Positions 1 to 64,000 of a DNA stretch of 64,000 nucleotides are shown one piece after another (position 1 is the first letter of the stretch; each line of letters opens with the position of its first letter). The stretch is taken from contig NZ_JAMOIH010000017.1 in NCBI RefSeq assembly GCF_024448955.1, positions 1 to 64,000 of the forward strand, read 5' to 3'. The notes under the pieces were generated by a model. That model had not been told where the DNA came from. It did not search any database and was given only the letters and a program-made list of their open reading frames with translations. The stretch comes from Stutzerimonas stutzeri. Its GTDB lineage: Bacteria; Pseudomonadota; Gammaproteobacteria; Pseudomonadales; Pseudomonadaceae. The position numbers were made by a program, and so were the translations under genes.

Positions 1-11
1 ATTCGGTAGTA

Positions 12-37
12 AAAAAGGGCCCCCTGGGGCCCTTTTT
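12..37 (+). terminator. Rho-independent terminator of the gene upstream of the window (probably tuf)
   Basis: A G+C-rich inverted repeat (AAAAGGGCCCC and GGGGCCCTTTT arms) ends in a T run. It lies just before the S10 promoter. In Pseudomonas the gene before rpsJ is normally an elongation factor Tu gene, so this probably ends tuf; that gene is outside the window. Confidence 0.85.
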
Positions 38-54
38 CTATTATTGATCATTTA

Positions 55-83
55 TTGACACCCCCTGGACGCATCCGTACAAT
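55..83 (+). promoter_or_regulatory. S10 operon promoter
   Basis: TTGACA (55-60), a 17-base spacer and TACAAT (78-83) make a near-perfect sigma-70 promoter. Transcription would start near 90, leaving a leader of about 58 bases before rpsJ. That looks too short for the long L4-responsive leader of the E. coli S10 operon. Confidence 0.85.
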
Positions 84-147
84 TGCGCCTCCTTTTACCG
101 GGCGTATTGCGTTTGGTAGGGATGGCTAATTGGAGTCTGAGGTCAAA

Positions 148-459
148 ATGCAAAACCAACAAATCCGTATTCGGTTGAAGGCTTTTGACCATCGCCTGAT
201 CGATCAATCAACCCAGGAAATCGTGGAAACCGCGAAACGTACTGGTGCTCAGGTGCGTGGTCCGATTCCACTGCCGACCCGCAAAGAGCGGTTCACTGTT
301 CTGGTTTCTCCGCACGTCAACAAGGACGCGCGCGACCAGTACGAGATCCGTACTCATAAGCGTGTGCTGGACATTGTTCAGCCAACCGACAAAACCGTCG
401 ATGCGCTGATGAAGCTTGATCTTGCGGCTGGCGTGGAAGTGCAGATCAGCCTCGGCTAA
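148..459 (+). CDS. rpsJ: 30S ribosomal protein S10
   Basis: The product is S10 (103 aa), a small-subunit head protein that is also NusE in transcription antitermination. The full-length sequence matches the bacterial family, including the [21 protein letters not shown]-type core (residues about 45-65). The ATG at 148 is chosen because [15 protein letters not shown] is the conserved N-terminus; an in-frame TTG at 130 would add six non-conserved residues. First gene of the S10 operon, 81 bases before rplC. Confidence 0.98.
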
Positions 460-540
460 AACCTTGAGTTTTAGTCGTGTAACGCTCTGAAATGGGCGGC
501 CATAGCGGGTGAAAGCCCCGTACACTCAAGAGGTTACAAC

Positions 541-1176
541 ATGACTATTGGTGTAGTCGGTCGTAAGTGCGGCATGACCCGCATTTTCACCGAAGATGGT
601 GTCTCTGTTCCGGTTACGGTCATTGAGATCGAGCCGAATCGTGTCACCCAGTTCAAGAATGAAGAGAGCGATGGCTATCGCGCCGTGCAGGTCACTGTCG
701 GCGAGCGTCGCGCCTCGCGTGTCTCCAAGGCTCAGGCTGGTCACTTCGCTAAGGCGAATGTTGCTGCCGGTCGTGGAGTCTGGGAATTCCGCCTCGATGG
801 CGAAGAGTTCCAGGCGGGCGATCAGATCAATGCCGAGATTTTTCAGGCTGGACAGATGGTGGATGTCACCGGTCAGTCCAAGGGTAAAGGCTTTGCCGGC
901 ACCATTAAGCGCTGGAACTTCCGTGGTCAGGACAATACACACGGTAACTCCGTATCCCACCGCGTTCCGGGTTCGATTGGCCAGTGCCAGACCCCGGGTC
1001 GTGTTTTCAAGGGCAAGAAGATGTCCGGGCACATGGGCGCCGAGCGCGTAACCGTGCAGTCCCTGGAAATCGTGCGTGTCGATGCCGAGCGTAACCTGCT
1101 GTTGGTTAAGGGCGCAGTGCCCGGCGCCACTGGTGGTGACGTGATCGTGCGTCCGGCTGCCAAGGCTCGCGGGTAA
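541..1176 (+). CDS. rplC: 50S ribosomal protein L3
   Basis: L3 (211 aa) is an early-assembly large-subunit protein whose long loop reaches toward the peptidyl transferase centre. The sequence begins [16 protein letters not shown] and holds the conserved loop around residues 125-160 ([14 protein letters not shown] and [12 protein letters not shown]). Q152, which is N5-methylated in E. coli L3, lies in this loop. Length is normal. An AAGAGG Shine-Dalgarno precedes the ATG; rplD follows after 12 bases. Confidence 0.98.
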
Positions 1177-1188
1177 GGGGGAGTTCAC

Positions 1189-1791
1189 ATGCAATTGAAT
1201 GTTAATGGCGCACAAGCCATAGAAGTCTCCGAGCGTACCTTTGGTGGTGAGTTCAACGAGACGCTGGTGCATCAGGCTGTCGTCGCCTACATGGCTGGCG
1301 GTCGTCAGGGCAGCAAGCAACAAAAGACTCGCTCCGATGTGGCTGGTGGTGGCAAGCGTCCGTGGCGCCAGAAGGGCACTGGACGCGCTCGTGCCGGTAC
1401 CACTCGTGGTCCGATCTGGCGTGGCGGTGGCGTGACCTTCGCTGCTCGTCCGCAGAACCATGAGCAGAAGCTCAATAAGAAGATGTATCGCGCCGCGCTG
1501 CGTTCCATCCTCTCCGAGCTGGTTCGCTCCGAGCGTCTGGTCGTTGTTGAAGATTTCGCCGTCGACAGCCCAAAGACCAAGCTGCTTGCCAACAAGCTGA
1601 CTGGCATGGGTCTGAATGACGTGCTGATCGTTTCCGATGCTGTCGATCAGAACCTTTATCTGGCGGCTCGCAACCTGCCGCACGTTGACGTGCGTGATGT
1701 TCAGGGTTCCGATCCCGTCAGCCTGATCGCCTATGACAAGGTGTTGATCACCGTGTCGGCCGTGAAGAAATTCGAGGAGCTGCTGGGATGA
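1189..1791 (+). CDS. rplD: 50S ribosomal protein L4
   Basis: L4 (200 aa) binds 23S rRNA and lines the peptide exit tunnel; in E. coli it also represses the S10 operon. The tunnel loop (about residues 40-95; motifs KQQKTRSDV and [19 protein letters not shown]) is intact. Start ATG 1189 follows a GGGGGAG ribosome-binding site. Its TGA overlaps the rplW ATG, suggesting translational coupling. Whether L4 autoregulates here is unclear because the operon leader is short. Confidence 0.98.
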
Positions 1792-2087
1792 ACCAGGAAC
1801 GCGTATTCAAAGTCCTGCTTGGTCCGCATGTCTCCGAGAAGGCAACCATGCTGGCAGACAGCAAGAGCCAGTTCGTTTTCAAGGTTGCAACCGACGCAAC
1901 CAAGCTGGAAATCAAGAAGGCCGTCGAAAGCCTGTTCAACGTGAAGGTCGCCAAAGTCAGCACCCTGAATGTTCAGGGCAAGACCAAACGCACCGCTCGT
2001 GGGCTGGGCAAGCGCAACGACTGGAAGAAGGCGTATATCGCGCTTCAGCCGGGCCAAGATATCGATTTCTCCGGCAGTGCTGAGTAA
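1788..2087 (+). CDS. rplW: 50S ribosomal protein L23
   Basis: L23 (99 aa) sits at the exit-tunnel mouth and docks trigger factor and SRP. The sequence starts [20 protein letters not shown], as in Pseudomonas L23, and carries the [17 protein letters not shown] core. It overlaps the rplD stop by four bases (ATGA) and precedes rplB by 14 bases. Confidence 0.97.
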
Positions 2088-2101
2088 GGAAGGGGTGCAT
2101 C

Positions 2102-2923
2102 ATGGCAATCGTTAAATGCAAACCGACTTCCGCGGGCCGCCGTTTTGTGGTCAAGGTGGTCAGTCAGGAGCTGCACAAAGGCGCTCCTTATGCTCCGCTG
2201 CTCGAGAAGAAGTCGAAGTCTGGCGGCCGTAACAACAACGGTCGTATCACCACTCGTCACGTTGGCGGTGGTCACAAGCAGCATTACCGCTTGGTCGATT
2301 TTCGTCGCAACAAGGATGGCATTCCCGCCGTCGTTGAGCGCATCGAATACGATCCGAACCGTACTGCGCACATTGCGTTGCTGAAGTATGCCGACGGCGA
2401 GCGCCGCTACATCATCGCCCCCAAGGGCGTCAGTGCTGGCGATCAGTTGGTGTCTGGCATCAATGCGCCAATCAAGGCTGGTAACAGCCTGCCGCTGCGC
2501 AACATTCCGCTGGGTTCTACCATCCACGGTGTGGAGCTGAAGCCGGGCAAAGGTGCCCAGATCGCTCGTTCCGCTGGTGCGTCGGCTCAGTTGGTAGCGC
2601 GTGAGGGTGCATACGTGACGCTGCGTCTTCGCTCCGGCGAAACACGCAAGGTGCTGGCTGAGTGTCGCGCCACTCTGGGTGAGGTTTCGAACGCCGAGCA
2701 TAGCCTGCGTTCGCTGGGTAAAGCCGGTGCCAAGCGCTGGCGTGGCGTTCGTCCGACCGTTCGCGGTGTGGCGATGAACCCGGTCGATCACCCGCATGGT
2801 GGTGGTGAAGGTCGTACCTCTGGTGGTCGTCATCCGGTGTCGCCGTGGGGCTTCCCGACTAAGGGCGCGAAGACTCGCTCGAACAAGCGCACCGACAACA
2901 TGATCGTCCGTCGCCGCAAGTAA
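2102..2923 (+). CDS. rplB: 50S ribosomal protein L2
   Basis: L2 (273 aa) is a core 23S rRNA-binding protein needed for subunit association and peptidyl transfer. The C-terminal signature [13 protein letters not shown] (about residues 225-237), containing the functionally important histidine, is present. N-terminus [16 protein letters not shown] is typical. Length is within one residue of the family norm. An AAGGAAGGGG site precedes the ATG. Confidence 0.98.
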
Positions 2924-2939
2924 CTAGAGGGATACGACA

Positions 2940-3215
2940 GTGCCACGTTCTCTGAAAAAAGGTCCTTTTATCGATCTTCACCTACTGAAGAAGGTCGAGG
3001 TGGCAGCGGAAAAGAATGATCGCAAGCCGGTGAAAACCTGGTCGCGTCGTTCGATGATCCTGCCGCAAATGGTCGGTCTGACCATCGCTGTGCATAACGG
3101 CCGCCAACACGTCCCCGTTCTCGTGAACGAAGACATGGTCGGTCATAAACTCGGCGAGTTCGCTGGTACCCGCACCTATCGCGGGCACGTAGCGGACAAG
3201 AAAGGCAAGCGCTAA
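2940..3215 (+). CDS. rpsS: 30S ribosomal protein S19
   Basis: S19 (91 aa) is in the 30S head next to S13, near the A-site tRNA. The start is GTG: the sequence at 2940 reads GTG CCA CGT TCT, giving the conserved [11 protein letters not shown]-terminus, and AGAGGGA lies upstream. Motifs [11 protein letters not shown] and HKLGEFAPTR-like ([15 protein letters not shown]) are present. Confidence 0.97.
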
Positions 3216-3228
3216 GGGGTAAGGAAAG

Positions 3229-3561
3229 ATGGAAGTAGCCGCTAAGTTGTCGGGCGCTCGCATCTCCGCCCAGAAAGCCCGCCTGGTCGCCGACCAGATC
3301 CGCGGGAAAGGGGTGGGCGAAGCGCTCAACCTGTTGGCTTTCAGCAGTAAGAAAGCCGCCGAGATCATGAAGAAAGTGCTGGAGTCGGCCGTGGCCAACG
3401 CCGAGCACAACGAAGGCGCTGACGTGGACGACCTGAAGGTTTCCACCGTTTTCGTCAACGAAGGGCGTTCGCTTAAGCGCATCATGCCGCGTGCCAAAGG
3501 CCGCGCTGATCGCATCGTCAAGCGGTCTTGCCATATCACTGTCAAGGTTGCGGACAAGTAA
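3229..3561 (+). CDS. rplV: 50S ribosomal protein L22
   Basis: L22 (110 aa) lines the exit tunnel with L4; its beta-hairpin is a macrolide-resistance site. The family core is intact, with [11 protein letters not shown] near residues 62-72 and the hairpin [16 protein letters not shown] near 81-96. Length matches the family. It lies 13 bases after rpsS and 13 before rpsC, with a strong AAGGAAAG site. Confidence 0.98.
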
Positions 3562-3574
3562 CGGAGTCGATCAG

Positions 3575-4261
3575 ATGGGTCAGAAAGTACATCCCACTGG
3601 CATTCGCCTGGGAATCGTCAAGGAGCACACCTCCGTCTGGTACGCAGACGGTCGTACGTACGCCGATTATCTGCTTGCAGATCTGAACGTGCGCGAGTAC
3701 CTCCAAGACAAATTAAAAAGCGCGTCCGTAAGCCGTATCGATATCCATCGCCCGGCTCAGACAGCACGCATCACCATCCACACCGCTCGTCCCGGCATCG
3801 TGATCGGCAAAAAAGGTGAGGATGTAGAGAAGCTGCGTCAGGACCTGACCAAGCAAATGGGTGTGCCTGTGCACATCAACATCGAAGAAATCCGCAAGCC
3901 GGAGCTCGATGCAATGCTGGTAGCACAGAACGTTGCTCAGCAGCTGGAGCGTCGTGTGATGTTCCGTCGCGCCATGAAGCGCGCCGTACAGAATGCGATC
4001 CGCATTGGTGCCAAAGGCATCAAGATCCAGGTGAGCGGTCGTCTGGGTGGGGCTGAAATTGCCCGTACGGAATGGTATCGGGAAGGTCGTGTGCCGCTGC
4101 ACACCCTGCGTGCCGATATCGACTACAACACCTACGAAGCACACACCACTTACGGTGTGATTGGCGTCAAGGTCTGGATCTTCAAGGGTGAGGTCATTGG
4201 TGGCCGCCACGAAGAGCTCAAGCCGCAAGCGCCTGCGCCTCGTAAAAAAGCTGCCAAGTAA
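3575..4261 (+). CDS. rpsC: 30S ribosomal protein S3
   Basis: S3 (228 aa) forms the mRNA entry tunnel with S4 and S5. The ATG at 3575 gives the conserved [13 protein letters not shown] start; the frame is open upstream to 3491 but that part overlaps rplV and is not conserved. The KH domain motif [13 protein letters not shown] is near residues 77-89. The C-terminal tail is short and basic. Confidence 0.98.
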
Positions 4262-4273
4262 GGAGTACGCCAA

Positions 4274-4687
4274 ATGTTGCAACCAAAGCGTACAAAATTC
4301 CGCAAGCAGATGACTGGCCACAATCGTGGTCTGGCTCAGCGCGGTAGCAAGGTCAGCTTCGGCGAATTCGCTCTGAAGTCTGTTTCCCGTGGTCGTCTGA
4401 CGGCCCGCCAGATCGAGTCCGCACGTCGTGCGCTGACTCGTCACGTCAAGCGTGGCGGCAAGATCTGGATCCGCGTATTCCCCGACAAGCCTGTCACCAA
4501 GAAGCCTCTGGAAGTCCGGATGGGTAAAGGTAAGGGTAACGTCGAGTACTGGGTAGCCCAGATTCAACCGGGCAAGGTGCTCTACGAGATCGAGGGTGTT
4601 TCCGAAGAGCTGGCGCGTGAGGCTTTCGCCCTGGCTGCTGCAAAGCTGCCGCTCGCCACCTCCTTTGTTAAGCGGACGGTGATGTGA
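4274..4687 (+). CDS. rplP: 50S ribosomal protein L16
   Basis: L16 (137 aa) helps position A-site tRNA on the 50S. N-terminal [19 protein letters not shown] and the [24 protein letters not shown] signature (residues about 75-98) are diagnostic. The arginine hydroxylated by YcfD in E. coli (R81) corresponds to the R in LEVRMGKG. Its TGA shares a base with the rpmC ATG. Confidence 0.98.
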
Positions 4688-4878
4688 TGAAAGCGAATGA
4701 GCTTCGTGAAAAATCCGCTCAGCAGCTGAACGAGCAATTGCTCGAGCTGCTGCGCGACCAGTTCAATCTGCGTATGCAGAAGGCAACTGGCCAGTTGGGG
4801 CAGTCTCACCTGCTCTCACAAGTCAAGCGCGACATCGCTCGTGTCAAGACTGTGCTCAACCAGCAGGCAGGTAAGTGA
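4687..4878 (+). CDS. rpmC: 50S ribosomal protein L29
   Basis: L29 (63 aa) is a two-helix protein at the exit-tunnel rim beside L23. The sequence [31 protein letters not shown] is typical. I choose ATG 4687, which overlaps the rplP TGA by one base; an in-frame GTG three bases earlier is less likely. rpsQ begins two bases after the stop. Confidence 0.96.
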
Positions 4879-4880
4879 TC

Positions 4881-5147
4881 ATGGCTGAAGTTGAAAAGAC
4901 TGTCCGCACGCTGACTGGCCGCGTCGTCAGCGACAAAATGGACAAAACCATCACCGTATTGATCGAGCGTCGCGTCAAGCACCCGATCTACGGTAAATAC
5001 GTGAAGCGTTCGACCAAACTGCACGCACACGACGAAACCAACCAGTGCCGTATCGGTGACAAAGTCACGATTCGCGAGACTCGTCCTCTGGCGAAGACCA
5101 AGTGCTGGATGCTGGTTGATGTCGTTGAACGTGCCGTCGAAGTCTAA
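4881..5147 (+). CDS. rpsQ: 30S ribosomal protein S17
   Basis: S17 (88 aa) is an OB-fold primary 16S rRNA-binding protein. The start [23 protein letters not shown] and the motif [20 protein letters not shown] are diagnostic. ATG 4881 is two bases after rpmC, within the AGGTAAGTGATC context that gives its ribosome-binding site. Last gene of the classical S10 operon; rplN follows with no visible terminator, so S10 and spc are probably co-transcribed. Confidence 0.97.
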
Positions 5148-5170
5148 GGGCTAGGGGTCGGAGAAATTAT

Positions 5171-5539
5171 ATGATTCAGACTCAATCAATGCTCGATGTG
5201 GCGGATAACAGCGGCGCGCGCCGTGTTATGTGCATCAAGGTGCTCGGCGGCTCTCACCGCCGTTACGCCGGCATCGGCGACATCATCAAGGTTACCGTCA
5301 AGGAAGCGATTCCGCGTGGCAAGGTCAAGAAAGGCCAGGTGATGACCGCTGTTGTGGTCCGCACTCGTCACGGTGTTCGCCGCCCAGACGGTTCCATCAT
5401 TCGCTTCGATGGCAACGCTGCTGTTCTGCTGAACAACAAGCAGGAGCCTATCGGTACCCGTATTTTCGGGCCGGTGACGCGTGAGCTTCGTAACGAGAAG
5501 TTCATGAAAATCGTCTCGCTCGCGCCTGAAGTGCTCTAA
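5171..5539 (+). CDS. rplN: 50S ribosomal protein L14
   Basis: L14 (122 aa) lies at the subunit interface, forms bridges B5/B8 and is the target of the silencing factor Rsf[28 protein letters not shown] and the C-terminal [12 protein letters not shown] are conserved. First gene of the spc operon by E. coli convention, 23 bases after rpsQ with a GGAG site. Confidence 0.98.
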
Positions 5540-5550
5540 GGAGTAGCCGC

Positions 5551-5865
5551 ATGCAAAAGATTCGTCGCAACGACGAGATCATCGTCATCGCCGGCAAGGA
5601 CAAGGGCAAGCGCGGTAAGGTGCTTCGGGTTCTCGCTGACGACCGCTTGGTTGTTGGTGGTATCAACCTCGTAAAGCGCCATACCAAGCCGAACCCGATG
5701 TCTGGCGTTCAGGGCGGTATCGTCGAGAAAGAGGCGCCTTTGCACGCCTCTAACGTCGCTATTTTCAATGGTGAAACCAACAAGGCTGATCGCGTTGGTT
5801 TCAAGATTGAAGACGGCAAGAAAATTCGTGTCTTCAAGTCGACCCAAAAGCCGGTTGAAGCTTGA
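5551..5865 (+). CDS. rplX: 50S ribosomal protein L24
   Basis: L24 (104 aa) is an assembly initiator binding the 5' domain of 23S rRNA. It has an N-terminal KOW motif (residues about 4-32: [20 protein letters not shown]) and the VKRHTKPN segment. Length is normal. Spacing to rplN is 11 bases and to rplE 19 bases. Confidence 0.98.
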
Positions 5866-5884
5866 GACTGCTAGGTAGATAACC

Positions 5885-6424
5885 ATGGCACGACTAAAAG
5901 AAGTTTATCGGAAGCAAATCGCTCCCAAGCTGAAAGAAGAACTTCAGCTTGGCAACGTGATGGAAGTTCCGCGCATCACTAAGATCACCCTGAATATGGG
6001 TATCGGCGAAGCGATCGGTGATAAGAAAATCATCGATAACGCTGTTGCCGACTTGGAAAAGATCACCGGTCAGAAGGTCGTAGTGACCCATGCTCGGAAA
6101 TCCATCGCGGGTTTTAAAGTTCGCGAAGGCTGGCCGATCGGCGTCAAGGTTACGCTGCGCAATGATCGCATGTACGAATTCCTGGATCGTCTACTCGCTA
6201 TTTCTCTGCCTCGGGTTCGCGATTTCCGCGGCCTGAATGCCAAGTCCTTCGATGGTCGTGGCAATTACAGCATGGGTGTAAAAGAGCAGATCATTTTCCC
6301 GGAAATCGATTACGACAAGATCGATGCCCTGCGTGGTCTGGATATTACGCTGACCACTACTGCTCGGACGGACGAAGAGGGGCGCGCGCTGCTGCGTGCT
6401 TTCAACTTCCCGTTCCGTAACTGA
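5885..6424 (+). CDS. rplE: 50S ribosomal protein L5
   Basis: L5 (179 aa) binds 5S rRNA and makes bridge B1b with S13. The motifs [38 protein letters not shown] and the C-terminal [15 protein letters not shown] are conserved. In E. coli S8 represses the spc operon by binding near the start of rplE; I did not identify an S8 site here. Confidence 0.98.
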
Positions 6425-6436
6425 TAGGAGTAGGAC

Positions 6437-6742
6437 ATGGCTAAGCAAAGCATGAAGAACCGTGAGCTGAAGCGTCAGCAAACGGTTGCTAAGTACGCCC
6501 AGAAGCGTGCCGCGCTGAAAGCTGTCATCGCTAATCCAGAGTCGTCTCCTGAGGCGCGTTGGGAAGCCCAGGTCGCGCTGCAGAAGCAGCCGCGTGATGC
6601 CAGCGCTTCGCGTCTGCGCAATCGCTGCCGTCTGACTGGCCGTCCGCATGGTGTATATCGCAAGTTCGGTCTCGCACGTAGCATGCTGCGTCAGGCTGCT
6701 ATGCGTGGCGACGTACCAGGACTGGTGAAAGCCAGCTGGTAA
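6437..6742 (+). CDS. rpsN: 30S ribosomal protein S14
   Basis: S14 (101 aa) is the long, zinc-free form: it lacks the CxxC pairs of the short type. [13 protein letters not shown] and the C-terminal [18 protein letters not shown] motif (about residues 63-80) are diagnostic. An unusual 184-base gap with two hairpins and a promoter follows before rpsH. Confidence 0.98.
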
Positions 6743-6778
6743 CGATGTTCCGGTGACGCTGCCGGAATTGCTGTCATC

Positions 6779-6806
6779 GAATCAAGCCCCTCATGGGGCT
6801 TGATTC
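6779..6806 (+). terminator. Perfect 12-bp stem-loop between rpsN and rpsH
   Basis: GAATCAAGCCCC (6779-6790), a four-base loop and GGGGCTTGATTC (6795-6806) form a perfect hairpin. It is followed by GTTTCTGG rather than a clean T run, so it may act as a weak attenuator, a processing or stability element, or a partial terminator. The 3' arm overlaps the -35 element of a candidate internal promoter. Confidence 0.65.
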
Positions 6807-6828
6807 GTTTCTGGACTGTCTCTAGAAT
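6800..6828 (+). promoter_or_regulatory. Candidate internal promoter for the distal spc genes
   Basis: TTGATT (6800-6805), a 17-base spacer and TAGAAT (6823-6828) match sigma-70 well. It lies in the 184-base gap upstream of rpsH and would give a leader of about 90 bases that contains a second small hairpin. Confidence 0.6.
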
Positions 6829-6882
6829 GTCCGGCTCGCCCGAGTCACGCCTTTCGAGGTGCGTTCATCTAGCAGGCGACAC

Positions 6883-6906
6883 GAGCCCTTGCGGGCTTAT
6901 TTTTTA
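6883..6906 (+). terminator. Attenuator-like hairpin just before rpsH
   Basis: AGCCC (6884-6888), loop TTGC and GGGCT (6893-6897) are followed by TATTTTTT, the layout of a weak intrinsic terminator. It ends about 20 bases before the rpsH start, so it could modulate read-through or initiation. The short stem argues for partial activity. Confidence 0.5.
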
Positions 6907-6926
6907 GAATTAGGAGCCAAGAGCCC

Positions 6927-7319
6927 ATGAGTATGCAGGACCCGTTAGCGGACATGCTAACTCGTATCCGTAATGCCCAGATGGCCGAAAAGTCCGTCGT
7001 AAGCATGCCGTCTTCCACTTTGAAGGTGGCTGTAGCCAACGTTCTTCAGGGTGAAGGCTATATCGCAGGATACAACGTCAGCAGCGACGCCAAACCGCAG
7101 CTGTCTATCGAGCTGAAGTACTTCGAAGGCCGTCCGGTTATCGAGGAGCTGAAGCGCGTAAGTCGTCCTGGCCTTCGCCAGTACAAATCCGTTGATCAGT
7201 TGCCGAAGGTTCGCGGCGGTCTGGGTGTTTCGATCGTATCCACCAATAAAGGTGTGATGACTGATCGGGCTGCTCGCGCTGCTGGCGTCGGCGGCGAAGT
7301 GCTCTGCACAGTGTTCTAA
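6927..7319 (+). CDS. rpsH: 30S ribosomal protein S8
   Basis: S8 (130 aa) binds the central domain of 16S rRNA and in E. coli represses spc operon translation. [18 protein letters not shown], the [10 protein letters not shown] segment and the C-terminal [28 protein letters not shown] are diagnostic. A good GGAG site precedes ATG 6927. The gene follows an unusually long gap with its own candidate promoter. Confidence 0.98.
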
Positions 7320-7331
7320 GGGGGGATAAGC

Positions 7332-7865
7332 ATGTCTCGCGTTGCTAAGAACCCCGTCAAGCTGCCCGCTGGTGTTGAATTCAACATGTCTGGCCAGCAG
7401 CTTTCGGTGAAGGGTGCCAAGGGCGCTCTCGAACTGAATGTGCACTCGTCTGTGGAAGTAATCCACGAGGCCGGTGAGATCCGTTTTGCTGCGCGCAATG
7501 GCGATCAGCAGAACCGTGCCATGGCCGGTACCACCCGTGCGTTGGTTAACAATATGGTGATCGGTGTCAGCCAGGGATTCGAGCGTAAGCTTCAGCTGGT
7601 TGGTGTTGGTTACAAGGCGCAAGCCAAAGGTCAAGTGCTGTCCCTGGCTCTCGGCTTCTCGCATCCGGTGGAATATGAACTGCCGCAAGGCGTTACCGCT
7701 GAGACCCCCAGCCAGACCGATATCCTGATCAAGGGTGTCGATAAGCAACTGGTTGGTCAGGTGGCTGCTGAAATCCGTGACTTCCGTCGCCCTGAGCCTT
7801 ACAAGGGCAAAGGCGTACGTTACTCGGACGAAGTGGTCCGTCGTAAAGAAGCTAAGAAGAAGTAG
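7332..7865 (+). CDS. rplF: 50S ribosomal protein L6
   Basis: L6 (177 aa) lies at the base of the L7/L12 stalk near the sarcin-ricin loop and is a site of aminoglycoside resistance mutations. The sequence [16 protein letters not shown] and the C-terminal signature [24 protein letters not shown] are typical. It is 12 bases after rpsH. Confidence 0.98.
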
Positions 7866-7875
7866 GGCATAGCAA

Positions 7876-8226
7876 ATGAGCGTAAAGAAAGTTACTCGTC
7901 TGCGTCGCGCTCGCAAGGCACGCCTGAAGATGCGCGAGCTGGAAGCTGTACGCCTTTGTGTGTATCGGTCTTCCCAGCACATCTACGCCCAGGTCCTTTC
8001 GGCCGACGGCGGCAAGGTCCTGGCCAGTGCCTCGACTCTCGACAAAGAACTGCGCGGCGGTGCCACCGGCAACGTCGACGCTGCCAAGAAAGTTGGTCAG
8101 CTGGTCGCTGAGCGTGCGAAGGCCGCAGGTGTCACCCAGGTGGCGTTCGACCGTTCTGGCTTCAAGTACCACGGTCGTGTCAAGGCACTGGCTGATGCTG
8201 CTCGTGAAGGCGGGCTGGAGTTCTAA
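7876..8226 (+). CDS. rplR: 50S ribosomal protein L18
   Basis: L18 (116 aa) binds 5S rRNA with L5 and L25. It has a basic N-terminus ([18 protein letters not shown]), the [15 protein letters not shown] core and the C-terminal [26 protein letters not shown]. Length matches the gammaproteobacterial family. Confidence 0.98.
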
Positions 8227-8229
8227 GTT

Positions 8230-8730
8230 ATGGCATATAACGAGCAAAAGCGCGACGAAGGTTACATTGAGAAGCTGGTTCAGGTTAACCGCGTCGCCAA
8301 GACTGTAAAAGGTGGTCGTATCTTCACTTTCACCGCGTTGACTGTGGTGGGTGATGGCAAGGGCCGTGTAGGTTTCGGTCGCGGCAAGTCCCGTGAAGTG
8401 CCTGCCGCCATTCAGAAAGCGATGGAAGCGGCTCGCCGCAACATGATCCAGGTCGATCTGAACGGCACTACGCTGCAGTACGCCACCAAGGCTGCCCACG
8501 GCGCTTCCAAGGTCTACATGCAGCCTGCTTCGGAAGGTACCGGTGTCATCGCCGGTGGCGCAATGCGTGCGATCCTTGAAGTGGCTGGCGTGCAGAACGT
8601 TCTGGCTAAATGCTACGGCTCTACCAACCCGGTCAACGTGGTTCACGCTACGTTCAAGGGTCTGAAGGCCATGCAATCGCCTGAGTCGATCGCAGCGAAG
8701 CGCGGCAAGAGCGTTGAGGAGATTTCCTGA
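8230..8730 (+). CDS. rpsE: 30S ribosomal protein S5
   Basis: S5 (166 aa) shapes decoding fidelity and mRNA helicase activity with S3 and S4; spectinomycin resistance maps to its N-terminal loop. The double-stranded RNA-binding fold begins at [21 protein letters not shown] (residues about 14-34), and [19 protein letters not shown] is near 101-119. Spacing to rplR is three bases. Confidence 0.98.
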
Positions 8731-8732
8731 TC

Positions 8733-8912
8733 ATGGCTAATACCGTCAAGGTCACGCTGATCAAAAGCGTCAGCGGTCGTATTCCTAATCACAAGCTGTG
8801 CGTCAAAGGTCTCGGCCTGCGTCGCATTGGTCATACCGTAGAGGTTCAGGACACTCCTGAAAACCGCGGCATGATCAACAAGGCTTATTACATGCTCCGT
8901 GTGGAGGGCTAA
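8733..8912 (+). CDS. rpmD: 50S ribosomal protein L30
   Basis: L30 (59 aa) is a small peripheral 50S protein. I read [20 protein letters not shown] directly from 8733, then [21 protein letters not shown] and a C-terminal YYMLRVEG. The gene starts two bases after rpsE and ends three before rplO, the standard spc position. Confidence 0.97.
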
Positions 8913-8915
8913 GCC

Positions 8916-9350
8916 ATGCAACTGAACGATCTGCGTTCTGCGCCAGGCGCCCGTCGCGAAAAGCTGCGTCCGGGCCGTGGTATCGGTAGCGGCCTCGGCA
9001 AGACCGGTGGCCGTGGTCATAAAGGTCAGACTTCCCGTTCTGGTGGCAAGATTGCCCCCGGCTTCGAGGGTGGCCAGCAGCCTCTGCATCGTCGTCTACC
9101 GAAGTTCGGCTTCGTTTCCCTGAAAGCCATGGATCGTGCCGAAGTACGCACCTCCGAACTGGCAAAGGTTCAGGGTGACGTAGTTTCCCTGCAGAGCCTC
9201 AAGGATGCCGACATCATCAATCAGAACGTTCAGCGTGTGAAAGTCATGCTGTCGGGTGAGGTTGGTCGTGCGGTAACTCTGAAGGGCATCGCCGCCACTA
9301 AAGGTGCGCGCGCGGCTATCGAAGCAGCTGGCGGCAAGTTCGAGGAATAA
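8916..9350 (+). CDS. rplO: 50S ribosomal protein L15
   Basis: L15 (144 aa) is a late-assembly 50S protein with a glycine- and arginine-rich N-terminal extension ([19 protein letters not shown]). The C-terminal globular part includes [25 protein letters not shown]-like sequence. Its stop abuts the secY ATG with no spacer, suggesting coupling. Confidence 0.98.
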
Positions 9351-10825
<1,475 letters not shown>

Positions 10826-10844
10826 TTGTGAGCTAAGGCTCGAG

Positions 10845-10868
10845 CCCGGTAGCTAGTGCGCTGCCGGG
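10845..10868 (+). terminator. Stem-loop at the spc/alpha operon boundary
   Basis: CCCGGTAGC (10845-10853), a six-base loop and GCTGCCGGG (10860-10868) form a nine-pair stem with one G-U pair. It is followed by TTGATTATTTGTTATT, a U-rich but interrupted tract. It probably ends part of the spc transcripts. Confidence 0.65.
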
Positions 10869-10897
10869 TTGATTATTTGTTATTACAGCGTTAGTAT
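10869..10897 (+). promoter_or_regulatory. Alpha operon promoter
   Basis: TTGATT (10869-10874), a 17-base spacer and TAGTAT (10892-10897) fit sigma-70. It starts directly after the rpmJ hairpin and about 55 bases upstream of rpsM, giving rpsM-rplQ an independent promoter. Confidence 0.65.
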
Positions 10898-10956
10898 CTC
10901 GCGCCCTTTTCTTGGCTTCCGGGGCGTTGGGTAGCTGTCAATTGGAGTTTCACTGA

Positions 10957-11313
10957 ATGGCCCGTATTGCAGGCGTAAACATTCCAGATAACAAGCACAC
11001 TGTTATCTCGCTGACCTACATCTATGGTGTTGGTCGCACTCGCGCGCAGACTATCTGCGCAGCTACCGGCGTAAACCCGGCAGCGAAAATCAAGGATCTC
11101 TCCGACGAGCAGGTCGAACTGCTGCGCGGCGAAGTGGCAAAGTTCATCGTTGAGGGTGATCTGCGTCGCGAAGTCAACATGAAGATCAAGCGCTTGATGG
11201 ACCTGGGTTGCTACCGCGGCCTGCGTCATCGTCGTGGTCTGCCGGTGCGCGGTCAGCGTACCAAGACCAACGCCCGCACCCGTAAGGGCCCGCGCAAGCC
11301 GATCCGCAAGTAA
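10957..11313 (+). CDS. rpsM: 30S ribosomal protein S13
   Basis: S13 (118 aa) is a head protein contacting P-site tRNA and L5. [30 protein letters not shown] is the typical start and the basic C-terminal tail [20 protein letters not shown] is complete. First gene of the alpha operon, after a 131-base gap that holds the operon promoter. Confidence 0.98.
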
Positions 11314-11332
11314 TCGCGTAGGAATTTAAGTA

Positions 11333-11722
11333 ATGGCAAAACCTGCTGCTCGTCCTCGTAAAAAAGTCAAAAAGACAGTGGTTGATGGCATCGCCCATAT
11401 CCACGCGTCTTTCAATAACACCATCATCACGATCACCGATCGCCAGGGCAACGCATTGTCCTGGGCTACTTCCGGTGGCTCGGGCTTCCGTGGTTCGCGC
11501 AAAAGCACCCCGTTCGCTGCTCAGGTAGCTGCTGAGCGCGCGGGCCAGGCTGCTCTGGAGTACGGTCTGAAGAACCTTGACGTCAACGTCAAGGGTCCAG
11601 GTCCGGGTCGTGAATCCGCCGTTCGTGCTCTGAACGGATGTGGTTATAAAATCGCCAGCATCACCGACGTGACGCCGATCCCGCACAACGGGTGCCGTCC
11701 GCCGAAGAAGCGTCGCGTGTAA
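11333..11722 (+). CDS. rpsK: 30S ribosomal protein S11
   Basis: S11 (129 aa) lies on the 30S platform near the Shine-Dalgarno helix. Motifs include [23 protein letters not shown] and the C-terminal [18 protein letters not shown], whose asparagine is the usual isoaspartate site. Length is normal; spacing is 19 bases to rpsM and 17 to rpsD. Confidence 0.98.
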
Positions 11723-11739
11723 TCAGGAGACAGTGAAGA

Positions 11740-12360
11740 ATGGCTCGTTATATTGGTCCCAAGTGCAAACTGTCTCGTCGTGAAGGCACCGATCTCTTTC
11801 TGAAGAGTGGTGCGCGCGCGCTCGAATCGAAATGCAACATTGAAACCCCGCCAGGTGTTCACGGCCAGCGCCGTGGGCGTCTGTCTGATTACGGTACTCA
11901 GCTGCGTGAAAAGCAGAAGGTCCGTCGTATCTATGGCGTGCTCGAGCGTCAGTTCAGCGGTTACTACAAGGAAGCGGCCAGCCGCAAGGGCGCTACCGGC
12001 GAGAATTTGCTGCAACTGCTGGAGTGCCGTCTGGATAACGTGGTTTACCGCATGGGCTTCGGCTCCACTCGTGCTGAATCGCGTCAGCTGGTTTCCCACA
12101 AGGCAATCAGTGTAAATGGCAAGACCGTGAACGTTCCGTCCTACCAGGTCAAAGCTGGTGACGTGGTTGCCGTTCGCGAGAAGTGCCGTAACCAGCTGCG
12201 TATCGCCCAAGCCCTGGAACTGTGCGTACAGCGCGGTCGTGTTGAGTGGGTCGAAGTAGATGCCGACAAGAAATCCGGCGTTTTCAAGAGTGTTCCGGCT
12301 CGCAGTGATCTGTCCGCCGACATCAACGAAAACCTGATTGTCGAGCTCTACTCCAAGTAA
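11740..12360 (+). CDS. rpsD: 30S ribosomal protein S4
   Basis: S4 (206 aa) starts 30S assembly and in E. coli represses the alpha operon. It starts [24 protein letters not shown] and contains the S4 RNA-binding domain (about residues 96-157, with [24 protein letters not shown]). The zinc-free N-terminus carries one C in the position of the usual cluster, so no zinc site is expected. Confidence 0.98.
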
Positions 12361-12382
12361 GGGCTAGAAAATAGGTGTATCC

Positions 12383-13384
12383 ATGCAGATTTCGGTAAAT
12401 GAGTTCCTGACCCCCCGCCATATCGATGTGCAGGTGGTCAGTCCGACCCGTGCCAAGATCACGCTCGAACCTCTCGAGCGTGGTTTCGGCCATACCCTGG
12501 GCAACGCGCTGCGTCGTATTCTGTTGTCCTCCATGCCCGGCTGTGCTGTGGTCGAGGCTGAGATCGACGGTGTGCTCCACGAGTACAGCGCTATCGAGGG
12601 CGTGCAGGAAGATGTCATTGAAATCCTGCTCAATCTCAAAGGTATCGCCATCAAGCTGCACGGCCGTGATGAAGTGACCTTGAGCCTGGTGAAGAAGGGC
12701 GCGGGCGCTGTTACCGCTGCCGATATCCAGCTGGATCACGATGTCGAAATCGTCAATGGCGATCATCTGATCGCCAACCTGGCGGCTAATGGTTCGATCA
12801 ACATGAAGCTCAAGGTCGCTCGCGGCCGTGGTTACGAGCCTGCTGATGCGCGTCAGAGCGACGAGGACGAAAGCCGTAGCATCGGTCGTTTGCAGCTCGA
12901 CGCCACCTTCAGCCCGGTCCGTCGCGTGGCTTATGTGGTCGAAAACGCTCGTGTCGAGCAGCGTACCAACCTGGACAAGCTGGTCATCGACTTGGAAACC
13001 AATGGCACCTTGGATCCCGAAGAGGCGATCCGTCGTGCCGCGACTATTCTGCAGCAGCAGCTGGCCGCATTTGTCGACCTCAAGGGCGACAGCGAGCCGG
13101 TTGTAGTCGAGCAGGAAGACGAGATCGATCCGATCCTTCTGCGTCCGGTTGATGATCTGGAACTGACCGTTCGTTCGGCCAACTGCCTCAAAGCAGAAAA
13201 CATCTACTACATCGGTGATCTGATTCAGCGCACCGAAGTCGAGCTGTTGAAAACGCCGAACTTGGGCAAGAAGTCTCTGACCGAAATCAAAGACGTTCTG
13301 GCCTCTCGTGGTCTGTCCCTGGGCATGCGTCTCGACAATTGGCCGCCGGCAAGTCTCAAGAAGGACGATAAGGCTACGGCCTGA
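12383..13384 (+). CDS. rpoA: RNA polymerase alpha subunit
   Basis: RpoA (333 aa) is the assembly scaffold of RNA polymerase and a contact for activators and UP elements. The N-terminal dimerisation domain (about 1-235; [26 protein letters not shown] near 28-53) is followed by an acidic linker and the C-terminal domain (about 250-320; [21 protein letters not shown] with the DNA-contacting arginine and [11 protein letters not shown]). Position between rpsD and rplQ is canonical. Confidence 0.99.
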
Positions 13385-13429
13385 TCGCCCATAGTCACCG
13401 AACTGATCGTTTGGTAAGGAATTTCAATC

Positions 13430-13816
13430 ATGCGTCATCGTAAAAGTGGCCGTCATCTCAGCCGCACAAGCGCACACCGCAAGGCCATGTTCCAGAACAT
13501 GGCGGTGTCGCTGTTCGAGCACGAACTGATCAAAACAACCCTGCCTAAGGCCAAGGAACTGCGTCGCGTCGCCGAGCCGCTGATCACCCTGGCCAAGGAG
13601 GACAGCGTCGCCAACCGTCGCCTGGCTTTCGACCGTACTCGCTCGAAGGCTATCGTTGGCAAACTGTTCAATGACCTGGGTCCGCGTTATGCCACCCGCC
13701 AGGGTGGTTACCTGCGTATTCTCAAGTGCGGTTTCCGCGCTGGGGACAATGCGCCCATGGCCTACGTCGAGCTGGTGGACCGTCCGGTTACCGGTGAAGT
13801 CGAAGCAGCTGAATAA
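13430..13816 (+). CDS. rplQ: 50S ribosomal protein L17
   Basis: L17 (128 aa) is a 50S protein near the exit tunnel. [46 protein letters not shown] is diagnostic. The C-terminus has a short acidic extension (VTGEVEAAE). It lies 45 bases after rpoA with an AAGGAAT site and ends the alpha operon, followed by a strong terminator. Confidence 0.98.
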
Positions 13817-13831
13817 GCTGGCCTAAAAAAG

Positions 13832-13862
13832 AAAACCGAGCCTGAAGGCTCGGTTTTTTTTC
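13832..13862 (+). terminator. Terminator of the alpha operon
   Basis: ACCGAGCC, loop TGAA and GGCTCGGT are followed by a run of eight T. It is a textbook intrinsic terminator 15 bases after the rplQ stop and has an A tract upstream. Confidence 0.95.
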
Positions 13863-13998
13863 GCCTGAAGATTTTGGCTATCGCTTGCGTTGATCTTGAT
13901 CATTAGAGCCTATCGGTTTGGATTCATATGATGGCGCTCAACCAGCCGGTGATGTAACCGACACTGGATAGTTCTCGAATTGCCAAGGAGCAGTAGCC

Positions 13999-15459
13999 AT
14001 GACTGATCAGCCCAAACTCACTACCGTCGCCGGTGCCCCGGTAGCCGAAAACCAGAATTCCATGACCGCCGGCCCGCGCGGCCCGATGTTGCTGCAGGAC
14101 GTGTGGTTTCTGGAGAAGCTCGCACATTTCGATCGTGAGGTGATTCCTGAGCGGCGTATGCATGCCAAAGGCTCCGGCGCCTTTGGTGAGTTCGTTGTCA
14201 CTCACGACATTACGCGCTACACCAAGGCGGCGATCTTTTCCGAAGTTGGCAGGAAGACCCCAATGTTCGCCCGGTTTTCTACCGTTGCCGGCGAGCGCGG
14301 TGCTGCCGATGCCGAACGTGACATCCGTGGCTATGCCCTGAAGTTCTATACCGAGCAAGGCAACTGGGACATGGTCGGCAACAACACGCCAGTGTTCTTT
14401 TTCCGCGATCCACTGAAATTCCCCGATCTGAACCACGCGGTCAAGCGCGACCCGCGCACCAACATGCGTAGCGCCAACAACAACTGGGACTTCTGGACCG
14501 GCCTGCCAGAGGCGTTGCACCAAATTACCTATGTGATGGGCGACCGTGGGATACCGGCCTCCTACCGACACATGCACGGTTTCGGCTCGCATACTTACAG
14601 CTTCATCAGCCCCGATAACCAGCGCTACTGGGTCAAGTTCCATTTCAAGACCCAGCAGGGCATCAAGAACCTCACCGACGCTGAAGCAGCGGCCATCGTT
14701 GCCGGTGATCGTGAAAGCTCTCAGCGTGACCTGTTCGAGGCGATCGAGCGTGGCGATTTCCCGCGCTGGACGATGTATGTGCAAGTGATGCCGGAAGTCG
14801 AGGCGGCAAGCTATCGCTTCCATCCGTTCGACCTGACCAAAGTCTGGTCGAAGAAGGATTACCCGCTGATCGAAGTGGGTTACTACGAGCTCAACCGTAA
14901 TGCCGACAACTATTTCCAGGATGTCGAGCAGGCGGCATTCACGCCCGCGAACGTGGTGCCGGGCATCAGCTTCTCACCGGACCGCATGCTGCAAGGGCGC
15001 CTGTTCTCCTACGGCGATGCGCAGCGTTATCGCCTGGGTGTCAATCATCACCAGATTCCGGTAAACGCGCCGCGTTGCCCGGTGCATAGCTTCCATCGCG
15101 ATGGTGCGATGCGGGTCGATGGCAACCATGGCGGCCGCTTGCATTACCAGCCGAACACTTACGGCGAATGGCGTGAGCAGCCGGACTTCAGCGAGCCGCC
15201 GTTGGCGCTCGAAGGCGCCGCCGCCCGTTACGACTACCGGGTGGACGATGCGGACTACTTCACTCAGCCGGGCGATCTGTTCCGGTTGATGAAGGCGGAC
15301 GAGCAGCAGCGTCTATTCGAGAACACGGCGCGGGCGATGGGCGATGCGGCGCGGCATATCAAGCTGCGGCATATCAAGCACTGCTATTTGGCTGATCCAG
15401 CCTACGGTACCGGTATCGCCAAGGCGTTGGACCTTCCGGTCGAGGAGGCGCTGGCCTAA
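13999..15459 (+). CDS. katA: Haem catalase, KatA type
   Basis: This is a monofunctional haem catalase (486 aa) that turns hydrogen peroxide into water and oxygen in the cytoplasm. It belongs to the small-subunit class, given its length and the absence of a C-terminal flavodoxin-like domain. Active-site residues are visible: distal H55 ([12 protein letters not shown]), S94, N128 ([11 protein letters not shown]) and the haem ligand Y338 ([14 protein letters not shown]). No signal peptide is seen, unlike KatB. A GGAG site lies upstream. In P. aeruginosa katA sits between rplQ and bfrA-uvrA (recalled); bfrA is missing here. Confidence 0.95.
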
Positions 15460-15470
15460 GCCTTCTGTGA

Positions 15471-15504
15471 CGAAATAGCCCGCAGCATGCTGCGGGCTAT
15501 TTCG
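15471..15504. terminator. Bidirectional terminator between katA and uvrA
   Basis: A perfect 34-base palindrome (arms CGAAATAGCCCGCAGCA and its complement) lies between the two convergent genes. A/T-rich flanks on both sides of the G+C core let it work in both directions. It starts 12 bases after the katA stop. Confidence 0.85.
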
Positions 15505-15547
15505 TATTGGCCGGGTTACGGTAGGGCCCGGGGCAAACCGGTAGTGG

Positions 15548-18394
15548 TCATTCGTTCCGGGCTTGGTCACGCTCCAGCAACGGCTTGAGAAAGTGACCGG
15601 TATGCGACTGCGGCATCTCGGCAACGTCTTCAGGAGAGCCTGTCGCGATGATCTGGCCGCCCTTCGAGCCGCCCTCGGGGCCGAGGTCTACAAGCCAGTC
15701 CGCCGTCTTGATCACATCCAGATTGTGCTCGATGACCACCACCGTATTGCCGTGATCGCGAAGGCGGTGCAACACGTCCAGCAACTGCTGGATATCGGCG
15801 AAGTGCAACCCCGTGGTGGGCTCGTCGAGGATGTACAGCGTCTTGCCGGTATCCCGTTTGGACAGCTCGCGTGATAGCTTGACCCGCTGTGCCTCGCCTC
15901 CCGATAGCGTGGTCGCGCTTTGCCCGAGCTTGATGTAGGAAAGCCCCACATCTATTAGCGTCTGCAGCTTGCGCGCGACGGCTGGCACCGGATCGAAGAA
16001 TTCCCGCGCCTCTTCGATGGTCATGCCCAGCACTTCAGTAATGCTCTTGCCTTTGTACTTCACTTCCAACGTTTCGCGGTTGTAGCGCTTGCCCTTGCAC
16101 ACATCACAGGGCACGTAGATATCTGGCAGGAAGTGCATCTCTACCTTGATGACGCCGTCGCCCTGACAGGCTTCGCAGCGTCCGCCCTTGACGTTGAAGG
16201 AGAAGCGTCCAGGACCGTAGCCACGCGACCGGGCTTCTGGCACGCCGGCAAACAGTTCGCGGATCGGCGTGAACAGTCCGGTATAGGTCGCCGGGTTCGA
16301 GCGCGGTGTGCGTCCAATCGGGCTCTGGTCGATGTCCACGACCTTGTCCAGATGCTGCAGGCCATCGAACGAATCGTGAGGCGCCACCTCTAGCGTCGTC
16401 GCGCCGTTCAGGGCCGTGGCGGTTATTGGGAAGAGCGTGTTGTTGATCAGCGTCGACTTGCCCGAGCCAGATACTCCAGTGATGCAGGTGAGCAGCCCAA
16501 CAGGGATTTCCAGATCGACGTTGCGTAGATTGTTGCCGCGTGCGCCCTTGAGCCTGAGCAGCTTGCTCGTATCGCGAGGGGTGCGTTGCGCGGGATAGAG
16601 AATATTTACCCGGCCGGAAAGATAGCCGCCAGTCAGCGAGGCGGGGTCGTTCATCACCTCGTCCGGTGTGCCTTGCGCCACGATCTGCCCGCCATGCACG
16701 CCGGCACCGGGACCTATATCGACGACGTAATCGGCGAGGCGTATGGCGTCTTCGTCGTGTTCGACAACGATCACCGTATTGCCGATGTCGCGCAGGTGAC
16801 GCAGGGTGCCGAGCAGGCGTTCGTTGTCGCGCTGATGCAGGCCAATAGAAGGCTCGTCGAGGATGTACATGACTCCGACCAGTCCCGCGCCGATCTGGCT
16901 GGCTAGGCGAATGCGCTGAGCTTCGCCGCCGGACAGCGTGTCGGCGCTGCGGTCCAATGTCAGGTAGTCGAGCCCGACGTTGACCAGGAACTGCAGCCGT
17001 TCGCGGATTTCCTTGAGAATCTTGTCGGCGATCTCGCCGCGGCGCCCGGTGAGCGAGAGGCTGCCGAAATAGTCGGTGGCATCGCCGATCGGCAGACCGG
17101 TCACCGCCGGCAGGGTTTTATCGCCGACCCATACATGGCGTGCTTCACGGCGCAGTCGCGTGCCGCGACATTCGGGGCAAGGCTGAGTGCTGAGATATTT
17201 GCCCAGCTCTTCGCGTACCGAATTGGATTCGGTTTCACGGTAGCGCCGCTCGAGGTTGGGGATGATTCCCTCGAACGGGTGCGAACGTTTGACGATATCG
17301 CCGCGATCGTTCAGATAGCGGAAATCCACGTTCTCCTTTCCGCTGCCGCGCAAGACCACTTTCTGCTGCTCTGCTGGCAGAGAGTCGAATGGCTCGTCGA
17401 GGCTGAAACCATAATGCGATGCGAGCGAACCGAGCATCTGGAAGTAATAGACGTTGCGCCGATCCCAGCCGCGAATGGCGCCCTCGGCGAGGGTCAGCTC
17501 GCCATTGACCAGGCGTTTGGCGTCGAAGAACTGTTTGACGCCCAGGCCATCGCAGGTCGGGCAGGCGCCGGCCGGGTTGTTGAACGAGAACAGCTTGGGT
17601 TCGAGCTCGCTGATCGAATGTCCGCAAATCGGGCAGGCGAAGCGGGCGGAGAAAATCATCTCCTCGCTGTCACCGTCGTCGTCCATCGAGGCGACCAGCG
17701 CGATGCCGTCGGCAAGCTTGAGCGCCGTCTCGAAGGATTCGGCGAGACGCTGCTGCAGGTCGTTGCGCACCTTGAAGCGATCCACCACGACATCGATGGA
17801 ATGCTTTTTCTGTTTGTCCAGTTTCGGCAGCTCGTCGAGTTCGTAGAGCCGCCCGTTGACCCGCGCCCGCACGAAACCCTGCGCGCGCAGTTCGTCGAAT
17901 ACCGCCAGATGCTCACCCTTGCGCTCGCGAATGACGGGGGCGAGCAGCATCAGCTTACTGCCTTCCGATAGTGCCAACACCTGATCGACCATCTGGCTGA
18001 CCGTCTGGGCTTCCAGTGGTGCATCGTGATCCGGACAGCGCGGCGTACCGACGCGTGCATAAAGCAAGCGCAGGTAATCGTAGATCTCGGTAATGGTGCC
18101 GACGGTCGACCGGGGATTGTGCGAAGTCGACTTCTGCTCGATGGAGATGGCCGGGGAGAGGCCTTCGATGGTGTCGACGTCGGGCTTTTCCATCATCGAC
18201 AGGAACTGCCGAGCGTAGGCCGAGAGCGATTCGACGTAGCGGCGCTGGCCTTCGGCATAAAGCGTATCGAAGGCCAGCGAGGACTTGCCGGAACCCGACA
18301 GGCCCGTGATCACGATCAGCTTGTCACGTGGCAGTGTCAGGTCGATGTTTTTCAGGTTATGGGTACGAGCCCCACGAATCAGAATCTTGTCCAA
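15548..18394 (-). CDS. uvrA: Excinuclease ABC subunit A
   Basis: UvrA (948 aa) is the damage-recognition ATPase of nucleotide excision repair. The start is TTG at 18394: it yields [16 protein letters not shown], the conserved N-terminus, and GAGG stands five bases upstream; a longer frame to 18526 adds 44 non-conserved residues. Walker A motifs are at residues 31-39 (GLSGSGKSS) and about 640 (GVSGSGKST). Zinc modules occur near 253-283 (CPICGH...CPTCDG) and 740 (CEACQGDG...CDVCKGKR). Two DEP Walker B motifs are intact. I saw no clear LexA box in the 132-base divergent region. Confidence 0.97.
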
Positions 18395-18526
18395 AGCAGC
18401 CTCGCGTCGCGGGCGAAAACCCGAAATTATACGGCCAGGTGCGACACAGCGGCAAAGTAGCGAGCCTGTGCCGAACCGCGGGATGACTGTTAGAATCGCC
18501 GCCGGTTCATTCAGGCGAGACCCCAC

Positions 18527-19894
18527 ATGCAGGATCCCTACAGCGAGCGCATGAGCGCCAGCGAAACTCGCGCAGCATCTGGGCTGGCCCTGGTTTTCGC
18601 GTTTCGCATGCTCGGCATGTTCATGGTGCTGCCAGTCCTGGCGACCTATGGCATGGAGCTGCAGGGAGCCACACCGGCACTGATTGGTCTCGCTATAGGT
18701 GCCTATGGTTTGACCCAGGCGGTGCTACAAATTCCGTTCGGCATGCTTTCTGATCGAGTTGGCCGTCTGCCGGTGATCTACTTTGGCTTGCTGATCTTTG
18801 CCGCGGGTGCGGTACTCGCCGCGACGGCTGATTCCGTTTGGGGCGTCATCGCCGGCCGCGTGCTGCAGGGCGCCGGTGCCATTTCAGCAGCGGTGATGGC
18901 GCTGCTTTCGGATCTCACCCGCGAGCAGCATCGCACCAAGGCGATGGCGATGATCGGTATGAGCATTGGTGTTTCATTCGCGGTGGCGATGATTCTCGGG
19001 CCGCTGCTGACGCGTGCGTTCGGTCTGTCCGGCTTGTTCTGGACGACGGCGGGGATGGCGCTGCTGGGTGTGCTGGTCGTTGCCACGCTGCCGCGCGCCC
19101 ATCGTCATCTGCGCCATCGTGAGTCGGGTGTAGCCAGGCAGGCGCTCGGCGAGACGCTGCGTCATCCGAGCCTCCTGCGCCTGGATTTCAGCATATTCGT
19201 ATTGCATGCGATTCTCATGGCCAGTTTCGTCGCATTGCCGCTGGCCTTGGTGGACGAAGCGGCGCTGCCCAGGGATGAGCACTGGTGGGTCTATCTCACC
19301 GCCCTGGTGGTCGGATTCTTCGGCATGGTGCCCTTCATCATTTATGGCGAAAAAAAGCGACAGATGAAGCGCGTCGTCTTGGGCGCCGTGGGGGTTCTGC
19401 TATTCGCCGAGCTGTTCTTCTGGTGGCTCGGTAACGGACTCTGGGCATTGGTCGTCGGCATGATCGTGTTCTTCATCGCATTCAATCTGCTGGAAGCATC
19501 TTTGCCTTCGCTGATCAGCAAGGTGGCGCCGGCCGGTGGCAAGGGTACGGCGATGGGTGTTTACTCCACGAGCCAGTTTCTCGGTGCCGGTATTGGCGGC
19601 GTCCTGGGTGGATGGTTTTACCAGCAGGGCGGCCTTGCGCTGGTTTTCGCCGGCTGCGCCGTGCTTTGCGGGTTGTGGCTGATAGTGGTTTGGGGCATGC
19701 GCGAGCCGCCTTATGTCACCGGCTTGCGGCTGCCATTGTCGACCGATGCGCTACGTAACCCCGCGCTCGCCGAGCATATGTTGGCGGTGCCTGGAGTGTC
19801 GGATGCCGTGGTGATTGCCGATGAGTCGGCCGCCTACGTCAAGGTCGACATGCAGGTGCTGGATCGGGAAGCGCTCGACCGCCTGGTCGCCTGA
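18527..19894 (+). CDS. MFS transporter, YajR-like
   Basis: The protein (455 aa) has twelve predicted membrane segments and the MFS loop motif [13 protein letters not shown] near residues 74-86. After the last helix a soluble tail (about 390-455: [28 protein letters not shown]) resembles the ferredoxin-like YAM domain of E. coli YajR. The substrate is unknown; drug or metabolite efflux is the usual guess. It is divergent from uvrA, as in P. aeruginosa (recalled). A second ATG at 18551 is a possible start. Confidence 0.85.
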
Positions 19895-19965
19895 ACGACC
19901 TTTCGCTGATGCTGGCCGGGCGCGCTTCTCGCTGCCGACTATGCCTCCGCTTGAGGCCATCCCGG

Positions 19966-19994
19966 TTGGCCGGCAAGGGGTGGTGAGGTAAGAT
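19966..19994 (+). promoter_or_regulatory. Candidate ssb promoter
   Basis: TTGGCC (19966-19971), a 17-base spacer and TAAGAT (19989-19994) lie 83 bases before the ssb start, in the 182-base gap after the MFS gene. Confidence 0.5.
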
Positions 19995-20076
19995 TCACGG
20001 CCATTGGCTTTCGCCCCGTCACGGAGCGCTCTCCAGTGAGCCAACCCAAATTCATGTTCAAACAAAGGAGTTACCC

Positions 20077-20565
20077 ATGGCCAGAGGGGTGAATAAAGTC
20101 ATCTTGATCGGCAATGTCGGCGGCGACCCGGAAACCCGCTACATGCCCAATGGCAATGCGGTGACCAATATTACGCTGGCCACCACCGACAGCTGGAAGG
20201 ACAAGCAGACCGGCCAGCAGCAAGAGCGCACCGAGTGGCACCGTGTCGTGTTGTTCGGCAAGGTCGCTGAAATCGCTGGCGAGTACCTGCGCAAGGGCTC
20301 GCAGTGCTACATCGAAGGCCGCCTGCAAACCCGCGAATGGGAAAAGGACGGCGTCAAGCGCTACACCACCGAGATCGTGGTTGATATGGGCGGCACCATG
20401 CAGCTGCTCGGCGGCCGTGGTGGCAGTTCCGACGATGCGCCGCGTCAATCCCAGCCGCGTCCGCAACGCGAGCCGCAACAGCAGTCGCGCCCGCAGTCTC
20501 AGCCGCAGCCAGCTCAGCAGCCGGCACCGGACTACGACAGCTTCGACGACGATATTCCGTTCTAG
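20077..20565 (+). CDS. ssb: Single-stranded DNA-binding protein
   Basis: SSB (162 aa) coats single-stranded DNA in replication, recombination and repair. The OB fold covers residues 1-110 ([37 protein letters not shown]). A glutamine- and proline-rich linker leads to the acidic C-terminal tip DDDIPF that docks partner proteins. An AAAGGAG site precedes ATG 20077. The neighbouring uvrA fits the usual ssb-uvrA association. Confidence 0.97.
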
Positions 20566-20575
20566 AGTTCTCTCC

Positions 20576-21460
20576 ATGCGAATGCGCCTGATGCTGTTGG
20601 GCGGCGGCAATGCCCTGGGTCAGGCGCTCATCCGCCTCGGCGCCGAGGAAGATATAAGCTTCCTCGCACCGCGCCCGCCCGACCAGGGTTGGGACGCGCC
20701 CAGCCTGACCAAATTGCTCGACGACAATCGTCCGGATGTCGTGATCAACCTCGCCTATTATTTCGACTGGTTTCAGATCGGCCATGTCGATGAAGCCGTG
20801 CTTGCCCATCAGGAGCGAGCGGTAGAGCGGTTGGCAGAGCTGTGTCAGCATCACGAGTTCGTACTGATGCAGCCGTCCAGTTACCGCGTGTTTGATGGGG
20901 CTCGTACCACCGCTTACAGCGAGAAGGACGAAGTGGCGCCGCTGGATGCGCGCAGCCGTGCGCTCTGGCGTATTGAGCAGAGCGTTCGCGCGCTCTGCCC
21001 GCGACACGTTCTGCTGCGGTTCGGTTGGTTGCTGGACGATAGTTCGGACGGTTTACTGGGGCGGTTTCTGCAGCGTCTCGAACAGGACGAGGAGCTGTGT
21101 CTTGCTGATGACCGCCGTGGCAATCCGACCCCTGTCGACGATGCGGCGCGTGTCATCCTCGCCGTGCTGAAGCAACTAGACTGTCGGGCGCCGCTGTGGG
21201 GCACCTATCATTATGGCGGGCACGAGGCGTCGACGCCGTTGGTGGTCGGCCAGGCGCTGCTTGCCGAGGCGGCCCACCATCGTCAGTTGAAAATCGATAG
21301 CCTGACCGCGGTCGCGCACGCAAGCTGTCCAGACGCTCAGGACGAGCCGCAGCATGGTGTGCTGGCCTGCAAGAAAATATTCAATACTTTCGGAATCAAG
21401 CCGCGCGCCTGGCGTACCGGATTACCGAGCCTGCTGGAGCGATACTATCGTCATGGTTGA
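20576..21460 (+). CDS. RmlD-like sugar-nucleotide reductase family protein (extended SDR)
   Basis: This 294-aa protein is an extended short-chain dehydrogenase related to dTDP-4-dehydrorhamnose reductase. The N-terminus has a nucleotide-binding motif MLLGGGNALGQAL, then NLAYYFDW, QPSSYRVFDG in the RmlD S/Y region, and LLRFGWLLDD. A clear YxxxK is not obvious, so catalytic activity is unproven. ATG 20576 lies 10 bases after ssb; the frame extends upstream inside ssb but that part is not conserved. It overlaps the next SDR gene by eight bases. I recall the same pair beside oprG in P. aeruginosa. Confidence 0.75.
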   Translation: MRMRLMLLGGGNALGQALIRLGAEEDISFLAPRPPDQGWDAPSLTKLLDDNRPDVVINLAYYFDWFQIGHVDEAVLAHQERAVERLAELCQHHEFVLMQPSSYRVFDGARTTAYSEKDEVAPLDARSRALWRIEQSVRALCPRHVLLRFGWLLDDSSDGLLGRFLQRLEQDEELCLADDRRGNPTPVDDAARVILAVLKQLDCRAPLWGTYHYGGHEASTPLVVGQALLAEAAHHRQLKIDSLTAVAHASCPDAQDEPQHGVLACKKIFNTFGIKPRAWRTGLPSLLERYYRHG

Positions 21461-22382
21461 GTCACCGATTCTGGTTACCGGGGGCGCCGGCTTCATCGGC
21501 TCGAACCTCGTCGATGCATTGGTTGCTCGCGGCTATGCGGTACGGGTGTTGGACAACCTGTCCACGGGCAAACGCAGCAACCTATCGGACGCTGCAGGCT
21601 TGGACTTTATCGAAGGCGACGTCGCCGACGCGCAGGTCATGCGGAGGGCTGTTCGTGGCGTCCGAGCCGTGGTGCATCTGGCTGCCGTGGCGTCGGTGCA
21701 AGCATCGGTCGATGACCCTGTGGGCACGCACCAGAGCAATCTGGTCGGCACCTTGAACCTGTGCGAGGCAATGCGCGAGGAAGGTATTCGCCGCGTCGTC
21801 TTCGCTTCGAGCGCTGCCGTCTACGGCAACAATGGCGAAGGGCAAGCCATCGATGAAGAGACGCCGAAGGCACCGCTGACGCCCTATGCGGCGGACAAGC
21901 TCGCCAGCGAGCACTACCTGGATTTCTACCGACGCCAGCATGGGCTGGAGCCGGTCGTCTTCCGGTTCTTCAACATCTTCGGTCCTCGCCAGGATCCTTC
22001 ATCGCCGTACTCCGGGGTGATCAGCATTTTTACCGAGCGTGCGCAGAAAGGCCTGCCGATCGCGGTGTTCGGCGACGGCGAACAGACCCGCGATTTCCTT
22101 TACGTCGGCGATCTGGTCGAGGTGTTGGTGCAGGCGCTGGAGAGCACGGAACTGGAGGCGGGTGCGATCAATGTCGGACTCAATCGCGCCACTTCGCTGA
22201 ACGAGTTGCTGGCAGCTATTGGCGATGTACTGGGCGGTCTGCCGCCGGTCAGTTACCAGGCGGCGCGAAATGGCGATATCCGCCACTCGCGAGCCGACAA
22301 TGCACGCCTGCTGCAGCGCTTTCGGTTGCCGGAGCCAGCCACCGATATGCGGATGGGGCTGGCGAAATTGCTGGATCGCTAA
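21453..22382 (+). CDS. NAD-dependent epimerase/dehydratase, UDP-glucose 4-epimerase-like
   Basis: The 309-aa product is an extended SDR of the GalE/WbpP type. It has the NAD motif GGAGFIGSNLVDALV (about residues 9-23), HLAAVASV, the SSAAVYG serine region (about 117-123), the catalytic YAADK (about 145-149) and RFFNIFGPRQDP. It probably interconverts a UDP-sugar for lipopolysaccharide or capsule; the substrate cannot be read from sequence. It overlaps the preceding SDR, so both are likely one unit. A palindromic terminator follows. Confidence 0.85.
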   Translation: MVESPILVTGGAGFIGSNLVDALVARGYAVRVLDNLSTGKRSNLSDAAGLDFIEGDVADAQVMRRAVRGVRAVVHLAAVASVQASVDDPVGTHQSNLVGTLNLCEAMREEGIRRVVFASSAAVYGNNGEGQAIDEETPKAPLTPYAADKLASEHYLDFYRRQHGLEPVVFRFFNIFGPRQDPSSPYSGVISIFTERAQKGLPIAVFGDGEQTRDFLYVGDLVEVLVQALESTELEAGAINVGLNRATSLNELLAAIGDVLGGLPPVSYQAARNGDIRHSRADNARLLQRFRLPEPATDMRMGLAKLLDR

Positions 22383-22400
22383 CAAAGGATCACGAAATGA

Positions 22401-22424
22401 CAAAGGCGCCCTAGGGCGCCTTTG
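22401..22424. terminator. Bidirectional terminator between the epimerase and ompW-like genes
   Basis: A perfect 24-base palindrome (arms CAAAGGCGCCCT and complement) is followed by TTTGCTTTG. It separates convergent genes and probably ends both transcripts. Confidence 0.85.
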
Positions 22425-22456
22425 CTTTGTTCAACGATCCGGTGGTTCCGGTTTCG

Positions 22457-23143
22457 TCAGAACTTATAGCCGAGGCCGACCATGTAGACCATCGGGTCGA
22501 CATCTACGTCGACCTTCACCTTGGCTCCGCCATAGCTCGTTGTGCCAGTCGTGTCGATATCAATATAGCGAACCTGAGCGTTGATCATCACGCTCTCGGT
22601 CAGCATGTAGTCCATGCCCATCTGGGCCGCCAGGCCCCATGAATCTTTCATGTCCAGCCCGTTGAAGCCTTTGCCTTCAGCCTCGCTGGTGAGTTTGTCG
22701 TCAAAGAACCATGTGTAGTTGATCCCTGCGCCGACATAAGGCTGGAACGCGGACTTATTGTCGAGCGGGTAGTAAATGACGCTGAGGGTTGGTGGCAAAT
22801 GCTTGAGTTCGCCCAGCTTTCCGTTCAAACCTGCAAACGCGCCAGGCATTCCTGAAACACCAACGTCGTGGGTGAAGGGGCTTGCAGCGAGCAGCTCAAT
22901 ACCGATTCTATCGGTCACCATATAAGCGAAGTTCAAGCCCAGTTGGGTGTCGCTATCGAGGGTGGCCTTTGTTCCCGCGACGCTAGTCGAAAGCGCACCT
23001 ACATAGATATCGCCACTGTCTTCACGCGGATCAACGGTGATCGCGCCGGCGCGCAGGATCACATCGCCTGCCTGATGGGCCTGGGCGAAGGGGGCGGCGA
23101 GTGCGACGGCCAGCACTGAAGCGGTAAACAGGGTCTTGCGCAT
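22457..23143 (-). CDS. Outer-membrane porin, OmpW/OprG family
   Basis: A 228-aa precursor with a signal peptide (MRKTLFTASVLAVALAAPFAQA, cleavage near residue 22) and an eight-strand barrel ending in YMVGLGYKF, a typical outer-membrane C-terminus. Family features include the GDVILRAG start of the mature chain and SVIYYPL. It likely passes small hydrophobic molecules or ions; iron- and oxygen-responsive OprG is the closest relative I recall. ATG 23143 has a GGAG site six bases away. An Anr-type box lies upstream at 23210-23223. Confidence 0.9.
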   Translation of the reverse strand: MRKTLFTASVLAVALAAPFAQAHQAGDVILRAGAITVDPREDSGDIYVGALSTSVAGTKATLDSDTQLGLNFAYMVTDRIGIELLAASPFTHDVGVSGMPGAFAGLNGKLGELKHLPPTLSVIYYPLDNKSAFQPYVGAGINYTWFFDDKLTSEAEGKGFNGLDMKDSWGLAAQMGMDYMLTESVMINAQVRYIDIDTTGTTSYGGAKVKVDVDVDPMVYMVGLGYKF

Positions 23144-23209
23144 AATGAGCTCCATCGAGACGTGATCTGTTGCGTTGGAGCCATGGTAGGGCGCGATGCG
23201 CTGCCAAAT

Positions 23210-23223
23210 TTGATCCAGCTCAA
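23210..23223 (-). promoter_or_regulatory. Anr/FNR box upstream of the ompW-like gene
   Basis: TTGATCCAGCTCAA on the + strand matches TTGAT-N4-ATCAA at nine of ten positions. Its centre is 31 bases from the centre of a TACCAT -10 element (23183-23188, minus strand), the spacing expected of a class II FNR-type promoter. Confidence 0.65.
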
Positions 23224-23289
23224 CGAAACGCTCCGCTTTGTCTGGGCTGCGACGTATTGCCCTGGGTTGCCTTCCTTTGTGCACCTAGA

Positions 23290-23304
23290 TGATAATGTTT
23301 CTCT
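23290..23304 (+). promoter_or_regulatory. Candidate Fur box for the TonB2-like operon
   Basis: TGATAATGTTTCTCT matches the 7-1-7 Fur consensus (TGATAAT-N-ATTATCA) at 11 of 14 positions, with the left arm perfect. It ends 34 bases before the first gene. It suggests iron repression, in keeping with a TonB energy system. Confidence 0.45.
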
Positions 23305-23338
23305 TTCGAGTTTGACCTTCGTCTGCAAGGATCCATTA

Positions 23339-24109
23339 ATGCAAGCCCTTATCCCCCGCCTCTTGGCGGTCGCCGTGTTGCCATGCTGCGTTCAGCTTCA
23401 CGCAGCTCCGCTGGATGCTGCACTGGACGAAAGTCAGCGTCTGGCAGCGGAGGCCAAGGCATCTCAAGCACGCATCGAGCAGCTCGACGATGCCACCCGG
23501 CAGATGCTCAACGACTATCGCAACGCTGTGCAGCAGGCGGAGGCGCTGGAAGCCTATAACAAGCAGCTGACCGAACTCACCGCGGGGCAACGTAAGGAAC
23601 TCGAAGGATTTCAGCGTCAGCTGGACAGCATCGAGCGCACCCAGGAGGCCGTTGCGCCACAGATGGGGCGGATGATCGATGTGCTCGAGGAATTCATCGC
23701 GGCGGATCTGCCGTTCCTTCCCGACGAGCGCGCCGACCGCTTGGCCAGCTTGCAGGACATGCAGGCGCGCGCGGATATCAGTCTGGCCGAGAAATACCGT
23801 CGAATCCTCGAGGCTTATCAGATCGAAAGCGATTACGGCAGAACGCTGGAAGCCTGGCGCGGTGAGCTGCCGGTCGAGGGCGGCAGCCGTAGCGTCGAAT
23901 TTCTGCGTCTGGGACGGACGATGCTCTATTACCAGACGCTCGATGCGCATGAGAGCGGCTGGTGGAATCCCCAGGCCGGTGCGTGGGAGACGCTTGATGC
24001 AAGCGCACGCCGGCCAATCACCAAGGCAATAGCTATTGCGCGCCAGCAGCAAGCGCCCAGCTGGCTCGAGCTGCCGGTGAAGACCCTGGCCAAGGAGGCG
24101 GCGCAATGA
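23339..24109 (+). CDS. DUF3450 periplasmic protein of a TonB2-like operon
   Basis: The 256-aa product has a signal peptide (cleavage near HAA, residue 22) followed by a long coiled coil (about residues 25-110, rich in E, Q, A, L) and a globular C-terminal part (EFLRLGRTMLYYQT, GWWNPQAGAW). DUF3450 genes are commonly found at the head of ExbB-ExbB-ExbD-TonB clusters in marine gammaproteobacteria; the function is not established. ATG 23339 has AAGGA upstream. It overlaps the next gene by four bases. Confidence 0.8.
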   Translation: MQALIPRLLAVAVLPCCVQLHAAPLDAALDESQRLAAEAKASQARIEQLDDATRQMLNDYRNAVQQAEALEAYNKQLTELTAGQRKELEGFQRQLDSIERTQEAVAPQMGRMIDVLEEFIAADLPFLPDERADRLASLQDMQARADISLAEKYRRILEAYQIESDYGRTLEAWRGELPVEGGSRSVEFLRLGRTMLYYQTLDAHESGWWNPQAGAWETLDASARRPITKAIAIARQQQAPSWLELPVKTLAKEAAQ

Positions 24110-25452
24110 AACGTTTATTGACTCTTTTGCTGATCGGCTTGTTACCGGCGCTTGCTCAGGCAGCCGAACCGCTGACCCCGGATCAGCTGCTGCAACGCAT
24201 TCGCAGCGAGCGCGCCGCGGAAGTCGAAGCCATGCAGGCGCGTGAGCAGGCGTTTGTCCAGAATCGCAGTGAGCAAGCGCAACTGCTGGCGCGTGCAAAC
24301 GCCGCGCTTGAGAAGCAGAAGGCCGAAGCTGAGCGTCTGAAAGCCGAGTTCGATCGTCAGGAGGCCGAACTGGCCGAGCAGGAAACACTACTGGCACAGC
24401 GGGTTGGCCATCTCGGCGAGCTGTTCGGCGTGGTTCGCCAGAGCGCAGGTGATGTCGCTGGCCAGTGGCAGGACAGCCTGCTCAATGCCCAGTATCCGGA
24501 TCGACTGGCGCGGCTGAAGGCGCTGGCCGAAAGTCGTGCGCTTCCGTCCGCAGAAGATCTGGATGGCTTCTGGATGACCTTGCTCGAGGACCTCGCCGCC
24601 AGTGGGCGAGTCGAGCGTGTTGAGCTACCGGTCGTGGGCGCCGACGGTCAGCGCAGCGTTGAATCGGTGCTGCGGATCGGTGCTTTCTCCGTCTTCACCG
24701 ATGATGCCTTCCTGCGTTACGACAGTGATGCCGGCGAGCTCCTGGCTCCGGCACGGCAACCTGCCGGGTTGGGCTTGGTCGATGATTACCTGAGCAACAG
24801 CGACGCGCTGGCTACCCTCCCGATCGATCCAACCCGCGGCTCGTTGCTTGCACAGCTGCAGCGCCAGCCGCAGCTATGGGATCGGGTACAGCAGGGCGGT
24901 CTAGTCGGCTGGGTCATTTTGGTGCTCGGCGCCATCGGCCTGCTGTTGGCGATCTGGCGCATGTTCTACCTGACTGGTGTCGGGCGCGCTGTGGGTCGGC
25001 AGATGAATGAGCTGAACAAGCCGCGTGATGACAATCCGCTGGGCCGCATCATTGGCGTCCTCGGACCTAAGCCGCAACTGTCCGATCTGGAAACCCTCGA
25101 ACTGAAACTCGACGAAGCGATTCTTCAGGAAACGCCGCCGCTGGAGCGTGGGCAGCCGCTGCTCAAATTGTTGGCCGCCGTCGCGCCGCTGCTCGGGTTG
25201 CTGGGTACCGTGACCGGCATGATCGTGACCTTCCAAGCCATCACCCAAAGCGGTGGCGGTGATTCGCGGCTGATGGCCGACGGCATCTCCCAGGCGCTGG
25301 TGACTACGGTGCTGGGGCTGGTCGTGGCGATTCCGCTGTTGTTTCTGCATAGCTTGCTGGCCAGCCGCAGCAAGGCGCTGATTCAATTGCTGGAACAACA
25401 AAGCGCCGGCCTGATCGCGCTGCATCTGTCGGGAACACCGCGTCGTGACTGA
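24106..25452 (+). CDS. TtpC-like MotA/TolQ/ExbB proton channel with periplasmic N-terminal extension
   Basis: This 448-aa protein begins with a signal peptide (MKRLLTLLLIGLLPALAQA), then a coiled-coil periplasmic region (about residues 30-115) and a domain to about 260. A first membrane segment (WVILVLGAIGLLLAIW, about 268-283) precedes the ExbB core with LLAAVAPLLGLLGTVTGMIVTFQAI (about 355-379) and LVTTVLGLVVAIPLLFLHS. The layout is that of TtpC, which works with Vibrio TonB2. It overlaps both neighbours, so the operon is probably translated as a unit. Confidence 0.88.
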   Translation: MKRLLTLLLIGLLPALAQAAEPLTPDQLLQRIRSERAAEVEAMQAREQAFVQNRSEQAQLLARANAALEKQKAEAERLKAEFDRQEAELAEQETLLAQRVGHLGELFGVVRQSAGDVAGQWQDSLLNAQYPDRLARLKALAESRALPSAEDLDGFWMTLLEDLAASGRVERVELPVVGADGQRSVESVLRIGAFSVFTDDAFLRYDSDAGELLAPARQPAGLGLVDDYLSNSDALATLPIDPTRGSLLAQLQRQPQLWDRVQQGGLVGWVILVLGAIGLLLAIWRMFYLTGVGRAVGRQMNELNKPRDDNPLGRIIGVLGPKPQLSDLETLELKLDEAILQETPPLERGQPLLKLLAAVAPLLGLLGTVTGMIVTFQAITQSGGGDSRLMADGISQALVTTVLGLVVAIPLLFLHSLLASRSKALIQLLEQQSAGLIALHLSGTPRRD

Positions 25453-25990
25453 TCTGCACGGTAGCTGGCTGCGTCTGGTCGACAGCGGACACGCGCTGCT
25501 CGACTTCATGGCTGCGGGTGGCGTGGTGATGTGGGCGCTGGCCGCCTTGTGCGTGCTCTACTGGACGCTGGTGTTCGAGCGCCTGTGGTTCATGCGCCGG
25601 GTCTTTCCGCGCTGGGCCGAGACACGTCGCCAGGCTTGGGCGCGGCTGGGCGATGAGCCCGGCAGCTGGCAGCGCGCGGTACGCAGTACTTGGCTGGCTC
25701 AGGCCCAGCAGCAGCTGTCTGGCCCTTTGCGGATGAGTAAGACACTGGTGGCGATGTGTCCGCTGCTCGGCCTGCTTGGCACCGTCAGCGGCATGATCGC
25801 GGTATTCGATGTGCTGGCGCTCAACGGCACCGGCAACCCTCGTGGCATGGCTGCGGGCGTCTGGCAGGCGACCCTGCCGACAATGGCTGGCATGGTGCTG
25901 GCCATCACTGGACTGTTCAGCCTGGCGCGCCTCGAGCGAATCGCGCGACTGGCTCTCGACCGGCTGGCCGACCAGCTGCGTCACGATTGA
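25445..25990 (+). CDS. exbB: ExbB-like MotA/TolQ/ExbB proton channel subunit
   Basis: A 181-aa three-segment ExbB homologue. The first helix is near residues 20-38 (VVMWALAALCVLYWTLVF), and the two-helix core reads CPLLGLLGTVSGMIAVFDVLA and TLPTMAGMVLAITGLFSLARLE. With ExbD it should form the proton-driven stator that energises TonB. GTG start at 25445 overlaps the TtpC-like gene by eight bases. Confidence 0.88.
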   Translation: MTDLHGSWLRLVDSGHALLDFMAAGGVVMWALAALCVLYWTLVFERLWFMRRVFPRWAETRRQAWARLGDEPGSWQRAVRSTWLAQAQQQLSGPLRMSKTLVAMCPLLGLLGTVSGMIAVFDVLALNGTGNPRGMAAGVWQATLPTMAGMVLAITGLFSLARLERIARLALDRLADQLRHD

Positions 25991-26000
25991 GGATTACTGG

Positions 26001-26411
26001 ATGCGTATGCGTCGTCACCACCAGCAGGAAGAAGACACCGGCATCGACCTGACGCCGATGCTCGACGTGGTCTTCATCATGCTGATTTTCTTCATCGTCA
26101 CCAGCTCCTTCATCAAGGAGTCCGGTGTCGAGGTTCAACGCCCGCAGGCCGATACCGCCAGCGCGCAGGACAAGGGCAACATCCTGATTGCGGTAACGGC
26201 TGAAGGTCAGGTCTGGATAGATAAGCAGGCGGTGGATGTACGCAGCGTGCGTGCGCATGTCGAGCGCATGCGTGTCGATCAGCCTGAGGGCGCCGTGGTG
26301 GTGCAGGCCGATCAGGATGCGCGCACCGGGCTCGTGGTTCAGGTCATGGATCAGGCGCGTCTGGCCGGGGTCCGGGACGTGGCGCTCGCTGCCAGTTCGG
26401 GAGTGCAATGA
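26001..26411 (+). CDS. exbD: ExbD biopolymer transport protein
   Basis: ExbD (136 aa) has one membrane helix at residues about 19-39 with the essential proton-carrying aspartate in DLTPMLDVVFIMLIFFIVTSSF, and a periplasmic domain. It pairs with ExbB to power TonB. ATG 26001 gives MRMRRHHQQEEDTGIDLTP; the frame continues upstream but overlaps exbB. It shares four bases with tonB. Confidence 0.92.
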   Translation: MRMRRHHQQEEDTGIDLTPMLDVVFIMLIFFIVTSSFIKESGVEVQRPQADTASAQDKGNILIAVTAEGQVWIDKQAVDVRSVRAHVERMRVDQPEGAVVVQADQDARTGLVVQVMDQARLAGVRDVALAASSGVQ

Positions 26412-27127
26412 TGGTCCGCGGGCTGGGCCGGGTCGGGTTGTCCTTCGTCGCCGCTTGTGTGGTGGCGCTGCTGTTGTTCGCCTTGATGTTGAGTATGGTT
26501 ACCCCGCCGCGCAGTGAGGTGGCAGACGATCCTGTGGCGATCGCCAACTTCGTGCGCATGGACAGCCGCAACGAAAGCGCCTCGACTCGTTCGCGACAGC
26601 AGGCTCCAGAGCCGCCGCAACCGAAGACACCACAACCGCCAACCCCGCCCACGCCGAGCACGGCCAGCCCAAGTGCCAACCTGCCGAAACTCGACCTGCA
26701 ATTGCCGAACATCGACAGCGGACTGTCCGTCGCCAGCGCGCCAGCGCCGAGCCTGAGCGGCCTGACCGCGGCGGCACCGGCCGCAACGCCGGCTCCTGCG
26801 CCCACTGCGGCCGCGGTCGCGGATACGGCGGCGCAGTCCGGCGGCCCAGAGCAGGAAGTCATGCCGCTGAACGATGTCCGCCCCGAATATCCGTACCGCG
26901 CGCGCCAGCGTGGCATCGAAGGGCATATCAAACTCGCCTTCACCATCACGGCTGCGGGCAAAGTCGAGAACATCCGTGTTCTGGAGGCCTCGCCACGCAA
27001 TGTGTTCGATCGTGAAGCGCGCCGTGCCGCCGCGCGCTGGCGTTTCGCGCCGCGTACCGAAAACGGCGCGGCGGTATCGCGTGAAGCGGTAAAAACTCTG
27101 CACTTCCGCCTGCAAGGAGAACGCTGA
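26408..27127 (+). CDS. tonB: TonB-family energy transducer
   Basis: The 239-aa product has an N-terminal membrane anchor (about residues 8-30: VGLSFVAACVVALLLFALML), a proline-rich spacer (about 58-90) and the TonB C-terminal domain (about 160-239) with the PEYPYRARQRGIEGHIKLAFTI signature. It should couple the inner-membrane proton motive force to outer-membrane receptors. Either ATG at 26408 or 26411 could start translation; both follow GGGAG. Confidence 0.9.
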   Translation: MMVRGLGRVGLSFVAACVVALLLFALMLSMVTPPRSEVADDPVAIANFVRMDSRNESASTRSRQQAPEPPQPKTPQPPTPPTPSTASPSANLPKLDLQLPNIDSGLSVASAPAPSLSGLTAAAPAATPAPAPTAAAVADTAAQSGGPEQEVMPLNDVRPEYPYRARQRGIEGHIKLAFTITAAGKVENIRVLEASPRNVFDREARRAAARWRFAPRTENGAAVSREAVKTLHFRLQGER

Positions 27128-27128
27128 C

Positions 27129-28220
27129 ATGCCTCGTTTGCTGCTGTTGATCTCATTGTTGTTCGCGGTCTCGACGCAGGCCGCCCAGACCATCGACCCG
27201 CTGGTGTTCAAGGCGCTTGAGCGCGCGCAGACCGCGCAGGAAAAAGGCGATTACAGCGCCGCGCGAAACGCGCTTACGCAAGCCGAGGCCAAAGTCGGCA
27301 GTGTCGAAGAGGCGCTGTTGTGGCGCAGCCGGGCTTATCTGGCCTGGGCCGAAGGCAACAACCGCCAGGCGCTGGAGTTGCTCGACAAGGCGATCACGAG
27401 CGGCAAACTGGACGAGGCGATGCTGCCCAACGAGCGGCTCAATCTGGCGAAACTCAATCTAATCGAGCGACGTTATGCCAAGGTGATCAGCCTGCTGGGT
27501 TCGCCGGCCCAGGCAAGCGAGGAAGTACTGCAAATGCTGGTGCAGGCCTATCAGGGTCTTGGCCAGCACAGTAAGGCGTTGCCGCTGGCCGAGCGCTATG
27601 TGCAGGCCAACCCCAACGCGGCGGATACCTGGCTGCAATTCCTGGTTGCTGGCAATGCCGAACTGAAGCGTTACGAGACAGCCGAGCGTTGGCAGCGCAA
27701 GTTGTTGTCGCGCCATCCGGACGAGGCCAATATCTGGCGTCAACTGGCCGGGCTGCAGCAGATGGCGGGTGATGAGGACAAGGCGCTTGCCACGCTGCGT
27801 GCCGCGCATGCCAAGGGTCTGCGTTTCAGTGAATCGGAGCTGGATAATTTGGTGCTGCTTGCCAGCGCTGCGGATCAGCCCTGGCAGGGTGCCAAGCTGC
27901 TTGAAGGCATGCTTGAGTCGCGTTTGTTGGCGAGCAATGCCAGCCGTCAGGAGCGCTTGGGCATGCTCTGGTGGCAGGCGCGCGAGCGCGCGGCCGCTGT
28001 GACGATCTATCGTCAGCTGGCCGCGCAGACGGCGAGCGCCAAGTTCTGGATGAATGTGGCTCAGCTGGAGCTTGAGCAGGCCCGCTGGCAGGCCGGGCTC
28101 GATGCGCTGAAGCAGGCCGAGCGTGCTGGGGCAGAGCGGCGCCAGGTACGTGCCTGGCGTGAATGGGCCGAAGGTGAGCTGAGTTTCGAGCGCGAGCGTC
28201 AGATCGCACGCGTCAACTGA
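27129..28220 (+). CDS. TPR-repeat periplasmic protein of the TonB2-like operon
   Basis: A 363-aa protein with a signal peptide (MPRLLLLISLLFAVSTQA) and a chain of helical TPR-like repeats over the rest (ARNALTQAEAKVGSVEEALLW, NRQALELLDKAITSG, HSKALPLAERYVQANPNAADTW). A TPR protein of this type closes TonB2 operons in other gammaproteobacteria; a scaffolding role is plausible but unproven. It is one base after tonB. No hairpin terminator is clear in the short gap that follows. Confidence 0.82.
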   Translation: MPRLLLLISLLFAVSTQAAQTIDPLVFKALERAQTAQEKGDYSAARNALTQAEAKVGSVEEALLWRSRAYLAWAEGNNRQALELLDKAITSGKLDEAMLPNERLNLAKLNLIERRYAKVISLLGSPAQASEEVLQMLVQAYQGLGQHSKALPLAERYVQANPNAADTWLQFLVAGNAELKRYETAERWQRKLLSRHPDEANIWRQLAGLQQMAGDEDKALATLRAAHAKGLRFSESELDNLVLLASAADQPWQGAKLLEGMLESRLLASNASRQERLGMLWWQARERAAAVTIYRQLAAQTASAKFWMNVAQLELEQARWQAGLDALKQAERAGAERRQVRAWREWAEGELSFERERQIARVN

Positions 28221-28282
28221 GGCATAAGCGGGTTATCTAGTAGGGTGCGCCGCGTCCCCAGGAAGCGGATAGCGCTGCTTAC

Positions 28283-28807
28283 TTATTCCAGTTCGTAGAA
28301 ATAGATCTTCTCTGCCGACATCCGATACCCGGCTTCGGCCAATTCGCTGCTGGCGTGCTCGACGCTAAGCGGACCTTCGATCCAGAAGGGCTGATAGAGC
28401 TGATCGACCTTCACACCCAACTCGCTGGTGGCATGCACGATCTGGTTCGAAGGTGGCGGTGGGACGTGGATGCACGCACCGAAATAGGGCACCAGTAGGA
28501 ACTCGGTAACGCGACCGTCTTCACTCATGTCCAAGGGCACGATATAGCCCGGCAGCTTGGCCTGAATGCCATCGAGCGCATCGACTACCGGTGCCGCAGG
28601 TGACTGTTGCGCAGCGGCTGGACCGGTTTCGGCAGCCAGCGCATCGGCCAGTTGCGACATGTCGTGCATCGCGACGGGAGGCGGGGGTGGGGGTGCGTCG
28701 GCGGGAATTAGGTCCGACCACTGCAACTCGCGCACCTCGGCGATTGCGAGATTGGCCGCAAGGGTGAGCAGGACAGCAAGCAGCAGATTTGGCACGGGCA
28801 TCCTCAT
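28283..28807 (-). CDS. DUF3299 lipoprotein-like/periplasmic protein of the zinc-linked operon
   Basis: The 174-aa product has a signal peptide (NLLLAVLLTLAANLAIA), a proline-rich stretch (APPPPPPVAMHD near 39-50) and the DUF3299 core with LPGYIVPLDMSEDGRVTEFLLVPYFGACIHVPPPP (about 85-120). A cysteine and histidine in ACIHVPPPP may bind metal. ATG 28807 overlaps the permease stop (ATGA). It is last of the four-gene reverse operon. The homologue I recall is PA4066. Confidence 0.82.
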   Translation of the reverse strand: MRMPVPNLLLAVLLTLAANLAIAEVRELQWSDLIPADAPPPPPPVAMHDMSQLADALAAETGPAAAQQSPAAPVVDALDGIQAKLPGYIVPLDMSEDGRVTEFLLVPYFGACIHVPPPPSNQIVHATSELGVKVDQLYQPFWIEGPLSVEHASSELAEAGYRMSAEKIYFYELE

Positions 28808-30069
28808 AATCGTATCGACAGGCCATCGGCCAGCGACTGCCGGTAAGCACGCCAGGCCGGCACGCTGCCCATCAGCAACCCGGCCAGCAGTATCGCGGCA
28901 AGCAGCGACCATTCATAGGTGCTGGGCCAGGCCAGCGGCATGTAAAGACCGTATTCGGCTTGCAGTGGCGTTTGCGCCACGGCGATGGCCACATAGAGCA
29001 ACAGCAGCCCGAACAGCACACCAGCCAGCGCCAGGCTGAAGGCCTCGGCGGCCAGCAGGCCGCCGATATGCCAGGGCCGAGCGCCCACCGAACGAAGGAT
29101 TGCCATCTCCCGGCGCCGCTCGTTGAGGCTGGTCAGGATCGCCGTCAGCATTCCGATGAGCCCGGTCAGCACGACGAACAGCGAAACCACGAACAGTGCC
29201 TTTTCCGCCGTGCCCATCAGGCTCCAGAGCTCTTGCAGGGCCACGCCGGGCAGGATGGCCAACAGCGGCTCGCCGCGATACTGGTTGATCTCGCGCTGCA
29301 GGGTAAAAGTCGCGATCTTGCTGTTCAGGCCGAGCAGAAACGCGGTGATCTGTTGGGGTTGCAGCGTGAGCTGGCGCGCCTGGTCGGCATCGATGCGGGC
29401 AGCGCCCCGCGCCGGCATGCCGTTCTGCCAGTCGACGTGCAGCGCTTCCATACCGGCCAGGTTGATGTGCAAGGTGCGATCAACCGGTGTCCCAGTGCGT
29501 TGCAGGATGCCCACCACACGGAACGGTTTGTCGTCGTGCTTGATCAGGCTGACCGTCGCGACTCCGTGTGCCAGCACCAGCTGTTCGTCCAGCGTGTAGT
29601 CCAATGCACGCGCGACCTCGGCGCCAAGGACCACTTCGAAGGGATCGTCGGCAAAGGCCCGGCCTTCGGCAAGTTGCAGGGGGTGCTTGCGGCCGTAGCG
29701 GTAATGTTCGAAATAGTCGGCGCTGGTGCCCATCACGCGATAGCCACGGTGGGAGTCACCCAGCGAGATGGGAACCGCCCAGTCCACCTGGGGATGCTCG
29801 GCGAAATGCTCGAAGCTGCCCCAGCGAATGTTGTTGGTCGCGTTGCCGATACGAAACACCGAATACAGCAATAGATTCACCGAGCCGGAGCGGGCGCCGA
29901 CGATCAGATCGGTGCCGCTGATGGTGCTGGCAAAACTGGCGCGGGCTTCGGTGCGCACGCGCTCGACAGCCAGCAACAGGCACACCGACAGGGCGATGGC
30001 GAACACCGTGAGCAGGGCGGTAAAGCGGCGATTGATCAGGCTCGCCAGGGCCAGGCGCAACAGGTACAC
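28804..30069 (-). CDS. ABC transporter permease, FtsX/LolE-like
   Basis: A 421-aa permease with an N-terminal membrane helix (about 18-36), a large periplasmic domain (about 40-270) and three C-terminal helices (EKALFVVSLFVVLTGLIGMLTAIL; LAGVLFGLLLLYVAIAV; LLAAILLAGLLMGSVPAW), the MacB/FtsX plan. It contains RRREMAILRSVGA, the coupling-helix motif. Its ATPase is the adjacent gene. In Pseudomonas this operon is zinc-responsive (recalled); what it transports is not established. Confidence 0.85.
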   Translation of the reverse strand: MYLLRLALASLINRRFTALLTVFAIALSVCLLLAVERVRTEARASFASTISGTDLIVGARSGSVNLLLYSVFRIGNATNNIRWGSFEHFAEHPQVDWAVPISLGDSHRGYRVMGTSADYFEHYRYGRKHPLQLAEGRAFADDPFEVVLGAEVARALDYTLDEQLVLAHGVATVSLIKHDDKPFRVVGILQRTGTPVDRTLHINLAGMEALHVDWQNGMPARGAARIDADQARQLTLQPQQITAFLLGLNSKIATFTLQREINQYRGEPLLAILPGVALQELWSLMGTAEKALFVVSLFVVLTGLIGMLTAILTSLNERRREMAILRSVGARPWHIGGLLAAEAFSLALAGVLFGLLLLYVAIAVAQTPLQAEYGLYMPLAWPSTYEWSLLAAILLAGLLMGSVPAWRAYRQSLADGLSIRL

Positions 30070-30071
30070 GA

Positions 30072-30779
30072 TCAGGTCTCCGCGGCGCGGCTGGCGCGGT
30101 TGAGGTCGCTCAGCGACAGGCTGCGGTCGAACAGCGGCGCCAGGCTTTGGTCATGGCTGACGAACAACAGGCTCGAACCGGCTTCGCGGCATTCGGCGAA
30201 CAACAATTGGAGAAAGGCCTCGCGGCTGTCTGCATCCAGTGCCGAGGTGGGTTCGTCGGCGATTACTAGCTCGGGTTGGCCGATCAACGCACGCGCAGCA
30301 GCAACACGTTGCTGCTGTCCGATGGATAGTGCTTCGGCGCGTCGTTCGAACAACGCTTCGGATAATCCAAGATGCACTAACAGGCTCGCAGTCGCCTGCG
30401 CAACGCTACCGTGACGCTGACGGGCACGCTCGGCACGCAGTGTCGAAAAGCGGCAAGGCAGACTCACATTTTCAGCGACCGAAAGAAATGGCAGCAGATT
30501 GAACTGCTGAAAGATATAGCCGGTGTGATCGACTCGATAGCGATCCCGTGCACCGGAAGACAGCGTGGCGAGATCCGAACCGAGCAGGCGAACCGTTCCG
30601 CGCTGGGCTTTCTGCACGCCGCCTATCAGGCCGAGCAGTGTAGTTTTGCCGCTGCCGGACGGTCCTTTGAGAAACAAACTCTGGTTTCGCCCCAGTTCGA
30701 ATTTGGGAATGTCGAGCAGCTCCGCTTGGTCTGGCCAGGCGAAACCGAGTTCGTTGAGTTCGAGCAGTGGAGCGGTCAT
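30072..30779 (-). CDS. ABC transporter ATP-binding protein, LolD/MacB-like
   Basis: The 235-aa ATPase has Walker A GPSGSGKTT at residues 39-47, the signature LSIGQQQR (an isoleucine replaces the usual glycine of LSGGQ), Walker B LVIADEPTSALD and the switch histidine in LLFVSHD. It lies two bases before the permease gene and should drive it. Confidence 0.9.
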   Translation of the reverse strand: MTAPLLELNELGFAWPDQAELLDIPKFELGRNQSLFLKGPSGSGKTTLLGLIGGVQKAQRGTVRLLGSDLATLSSGARDRYRVDHTGYIFQQFNLLPFLSVAENVSLPCRFSTLRAERARQRHGSVAQATASLLVHLGLSEALFERRAEALSIGQQQRVAAARALIGQPELVIADEPTSALDADSREAFLQLLFAECREAGSSLLFVSHDQSLAPLFDRSLSLSDLNRASRAAET

Positions 30780-30852
30780 TGAGTGTCTGGGTCGTTACGG
30801 GCGATTCGGGAGTTTACTGGCTCATGATCGGGTTGCGGCAGGCCGCGCCGGG

Positions 30853-31422
30853 TCAGAAGTCCAGCTGTGGATGTTCAGTAGTCAGCTGCGCGCCGCGCTG
30901 GCCGTTCGGACCGATCAGTTGTGTCTGGATCTGCTCGGTAGCCGGAAAGGCTTCAAACAGCCTCTGCAGATTTATTCCCTGCAGCGCCTCGGGATTCGAG
31001 CAGTCATAGCGGTAGCGAGCGTGAATGTCGCTGTGCTGGCTGTCATGGTCGTGATGTTCATGCGCGTGCTCAGCCGTTTCGGCGTTTGAGTGGAACAGCG
31101 GGCTTTCCAGCTCGACCGTTTTCAACGCGCAGCTGGCGGACGCAGGTAAACCAAACAGTGCGGCTGGCTGTTCCAGCTGCTTGCGCGCGTCAGCAACCTT
31201 GCGATCGTCCGCTGCGCTGCCCGGCGCATGCTCGAAACCGACCAAGTTCATTGCCGGGCTGCGCAGTTCGATGTCCAGCTCAGCGCGTTCCAATGCGACA
31301 TCCAGCTCCGCCGCGCCGTGTACATGGGCGTCCAGGTTGCCGTGTTGATGATCAGGTGCCGGATGTGCCTGGGCGAGGGTGGATAAAAGGATGAGGGGTA
31401 GTGCGAGTGAAAGGCGATGCAT
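30853..31422 (-). CDS. ZrgA-like DUF2796 histidine-rich periplasmic protein
   Basis: A 189-aa protein with a signal peptide (to about residue 19, AQA) and histidine-rich stretches at the mature N-terminus (HPAPDHQHGNLDAHVHG, about 20-36) and mid-chain (EHAHEHHDHDSQHSDIHA, about 118-135). This fits a zinc-binding periplasmic component like Vibrio ZrgA. It is the first gene of the reverse operon and carries a candidate Zur site 29 bases upstream of its start. Confidence 0.85.
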   Translation of the reverse strand: MHRLSLALPLILLSTLAQAHPAPDHQHGNLDAHVHGAAELDVALERAELDIELRSPAMNLVGFEHAPGSAADDRKVADARKQLEQPAALFGLPASASCALKTVELESPLFHSNAETAEHAHEHHDHDSQHSDIHARYRYDCSNPEALQGINLQRLFEAFPATEQIQTQLIGPNGQRGAQLTTEHPQLDF

Positions 31423-31447
31423 GGCAAGCTCCCGGCTTTGAAGTGGT

Positions 31448-31464
31448 TACGTTATAACAAATGC
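31448..31464 (-). promoter_or_regulatory. Candidate Zur site upstream of the zrgA-like operon
   Basis: TACGTTATAACAAATGC contains the palindromic core GTTATAAC (31451-31458), the hallmark of gammaproteobacterial Zur boxes. The outer arms are only partly symmetrical. It lies 26-42 bases before the start of the histidine-rich gene. Confidence 0.5.
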
Positions 31465-31529
31465 GTGCCAAGACTGGCCAGCCCGTCGAAAGTCATGTGA
31501 CCATGCCGTGGCTTTTCGGGAGATGAAAG

Positions 31530-31877
31530 ATGATTCGAATTCGTGGGCATATCGGTGAGTTGCCGGTGGATCTGAGTGTGGAACTGGATGAACAGGATTG
31601 GGCGCAGCTGGCGCGGCAGCTGCCGGCGAGCGCCAATGTGCAGAGTATGCAGGCAGCGACCGAAGACGGCATCGATCCGCACTGGCTCGGCGCTCAGCAA
31701 TTGTTACGCGATGTGGGGCGGATGGAGGGGCCGCAGCTGTTGGCCGAGCTGGAAGCCCTGAGCGGCAGCGCGCAGGCGGCGAAGCGCCTGCTGGTGCGCC
31801 TTCGCCACAATGCTCAAGTCAAGGTGCAAAGCAGCGCCGACGCACCGATCTACAGTTGGGTGGGCGAGGGGGATTGA
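31530..31877 (+). CDS. Conserved hypothetical protein (115 aa)
   Basis: Starts MIRIRGHIGELPVDLSVELDEQDW; no signal peptide or membrane segment, no domain I recognise. An acidic N-terminal half precedes a basic stretch (AAKRLLVRLRHNAQVKV, about 84-100). GAGATGAAAG upstream supports ATG 31530. It stands alone between two reverse genes and ends four bases before the convergent ypfJ stop. I cannot assign a function. Confidence 0.7.
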   Translation: MIRIRGHIGELPVDLSVELDEQDWAQLARQLPASANVQSMQAATEDGIDPHWLGAQQLLRDVGRMEGPQLLAELEALSGSAQAAKRLLVRLRHNAQVKVQSSADAPIYSWVGEGD

Positions 31878-31881
31878 TTGC

Positions 31882-32742
31882 TCAGAGACGACTTGCCTGA
31901 AAGGTGTCGCAGCGGCCCGGCTCGCCACTGTCGAAGCCGGTACGGAACCACTTCACCCGCTGCGCCGAGGTGCCATGGGTGAAGGCATCCGGCACGACGC
32001 GTCCCTGGCTCTGTTTCTGCAGGTTGTCGTCGCCGATGGCATTGGCCGCGTTCAGCGCTTCCTCCAGATCGCCTTCTTCGAGCCAATCATGGCGCTGCTG
32101 CGCATGGTACGCCCAGACACCCGCGAAGCAATCGGCCTGCAGCTCCTGGCGAACCAGCAAACCGTTGTCGCCTTCCATGCGGGCACCACGCTGGCGTGCG
32201 GCCTGCATCTGCTGTGAAACGCCTAGCAGCGTCTGCACGTGATGCCCCACTTCGTGAGCGATGACGTAAGCCTGGGCGAAATCCCCTGCCGCGGAGAAGC
32301 GTGAGGCCATCTCGTCGAAGAATTGCAGATCAAGGTAAACCTGACGGTCGCCCGGGCAGTAGAAGGGTCCGACCGCAGAACTGGCGAAGCCACATGCCGA
32401 ATTGACACCGCCACGGAAGAGCACCAGCGTCGGGTCGCGGTACTGCTCGCCGGATTGCTGAAACAGGGCGCGCCAGGTGTCTTCGGTATCACCGAGGATC
32501 GCCTGGACGAAGGCCACTTGCGGATCGTCGCCGCGCGCCGGTGTGTCGCTCTGCTGAGTGGGAGCCTGACCTGCCTGGTTCGCCAGCTGGCCAAGAATCT
32601 GCAGCGGATCCTGGCCAGACAGCAATCCGATCACGACCACCACCGCCACTCCCGCCAGACTCAGACGGCCGCCACCGATGCCGCCGCGTCGGCCGCGGGC
32701 ATCCACCACGTTGTCACTGCGCCGTGCTTTCTTCCAACGCAT
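31882..32742 (-). CDS. ypfJ: YpfJ-family neutral zinc metallopeptidase-like protein
   Basis: The 286-aa product has one membrane segment (about residues 27-42, LSLAGVAVVVVIGLL), placing the rest outside the cytoplasm. The HEVGH zinc motif is at 163-167, and the family segments WRALFQQSG, FYCPGDRQVYLDLQFF and ELQADCFAGVWA are present. The physiological substrate is unknown. Confidence 0.88.
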   Translation of the reverse strand: MRWKKARRSDNVVDARGRRGGIGGGRLSLAGVAVVVVIGLLSGQDPLQILGQLANQAGQAPTQQSDTPARGDDPQVAFVQAILGDTEDTWRALFQQSGEQYRDPTLVLFRGGVNSACGFASSAVGPFYCPGDRQVYLDLQFFDEMASRFSAAGDFAQAYVIAHEVGHHVQTLLGVSQQMQAARQRGARMEGDNGLLVRQELQADCFAGVWAYHAQQRHDWLEEGDLEEALNAANAIGDDNLQKQSQGRVVPDAFTHGTSAQRVKWFRTGFDSGEPGRCDTFQASRL

Positions 32743-32833
32743 ACATGAGTCCTTCTACCAGACAGTGCTGGTGGATAGACCCCTCGTGCGGGTCGCTAAT
32801 TCAGCCGGCAGCTTGCGCTTCGTCTGTTTTCGC

Positions 32834-33268
32834 TCAGCGCACCGGGTAGTGGGTGAGCACCGATTCGTCGCCGCTTTTGCTCAAGCCGATCACCTTGTAG
32901 GCATCCTTGCGGTCGCCCATTTCCATACCTGGAGAACCCATGGGCATGCCGGGCACGGCCGCGCCGATCAGATCCGGCTGAGCGCGAAGCTTGAGAATAT
33001 CGCTGGCGGGCACGTGGCCTTCGACGAATTTGCCGTCGATCACGCCGGTGTGGCAGGAGCCCAATCGGTGCGGAACCCCAAGCTTGGCTTTGACCGATGC
33101 CATGTCGGTTTCGACGTGATCGGTCACTTCGAAGCCGTTTTCCTCCAGATGCTTGATCCAGGACTTACAGCAGCCGCAGTTGGCGTCGCGGTGCACATCG
33201 ATGGCAATGGGCTCGGCTGCCTGAGCGAGGCTGGCGAAGAGAGCGGTAGCGAACAGGAGACGGCGCAT
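32834..33268 (-). CDS. DUF411 (CopG-like) periplasmic metal-binding protein
   Basis: A 144-aa protein with a signal peptide (MRRLLFATALFASLAQAAEP) and the DUF411 hallmarks NCGCCKSWIKHLEENGF (about residues 26-42), SCHTGVIDGKFVEGHVP (about 71-87) and a methionine-rich GMPMGSPGMEMG (about 107-118). Such proteins are linked to copper handling. ATG 33268 is chosen for the signal peptide and a GGAA site; the longer frame adds 14 residues. No other copper gene is adjacent. Confidence 0.85.
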   Translation of the reverse strand: MRRLLFATALFASLAQAAEPIAIDVHRDANCGCCKSWIKHLEENGFEVTDHVETDMASVKAKLGVPHRLGSCHTGVIDGKFVEGHVPASDILKLRAQPDLIGAAVPGMPMGSPGMEMGDRKDAYKVIGLSKSGDESVLTHYPVR

Positions 33269-33450
33269 GGGGAGTTCCTCCGGGCGGGATTCGCGGCAGC
33301 ATACCGCCAAGACGTAGCCGTGCCCAAGTATCGGCCTGTGTGCAAATGTCGCAGTTTCGAGCGCATTGGTTTAGTTGTGGGGCGAACCAAAGCGGGGCGT
33401 TTCGGTCCGATGACCACTGTGGTGCGCAGTCGCGATCAGGAGAGCTTTCG

Positions 33451-34041
33451 ATGCGTTTTGCCCGTTTCGTTCTGATTGTTCAGGCCGTGGTCATGATTGG
33501 TTTGAGCCTGGCTTATTGGCTGCGGCCTTATGAAATGGCCAATCTGAACGGGATGCTGCTGATGGAGACCGCCTCGGTCAGCCATATGCGCGTCTATTAC
33601 GGTGGGTTGCAGTTGGGACTGGCGCTGTTTCTGCTCTGGGCCATGCGCGCGCCGGAGCGTGTCCGGGCGGCGCTGACGATGCTGGTGATCACCATGCTGG
33701 CGCTGGTTGCAGGGCGGCTTGGATCGTTGTGGCTGGACGGCGGTGAGTTGATCGGTTTCGACCTGGCCTCGTTGATCTATCGGGTAGGTGCCGCGTTGCT
33801 CGCTGCAGTCGCGTTGCTGCTGATGCGCGAACGCTCGGTGGGTGTGCCTGTTGCCGAACCAGAATTGGACCCCCGGCCCAAACGGCCCCCGATCGATGAC
33901 GGGCCGCCCAAGCCGTTTCGCCTGGGTGACGGACCAGCGGCGCCAGCCGACCCTGAGCCTGCGTCAGGCCTTGAGCCGTTTCGGCGGGGTGATCCAGACG
34001 GCCCATCGCTGGAAACGACGCCGGATTCGCCCGTCAGATAA
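33451..34041 (+). CDS. DUF4345-family membrane protein with proline-rich tail
   Basis: A 196-aa protein with four predicted membrane helices (about residues 4-22, 48-66, 71-90 and 104-123) of DUF4345 type, containing SHMRVYYGGLQLGLALFLLW. The C-terminal 65 residues are proline- and aspartate-rich with repeats around PFRLGDGP and PFRRGDPDGP, probably cytoplasmic and disordered. CAGGAGAG precedes ATG 33451. Function unknown. Confidence 0.75.
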   Translation: MRFARFVLIVQAVVMIGLSLAYWLRPYEMANLNGMLLMETASVSHMRVYYGGLQLGLALFLLWAMRAPERVRAALTMLVITMLALVAGRLGSLWLDGGELIGFDLASLIYRVGAALLAAVALLLMRERSVGVPVAEPELDPRPKRPPIDDGPPKPFRLGDGPAAPADPEPASGLEPFRRGDPDGPSLETTPDSPVR

Positions 34042-34073
34042 CCAGTCCGCAGCGTTGCTGCTGGGTTCAGGCG

Positions 34074-35165
34074 TCAGCCGCGGCGCACCAGCAGCACGCC
34101 CGATTCCATATGGTGGGTATAGGGGAACTGGTCGAACAGCGCGCAGCGTTCGATGCGATGAGTGTCGTGCAGCTGGGCGATGTTCTGCGCCAGCGTCTCT
34201 GGGTTGCAGGAGATGTAAAGGATGCGCTCGAAGCGACGAGTCAGCTCACAGGTATCCGGGTCCATGCCGGCGCGCGGCGGGTCGACGAAGACGCTGCCGA
34301 AATTGTAACTCTTCAAATCGATGTCGGCCAGCCGGCGGAACGGGCGTACCTCGTTCAGCGCCTGGGTCAGCTCTTCGGCGGAGAGGCGCACCAGGCTGAC
34401 GTTGTCGATGCCGTTATCGTCGAGGTTGTGCAGGGCGGCATTGACCGAAGACTTGCTGATCTCGGTGGCCAGTACCTTGCGCACGCGGGTGGCCAGCGGC
34501 AGGGTGAAGTTGCCGTTGCCGCAGTAGAGCTCCAGCAGGTCCTCGTCGCGCTCGCCCAGGGCATCAAAGGCCCAGTTCAGCATCTTCTGGCAGACCTCGC
34601 CGTTGGGCTGGGTGAAGGCGCCTTCCGGTTGGCGATAGCGGAAGGTGCGACTGGCCACCACCAGTTTCTCCTCCACGTAATCGCGACCGATGACGATGCG
34701 CTTGCCCTTCGAGCGGCCAACGATGCTCGCGCCCAATTCCTCGCTCAACTGCCCGGCTGCGGCCTGCCAGGCCTCGTCCAGCGGCCGATGATAGGCGAGG
34801 GTGATCAACGCGTCGCCGCTGAGCGTGGTCAGGAACTCTACCTGGAACAGCTTGAAACTCAGCGTCTCGCTGGCCATCCAGGCGGCTTTCAGTTGCGGCA
34901 TCAATTCGTTGATGCGGCGGCTGGCGATGGGAAAGTCGTCGATCAGGATCGGCGTGCGGTTGTCGCCCGGCTCGAACATCGCGTAGTGGCGCTGGCCGTC
35001 TTCACGCCACAGGCGAAACTCGGTGCGCAGCCGGTAATGCTCGCGCGGTGAGTCGAAGACCTCCGGCGCTGGCGCTTCGAAGGGCGAGAGTAGCTCGACC
35101 AGCCGGGCGGTCTTCTCGGCGAGTTGGGCGTCGTAGGTGGCAGAGTCGAAGCGAAGATGAGTCAT
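34074..35165 (-). CDS. trmA: tRNA (uracil-5-)-methyltransferase
   Basis: TrmA (363 aa) makes ribothymidine at position 54 of tRNA. It has the [11 protein letters not shown] segment, the SAM-binding [16 protein letters not shown] (about 211-226), VDPPRAGMD, and the catalytic cysteine in [11 protein letters not shown] (about 319-329). ATG 35165 gives the conserved [18 protein letters not shown] start; an open extension to 35441 runs through intergenic palindromes and is rejected. Confidence 0.96.
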
Positions 35166-35220
35166 GGTGGCGGCCGTTGCGTGGTGGCCGCGGCGTGTCC
35201 GCGCGGCGATCAATGACGAA

Positions 35221-35333
35221 GGCTGGGCTCGCGCCCACCGATGGGGGCGCCGATTGTACGGTCGTAGGGCGGTGTTGTCAGGCGCTGCACGGGCTCCGGT
35301 TACGAGTGGAAGGTGGGCTGAAGCCCACCCTAC
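35221..35333. repeat. REP-like palindromes between trmA and the NCS2 permease
   Basis: GGTGGGCTGAAGCCCACC lies at 35312-35329, followed by CTAC. A diverged copy (GCTGGGCTCGCGCCCACC) lies at 35222-35239. They belong to the same family as the pairs near 40780 and 42981. Confidence 0.75.
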
Positions 35334-35389
35334 TGCCTCCGGAAGACGCTCGTAGCTCGTAGAACGACCTACGCATATGCGGCTGGTAC

Positions 35390-36685
35390 TCAGCCGTTGA
35401 AAAAGCCGAGCTTGATCACGAACAGAATCGACAGGATCCACATTGCCGGGCTCAGTTCGCGCCAGCGGCCGGCCAGCAGTTTGACGGCGGTCCAGGCGAT
35501 GAAGCCGAAGGCGATGCCGTTGGCAATGGAGAAGGTCAGCGGCATGGCCAGGGCAGCAACCACGACCGGCGCGGCGACGGTCATGTCGTCCCAGTCGATG
35601 CCGGCCAGGCTGCTCATCATTAGCACCGCGACGAACAACAGCGCGGGCGCCGTGGCATAGGCAGGCACGGCGCCCGCCAGCGGCGCGAAGAACAGGCTAA
35701 GCAGGAACAGCAGAGCCACCACGCAGGCGGTCAGGCCTGTGCGTCCACCGGTACTGATGCCGGCCGCCGACTCAATGTAGCTGGTGGTGGTGGAGGTACC
35801 CAGCGCGGCACCGGCCATGGTTGCGGTGCTGTCGGCCAGCAGCGCGCGGCCAAGGCGCGGCATCTTGCCGTCCTTGTCCAGCAGGTTGGCCTTCTGCGCC
35901 ACGCCTATCAGGGTGCCGGAGGTGTCGAACAGATCGACGAAGAGGAAGGCGAAGATCACGCTGATCAGCCCGATGTCCAGCGCGCCGGCGATATCCAATT
36001 GCATGAAGGTCGGCGCCAGCGATGGCGGCATCGAGACCACCGCATCCAGCTCCGACAGTCCGAGCAGGATCGACAGTCCAGTGACCAGCAGAATGCCGAT
36101 CATCACCGCGCCGGTGACCTTGCGATAGGCCAGCGCGGCGATGACGAAGAAGCCCAGGCAGGCCAGCAGCGGGCCGCCGGCGCTGAGGTCGCCCAGGCCC
36201 ACTAGGGTGGCTGGGTTGTCGACGACGATGCCTGCATTCTTCAGCGCGATGATTGCCAAGAACAGGCCGATACCTGCCGCGATGCCAGCGCGCAGGGGCA
36301 GGGGAATGCTGTGGATGATCCACTCGCGGATCTTGAAGATCGACAGCAGAAAGAAGATCACACCGGAGAGGAACACCGCACCCAGCGCCGTCTGCCAGGT
36401 GTAGCCCATGGTCAGCACCACGGTGTAGGTGAAGAATGCATTCAGCCCCATGCCCGGCGCCAGTGCGATCGGGTAGTTGGCCAACAGCCCCATGATCGCC
36501 GAACCGATCGCACCCGCCAGGCAAGTCGCGACGAACACCGCGCCATGGTCCATGCCGGCTTCGGCAAGGATGCTCGGGTTGACGAAGAGGATGTAGGCCA
36601 TTGTTAGAAAGGTGGTGATACCGGCCAAAAACTCGGTGCGCAGCGTAGTGTTGTGCGCTTTGAGTTGGAACAGCTTCTCCAGCAT
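35390..36685 (-). CDS. NCS2-family purine permease (guanine/hypoxanthine/adenine type)
   Basis: A 431-aa inner-membrane transporter of the AzgA/GhxP branch of NCS2, with about 12-14 helices. Visible motifs are [32 protein letters not shown] (about 73-86), [14 protein letters not shown] and [15 protein letters not shown]. The branch imports purine bases with protons; which base is not readable. ATG 36685 follows AAGGGG. It is divergent from the oxidoreductase operon, separated by 352 bases. Confidence 0.9.
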
Positions 36686-37037
36686 GGTGAATCCCCTTGT
36701 GTGCCGGTCGTGGCCTGGCGGTTGGGTGATGTCTGCCTCTCGGGGCAGTCTCGCTACAGCAAAGCCTATAAGCGGGTTACTCGCCAAGGCGGCGCATCTT
36801 ACACCGGCCCCGCAGCGGGTTGAATTTCCCATTGCATGACCCGCGGGTTCCCAGCTGGCGCATCGATGCCGTTCACCCTTGCGGGCATTCGCTCACGGGT
36901 CACTCCGTCATTGCTGAACGTTCTTCCCGCCCGGGCAGTCGTACCTCCTAGGCGCACGGACAGCGCACCAGATGCCTGAAGTCTCGGCGAACCTGCACAG
37001 AACAGGTCGCGGATGACTCCCAAACCGTGAGGCTGCC
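36686..37037. other. Divergent intergenic region between the NCS2 permease and pao-like operon
   Basis: This 352-base stretch has no convincing gene. On the minus strand it would form the leader of the permease gene and contains a small stem-loop at 36732-36751 (CTGCC, loop CCGAGA, GGCAG). No promoter is clear enough to call. Confidence 0.5.
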
Positions 37038-37568
37038 ATGAGCGAAACATCTACCGCAGGTGGGATTGCCGCCTGCTCGATCACCCTCGAATTGAATGGC
37101 GCCCGCCGCCAGGTCGATGTGTATCCCTGGACCACGCTGCTCGACCTACTGCGCGAGCAACTGTCGTTGACCGGCACCAAAAAGGGCTGCGACCACGGTC
37201 AGTGCGGCGCCTGTACGGTGCTGCTCAATGGCAAGCGGATCAATTCCTGCCTGACGCTGGCGATCATGCACGACGGTGCGGAACTGACCACCATCGAGGG
37301 GCTGGCCCGGGACGAAGAACTGCACCCGATGCAGGCTGCCTTCGTCAGCCATGACGCCTTTCAGTGCGGCTACTGCACGCCTGGGCAGATCTGCTCGGCT
37401 GTCGGCCTGGTTGCCGAGGGCCATGCACAGACACGTGACGAGCTACGCGAGCAGATGAGCGGCAACCTGTGCCGCTGCGGCGCCTACCCGAACATCCTCG
37501 CGGCCATCGAAGACGCGATGCCGCAGACTCGCGATCGCCTGACCGCCGTGCGGGAGGTGAAGCCATGA
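37038..37568 (+). CDS. Aldehyde oxidoreductase [2Fe-2S] subunit, PaoA-like
   Basis: The 176-aa iron-sulphur subunit of a xanthine-oxidase-family enzyme. The plant-type cluster motif is GCDHGQCGACTVLLNGKRINSC (about residues 53-74), and the second cluster uses QCGYCTPGQICS and MSGNLCRCGAYPNI (about 108-147). Unlike E. coli PaoA it has no twin-arginine signal: the chain starts MSETSTAGGIAACSITLEL. A GAGG site precedes ATG 37038. It overlaps the next gene by four bases. Confidence 0.9.
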   Translation: MSETSTAGGIAACSITLELNGARRQVDVYPWTTLLDLLREQLSLTGTKKGCDHGQCGACTVLLNGKRINSCLTLAIMHDGAELTTIEGLARDEELHPMQAAFVSHDAFQCGYCTPGQICSAVGLVAEGHAQTRDELREQMSGNLCRCGAYPNILAAIEDAMPQTRDRLTAVREVKP

Positions 37569-38551
37569 ATCCCTTCAGCTATGCGCGCCCCACCGCAATC
37601 GACGAAGCCATCAGTCTGTTTCGCCCGGACAGCCGCTATATCGCCGGCGGCACCAATCTGCTCGATCTGATGAAGGAAAACGTCACCCGTCCGGCGCAGC
37701 TGATCGACATCACCCGGCTGCCGATGAGCGATATCGAGGAGACTGCCAACGGCGGTCTGCGTATCGGTGCGCTGGTGAGCAATTCGGAGCTGGCCTGGCA
37801 TCCGCTGGTGCAACGACGCTATCCGCTGCTGTCCCAGGCGATTCTCGCTGGCGCCTCGCCGCAGCTGCGCAACATGGCCACCACCGGCGGCAACCTGTTG
37901 CAGCGCACCCGTTGCTACTACTTCTACGACAGCACCACGCCGTGCAACAAACGTGAGCCCGGCAGCGGCTGTTCGGCGCGTGGCGGCCTCAACCGCATCC
38001 ACGCGATTCTTGGTCACAGCGAGGCCTGCATCGCAGTGCATCCCTCCGACATGTGCGTGGCGCTGGCAGCGCTGGATGCCGTGGTGCATGTCCAGGGCCC
38101 GCAGGGCGAACGGCGTATCGCCTTCGCCGATTTTCACCGCTTGCCCGATGAGACGCCGGAGCGCGACAACACCTTGGTCGACGGCGAACTGATCACTGCG
38201 GTCGAACTGCCGGCGCAGGGCTTTTCCGCGCATTGCAGCTACCTCAAGCTGCGCGACCGCGCCTCCTATGCGTTCGCCCTAGTCTCGGTCGCAGCCGCGC
38301 TGGAAATGGATGGCGGCACCGTTCGTGACGCCCGTCTTGCCATGGGGGGCGTGGCGCACAAGCCTTGGCGCAAGCAGGAAGCCGAAGCGCTGCTGGTCGG
38401 CAAGGCGCCGGACGCATCCACCTTCACCGCCGCGGCCGATGCCTTGCTCGAAGGCGCCAGCGGCTTCGAACACAACGCGTTCAAGATCGAACTGGGCCGG
38501 CGCGCCATCGTTCGCGCCCTGACCGACGCCGCCAAAGGAGCCGCCCGATGA
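37565..38551 (+). CDS. Aldehyde oxidoreductase FAD subunit, PaoB-like
   Basis: A 328-aa FAD-binding subunit. Motifs are YIAGGTNLLDLMKENV (about residues 25-40), ATTGGNLLQRTRCYYFYD and the cysteine segment TTPCNKREPGSGCSA (about 124-138), which in PaoB/YagS-type proteins holds an extra [4Fe-4S] cluster. It transfers electrons between the molybdenum subunit and FAD. It overlaps both neighbours (ATGA). Confidence 0.9.
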   Translation: MNPFSYARPTAIDEAISLFRPDSRYIAGGTNLLDLMKENVTRPAQLIDITRLPMSDIEETANGGLRIGALVSNSELAWHPLVQRRYPLLSQAILAGASPQLRNMATTGGNLLQRTRCYYFYDSTTPCNKREPGSGCSARGGLNRIHAILGHSEACIAVHPSDMCVALAALDAVVHVQGPQGERRIAFADFHRLPDETPERDNTLVDGELITAVELPAQGFSAHCSYLKLRDRASYAFALVSVAAALEMDGGTVRDARLAMGGVAHKPWRKQEAEALLVGKAPDASTFTAAADALLEGASGFEHNAFKIELGRRAIVRALTDAAKGAAR

Positions 38552-40752
38552 AACCCGCCACTTCCCCATTCGGCCAGCCCATCGATCGCGTCGACGGACC
38601 GCTCAAAGTTACCGGCCAGGCACGCTATGCCAGCGAGTTCCATGTGCCGGGGCTGCTCTATGGCAGCTTGGTCAACAGCAGCATCGCGCGCGGCCGGATC
38701 GTCAATATCGATGCCAGCGCGGCCGAGGCGGTGCCTGGCGTGGTGCTGGTGCTGACCCACCAGAACCGCCCGCCAATCGCCAGTTATGACGAACCCTACG
38801 AGGACGACGATGCGGCTGAAGGCTCGCCGTTCCGTCCGCTGTTCAACGACCGCATTCTCTACAGCGGCCAGCCGATCGCGCTGGTGGTGGCGGAAAACCT
38901 CGAACTGGCCCGTTACGCCGGCAGCCTGGTACAGGTGGAATACGAACGCGAGCCGCACCGGACCGATCTGCTAAGTGAGCTGGACAGCGCGCACAAGGCA
39001 CCGGCCGAATTGCCGTCGCCACGTGGCGACGTGGACGCAGCCCTGCGTGGCGCGCCGCTCAGGCTCGATCTGGAATACAGCACGCCGGTGGAACATCACA
39101 ACCCGATGGAGCCGCACGCATCCACCGTTCACTACCTGCCCGAAGGCAAGCTGGAAATCTACGACAAGACCCAAGGCGTGCAGAACTGCATGCGCTATGT
39201 GGAAGGCGTGTTCGGCATGGAGGGCAAGATTCGTATTCTCTCGCCCTTTGTCGGCGGCGCTTTCGGTTCCGGTCTACGCCCGCAGTATCAGCTGCCACTG
39301 GCGGTAATGGCAGCGCTCAAGCTCAAGCGCTCGGTGCGCGTCACGCTCAAGCGTCAGCAGATGTTCACCTTTGGTTATCGCCCTCGAACCGTGCAGCGTA
39401 TTGCCATTGGCGCAGCAGCCGACGGCCAGTTGCAAGCGCTGACGCATCAGGCGATCGGCCAGACGTCTTCGTTCGAAGACTTCACCGAACATGAAGTCGA
39501 ATGGTCAGGGATGCTTTATCAATGTCCCAACGTGAAGCTGGATTACCAGCTGGTGCCGCTGGACGTCTACACGCCGCTGGATATGCGTGCGCCAGGCGCG
39601 GCCATCGGCGTATATGCTCTGGAATGCGCCATGGACGAGCTGGCCTATGCGGCCAAGGTCGACCCGCTGACGCTGCGCCTGATCAACTATGCCGAGCGCA
39701 ACGGTAACGAAGACAAGCCCTATTCCAGCAAGGAATTGCGCCAGTGCTACGAGCAGGGCGCCGAGCGCTTCGGCTGGTCACGCCGCTCGATGGAGCCGCG
39801 CAGCATGCGTGACGGCAATCAGCTGATCGGTTGGGGGCTGGCCACTGGAGTCTGGGAGGCGATGCAGATGCCGGCCAGCGCCAAGGCCTGCATCGAACCG
39901 GATGGCCGGCTGGTGGTCAGCAGCGCCACAGCGGATATCGGCACCGGCACCTACACGGTGATGACGCAGATCGCGGCGGCCGCCATGGGGCTGCCAATGG
40001 AGCGCGTGGAGTTCCGCTTGGGCGATTCGAACCTTTCCCAGGCTCCGCTGGAAGGCGGATCGGCGACCGTTTCATCGGTGGGTAGCGCTGTGCAGCAAGC
40101 CTGTGAAGCGCTGCGCCAGAAGATACTGGATACGGCTCAGCAATCCCCGGTGTCGCCGTTCACCGGTGCAAAGCTCGACGACGTGGAATTCGTCGACGGT
40201 CAGATGCGGCTGAAGGCAGCGCCGGCGCATAGCGTCGAGATCGGGCAGGTCGTCGCCGTCACGGGCGTGCTCGAGGCCGAGGTGAGCGTCAAGCCCGGCG
40301 AGAAGCGCAACGAATATGCCACCGCCACGCATTCGGCCGTGTTCGTCGAAGTACGGGTGGACGAGACCTTGGGCACCGTCAAGGTGAGTCGCGTGGTCAG
40401 CGCTGTAGCAGCGGGGCGCGTCGTCAACCCTAAAACCGCCGGTAACCAGATCGCGGGCGGTGTGGTCTGGGGCGTCAGTCAGGCGCTGCATGAGGAAACC
40501 ATGATCGACCACGCGCTAGGCCGCTACATGAACCACAACCTGGCTGAATATCACGTGCCGGTGAATGCCGATATCGGCGACATCGACGTGATCTTCGTCG
40601 AGGAGAAGGACGAGATCGTCAACGCGCTCGGCTCCAAGGGCGTCGGCGAGATCGGTAACGTCGGCGTCGCGGCGGCGGTGGCTAATGCCATCTATCACGC
40701 CACGGGCAAGCGAGTGCGGGACCTGCCGATCACGATGGATAAGTTGCTCTAG
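38548..40752 (+). CDS. Aldehyde oxidoreductase molybdopterin subunit, PaoC-like
   Basis: The 734-aa catalytic subunit of the xanthine-oxidase family, expected to carry molybdopterin cytosine dinucleotide. It starts MKPATSPFGQPIDRVDGPLKVTG and has HNPMEPHAS, GGAFGSGLRPQ (about residues 235-245), DMRAPGAA and the C-terminal SKGVGEIGNVGVAAAVANAI with the catalytic glutamate. The overlap with the FAD subunit indicates one operon. No xdhC/paoD-type maturation gene follows; REP palindromes do. Aromatic or aliphatic aldehydes are likely substrates by family. Confidence 0.9.
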   Translation: MKPATSPFGQPIDRVDGPLKVTGQARYASEFHVPGLLYGSLVNSSIARGRIVNIDASAAEAVPGVVLVLTHQNRPPIASYDEPYEDDDAAEGSPFRPLFNDRILYSGQPIALVVAENLELARYAGSLVQVEYEREPHRTDLLSELDSAHKAPAELPSPRGDVDAALRGAPLRLDLEYSTPVEHHNPMEPHASTVHYLPEGKLEIYDKTQGVQNCMRYVEGVFGMEGKIRILSPFVGGAFGSGLRPQYQLPLAVMAALKLKRSVRVTLKRQQMFTFGYRPRTVQRIAIGAAADGQLQALTHQAIGQTSSFEDFTEHEVEWSGMLYQCPNVKLDYQLVPLDVYTPLDMRAPGAAIGVYALECAMDELAYAAKVDPLTLRLINYAERNGNEDKPYSSKELRQCYEQGAERFGWSRRSMEPRSMRDGNQLIGWGLATGVWEAMQMPASAKACIEPDGRLVVSSATADIGTGTYTVMTQIAAAAMGLPMERVEFRLGDSNLSQAPLEGGSATVSSVGSAVQQACEALRQKILDTAQQSPVSPFTGAKLDDVEFVDGQMRLKAAPAHSVEIGQVVAVTGVLEAEVSVKPGEKRNEYATATHSAVFVEVRVDETLGTVKVSRVVSAVAAGRVVNPKTAGNQIAGGVVWGVSQALHEETMIDHALGRYMNHNLAEYHVPVNADIGDIDVIFVEEKDEIVNALGSKGVGEIGNVGVAAAVANAIYHATGKRVRDLPITMDKLL

Positions 40753-40778
40753 GGCGGCTGGAAGCTGTAAGCGTCTCT

Positions 40779-40849
40779 GGTGGGCTGAAGCCCACCCTAC
40801 ATTGGCGGGCGCGGAACGCTACAGCCCGTAGGGTGGGCTTTAGCCCACC
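40779..40849. repeat. Inverted pair of REP-like palindromes after the pao-like operon
   Basis: GGTGGGCTGAAGCCCACC (40779-40796) followed by CTAC, and GTAG followed by GGTGGGCTTTAGCCCACC (40832-40849), stand head-out with 27 bases between them (40801-40827). Each is itself a hairpin. No gene lies in 40753-40936 otherwise. Confidence 0.85.
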
Positions 40850-40936
40850 ACCATAGAGTGATTCTGGCGCCATCTTGGTGCTGAAGCGGAGCGCCGCCCG
40901 GTCCACCCCGCATGCTCAGGCGAACCGGTGCCTCGC

Positions 40937-42064
40937 TCACGCCTTGATCGCCCGTAGGATGACGAACTTGGGCGTGGCCGCGACTTGCTCGACCTTGCCA
41001 AACAGTCGCTTGAGCTTCAGGTGATAGCCCAGGTGGCGGTTGCCGACGATCCATAGCTCGCCGCCCTTGCTCAGCGCGGATTTGGCCTGGGTGAACATGC
41101 GCCAGGCGAGGAAGTCGCCGACCACCTGTTGCTGGTGGAACGGTGGGTTGCATAGCACCAGATCCAGTGAGTCCGCCGGCTGTTCGGCCAGACCGTCACC
41201 GGCGCGAATGTCCGCGGGGCGGTTGCCGTGGATCGCCTTCCAGTTTTCCTGGGCCGATTGCACGGCCATGTAGCTTTCATCCACCAGTGTCAGTTGCGCC
41301 TGCGGGTTATGCAGCGCATAGACGATGCCGAGCACGCCGTTGCCGCAGCCGAGGTCCGCCACGCGCAGATCGCCGAGCGCCTTGGGCAGGTGCGGCAGAA
41401 ACGCGCGGGTGCCGATGTCCAGGTCTTCGCGGCAGAACAGGTTGGCGTGGTTGATCAATTCGATGGCTGGCTGAGCGAGGCGGTAGCGCGTGGGGTAGGG
41501 CGATACGGGTGCTGGTTTTTCAACGGGGGTCGCGGTTAGCAAACGGGCCTTCTTCATCGCCAGCGAGGCCTGCACCGGGCCGATGTATTTTTCCAGCAGA
41601 TCGCCCGCCGCGCGCGGCAAGTGCTTGATCATCGCGGCGGCGATCACCTGAGCGTCGGGTGCCAACCGACCGTGCAGGCGAATCAGCTGTTCCTCCAGCA
41701 GCGCCAGGGTCTTGGGGATGCGGATCAGAACGATATCGAACGGGCCGCTGGCGGTCTGGCTGGCGGGCGCGAAGGTGACGCTGTCGCTCGGCAGGCCATT
41801 GCGTGCCAGGTTCTTCTGCAATGCCAGGTGCGCCAGATGGGAGTCGCCACTACTGATCACCTGCGCATGAAGCGCCAGCGAGGCGGACAGGGCGCCGAAG
41901 CTGTCGTTGAGTATCAGCACCCGGCTGCTGGCCGGCAGACCCTGCTCATGCGCTTGCTTGAGCAGATACTCGTCGGCGGCATCGAACGCCTGCAGTGGCT
42001 CGTTCGGTTGTTCGGGCTGGCGGATCAGGTCGAGGCGCGCGTAGGTGGATTCGAGAATAGGCAT
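40937..42064 (-). CDS. rlmG: 23S rRNA (guanine-1835-N2) methyltransferase
   Basis: RlmG (375 aa) has two Rossmann-like halves. The C-terminal catalytic half carries VADLGCGNGVLGIVYA (about residues 236-251), VDESYMAVQSA and the N2-guanine methyltransferase motif VLCNPPFHQQQ (about 303-313). The N-terminal part is the degenerate half typical of RlmG and RsmC; the overall length favours RlmG. It is divergent from fpr, with 86 bases between. Confidence 0.9.
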   Translation of the reverse strand: MPILESTYARLDLIRQPEQPNEPLQAFDAADEYLLKQAHEQGLPASSRVLILNDSFGALSASLALHAQVISSGDSHLAHLALQKNLARNGLPSDSVTFAPASQTASGPFDIVLIRIPKTLALLEEQLIRLHGRLAPDAQVIAAAMIKHLPRAAGDLLEKYIGPVQASLAMKKARLLTATPVEKPAPVSPYPTRYRLAQPAIELINHANLFCREDLDIGTRAFLPHLPKALGDLRVADLGCGNGVLGIVYALHNPQAQLTLVDESYMAVQSAQENWKAIHGNRPADIRAGDGLAEQPADSLDLVLCNPPFHQQQVVGDFLAWRMFTQAKSALSKGGELWIVGNRHLGYHLKLKRLFGKVEQVAATPKFVILRAIKA

Positions 42065-42150
42065 AAGAACTGGCGGTGTTTGTCGGCGTCGGAAAGGTGT
42101 ATCAAGGGGTTTACCCTCGAATCCGCAGATGTCCGCGAAGGGAGCGAAGT

Positions 42151-42927
42151 ATGACCGTCAGCGAAGAGAAGTTCACCCGCCAGCGCCTGCTCGAGGTGCA
42201 GACGCTGACGCCCAGCCTGTTTACCCTGCGCACCACGCGCGACCCGGGCTTCCGTTTCACCGCCGGCCAGTTCGCCCGGCTGGGCGTGCGCAAGCCCAGT
42301 GGCAGCATCGTCTGGCGCGCCTATTCGATGGTGTCGGCACCGCACGACGAGTTTCTCGACTTTTTCTCAATCGTGGTGCCGGACGGCGAGTTCACCAGCG
42401 AGTTGAGTCGGCTCAAACCCGGCGATGAGTTGTTGATCGACAAGCAGGCGTTCGGCTTTCTGACCCTGGACCGCTTCCCCGACGGGCGCGATCTCTGGCT
42501 GCTGGCCACCGGCACCGGGTTGGCGCCGTTTCTGTCGATTCTGCAGGACTTCGAGGTTTGGCAGCGTTTCGGGCGCATCGTGCTGGTCTACAGCGCGCGC
42601 ACCGAATCGGAACTGGCCTATCAGCAGCTGATCCGCGAACTGCCGGAGCGCGAATACCTGGAAGGACTGGGCGGCAAGCTGACCTACCTGCCGGTCGTCA
42701 CTCGCGAGCAGGTGCGCGGCGCGCTGAGCGGGCGTATCACCGCGCTGATCGAAAATGGCGAACTGGAACGCGCCGCCGATTTGAAGCTGGAGCCCGAGCA
42801 CTCGCGCATCATGCTCTGCGGCAACCCGCAGATGATCGAAGACACCCGCGCTATCCTCAAGACACGCGACCTCAACCTGGCGCTGACCCGCAGGCCGGGG
42901 CAAGTGGCGGTGGAGAATTATTGGTAA
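42151..42927 (+). CDS. fpr: Ferredoxin-NADP reductase
   Basis: Fpr (258 aa) exchanges electrons between NADPH and ferredoxin or bacterioferritin-associated ferredoxin. The FAD motif RAYSMVSAPHDEFLDFFS (about residues 51-68), the pyrophosphate-binding GTGLAPFLSIL (about 120-130) and the C-terminal VENYW are present. ATG 42151 follows GAAGGGAG and gives MTVSEEKFTRQRLLEV. In Pseudomonas Fpr is tied to oxidative stress and iron release (recalled). Confidence 0.93.
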   Translation: MTVSEEKFTRQRLLEVQTLTPSLFTLRTTRDPGFRFTAGQFARLGVRKPSGSIVWRAYSMVSAPHDEFLDFFSIVVPDGEFTSELSRLKPGDELLIDKQAFGFLTLDRFPDGRDLWLLATGTGLAPFLSILQDFEVWQRFGRIVLVYSARTESELAYQQLIRELPEREYLEGLGGKLTYLPVVTREQVRGALSGRITALIENGELERAADLKLEPEHSRIMLCGNPQMIEDTRAILKTRDLNLALTRRPGQVAVENYW

Positions 42928-42980
42928 GGGGCTAGCTGGAAGAAAAAGCGACGTAGGTAACGCGGGATGGTCGCCAATAA

Positions 42981-43052
42981 GTAGGGTGGGCTTCAGCCCA
43001 CCGATGTTTTTCAAGTCCGGCCCTTGCTGCGGTGGGCTAAAGCCCACCCTAC
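42981..43052. repeat. Inverted pair of REP-like palindromes between fpr and gdhA
   Basis: GTAG followed by GGTGGGCTTCAGCCCACC (42985-43002), and GGTGGGCTAAAGCCCACC (43031-43048) followed by CTAC, face inward with 28 bases between. The pair could fold into two hairpins or one long one. Confidence 0.85.
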
Positions 43053-43077
43053 GGGCTTCGCCTCAACCTCTTAAACG

Positions 43078-43112
43078 AAAAGCCCCCGCCGGATAGTCCG
43101 GTGGGGGCTTTT
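43078..43112. terminator. Terminator between fpr and gdhA
   Basis: AAAAGCCCCCGCCGG, loop and CCGGTGGGGGCTTTT form a 15-pair stem with one G-U pair, A-rich on one side and T-rich on the other. It serves the convergent genes in both directions. Confidence 0.9.
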
Positions 43113-43147
43113 GCTTTCAGCTTCAGGCGTCCCGCTTCAAGCTGCCG

Positions 43148-44485
<1,338 letters not shown>

Positions 44486-44765
44486 TTAAAGAGCCCTCGT
44501 CGGACCGCTAGCAGCAGTCATTAAAATTTTTTTGGGCGGCGACTCTAACAAACAACTTTTGCACCGTGAAGGTGCCACATGGTCCGAAGTGTCGCATCCT
44601 GGTGCATGAATGATCCGGTTCGGCTGTGAACTGCGCGTCGCGAAGCAAGGAACTTCGGTGCGCCCGTATGACCGAAAAAAGGAGGCGTGCGCGCCCTGGC
44701 ACGGCGTCGGAGGTTTGCTGCAGGCCTCGAATTCTTAACTGCCGGAAGAAAACCAAGGGGTGCAA
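44486..44765. other. Non-coding gap between divergent gdhA and gntK
   Basis: No gene or terminator is clear in these 280 bases. A small hairpin (GCACC, five-base loop, GGTGC) lies near 44559-44573. gdhA and gntK promoters must both be here, but I see no element close enough to consensus to call. Confidence 0.4.
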
Positions 44766-45275
44766 GTGATAGTCGTGATCATGGGTGTATCTGGAAGCGG
44801 CAAAACGACTATTGGCGAGCAGTTGGCCGCTCGTCTGGGGTGTGGTTTCTCGGATGCCGATGAGTATCACGGACCTGCCAACAAGGCAAAAATGGCCGCC
44901 GGAATTCCTCTCACCGATGAGGACCGCCAGCCGTGGCTGCAGGCGATGCATGAAGCCATCGCTGAGCGGGCGAGTCAGGGCAAGGATCATGTGTTTGCCT
45001 GTTCAGCGCTCAAACGTCGGTATCGCGACATACTGCGTGGTGAAGTCGCCGATGTGAGGCTGGTTTTTCTCGAGGGACCGCGGGACGTGCTGGAGGAGCG
45101 CATCGCCAATCGTCGCGGACATTTTTTCGCCTCTGCGCTGCTGGATGATCAGCTCGCCAATCTCGAGCCGCCAGAGAAGAGCGAGGCGCTGATCATGGAT
45201 GTCCGCCAGACACCGGAAGAGGTCGTCGAGCAGATCGTCAAGGCACTCGCTGCGGCAGGATGCGATCAGGCCTAG
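44766..45275 (+). CDS. gntK: Gluconokinase
   Basis: GntK (169 aa) phosphorylates gluconate to 6-phosphogluconate, feeding the Entner-Doudoroff pathway. Walker A GVSGSGKTT is near residues 7-15, followed by DADEYHGPANKAKM and the CSALKRRYRD lid region. I choose GTG 44766, five bases after AAGGGG; a GTG six bases earlier is poorly spaced. A terminator follows at 45339. Confidence 0.92.
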   Translation: MIVVIMGVSGSGKTTIGEQLAARLGCGFSDADEYHGPANKAKMAAGIPLTDEDRQPWLQAMHEAIAERASQGKDHVFACSALKRRYRDILRGEVADVRLVFLEGPRDVLEERIANRRGHFFASALLDDQLANLEPPEKSEALIMDVRQTPEEVVEQIVKALAAAGCDQA

Positions 45276-45338
45276 CGCCATGGCTCGCTTGGTCGCATCG
45301 AGGCTCGGCGCTTCCGGCCACAGGAAAGCCGATAGAAG

Positions 45339-45363
45339 AACGGAGCCTTTCGGCTCCGTTTTC
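45339..45363 (+). terminator. Terminator after gntK
   Basis: AACGGAGCC, loop TTTC and GGCTCCGTT, followed by TTTCGG, form an intrinsic terminator. It also lies just past the end of the convergent ettA gene. Confidence 0.88.
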
Positions 45364-45370
45364 GGTCGTG

Positions 45371-47038
<1,668 letters not shown>

Positions 47039-47163
47039 GGAAACGAATGCCCGTGACAAAGAATAGAGGAAGGAAGACCCCGTCGCAGGGACGGGTCAGA
47101 ACAGTTCGGCAAAGCTACCGGAATGCTCATGACAGGGCAAACCACCGGCCATGCCTCAGCGTG

Positions 47164-50100
47164 ATGGCATTTTGCCGCTTAACGGGGCATCATTGCGTTC
47201 TTTTCGCGTTAGCTGTATGGCTTTTCTCGCCTTATCACATAGGTCCGATCCGCTTGGCCGATACTGATCCCCTTCAGCCGCGCTCGTCCCGTTCCGAGTG
47301 GTTCACCAGGCTCGGCCAACTGGCGGGCCGGGTGTTTAGCCGCTGTCTGTCGCCCCGGCGTTCTGTTTCCCGTTGGCAAGCGTTGCGTTATTCGGACTCC
47401 ATACTGGACGCCATCGAAGAACGTATCCTCATCAGCGACCTCACCGGTCGGCTGCTGTATCTCAACAGCCAGGCCGGGTCGATGTTCGGCCTGAACAATC
47501 GAGACGTGGGACGTTATCGATTGCAGGAGCTGCTGCCGACGCTCTGCCGCAATGCATTCGAGGCCGGCGATCCGCGCTCCGATCTCGATTTGGAGCCCGT
47601 GCGACGGCTGCAGGATGGGGAAACACACCTATATTCCATGACCCGCCGAGCACTGTGCCTGGACGGCAATGCGCAGCCTTCCGGTTTCGTCTGGGTCATG
47701 CGCGACATCACGCGTGAACAGCAGGCGCAGACAGCGCTGGCGGAGCGGGAGCGCTTCTGGTCCGAGGTGCTGCGTGCGGTGCCCGACACGCTTTATGTGC
47801 AGGATCTGGTGGCGGGCAAGCTGTTGTTCAGCAATAACAACCTGGCCTCGCGCCTGGGTTACAGCGAAGAGGAGCGCGGCGAAGATGCCAATTTCTTCTG
47901 GCAGCGCATCAGTCACCCCGACGACCAGGAATACATCGCGCGGCTGCTCGCCCTGCGCGGCTCGATTACCGACGGTCAGAGCCAGGAATCTCTGCTGCGT
48001 TGGCGCCACCGTAACGGCAAGTGGCACTGGTTTAGCGTTTCCGAACAGGTGCTGGCGCGCGATGCGCAGGGGCGGGTGCAGCGGCTGATCGGCGTAGCCC
48101 GGGATGTCACCGCCAATATCGAGCACAGCCATTCCCTGCGTGTTAGTGAGCGTCGGTACCGCATGCTGGCCGACAGCCTGCGCGATCTGATCTTCACCAC
48201 TGACAGCGCGGTACGCATCAATTACATCAGTCCGTCGGTGCAAACCATGCTGGGCTACAGCCCCGAATGGGTGGCCCGTCATGGTCTGGATCGGGTGGTG
48301 ACCAAGCCGCGTCAGGCCGCTGGGTTCTACGATTTGATGCGCCGAGTGCGCAAGGCTTCGGCTAATCCGGCAGCGATCGCCGAACTCGGGGAGAGCCTGC
48401 AAGGCGAAACGTTGTACTTCGATTGTGTTGCCGCCGACGGTCGAACGCTCGCGCTCGAGTTGCGAGTCATGTTGCTCTGGAACGAAAACAATCGTTTCGA
48501 CGGCGCATTGTGCATCGCCCGTGACATAAGCGAGCAGCGCCAGGCGGAGAAGGCGCTGCGCCGCGCCGCGACGGTATTCGACCATTCCACCGCCGCTATC
48601 GTGGTTACCGATCCGGCTGGCCAGATCGTCCAGGTCAACGCGGCGTTCCAGCGCATCACTGGCTATCGCACCGACGAAATACTGGGCAAGCTGCCGACGG
48701 CACTCAGCGCGGATCGACAGCAAGCCAACCAGATGACCTTCGTTCGCGACAAGATTCTTCAAGCCGGAACCTGGGAAGGCGAGTTCTGGCTCAAGCGCAA
48801 GACGGGCGAAACCTATCCGTGCTGGGTCGGCATTACCGCCGTGCGCGACGCTGAAAACGACTTGGTCAGCTACGTCTGCTTCTTTAGCGACATGAGCGAG
48901 CGCAAGGCCAGCGAGAAGCGCATCCATCGCCTGGCCTATTACGATGGCCTGACTCAATTACCCAACAGGACGTTATTCCAGGATCGCCTGCACAGCAGCC
49001 TGCAACTGGCCGCGCGGCGGGGTGGCTGGGTGGCGCTGATGTTTCTCGATCTGGATCGGTTCAAGCCGATCAACGACTCGCTGGGCCACGCTGCGGGCGA
49101 TCGGATGCTCAAGGATGTCGCCGCGCGTCTGGCTTCATGCGTCGATGAAGACGATACGGTGGCGCGCATGGGCGGCGACGAGTTCACCTTTCTTCTGCGC
49201 CCCAGCGGCGACCGCGATGAAGCCCTGAGCCGTGCGATCCAGGTTGCCGAACGCATTCTGGCCAGCCTGACCGAGCCATTCGTGCTGTCGGGTCGGGAGT
49301 TCTTCGTCACCGCCAGCATCGGCATCGCCCTCAGCCCGCAGGATGGCAACGACCTCAGCCAGTTGATGAAGAACGCCGATACGGCGATGTACTACGCCAA
49401 GGAGCGCGGCAAGAACAATTTCCAGTTCTACCAGGCCGAAATGAATGCCCGCGCGCTGGAGCGTCTCGAACTGGAAAGCGATCTGCGCCACGCGCTCGAG
49501 CAGCGGCAGTTCGTGCTGCATTACCAGCCGCAATTCCTCGTCGATGGCCACACCCTGACCGGCGTCGAGGCGCTGTTGCGCTGGCAGCACCCACTGCGTG
49601 GCCTGGTATCGCCAGACGATTTCATCCCGGCGCTGGAAGAGCTTGGGCTGGTAGTCGAAGTCGGCGACTGGGTGCTCCGCGAAGCCTGCCGGCAGATCGT
49701 CGAGTGGCAGGCGCAGGGGCTTGTCGTGCCGAAAGTCTCGGTGAACCTTTCCGCCAGGCAGTTCGCCGACGGCCGGCTCGGTCAGCGCATCGCTGCGATT
49801 CTGGCGTCCAGCGACATCCTGCCGGGCCGACTGGAGCTGGAGCTGACCGAAAGCATTCTGATGCAGGATGTCAATGGAGCGATGCGCACCCTGGATTCGC
49901 TCAAGCGTCTCGGACTCTCCCTTGCGATCGACGATTTCGGTACCGGCTATTCATCGCTGAATTATTTGAAGGCGTTCCCCATCGACGTGCTGAAGATCGA
50001 CCGCAGCTTCGTCGACGGCGTGCCGGCGGGCGAGCAGGATACGCAGATCGCCCACGCGATCATCGCCATGGCACACAGCCTAAGGTTGTCTGTAATAGCC

Positions 50101-50253
50101 GAAGGCGTGGAAACACAAGCTCAGCTGGACTTCCTGCGCGAGCATGACTGCGACGAGGTGCAGGGTTTTTTCCTCGGCCGACCGATGCCGGCCAACGGGC
50201 TGTCGACCTATTTGGGTGAGGAGCGGACGATCGACACAACTGTCGCAGGCTAA
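47164..50253 (+). CDS. Four-PAS GGDEF-EAL cyclic-di-GMP protein, MorA-like
   Basis: A protein of about 1,029 aa combining four PAS domains (beginning near [41 protein letters not shown] and [14 protein letters not shown]), a diguanylate cyclase (intact RMGGDEF) and a phosphodiesterase (GVEALLRW with [16 protein letters not shown]). The usual inhibitory RxxD before GGDEF is DEDD here. It sits beside glyA as morA does in P. aeruginosa (recalled), but MorA has a long membrane N-terminus and this has room for almost none, because ettA starts divergently at 47038. The start is uncertain: ATG 47164, the frame from 47047, or TTG 47254. Confidence 0.85.
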
Positions 50254-50434
50254 GCGTGGTGCGCGGAACGCCGATCGTATTTTTTCGCAACGACCAGCTT
50301 TCCAGCCTCCAGCGCTTTTTTCCGTCTCAGCATTCATGTTGCCCATGACCACAGTTCATACCCGCGATCTGGTGGATGGGGTAGAATCCGCGCCTCTCTT
50401 TTATCCAACGCCAGCTGATTCTCAGGGGACCGCC

Positions 50435-51688
<1,254 letters not shown>

Positions 51689-51707
51689 TATTCAGCGCAG
51701 CATGGAG

Positions 51708-51739
51708 AAGCCCGGTTATTTGCCGGGCTTTTTCGTTTT
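51708..51739 (+). terminator. Terminator after glyA
   Basis: AAGCCCGG, a seven-base loop and CCGGGCTT are followed by TTTCGTTTTT. It separates glyA from the two-component genes. Confidence 0.92.
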
Positions 51740-51795
51740 TACCAGATGACGATCTTGCAGCGTTCAGCAAGATTCGTGTTATCCGGAGACGCTCA

Positions 51796-53148
51796 ATGCA
51801 GCTCAGGCACAAGATCGCCGCACTCAGCATCCTGCCACTGCTGCTGGCCGTGGCGGTGGTCTGCGCGCTGGTGCTGTTCCAGAACCAGCGCCTCGGTGAG
51901 CAACAGGCGCAACTGATCGAAAGCAGTATCCTGGCGAGCAAGCAGGCCGAGTTGAAGAACTATGTCGAAATGGCCCTCAGCACCATCGCGCCGCTCTACG
52001 ACGCTGGCCTCGACGATGAAGAAACCCAACGGAAGGTGCTCGCCGCGTTAGGACGCTTCAGTTTCGGCAGCGACGGTTACTTCTTCGTCTACGACCGCAA
52101 CGGGCGCAACCTGATGCATCCGCGGCAGAGCGAGCTGGTCGGCAAGGACCTGTGGAATATGACCGACCCCAACGGTCTGCCGGTGATCCAGGCCTTGATG
52201 CACAGCGCTCAGACCGGCAAAGGCTTCCAGCGCTACGTCTGGCAGAAGCCCTCGACCGGCCAGTTCGCGGCGAAACTGGCCTATGTGGTGATGCTCGAAC
52301 GCTGGGGCTGGATGCTAGGAACCGGCATCTACCTCGAGGATGTGGATCAGGCGATTCTGCAAGTGCGTGAAGAGGTCGCCAGCGGCATCCACACCACCAT
52401 GCTTGCGATTGCTGCCGTGGCGTTGGTGGCCGTATTGCTGGTATTTGCCAGCGGGCTGACGCTGAACGTCAGTGAGCGACGGTTGGCCGATCGCAAGCTG
52501 CAGCTGCTGACTCAGCGCATCGTCAGCCTGCAGGAAGAAGAGCGCTCGCGCGTCTCCCGAGAGTTGCACGACGGCATCAGTCAGCTGCTGGTGTCGATCA
52601 AGTTCCAGTTCGAGCTGGCCAGCCATGAACTGGCCAGCGGCAACCCGAAGGCGCAGACGACGCTTGATATGGGTATCGAGCGACTGGCTGGCGCGATAGG
52701 CGAGGTGCGGCGAATCTCTCACGACCTGCATCCCTCACTGCTCGACACGCTGGGATTATCGGCGGCGATTGGCCAGCTCGTGGCCGAGTTCGAGCAGCGC
52801 AGTGGGCTGAAGATGCGATACAGCAACGCGCTTGGCGACGGAGAACCGGACGATTCGGTGGCCGTCGCGCTGTTCCGGGTCTTGCAGGAGGCGCTGACCA
52901 ATATCGACCGGCACGCCGCGGCGCAGTCTGTTCATATCAGCCTGGACGGGGACGAAGCCTCTGTGCGCTTGCGCGTTCGAGACGACGGCATCGGCTTCGA
53001 CCCGCGTCGGCTCGATAGCATCAAGGGCAGCGGTATCGGCTTGCGCAACATCCGTGAACGGGTGGAGCACTTCGGTGGACGTTTCAGTCTGCTATCTGCC
53101 GCCGGCGGTACCGAGCTGGACGTGACCTTGCCGGCACGGGCCGGCTGA
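51796..53148 (+). CDS. Cache-domain sensor histidine kinase, NarL/DegS type
   Basis: A 450-aa membrane kinase: first helix at residues about 8-28, a periplasmic Cache-type sensor (about 30-195, with FGSDGYFFVYDRNGRNLMHP and WGWMLGTGIYLEDVD), second helix at about 200-220, then a HisKA_3 dimerisation domain with the phosphorylated H258 in SRVSRELHDGISQ and a HATPase domain (EALTNIDRHA, DDGIGFDP, GIGLRNIRERV). Single Cache sensors of this kind often detect small organic acids; the ligand is unknown. Its partner regulator follows after 34 bases. Confidence 0.9.
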   Translation: MQLRHKIAALSILPLLLAVAVVCALVLFQNQRLGEQQAQLIESSILASKQAELKNYVEMALSTIAPLYDAGLDDEETQRKVLAALGRFSFGSDGYFFVYDRNGRNLMHPRQSELVGKDLWNMTDPNGLPVIQALMHSAQTGKGFQRYVWQKPSTGQFAAKLAYVVMLERWGWMLGTGIYLEDVDQAILQVREEVASGIHTTMLAIAAVALVAVLLVFASGLTLNVSERRLADRKLQLLTQRIVSLQEEERSRVSRELHDGISQLLVSIKFQFELASHELASGNPKAQTTLDMGIERLAGAIGEVRRISHDLHPSLLDTLGLSAAIGQLVAEFEQRSGLKMRYSNALGDGEPDDSVAVALFRVLQEALTNIDRHAAAQSVHISLDGDEASVRLRVRDDGIGFDPRRLDSIKGSGIGLRNIRERVEHFGGRFSLLSAAGGTELDVTLPARAG

Positions 53149-53182
53149 CAAACATCGATCCAAATAATAAGAGGCTCGCTCA

Positions 53183-53821
53183 ATGAACCCGAAAGCTCGC
53201 ATTAAGGTGGTACTGATCGACGACCATGCCTTGGTTCGGGACGGCATCCGCGCGTTGCTGATGGCCGTGCCCGAACTGGATGTAGTAGGGGAGGCCGGCT
53301 GCGGTGCCGAGGCGATCGACCTGCTCGAACGTGTGACAGCAGACGTGGTGCTGATGGACATCGGGCTAAAGGACGTCAACGGTCTCGAACTGACGCAATC
53401 GCTCCGCGAGCGCTTTCCAAGGATTCGCGTGCTGATTCTGAGCATGTACGACAACCAGGAATACGTAACCACCTCGGTTAAAGTCGGCGCCCACGGTTAC
53501 GTGCTGAAGGATGCGCCATCGCGCGAAATCATCGTCGCGATCGAAGCGATTGCTGCCGGTAACACCTACTACAGCGAAGGGATTGCCGAGAAACTGGCCA
53601 GCCGCGGCGGCGAAGAGCGCGAACTGACGCCACGCGAGCGCGAGGTGTTGCTCATGCTCGCCCAGGGGCATAACAACAAGACCATGGCGCGTACGCTGCA
53701 AATCAGCGTGCGGACGGTGGAAACCCATCGGCTGAGCATCCGCCGCAAGCTCGATATCGATCGGCCGGCGGATCTGATGAAGCATGCGATGGTGCATGGC
53801 TGGTTGCCGGGACAGCACTAA
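53183..53821 (+). CDS. NarL/FixJ-family response regulator
   Basis: A 212-aa regulator. The receiver domain has the acidic pair D13-D14, the phospho-acceptor D59 (VVLMDIGLKDVNG) and K109. The LuxR-type helix-turn-helix is near residues 150-205 (LTPREREVLLMLAQGHNNKTMARTLQISVRTVETHR). It is the cognate partner of the Cache kinase by position. Confidence 0.93.
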   Translation: MNPKARIKVVLIDDHALVRDGIRALLMAVPELDVVGEAGCGAEAIDLLERVTADVVLMDIGLKDVNGLELTQSLRERFPRIRVLILSMYDNQEYVTTSVKVGAHGYVLKDAPSREIIVAIEAIAAGNTYYSEGIAEKLASRGGEERELTPREREVLLMLAQGHNNKTMARTLQISVRTVETHRLSIRRKLDIDRPADLMKHAMVHGWLPGQH

Positions 53822-53910
53822 CGGCGGCTGTCACGCTCAAACGCAGGCGGTGTGGTCTATTGGCCGTGGCGCTGCCACATCGAATGCAACCAACAGTCTC
53901 CGGAATCTGC

Positions 53911-54372
53911 ATGACTGACAAATCACTCGGAATGAGAGCTCCGCCTCCCTTGGTCTACCTGATCTTCATCGGCGGTGCCTGGGGATTGGCGAGCGGGGTG
54001 CCGCTCGACCTGCCGGTACATGAGCTGGCGTCCTGCGCCGGCTGGGCTTCGATTGTACTGGGCGTCCTGCTGATGGTCTGGGCGGCATGGGAGATGTTTC
54101 GTCATCGCACCACCATCAATCCCTATGGCAAACCGAGCAGCCTGTTGCAGAGCGGGCCGTTCAGCTTTACGCGCAACCCGATCTACCTGGCCGATACGAT
54201 GATCTATTGTGGCATTGCGCTGCTGCTCGCCAGTCTCTGGCCCTGGCTGCTGCTACCCTTGCTGTTTCTCTGCATGCAGCGCACCGTGATCGTTCACGAG
54301 GAACATTTGCTGACGTGTCTGTTTGGCGACGAATACCGCGCTTACCGGCGGCGAGTACGCCGTTGGCTCTGA
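53911..54372 (+). CDS. Isoprenylcysteine carboxyl methyltransferase-like membrane protein
   Basis: A 153-aa protein with about four membrane helices and the ICMT/PEMT-family core: NPYGKPSSLLQSGPFSFTRNPIYLADTMIYCG (about residues 70-101) and EEHLLTCLFGDEYRAYRRRVRRW at the C-terminus. Bacterial members methylate unknown substrates or lipids. ATG 53911 follows GGAA; the frame extends 17 residues upstream without support. It lies between the two-component pair and mapZ. Confidence 0.8.
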   Translation: MTDKSLGMRAPPPLVYLIFIGGAWGLASGVPLDLPVHELASCAGWASIVLGVLLMVWAAWEMFRHRTTINPYGKPSSLLQSGPFSFTRNPIYLADTMIYCGIALLLASLWPWLLLPLLFLCMQRTVIVHEEHLLTCLFGDEYRAYRRRVRRWL

Positions 54373-54435
54373 GCCCGCTTTGGTTGGGGCGGGCTCGTCT
54401 TGTCAGTTCACAGAAGTTTACCGGGAGCCGAAATC

Positions 54436-54819
54436 ATGACCGAAAACACCCACGACCGTCGGCGCTTCCAGCGTATCGACTTCGACGCCGTAACGGAGCT
54501 CGTCCAGGGCCAGAACCGCTGGCCGGTCGAGCTGCACGATCTGTCATTGAAAGGATTGCTGGTCCATCGCCCGTCGAGCTGGGATGCCGACCCCACGCAA
54601 CCGTTCCACGCGCGGATTCGTCTATCCGACGATGCGGAAGTGCGCATGGAGGTCGAGATGGCGCATGCCGAAGGCGAACTGATCGGCCTGGTCTGTCGCC
54701 ATATTGATGTCGAATCGATCAGCCATCTGCGGCGTCTGGTCGAACTCAATCTGGGCGATGAAGCGTTGCTCGACCGCGAGTTGGCTGCGCTCGGCGAGCG
54801 TGACGACGCGAGCCGATAA
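54436..54819 (+). CDS. mapZ: PilZ-domain c-di-GMP receptor, MapZ-like
   Basis: A 127-aa single PilZ domain. The c-di-GMP-binding arginine motif RRRFQR is at residues 8-13 and the DLSLKG motif (DxSxxG) at 35-40. The tail [27 protein letters not shown] closely matches what I recall of P. aeruginosa PA4608 (MapZ), which inhibits the chemotaxis methyltransferase CheR1. ATG 54436 is chosen over an in-frame GTG 12 codons upstream. A radA remnant lies just downstream. Confidence 0.88.
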
Positions 54820-54921
54820 AGCAAAAAGCCAGAAAACGCTGGAAGGCTGAACGAAAGACGCCTGGGGTTCGACAGACATGTGGGGGCGTGACCTTAGTGT
54901 TCTCCAGCGTTCAGCACTTTT

Positions 54922-55017
54922 TGAACAGCGCGTCCAGCGCCTACCCGAACCGCGCACCTTGCAGCCCCGTCAGCGCATGCTTTGACGCGTCGCCCTTGGG
55001 CGCGATGGCGCGCTTGG
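54922..55017 (-). pseudogene. Decayed radA 3'-end remnant
   Basis: On the minus strand this reads KRAIAPKGDASKHALTGLQ, then GARFG, a TAG stop, and ALDALFK. The end of the intact radA reads KRAIVPKGNAPKEAPAGLQ, IIAVTRLEQ, ALDALFE. About 20 residues match, the reading frame is kept, three codons are lost and one in-frame stop has appeared. At DNA level GCCCTTGGGC and GATGGCGCGCTTG are shared. Orientation is the same as intact radA (57591-58952). Confidence 0.85.
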
Positions 55018-55230
55018 AATTGTGCTGACGGTCTCCGTCCAGGCACTCAGGGGCGGGCGATTCTCGCCGGACTAGCCTGCTCGCCAAACAGTAATAAATC
55101 CGTAAGGAACGCCCGGACTCAGCCGACGAGCCGGGGTCGGTTGCTGCAACGTGCGCTGAAGCGCCTGGCGATCGCGATTTCTCATCGCAGCCGTCAAGCG
55201 AGCCATGGGGAGTGGGTGGGCTCGGTTATC

Positions 55231-55242
55231 TGGTAAGACCGG
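55231..55242 (+). promoter_or_regulatory. Operator O1 for the FadR-type regulator (candidate)
   Basis: TGGTAAGACCGG contains GGTAAGACC, the reverse of the GGTCTTACC core typical of LldR/PdhR-type operators. It lies 24 bases upstream of the dctA -35 element. Confidence 0.6.
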
Positions 55243-55266
55243 TCAGCTCAATTTTCAGATTATCCC

Positions 55267-55294
55267 TTGACTTTACGCTTTAGGTCGCTAGAGA
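55267..55294 (+). promoter_or_regulatory. dctA promoter (candidate)
   Basis: TTGACT (55267-55272), a 16-base spacer and TAGAGA (55289-55294) form a fair sigma-70 promoter about 100 bases before the dctA start, framed by the two operator copies. Confidence 0.6.
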
Positions 55295-55315
55295 CTGGCC
55301 TCGCATTGGACATAC

Positions 55316-55327
55316 CGGTAAGACCAC
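55316..55327 (+). promoter_or_regulatory. Operator O2 for the FadR-type regulator (candidate)
   Basis: CGGTAAGACCAC repeats the GGTAAGACC core of O1 in direct orientation, 85 bases away (about eight helical turns). It lies about 20 bases downstream of the -10, where binding would block transcription. Confidence 0.6.
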
Positions 55328-55392
55328 AATAATCAAGTTCTGGCACCGTACGCAGATCGCGGAAGCTGGAACGCCGACTAGAGATCCTTCCC

Positions 55393-56697
55393 ATGCTCAA
55401 ATGGTGCTCGCGTTCGATATTCCTTCAAGTTGTTCTGGGGTTGATGCTTGGCATCGCCTGCGGACTCAGCTTTCCTGAATTTTCCACTCAGCTCAAACCT
55501 TTGGGCGATGGCTTTATCAAGCTGATCAAGATGCTGATCGGCCTGATCGTCTTCTGCGTTGTCGTCAGTGGTATTTCCGGTGCCGGTGACTTGAAAAAGG
55601 TGGGCCGCATAGGTCTCAAGTCGGTCATCTATTTCGAGGTGCTGACCACCATCGCGCTGGTGATCGGGCTGGTGCTGGCATTCAGTACCGGTGTCGGCAG
55701 TGGCGCCAATATTCATCTGGATGAACTGGCCGCTGCCGATATCGCCGGGTTCGCCGAGCGTGGCCAGCAGATGCAGGGAACGACCGACTTCCTGTTGGCG
55801 CTGATTCCTTCGTCCGTCGTCGGTGCCTTTGCCGAGAACAATATTCTTCAGGTGCTGCTCTTCTCGGTGCTGTTCGGTAGCGCATTGAATCTTGTGGGCG
55901 AGCCGGCTGCCGGCATTTCGAGGCTGATCAATGAGCTGAGCCACGTGATCTTTCGCATCATGGGCATGATCGTGCGCCTGGCGCCGATCGGCGTGTTCGG
56001 TGCCATTGCCTTCACCACTAGTAAATACGGCCTGGAGTCGCTGCAGCATCTGGGCGGCCTGGTTGTGCTGTTCTATGTCACCTGCATCGCCTTTGTCATG
56101 CTCGTCCTGGGCTTCGTGATGCGCTTGTCCGGGCTGAGAATCGTGCCGCTGTTCAAGTATCTGCGTGAAGAACTGACCATCGTCCTCGGAACGGCGTCGT
56201 CGGATGCGGTGTTGCCGCAGATCATGCGCAAGCTTGAGCATCTGGGTATCGGCAGCTCGACTGTCGGACTGGTCATCCCGACTGGTTATTCATTCAATCT
56301 GGACGGCTTTTCCATCTACCTGACACTGGCCATCGTGTTCATCGCTAACGCAACCGGAACGCCGCTGGCGACCTCCGATCTGTTGACGATACTGCTAGTT
56401 TCTCTAATTACCTCTAAAGGCGCCCACGGCATTCCCGGTTCGGCTCTGGTCATCCTCGCCGCAACCCTGACGGCCGTGCCGGCAATCCCGGTGGTGGGGC
56501 TGGTGCTGGTGCTGGCAGTGGATTGGTTCATGGGCATCGGCCGTGCATTGACCAACCTGATCGGCAACTGTGTCGCTACGGTGGCTATCGCTCGCTGGGA
56601 AAAGGATATCGACCTCGATCGGGCGAACAAGGTACTGGCTGGTGATGAGGGTTACGGCTTCCAGGCTCTCAAGGCTAGCTCACCGCTCCAGCATTGA
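55393..56697 (+). CDS. dctA: Dicarboxylate/amino acid:cation symporter, DctA-like
   Basis: A 434-aa DAACS-family transporter with the diagnostic motifs GTASSDAVLPQIMRKLE (about residues 265-281), PTGYSFNLDGFSIYLTLA (about 296-313), ITSKGAHGIPGSALVILAATL and DWFMGIGRALTNLIGNCVATV (about 377-397). It probably takes up C4-dicarboxylates or a related acid with protons or sodium. The only ribosome-binding site is a weak AGAG. A FadR-type regulator follows 74 bases on. The block lies between mapZ and radA, which are neighbours in P. aeruginosa. Confidence 0.88.
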   Translation: MLKWCSRSIFLQVVLGLMLGIACGLSFPEFSTQLKPLGDGFIKLIKMLIGLIVFCVVVSGISGAGDLKKVGRIGLKSVIYFEVLTTIALVIGLVLAFSTGVGSGANIHLDELAAADIAGFAERGQQMQGTTDFLLALIPSSVVGAFAENNILQVLLFSVLFGSALNLVGEPAAGISRLINELSHVIFRIMGMIVRLAPIGVFGAIAFTTSKYGLESLQHLGGLVVLFYVTCIAFVMLVLGFVMRLSGLRIVPLFKYLREELTIVLGTASSDAVLPQIMRKLEHLGIGSSTVGLVIPTGYSFNLDGFSIYLTLAIVFIANATGTPLATSDLLTILLVSLITSKGAHGIPGSALVILAATLTAVPAIPVVGLVLVLAVDWFMGIGRALTNLIGNCVATVAIARWEKDIDLDRANKVLAGDEGYGFQALKASSPLQH

Positions 56698-56771
56698 GGG
56701 GACGGCAGCTCAGGGCTTGAGTCTGTCAGCGTTGGGCTGACAGACTCGGTTGGCCGATACTTGGAATTTTC

Positions 56772-57482
56772 ATGGAGCGAACGGTGATTACCTCGCGGAC
56801 AGTTGTCGATTCAATTGTAGAGAAGCTTCGTTCCGCGCTGGCCCAGGGGCAATGGCGGTCAGGTGAAATGCTGCCCGGGCAGCGTGAACTCGCCGAGCAG
56901 TGGGGCATCAGCCGTCCGAGCCTGCGCGAGGCGATCATCGTCCTGGAAACCCAGGGGCTGTTGCGCACCATGCCCGGCAAAGGGGTCGTCGTGCTCGATG
57001 CGCCAAGCGTACCGGCGGCCCAGGGGAACGTCGCCGTCGCCAGCCTGGAACACGTTCTGCAGCTTCGCTACTCCCTCGAACCCTTCATCGTCGGACTCGT
57101 GGCGCAGGCCATCAGCAGCAAGGAGGTTGGCCAGTTGCGGCTTATCCTGATGGACATGCGCGAGGCCCTCGACGCCAGCGACAGTGAGGCGGGCGCCAAC
57201 GCGTACATCGCTTTTCACGAAGAGCTGTTTACCCTGACATCCAACCCGATTTTTCAGAATGTGGTGCAACAGACCAGCATTGCGCTCAAGCAGAGTGCGG
57301 ACATGCTGCGCAATTCTCCCGAGCATCTGGCCGAGCGGCTGGAGGAAAACGAGGCAGTAGTGCGCGCCATACGCAACAAGAACAGCGCCGTGGCCAGCGC
57401 CGCGATGCGCCGGCACATTCTCATGGAGGGAGCAAGGATGGGCGTTCAGCTGAACATCCCCGACGAACAGCCGGTGCTGTAG
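56772..57482 (+). CDS. GntR-family (FadR/FCD) transcriptional regulator
   Basis: A 236-aa regulator: winged helix-turn-helix at about residues 10-75 (PGQRELAEQWGISRPSLREAIIVLETQGLLR) and an all-helical FCD ligand domain (about 90-225) with EPFIVGLVAQ, AYIAFHEELF and MRRHI supplying metal-binding D/H residues. Relatives such as LldR, PdhR and GlcC sense organic acids. GTG 56784 may be the real start, as GGAG lies six bases before it; ATG 56772 has no such site. It probably controls dctA through the GGTAAGACC operators. Confidence 0.87.
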   Translation: MERTVITSRTVVDSIVEKLRSALAQGQWRSGEMLPGQRELAEQWGISRPSLREAIIVLETQGLLRTMPGKGVVVLDAPSVPAAQGNVAVASLEHVLQLRYSLEPFIVGLVAQAISSKEVGQLRLILMDMREALDASDSEAGANAYIAFHEELFTLTSNPIFQNVVQQTSIALKQSADMLRNSPEHLAERLEENEAVVRAIRNKNSAVASAAMRRHILMEGARMGVQLNIPDEQPVL

Positions 57483-57569
57483 TCCAAAGCCGACTTAGGC
57501 ACGACCGGCCTCTTGGCGTGCATGCTCGGCGTCAGCTCATGGGGCGCAGCCGAGCAACAGCCGGTGCTG
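57466..57569 (+). repeat. 14-bp direct repeat at the end of the regulator gene
   Basis: AACAGCCGGTGCTG occurs at 57466-57479, the last codons of the regulator gene, and again at 57556-57569 in the gap before radA, 90 bases apart. With the preceding bases 17 of 19 positions agree. Confidence 0.7.
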
Positions 57570-57590
57570 ACCGGTACCTGAGTCGTTTCG

Positions 57591-58952
57591 CTACTCAAAC
57601 AGCGCATCCAGCGCCTGCTCCAGACGCGTCACGGCGATGATCTGCAGTCCGGCTGGCGCTTCTTTCGGCGCGTTGCCCTTGGGCACGATGGCGCGCTTGA
57701 AGCCATGTTTGGCCGCTTCCTTCAGTCGTTCCTGGCCGCTGGGCACCGGCCGGATCTCACCGGACAGGCCCACCTCGCCGAATACCAGCAGATCGGTATC
57801 CAGCGGTCGATTGCGCAGGCTGGAAATCACCGCGGCCATCAGCGCCAGATCCGACGCTGTTTCCAGCACTTTCACGCCACCCACCACGTTAATGAACACG
57901 TCCTGATCATAGGTGGGAATGCCGCCGTGGCGATGCAGCACCGCCAGCAGCATGGCCAGGCGGTTCTGGTCCAGGCCGAGGGTGACGCGTCGCGGATTGG
58001 CCATATGACTGGTGTCGACCAACGCCTGCACCTCCACCAGCATCGGCCGGGTGCCTTCCCAAGTGGCCATGACCACGCTGCCGGGCACCGCTTCCTGGGC
58101 GCGGGTGAGGAAGATCGCTGAGGGGTTGGTGACTTCCTTGAGGCCCTTGTCGGTCATGCCGAACACGCCGAGTTCGTTGACCGCGCCGAAGCGATTCTTT
58201 ACCGCGCGCAGCAGCCGCAGACGGCCGTCGGACTCGCCCTCGAAATACAGCACGGTGTCGACCATGTGCTCCAGCACGCGCGGCCCGGCCAAGGCGCCTT
58301 CCTTGGTTACGTGGCCGACGAGGAAGATCGCCGTGCCGCTCTGCTTGGCAAAACGCACGAGCAACGCCGCGCTTTCGCGCACCTGGGCGACGCCGCCTGG
58401 GGCCGATTGCAGCTGCTCGGTGAAGATGGTCTGGATCGAGTCGATGACCATCACCTTGGGCTTTTCCAGCCGTGCGGTGGCGATGATGGATTCGATGCAG
58501 GTCTCGGTCATCACCTTCAATTTGTCCTGCGGCAGGTCCAGCCGCCGTGCGCGCATGGCGACCTGCTGTTGTGATTCTTCGCCAGTGACGTACAGCGCCG
58601 GGAAACGCTGGGCGATGGCGCACAGCGTCTGCAGCAGAATGGTGGATTTGCCAATGCCGGGGTCGCCGCCGATCAGCACCACCGAACCATCCACCAGGCC
58701 GCCGCCGAGCACACGGTCCAGTTCACCGGATGCGGTGGAAAAGCGCGGCACTTCCTCGACGCTGACCTCGGCCAGGGTTTTGATATTGGCCTGTTCACCC
58801 GCCCAGCCGGCACGCCCGGACGGCGGTGCGGCGCCGTCGATGATCGTTTCGACAAGGGTGTTCCAGGCGCCGCAATCACCGCACTGGCCGGCCCACTTGG
58901 GAAAGGTCGAGCCGCACTCGGTGCAGCCGTACATGCGCTTGGCCTTGGCCAC
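57591..58952 (-). CDS. radA: DNA repair protein RadA
   Basis: RadA (453 aa) is a RecA-like branch-migration helicase. It has the zinc finger C10, C13, C24, C27 (YGCTECGSTFPKWAGQCGDC), Walker A GGDPGIGKST near residues 97-106, the RadA motif KNRFGAVNE (about 258-266) and a C-terminal Lon-like domain. The start is GTG 58952 with GGAG six bases upstream, giving M-AKAKRMYGC; a longer frame to 59027 is not conserved. A degenerate duplicate of its last ~35 codons lies at 54922-55017. Confidence 0.96.
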   Translation of the reverse strand: MAKAKRMYGCTECGSTFPKWAGQCGDCGAWNTLVETIIDGAAPPSGRAGWAGEQANIKTLAEVSVEEVPRFSTASGELDRVLGGGLVDGSVVLIGGDPGIGKSTILLQTLCAIAQRFPALYVTGEESQQQVAMRARRLDLPQDKLKVMTETCIESIIATARLEKPKVMVIDSIQTIFTEQLQSAPGGVAQVRESAALLVRFAKQSGTAIFLVGHVTKEGALAGPRVLEHMVDTVLYFEGESDGRLRLLRAVKNRFGAVNELGVFGMTDKGLKEVTNPSAIFLTRAQEAVPGSVVMATWEGTRPMLVEVQALVDTSHMANPRRVTLGLDQNRLAMLLAVLHRHGGIPTYDQDVFINVVGGVKVLETASDLALMAAVISSLRNRPLDTDLLVFGEVGLSGEIRPVPSGQERLKEAAKHGFKRAIVPKGNAPKEAPAGLQIIAVTRLEQALDALFE

Positions 58953-59067
58953 GGGGAACTCCGCGTCGGGAAAATGGAGTCGCATGATAACGGCTGGCTT
59001 GATCGGCATCAGCCACAAAGGGCGCAAGACGCGCCAGACTGCATGAAACCGTCCCGGAGTGAGACCT

Positions 59068-59502
59068 ATGCGCCATCTGCTGTTTCTTCACCTGCTCGGT
59101 GCCAGCGTCTGGGTCGGCGGCCATCTAGTGCTGCTGTTCAGCGTCTTGCCCAGTGCGTTGCGTGGTCGCGATGTGCAACCGGTGCGCCATTTCGAGCAGC
59201 TTTACGAACGGGTCGGCATTCCTGCCCTGTTGCTGCAGATCATCACGGGAGTTTGGCTGGCCGGGCGCTGGTTGCCGCATTCGCAGTGGTTCGGCGACTC
59301 ACCCATCGCTCAGCTAGTCCAGGCCAAGCTGATCTTACTGGCGCTCACCGCGGCGCTGGGCGTGCATGCGCGGCTGGCGCTGATTCCGAAGCTGGACGCG
59401 CAGCGCCTGCCGCAGTTGGGCGTGCATATTGTGCTGATTACTCTGACGGCGGTGGCGTTCGTCTGGGTCGGGTCGGGATTCCGGTTTGGTGGGTTGTTCT
59501 AG
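59068..59502 (+). CDS. CopD-like small membrane protein
   Basis: A 144-aa protein with four membrane helices (HLLFLHLLGASVWVGGHLVLLF; VGIPALLLQIITGVWLAG; LVQAKLILLALTAALGVHARL; VHIVLITLTAVAFVWVG). The histidines in HLLGASVWVGGH and VHARL recall CopD-family copper proteins. ATG 59068 follows GGAG; a GTG at 59059 is possible. It is divergent from radA, as I recall for P. aeruginosa PA4610. Function unproven. Confidence 0.75.
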   Translation: MRHLLFLHLLGASVWVGGHLVLLFSVLPSALRGRDVQPVRHFEQLYERVGIPALLLQIITGVWLAGRWLPHSQWFGDSPIAQLVQAKLILLALTAALGVHARLALIPKLDAQRLPQLGVHIVLITLTAVAFVWVGSGFRFGGLF

Positions 59503-59570
59503 CAGGCCGTCAAAACCCACCGCCAACGGCCACCCAGCAGGCATGTGCGAGCACGCGGCTGGTCGTACGC

Positions 59571-59628
59571 TAGGGGCCGAACTTGTTCGGCCTTTGTGAA
59601 TCGGTGGCCGAATGAATTCGGCCCTACG
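59571..59628. repeat. Inverted pair of a second REP-like family
   Basis: TAGGGGCCGAACTTGTTCGG continues to CC (59571-59592), and GGCCGAATGAATTCGGCC (59606-59623) is followed by CTACG. Both share a GTAGGGCCGAA core on opposite strands and are 13 bases apart. The core differs from the GTAGGGTGGGCT family elsewhere in the window. Confidence 0.8.
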
Positions 59629-59679
59629 GTTAGCAGGCGGTTGAGCCCGTCGTGGCGGCGGGCTTGGTTCTTGGACGGC

Positions 59680-59937
59680 TTAGCCGCAGCAGCCGCCACA
59701 GCAACTGCCGGAGGCACGCTTGAGGTCGCGGGCGATATCGCCCTTCAAAGTCTCACGCTCCTGCTTGAGCGCCTCGAGCGACGCGTCGTCCAGGTTTGCG
59801 GCGCTGCTGATGCGCTTGTCCAGCGCTTCGTATTCCTCAGTCTTACGGGCGAAGACTGGGTTTTCCATGCGCAGTTTTTGCAGCTGCTCGCGCTTTTCTG
59901 GGAAGTCCTTGATCAATGCGTGATGTTCGACGTGCAT
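59680..59937 (-). CDS. YdcH/DUF465-family small protein with C-terminal cysteine cluster
   Basis: An 85-aa, mostly helical protein (MHVEHHALIKDFPEKREQLQKLRMENPVFARKTEEYEALDKRI region is the DUF465 core). It ends SCCGGCCG, four cysteines in the last seven residues, which ordinary YdcH proteins lack. No signal peptide. The cysteine tail may bind metal. AGGAGC-type bases precede ATG 59937. Confidence 0.8.
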   Translation of the reverse strand: MHVEHHALIKDFPEKREQLQKLRMENPVFARKTEEYEALDKRISSAANLDDASLEALKQERETLKGDIARDLKRASGSCCGGCCG

Positions 59938-60155
59938 GGAGCTGCTCCGGGAATGTACTGGGGAGCCGCTACCTTAGCGTTGCGGCCTATTTACCCGGTT
60001 GACGGCGATCAAGCGATCAATAACCTCGCGCTCCAGCCGTCGGAGTGTGGCCGCTCTGGTATGCGATCCGAAGGGTGCCTATGCTCTACAACGGTTGTTA
60101 CGCCGTATTACGACGGCATTCCGATGCAAGCCAATTACCGTAAGGATTTTTCGAT

Positions 60156-60566
60156 ATGAGTCTGATCAGCGAATTCAAGGCGTTTGCCGTCAGGGGCAAT
60201 GTGATCGACATGGCCGTGGGCATTATTGTCGGTGCAGCCTTTACCAAGATCGTTTCGTCCTTCGTGGCGGACGTGGTCACTCCGCCGCTGGGATTGTTGA
60301 TCGGCGGTGTGGACTTCTCGGACTTGGCCATCGTGCTCAAGCAGGCTGTGGGTGATACGCCGGCAGTCACCCTGAGCTACGGACGCTTCGTCCAAACGGT
60401 ATTCGACTTCGCCATTGTGGCGTTCGCCATCTTCCTGGCGGTCAAGGCCATCAACCACCTCAAACGCAAGGAAGCCGAAGCGCCATCGGCCCCGCCAGCG
60501 CCTTCCAAGGAAGAGGTGCTGTTGACCGAAATTCGCGATGCGTTGCGCGCGCAGAACCGGTCCTGA
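60156..60566 (+). CDS. mscL: Large-conductance mechanosensitive channel MscL
   Basis: MscL (136 aa) opens under membrane tension to release solutes on osmotic downshock. It has the N-terminal amphipathic helix [29 protein letters not shown], a periplasmic loop (about 45-75), the second helix (about 77-100) and the C-terminal LLTEIRDAL bundle helix. TAAGGA precedes ATG 60156. Confidence 0.97.
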
Positions 60567-60724
60567 GTCGCCTCCCAAGCGCCCGAACAGCCGCCGCCCC
60601 CTGCTCGGGCCAGGTCGGTGGCGGGGAGGAACCGTTCAAGGCGGCGAGCTGAGCGGTTCGCTCACTGGGGTGGTAAAGGGATACTGAAAGGAGCTCCCGG
60701 CCCGGGCGCCGGGAAGCGAGTGGC

Positions 60725-61756
60725 TTATTCCGGCTTCGGCGTGGTCGCCGTGCTAGCCGGTAGTAGCGGATAGGCCACCTGCGGTAGCTCACCGGTCAGG
60801 CTGTGCAGGAAGGCGGTGATGGCCTTGACTTCGTCATCCTTGAGCTGACGGCCCAGCTGACTGTCGCCCATGATGGCTACGGCCTGCTCAAGGTCCCAGA
60901 CCTCGCCGCTGTGGAAGTACGGCGGAGTCAGCGCGATGTTGCGCAGCGGCGCGGCGCGGAACACGTACTCGTCGGCGGCGGTGTTGGTAACGGCGAAGCG
61001 GCCCTTGTCATCTTCCGGCAGGATCTCGGCCCCCGGCTTCTTGATCACGCCGAAGGGGAAGTAGCTCTGGCCACCGACGTTGACGCCGTTGTGGCAGGCG
61101 ATACAGCCGGCGTCCATGAACAGCGCCAGGCCTTCTTTCTGCTGCGCATCCAACGCGTTGTCGTCGCCCTTGAGGAAGCGGTCGAACGGCGAGTTGGGCG
61201 TGGTCAGGCTGATTTCGAAGGCCTCCAACGCGTAGGCCATGTTGTCGAAGCTGACCGGGTCCTTGTCGTTGGGAAACGCCTTCGTGAACTCGGCAACGTA
61301 TTCGGGGATGCTCTGGAGCGTCGTTTCCACTCGCTCCGGCGTACTGTTCATCTCGACGCTAGCCTGGACAGGGCCCTTGGCCTGCTCCTGCAGATCCTTG
61401 GCGCGGCCATCCCAGAACTGCGCGGCGTTGAATACGGCGTTGAGCACGGTCGGTGAGTTGCGCGGACCCTTCTGCCAGCCATGGCCGATGGAGGTGGTGA
61501 CGTTGTCGCTGCCGCCGATGCTGAGGTTGTGGCACGTGTTGCAGCTGATCACATGGCTGCTGGACAGGCGTGGATCGAACCACAGCTTGTGTCCAAGGAT
61601 TGCCTGGTCTTCATTGATGGTCTGTCCACGGACTTCGGTGACCTTGTCCGGGATCGGTTGGAAGATGGCGTTGGCGCGGTCGCGCAGTTCATCGGCATTG
61701 GCGGTGCCGGCGATCAGCAGCAGGCCACCGAGCAACAGGGGAAGTGGGGCGCTCAT
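60725..61756 (-). CDS. ccpR: Di-haem cytochrome c peroxidase
   Basis: A 343-aa periplasmic peroxidase reducing hydrogen peroxide with electrons from cytochrome c or azurin. It has a signal peptide (MSAPLPLLLGGLLLIAGTANA), two haem c sites (C72-C75-H76 in SCNTCHNLS and C218-C221-H222 in GCIACHNGV) and the family motif FWDGRAKDLQEQA. AAGGAG precedes ATG 61756. An Anr-type box 62 bases upstream matches the oxygen-limited control known for this enzyme. Confidence 0.95.
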   Translation of the reverse strand: MSAPLPLLLGGLLLIAGTANADELRDRANAIFQPIPDKVTEVRGQTINEDQAILGHKLWFDPRLSSSHVISCNTCHNLSIGGSDNVTTSIGHGWQKGPRNSPTVLNAVFNAAQFWDGRAKDLQEQAKGPVQASVEMNSTPERVETTLQSIPEYVAEFTKAFPNDKDPVSFDNMAYALEAFEISLTTPNSPFDRFLKGDDNALDAQQKEGLALFMDAGCIACHNGVNVGGQSYFPFGVIKKPGAEILPEDDKGRFAVTNTAADEYVFRAAPLRNIALTPPYFHSGEVWDLEQAVAIMGDSQLGRQLKDDEVKAITAFLHSLTGELPQVAYPLLPASTATTPKPE

Positions 61757-62073
61757 CAGGGGGCTCCTTATAGGATGTTGGCAGGTTCTAGGAGGCCTTT
61801 TTCCGTCAAGCGAAGGGTTGATTCAGGTCAAGCGGAAGCGAAACTTTAGATGCGTGCTATCTATTAGCTTGCTACTAAATATTTCGATAAGACTTGGATG
61901 CCGGCGCGTCATGATCCAGTCGAGAGATACCTGTCCGATCTGTCAGCCACTAGCCCGCACGCTTGTTGTCCGCCGCCTCGGGGCGTATGTCCGCCAGCTT
62001 GCAGCAGGGCAATGGCAGCGCCAGAATGGCGGCATCAATCGTGGCCATAAGACCACTCCAGCAAGGATTCCCG
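61757..62073. other. Divergent intergenic region between ccpR and the Lon-like gene
   Basis: This 317-base gap holds the Anr-type box (61818-61831) and, on the + strand, the leader of the protease gene. I see no small gene with a convincing start and no hairpin terminator. Confidence 0.5.
61818..61831 (-). promoter_or_regulatory. Anr/FNR box upstream of ccpR
   Basis: TTGATTCAGGTCAA matches TTGAT-N4-ATCAA at nine of ten positions. It lies 62-75 bases before the ccpR start. I could not place a -10 element at the exact class II distance. Confidence 0.7.
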
Positions 62074-64000
62074 ATGCCCCAAACTGACGCTGCCGGCCTG
62101 CGCCTGGCGCCCGATGCGCTGACCCGCCCCTTCGAACCCAGCCAGTTCGACTTCAAGACCACTGATGAACTGGAACCTTTTCTAGGGGTTCTCGGCCAGG
62201 AGCGAGCCGTCGAGGCCCTGCAATTCGGCGTGGCGATGCCGCGTCCCGGTTACAACGTCTTCGTGATGGGCGAGCCGGGTACGGGGCGTTTCTCCTTCGT
62301 GCGGCGTTACCTCAAGGCTGAAGGCAAGCGTCTGGATACGCCGTCGGATTGGGTGTACGTGAATAATTTTGACGAGCCCCGTGAGCCGCGCGTAGTGGAA
62401 CTGCCCCAGGGCGGCGCGGGGGAATTCATCGCCGACATCGGTCAACTGATCGACAATCTCATGGCGACCTTCCCGGCGGTGTTCGAACATCCGAGCTTCC
62501 AGCAGAAGAAGAGCGCCATCGACCGCGCCTTCAATCAGCGCTACGACAAAGCGCTCGATGTGATCGAGAAGCTCGCGCTGGAGAAGGAAATCGCGCTTTA
62601 CCGCGACAGCAGCAATATAGCCTTCACGCCGATGAAAGACGGCAAGTCGATGGACGAAGCCGAGTTCGCGCAACTGCCGGAGGCGGATCGCGAGCGCTAC
62701 CACGAAGATATTTCCGCGCTGGAAGTGCAGCTGAACGAGGGGCTCGCCAGCCTGCCGCAGTGGAAGCGCGAGTCGAGCAACCAGTTGCGTCAGCTCAACG
62801 ATGAAACCATCAGCCAGGCATTGCAGCCGCTGCTGGCGCCGCTGTCGGAAAAATACGGTGAAAACGCGAGCATCGAAGCATATTTGCAGGCCGTGCAGGT
62901 CAACCTGCTGAAGACCGTGGTGGAGCAACTGGTCGACGAGAATCGCCCGGACGCCCAGACCCGCCAGCTGCTGGAAGAACAGTACAGCCCAAGCCTGGTG
63001 GTCGGGCACCCGCTGGACGGCGGTGCACCGGTGGTGTTCGAACCGCACCCCACCTACGACAACCTGTTCGGCCGCATCGAGTACAGCACCGATCAGGGCG
63101 CGCTTTACACCAGTTATCGGCAGCTGCGTCCGGGTGCGTTGCACCGCGCCAACGGCGGCTTCCTGATGCTCGAAGCGGAGAAAATGCTCAGCGAGCCCTT
63201 CGTCTGGGAAGCGCTCAAGCGTGCGTTGCAGTCGCGCAAGCTGAAAATGGAATCGCCGCTGGCCGAGCTGGGGCGTCTGGCCACCGTCACCCTGACGCCG
63301 GAAGTCATCCCGCTCAACGTCAAGGTGGTGATCATCGGCTCTCGGCAGCTGTACTACACCCTGCAAGACCTGGATCCGGATTTCCAGGAGATGTTCCGTG
63401 TGCTGGTTGATTTCGATGAGGAGATTCCGCTGGCCGAGGACAGTCTCGAACAGTTTGCCCAATTGATGAAGACGCGCACCTCGGAAGAGGGCATGGCGCC
63501 GCTGACCGCAGCGGCAGTGGCGCGTCTGGCGACCTACAGCGCGCGCCTGGCCGAGCATCAGGGGCGCTTGTCGGCGCGTATTGGCGACCTGTTCCAACTG
63601 GTCAGTGAAGCGGATTTCATTCGCCAGTTGGCCAAGGACGAGGTGACCGATGTCGGCCACATCGAGCGAGCGCTGAAAGCCAAGGCGACCCGGACCGGTC
63701 GTGTCTCGGCACGAATTCTCGAGGACATTCTCGCTGGGGTTATCCTCATCGACAGCGAAGGCGCGGCTATCGGCAAGTGCAACGGACTCACCGTTCTGGA
63801 AGTCGGCGACTCAGCGTTCGGCATGCCGGCGCGCATCTCCGCCACCGTCTATCCGGGTGGCTCGGGGATCGTCGATATCGAGCGCGAGGTCAACCTCGGC
63901 CAGCCGATTCACTCCAAGGGCGTGATGATCCTGACCGGCTTTCTCGGCAGCCGCTACGCGCAGGAATTCCCGCTTGAGATCTCCGCCAGCATCGCGCTGG
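62074..64000 (+). CDS. Lon-like AAA ATP-dependent protease (3' end beyond window)
   Basis: At least 642 codons of a LonB/YcbZ-like protease run off the window end. It starts MPQTDAAGLRLAPDALTRPFEPSQFDFKTTDELEP with GCAAGGA upstream. The nucleotide-binding region reads VFVMGEPGTGRFSFVRRYL (about residues 60-78), then FGRIEYSTDQGALYTSYRQLRPGALHRANGGFLML, and the Lon proteolytic domain begins at GKCNGLTVLEVGDSAFGMPARISATVYPG (about 568-596). The catalytic serine and lysine lie past the window. Confidence 0.9.
   Translation, partial: MPQTDAAGLRLAPDALTRPFEPSQFDFKTTDELEPFLGVLGQERAVEALQFGVAMPRPGYNVFVMGEPGTGRFSFVRRYLKAEGKRLDTPSDWVYVNNFDEPREPRVVELPQGGAGEFIADIGQLIDNLMATFPAVFEHPSFQQKKSAIDRAFNQRYDKALDVIEKLALEKEIALYRDSSNIAFTPMKDGKSMDEAEFAQLPEADRERYHEDISALEVQLNEGLASLPQWKRESSNQLRQLNDETISQALQPLLAPLSEKYGENASIEAYLQAVQVNLLKTVVEQLVDENRPDAQTRQLLEEQYSPSLVVGHPLDGGAPVVFEPHPTYDNLFGRIEYSTDQGALYTSYRQLRPGALHRANGGFLMLEAEKMLSEPFVWEALKRALQSRKLKMESPLAELGRLATVTLTPEVIPLNVKVVIIGSRQLYYTLQDLDPDFQEMFRVLVDFDEEIPLAEDSLEQFAQLMKTRTSEEGMAPLTAAAVARLATYSARLAEHQGRLSARIGDLFQLVSEADFIRQLAKDEVTDVGHIERALKAKATRTGRVSARILEDILAGVILIDSEGAAIGKCNGLTVLEVGDSAFGMPARISATVYPGGSGIVDIEREVNLGQPIHSKGVMILTGFLGSRYAQEFPLEISASIAL

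Follow-up and report, generated by a model that had tools for sequence, protein, structure and literature searches.

A dctA-gntR cassette between mapZ and radA in Stutzerimonas stutzeri: a probable old insertion beside a decayed radA 3' end

Pseudomonas stutzeri is now named Stutzerimonas stutzeri, and the original paper on homology-facilitated illegitimate recombination in this organism is reportedly that of Meier and Wackernagel, of 2003. This kind of recombination has been reported in transformable P. stutzeri, Acinetobacter and Streptococcus; according to the part of the source used here, it usually involves 3-10 bp of microhomology together with a similar-sized deletion in the recipient, and in P. 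stutzeri it is about 10^6 times rarer than homologous recombination (PMC3240628). For the displaced immunity genes of the T6SS of Vibrio cholerae and for the orphan 3' regions of Rhs, the same type of recombination is suggested by the authors of a second study, of which a part was likewise used (PMC5361080).

We analysed a stretch of 64,000 nucleotides of S. stutzeri (the window: positions 1 to 64,000 of contig NZ_JAMOIH010000017.1), in which dctA and gntR lie between mapZ and radA. As in the cases set out in that part of PMC3240628, foreign DNA would here have entered beside a shared stretch, presumably with one homologous end, and with neither an integrase nor a transposase; in contrast to them, a second gene end has been kept and is decaying, no similar-sized deletion is visible, and the joint is too old for microhomology to be recognised. 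The T6SS and Rhs cases, as described in the part of PMC5361080 used here, are alike in that the arrival of a module shifts the older 3' part downstream, where a remnant stays, but the displaced immunity genes of V. cholerae are kept and arrays build up, whereas here the tail of a single housekeeping gene decays without constraint. In family group g15, which is probably Pseudomonas in the wide sense, a locus running from glyA to mapZ and radA contains the same gene pair with the same upstream sites, but the cassette stands there upstream of mapZ (in 8/20 fetched loci) and not between mapZ and radA. We found nothing on this mapZ-radA or dctA locus in the literature, judging from titles and the openings of abstracts. 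With this locus, one more instance joins a known kind; as gene exchange between bacteria goes, it is clear but rather ordinary.

The junction in the window and in congeners

In the window, a GGDEF/EAL-type gene (47047) and glyA (50435) are followed by a kinase-regulator pair, by a methyltransferase-type gene and then by mapZ; the features around the junction are collected in Table 1. The last residues encoded by mapZ, RDDASR, are unlike those of the congeners whose tails were compared. On the other side, radA is complete by its profile, and an alternative TTG start upstream, at 59027, is likewise open.

Table 1. Features around the mapZ-radA junction (positions in the window)
Feature	Position	Strand	Evidence or remark
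mapZ (PilZ domain), to the left of the insertion	54436..54819	+	PF07238, 55.9 bits
Left filler	54820..54919		54821-54865 is similar to a repeat that the congener G009 has at six places
Decayed second radA 3' end (remnant)	54920..55115	-	nhmmer, 73.1 bits, E 3e-22
Filler after the remnant	55116..55229		short matches only among 183 loci
Upstream region of dctA, two operator-like sites (55230-55245, 55313-55326)	55230..55392	+	conserved in 15/15 rows
dctA, C4-dicarboxylate transporter	55393..56697	+	PF00375, 339 bits; NF009587, 734.7 bits (cutoff 570)
gntR, FCD-type GntR regulator	56772..57482	+	PF00392 and PF07729, above cutoff
Right filler	57483..57590		contains, at 57550-57569, a 20-nt direct repeat whose first copy is in the gntR end
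Intact radA, to the right of the insertion	57591..58979	-	TIGR00416, 661.3 bits (cutoff 403.05)

Our genus set comprises 56 genomes including this one. A mapZ match exists in 53 of them, and the locus was fetched from all 52 others; G005, G009 and G025, which are without a mapZ match, are excluded from this count. In 52/52 congeners mapZ directly faces one convergent radA, the stop codons of the two genes being 3-241 bp apart, and the fetched mapZ-radA stretch contains neither dctA nor a second radA tail or remnant. The preliminary description of this DNA had predicted that strains lacking dctA at this place would have mapZ directly against a single radA, which is what we see, and the contrary case that it had named, a strain devoid of the block and still carrying the remnant, occurs in none of the 52. 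The similarity of the window to G041, its nearest relative, and to G024 ends at 54799 on the left and restarts at 57589 and 57590 on the right, and from 57589 on the radA side is 97.3% identical in DNA to G041. Among the 183 loci, all radA 3'-end matches below 300 bits, six in number, are copies of this place, and the sampled genomes (one per species) yielded no second carrier of the insertion. The insertion of a transporter gene and of the gene of a likely regulator at the mapZ-radA junction, in an old event, is supported.

The fillers have few matches of their own. The repeat-like part of the left one is 83-85% identical, over about 40-48 bp, to the six places of G009, each of which lies within a repeat of about 140 bp. 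The filler which follows the remnant has no match below E 0.05 elsewhere in the 183 loci, apart from 25 bp (E 0.042) and from matches starting at 55230. Nothing else in these loci matched the right filler except 27 bp (E 0.023), and in the 56 genomes of the genus its top match away from this locus reached only E 0.29. The two copies of the 20-nt direct repeat, at 57460-57479 in the gntR end and in the right filler, are identical at 18/20 positions. The right filler also resembles the end of a signal peptide.

The decayed radA 3' end

A broken copy of the RadA C-terminus had been claimed on the minus strand at 54922-55017. We built an nhmmer model from 62 radA 3' ends (52 from congeners, 8 from group g15, one from congener G009 and the window's own), and it matched the minus strand from 54920 to 55115, while the runner-up outside radA in the 64-kb window scored 4.1 bits. 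Hence the remnant is 196 bp long and not 96 bp as first read, about twice the first estimate. When the window's own end was omitted, the resulting 61-end model gave the segment 54820-55292 a score of 73.2 bits, and out of 500 dinucleotide shuffles 47 had any match at all, the top one reaching 2.2 bits. The broken copy is thus real, its alignment scoring far above the shuffled sequence with which it was to be compared, and the comparison also bears out that it has the orientation of the intact radA lying 2.6 kb off. With blastn, the sole non-self match of 54880-55060 in its own genome is the end of the intact radA (57598-57699, 72%, E 5.8e-8); the two radA ends are 64% identical across 196 aligned columns.

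Against the model, the remnant shows one gap of 10 bases, one of 8-9 bases and single-base gaps; there is a TAG in frame with the final residues, and the position of the radA stop lacks a stop codon. With respect to the consensus, it is changed at 22/66 first, 15/66 second and 21/64 third codon positions, whereas the intact radA compared with one g15 radA (L148) is changed at 7/74, 2/74 and 33/74. As the differences of the remnant are spread almost evenly over the codon positions, it is under no protein constraint and its decay is unconstrained.

Two comparisons bear on which of the two radA ends was displaced. At 11 diagnostic sites, the remnant has the state of the genus's own radA at 6, that of the relatives' radA at 1 and neither at 4, which is a weak lean towards the genus. 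In the tree, the two starred sets put it among the genus's own radA ends, with an end branch of 7.2 changes per column which makes its place unsure, and AU tests reject neither a grouping of the remnant with the g15 ends (p 0.49) nor one with the genus (p 0.42).

The cassette and its relatives

The inserted unit is a cassette made of operator-like sites, dctA and gntR, which extends from about 55230 to about 57479; these limits match the first conserved site and the end of gntR. We delimit it in this way because the sites are kept in all the rows of an alignment of the upstream region (14 relatives aligned out of 20 fetched, plus the window) and because similarity fades directly 5' of the first site: GGTNAGACC of the first operator-like site and ACCGGTAAGACCA of the second are each found in 15/15 rows. 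The gntR product may act on these candidate upstream sites and would then control dctA.

The transporter belongs to the DctA family by its NF009587 profile, which covers residues 2-419 of 434, and this copy is the only match in its own genome at E <= 1e-30. For gntR, no NCBIfam cutoff was reached among the matches listed. Within the genus, the nearest congener protein to DctA is 51% identical, and the DNA match of greatest length covers about 0.8 kb at 66% identity, both in G052. Among the matches listed for 398 family genomes, the best one to 56600-57590, in G213, has 81% identity along about 700 bp, nearly all of the top-ranking full-length ones are from group g15, and none of those to gntR runs past 57479. 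In 390 genomes of the order, gntR was matched at E <= 1e-40 in 6 besides this one, all of them g15. Plasmid records gave 200 with a match, none of which had a single place covering 80% of the query; the best 20 of these 200 cover the dctA part. When the gntR end and the radA end were joined into one query, 396 of 398 g15 genomes matched; the matches listed are separate pieces of the gntR end or of the radA end, and a carrier may still be present among these genomes.

We fetched 20 relatives' loci, chosen by their gntR match (17 from g15, 2 from g9 and 1 from g12). In this set, selected as it is on gntR, dctA and gntR are adjacent in 20/20 loci; the identity of DctA is 85-87% in 16 of them and 75-81% in the other four. 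Downstream of the cassette, mapZ and radA follow in the same relative orientation in 8/20 loci, with 4.4-4.6 kb between gntR and mapZ. In 11 loci mapZ was not found within the 5.8-6.9 kb fetched downstream of gntR, and in the last one the fetched stretch is too short to reach it. A glyA match lies within the fetched stretch in 10 loci. The order in one locus (L144) is a GGDEF/EAL-type gene, glyA, dctA, gntR, a second GntR-type gene, a CobW-like gene, a CstA-like gene, mapZ, an ORF of 259 aa and radA; glyA was identified by its match to that of the window, and we take the GGDEF/EAL-type, second GntR-type, CobW-like and CstA-like genes to be what these names say. The cassette of the window is thus within a few kb of its place in the relatives, and chance is an unlikely reason, since these few kb are to be set against a 4.35-Mb genome. 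As order and orientation are the same in 8/20 relatives, shared flanks could guide a transfer.

Age and origin of the arrangement

With its 3' end omitted, the intact radA differs from that of G041 at 17/253 fourfold sites (6.7%) and from that of G024 at 60/250. In the remnant, 37/132 sites of codon positions 1 and 2 are changed (28%). This looks like too much for an insertion which followed the split from G041, and even when faster decay and alignment errors are allowed for, the remnant looks much older than that split. Of the preliminary claim that a dctA-GntR block was inserted at the radA 3' end, the insertion itself therefore stands, the site being empty in 52/52 congeners, but a simple insertion in this lineage, with the tail decaying since then, is not supported, as the remnant looks too decayed for it.

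The mean fourfold divergence from the fetched relatives is 0.49 for dctA and 0.50 for gntR (20 loci each), against 0.42 for glyA (10 loci) and 0.40 for radA (8 loci); that of mapZ, 0.62 (8 loci, 29-34 sites each), is higher than those of the cassette. The cassette has thus diverged from its nearest known relatives to the same degree as the core genes around it, which likewise does not support a simple insertion in this lineage. A recent import from a sampled g15-type donor was considered and rejected, the divergence of the cassette not being below that of glyA and radA, and this rules out all the fetched relatives as donors in a recent transfer; an unsampled donor at an equal distance could have been the source of one.

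The flanks were compared with the empty junction of G041. Close to the insertion, 14/110 sites differ on the mapZ side against 13/524 farther off (Fisher p 2.9e-5), and 10/114 differ in radA against 29/1280 (Fisher p 7.5e-4), the end window being the most divergent of the radA windows. A three-way comparison at the mapZ end gives 5/110 differences between this genome and G024 and 14/110 between G041 and each of them. At the radA end the result is ambiguous (9/76 between this genome and G041, 8/75 between this genome and G024, 11/75 between G041 and G024), so that the divergent tract on this side could belong to this genome or to G041; in the remaining part of radA the corresponding differences are 30/1315, 108/1314 and 115/1314. 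A recent homologous import into this genome, which the raised flank divergence from G041 might indicate, is weakened, as the outlier on the mapZ side is G041 and the radA side is ambiguous. The empty junction of G041 may itself be a recombined, secondary state.

Our best explanation, which we put forward tentatively and with somewhat less than even confidence, is that the cassette was inserted long ago by homologous recombination, with radA as the anchor and an illegitimate joint at the opposite end, and that the arrangement predates the split from the nearest relative. The cassette would have entered the junction between the converging mapZ and radA, leaving two radA 3' ends in direct orientation; one would complete a working radA, while the other, cut off beside mapZ, would have decayed to the present remnant. 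Recombination of the RecA type anchored in the radA end, together with the illegitimate joint, would make an integrase or a transposase unnecessary. If the arrangement predates the split from the nearest sampled relatives, it would either have been inherited here while the relatives regained an empty junction by recombination, or have been received ready-made from an unsampled relative. We infer the radA anchor, the illegitimate joint and the order of events from a block which is flanked by two radA ends in direct orientation; mapZ and radA are both kept, with a loss of a few bases at most being visible where a deletion of similar size was looked for, and the illegitimate joint is too old to be read. 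These last points weigh against this route, as do the rarity of such events, the ambiguous affinity of the remnant, the 11 loci in which mapZ was not found, the divergence of mapZ, which exceeds that of the cassette, the radA-side tract, which could belong to either genome, and the lack of a second carrier.

The main rival to radA-anchored insertion, which we regard as somewhat unlikely, is a rearrangement of an ancestral locus with glyA, dctA and gntR ahead of mapZ and radA, by tandem duplication from dctA to the radA end or by integration of a circle, followed by deletions. Either process is expected to leave a direct repeat of the radA end, the 8/20 loci described above have the genes in the required order and relative orientation, and the divergence of the cassette is compatible with common descent with the locus. 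However, one copy of dctA-gntR and all the genes intervening between gntR and mapZ would have to be lost, the fillers hold no trace of these genes beyond weak six-frame matches (best E 0.021), and the product is absent from all 52 congeners examined. The preliminary description had compared the block to elements which target gene 3' ends, while remarking that no integrase is visible. The remark is accurate, since between the two radA ends we recognised no intact genes but dctA and gntR; an element of this type is not indicated, because the ends are only 64% identical over 196 columns and no other intact genes lie between them. It is in our view quite improbable that the radA 3' end was the target of a site-specific element which restored the gene on integration and has since lost its integrase: such an element would account for the position at a gene 3' end and for the direct repeat of that end, but the repeat is not a short identical core (although decay could have erased the identity), the block holds no recognised genes other than these two, and 52/52 congeners have no such element at this site.

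Transposition of the block within a unit borne by an IS or by repeats appears highly improbable. The repeat-like segment of the left filler and the 20-nt direct repeat (57460/57550) would suit it, but no transposase is among the genes found, the 20-nt repeat is confined to one side, and the inverted repeats in 54800-55420 and 57440-57620, searched separately, are imperfect or small, and the block is not framed by any of them. There was no hint of a phage either. That the second radA end is a chance similarity or an assembly artefact is almost inconceivable: we found nothing in favour of it, the score of the remnant is far beyond that of any shuffle, the block sits within the contig, with 6 kb or more between it and either end of the window, and the two radA ends are presumably too different to confuse an assembler.

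Beyond radA-anchored insertion, the stretch from glyA through mapZ to radA might be a site of exchange which works without an integrase, a proposal that we consider unlikely, if worth stating. Homologous recombination in its conserved ends, radA above all, would have brought small metabolic cassettes in and out for as long as the genus has existed; a dying copy of the radA end would remain after each entry, and after each exit only a recombined junction like that of G041.

A decaying gene end of this kind can mark an insertion which shows no visible mobile-element enzymes, and can also date it roughly. Where the closest relative has an empty site, this state is not necessarily ancestral, because the relative's own junction may have been recombined. 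Both considerations matter when gains and losses of genes are deduced from comparisons of genomes.

Sequences flanking the dctA-gntR insertion

The final 20 nt of gntR before the stop are found a second time 90 bp downstream, with 18 of 20 positions identical, and the two copies share one reading frame. The downstream copy may be the original end of gntR. The filler between gntR and the intact radA can be read as a peptide resembling a signal-sequence end; elsewhere in the genus its best match has an E value of 0.29.

The 45 bp just 3' of mapZ are similar to a repeat of about 140 bp which occupies six places in the congener G009. Elsewhere in the genome to which the window belongs, they have weak matches only (best E 0.02). 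They may constitute a REP-type element.

Features around the mapZ-radA junction (positions in the window)
Feature	Positions
Genes between glyA and mapZ	51796-54372
Repeat-like sequence	54821-54865
gntR end, first copy	57460-57479
Peptide reading, right filler	57495-57578
gntR end, second copy	57550-57569

The corresponding region in relatives

In G041, the nearest sampled relative, whose mapZ-radA junction is empty, divergence is raised over a tract comprising the 3' ends of both genes, clearly so on the mapZ side. This tract looks as if it had been replaced by recombination.

Between glyA and mapZ, the window carries genes for a Cache-domain histidine kinase, a LuxR-type response regulator and a PEMT-family methyltransferase. 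At the corresponding position of L144, a locus of the family group g15 (probably Pseudomonas in the wide sense), there are instead dctA, gntR and further genes, which we take to be CobW-like and CstA-like. The distance from mapZ to radA is about 0.8 kb in two g15 loci, L141 and L144. In L144 this interval contains a 259-aa ORF, and the mapZ-radA junction therefore accepts other inserts.
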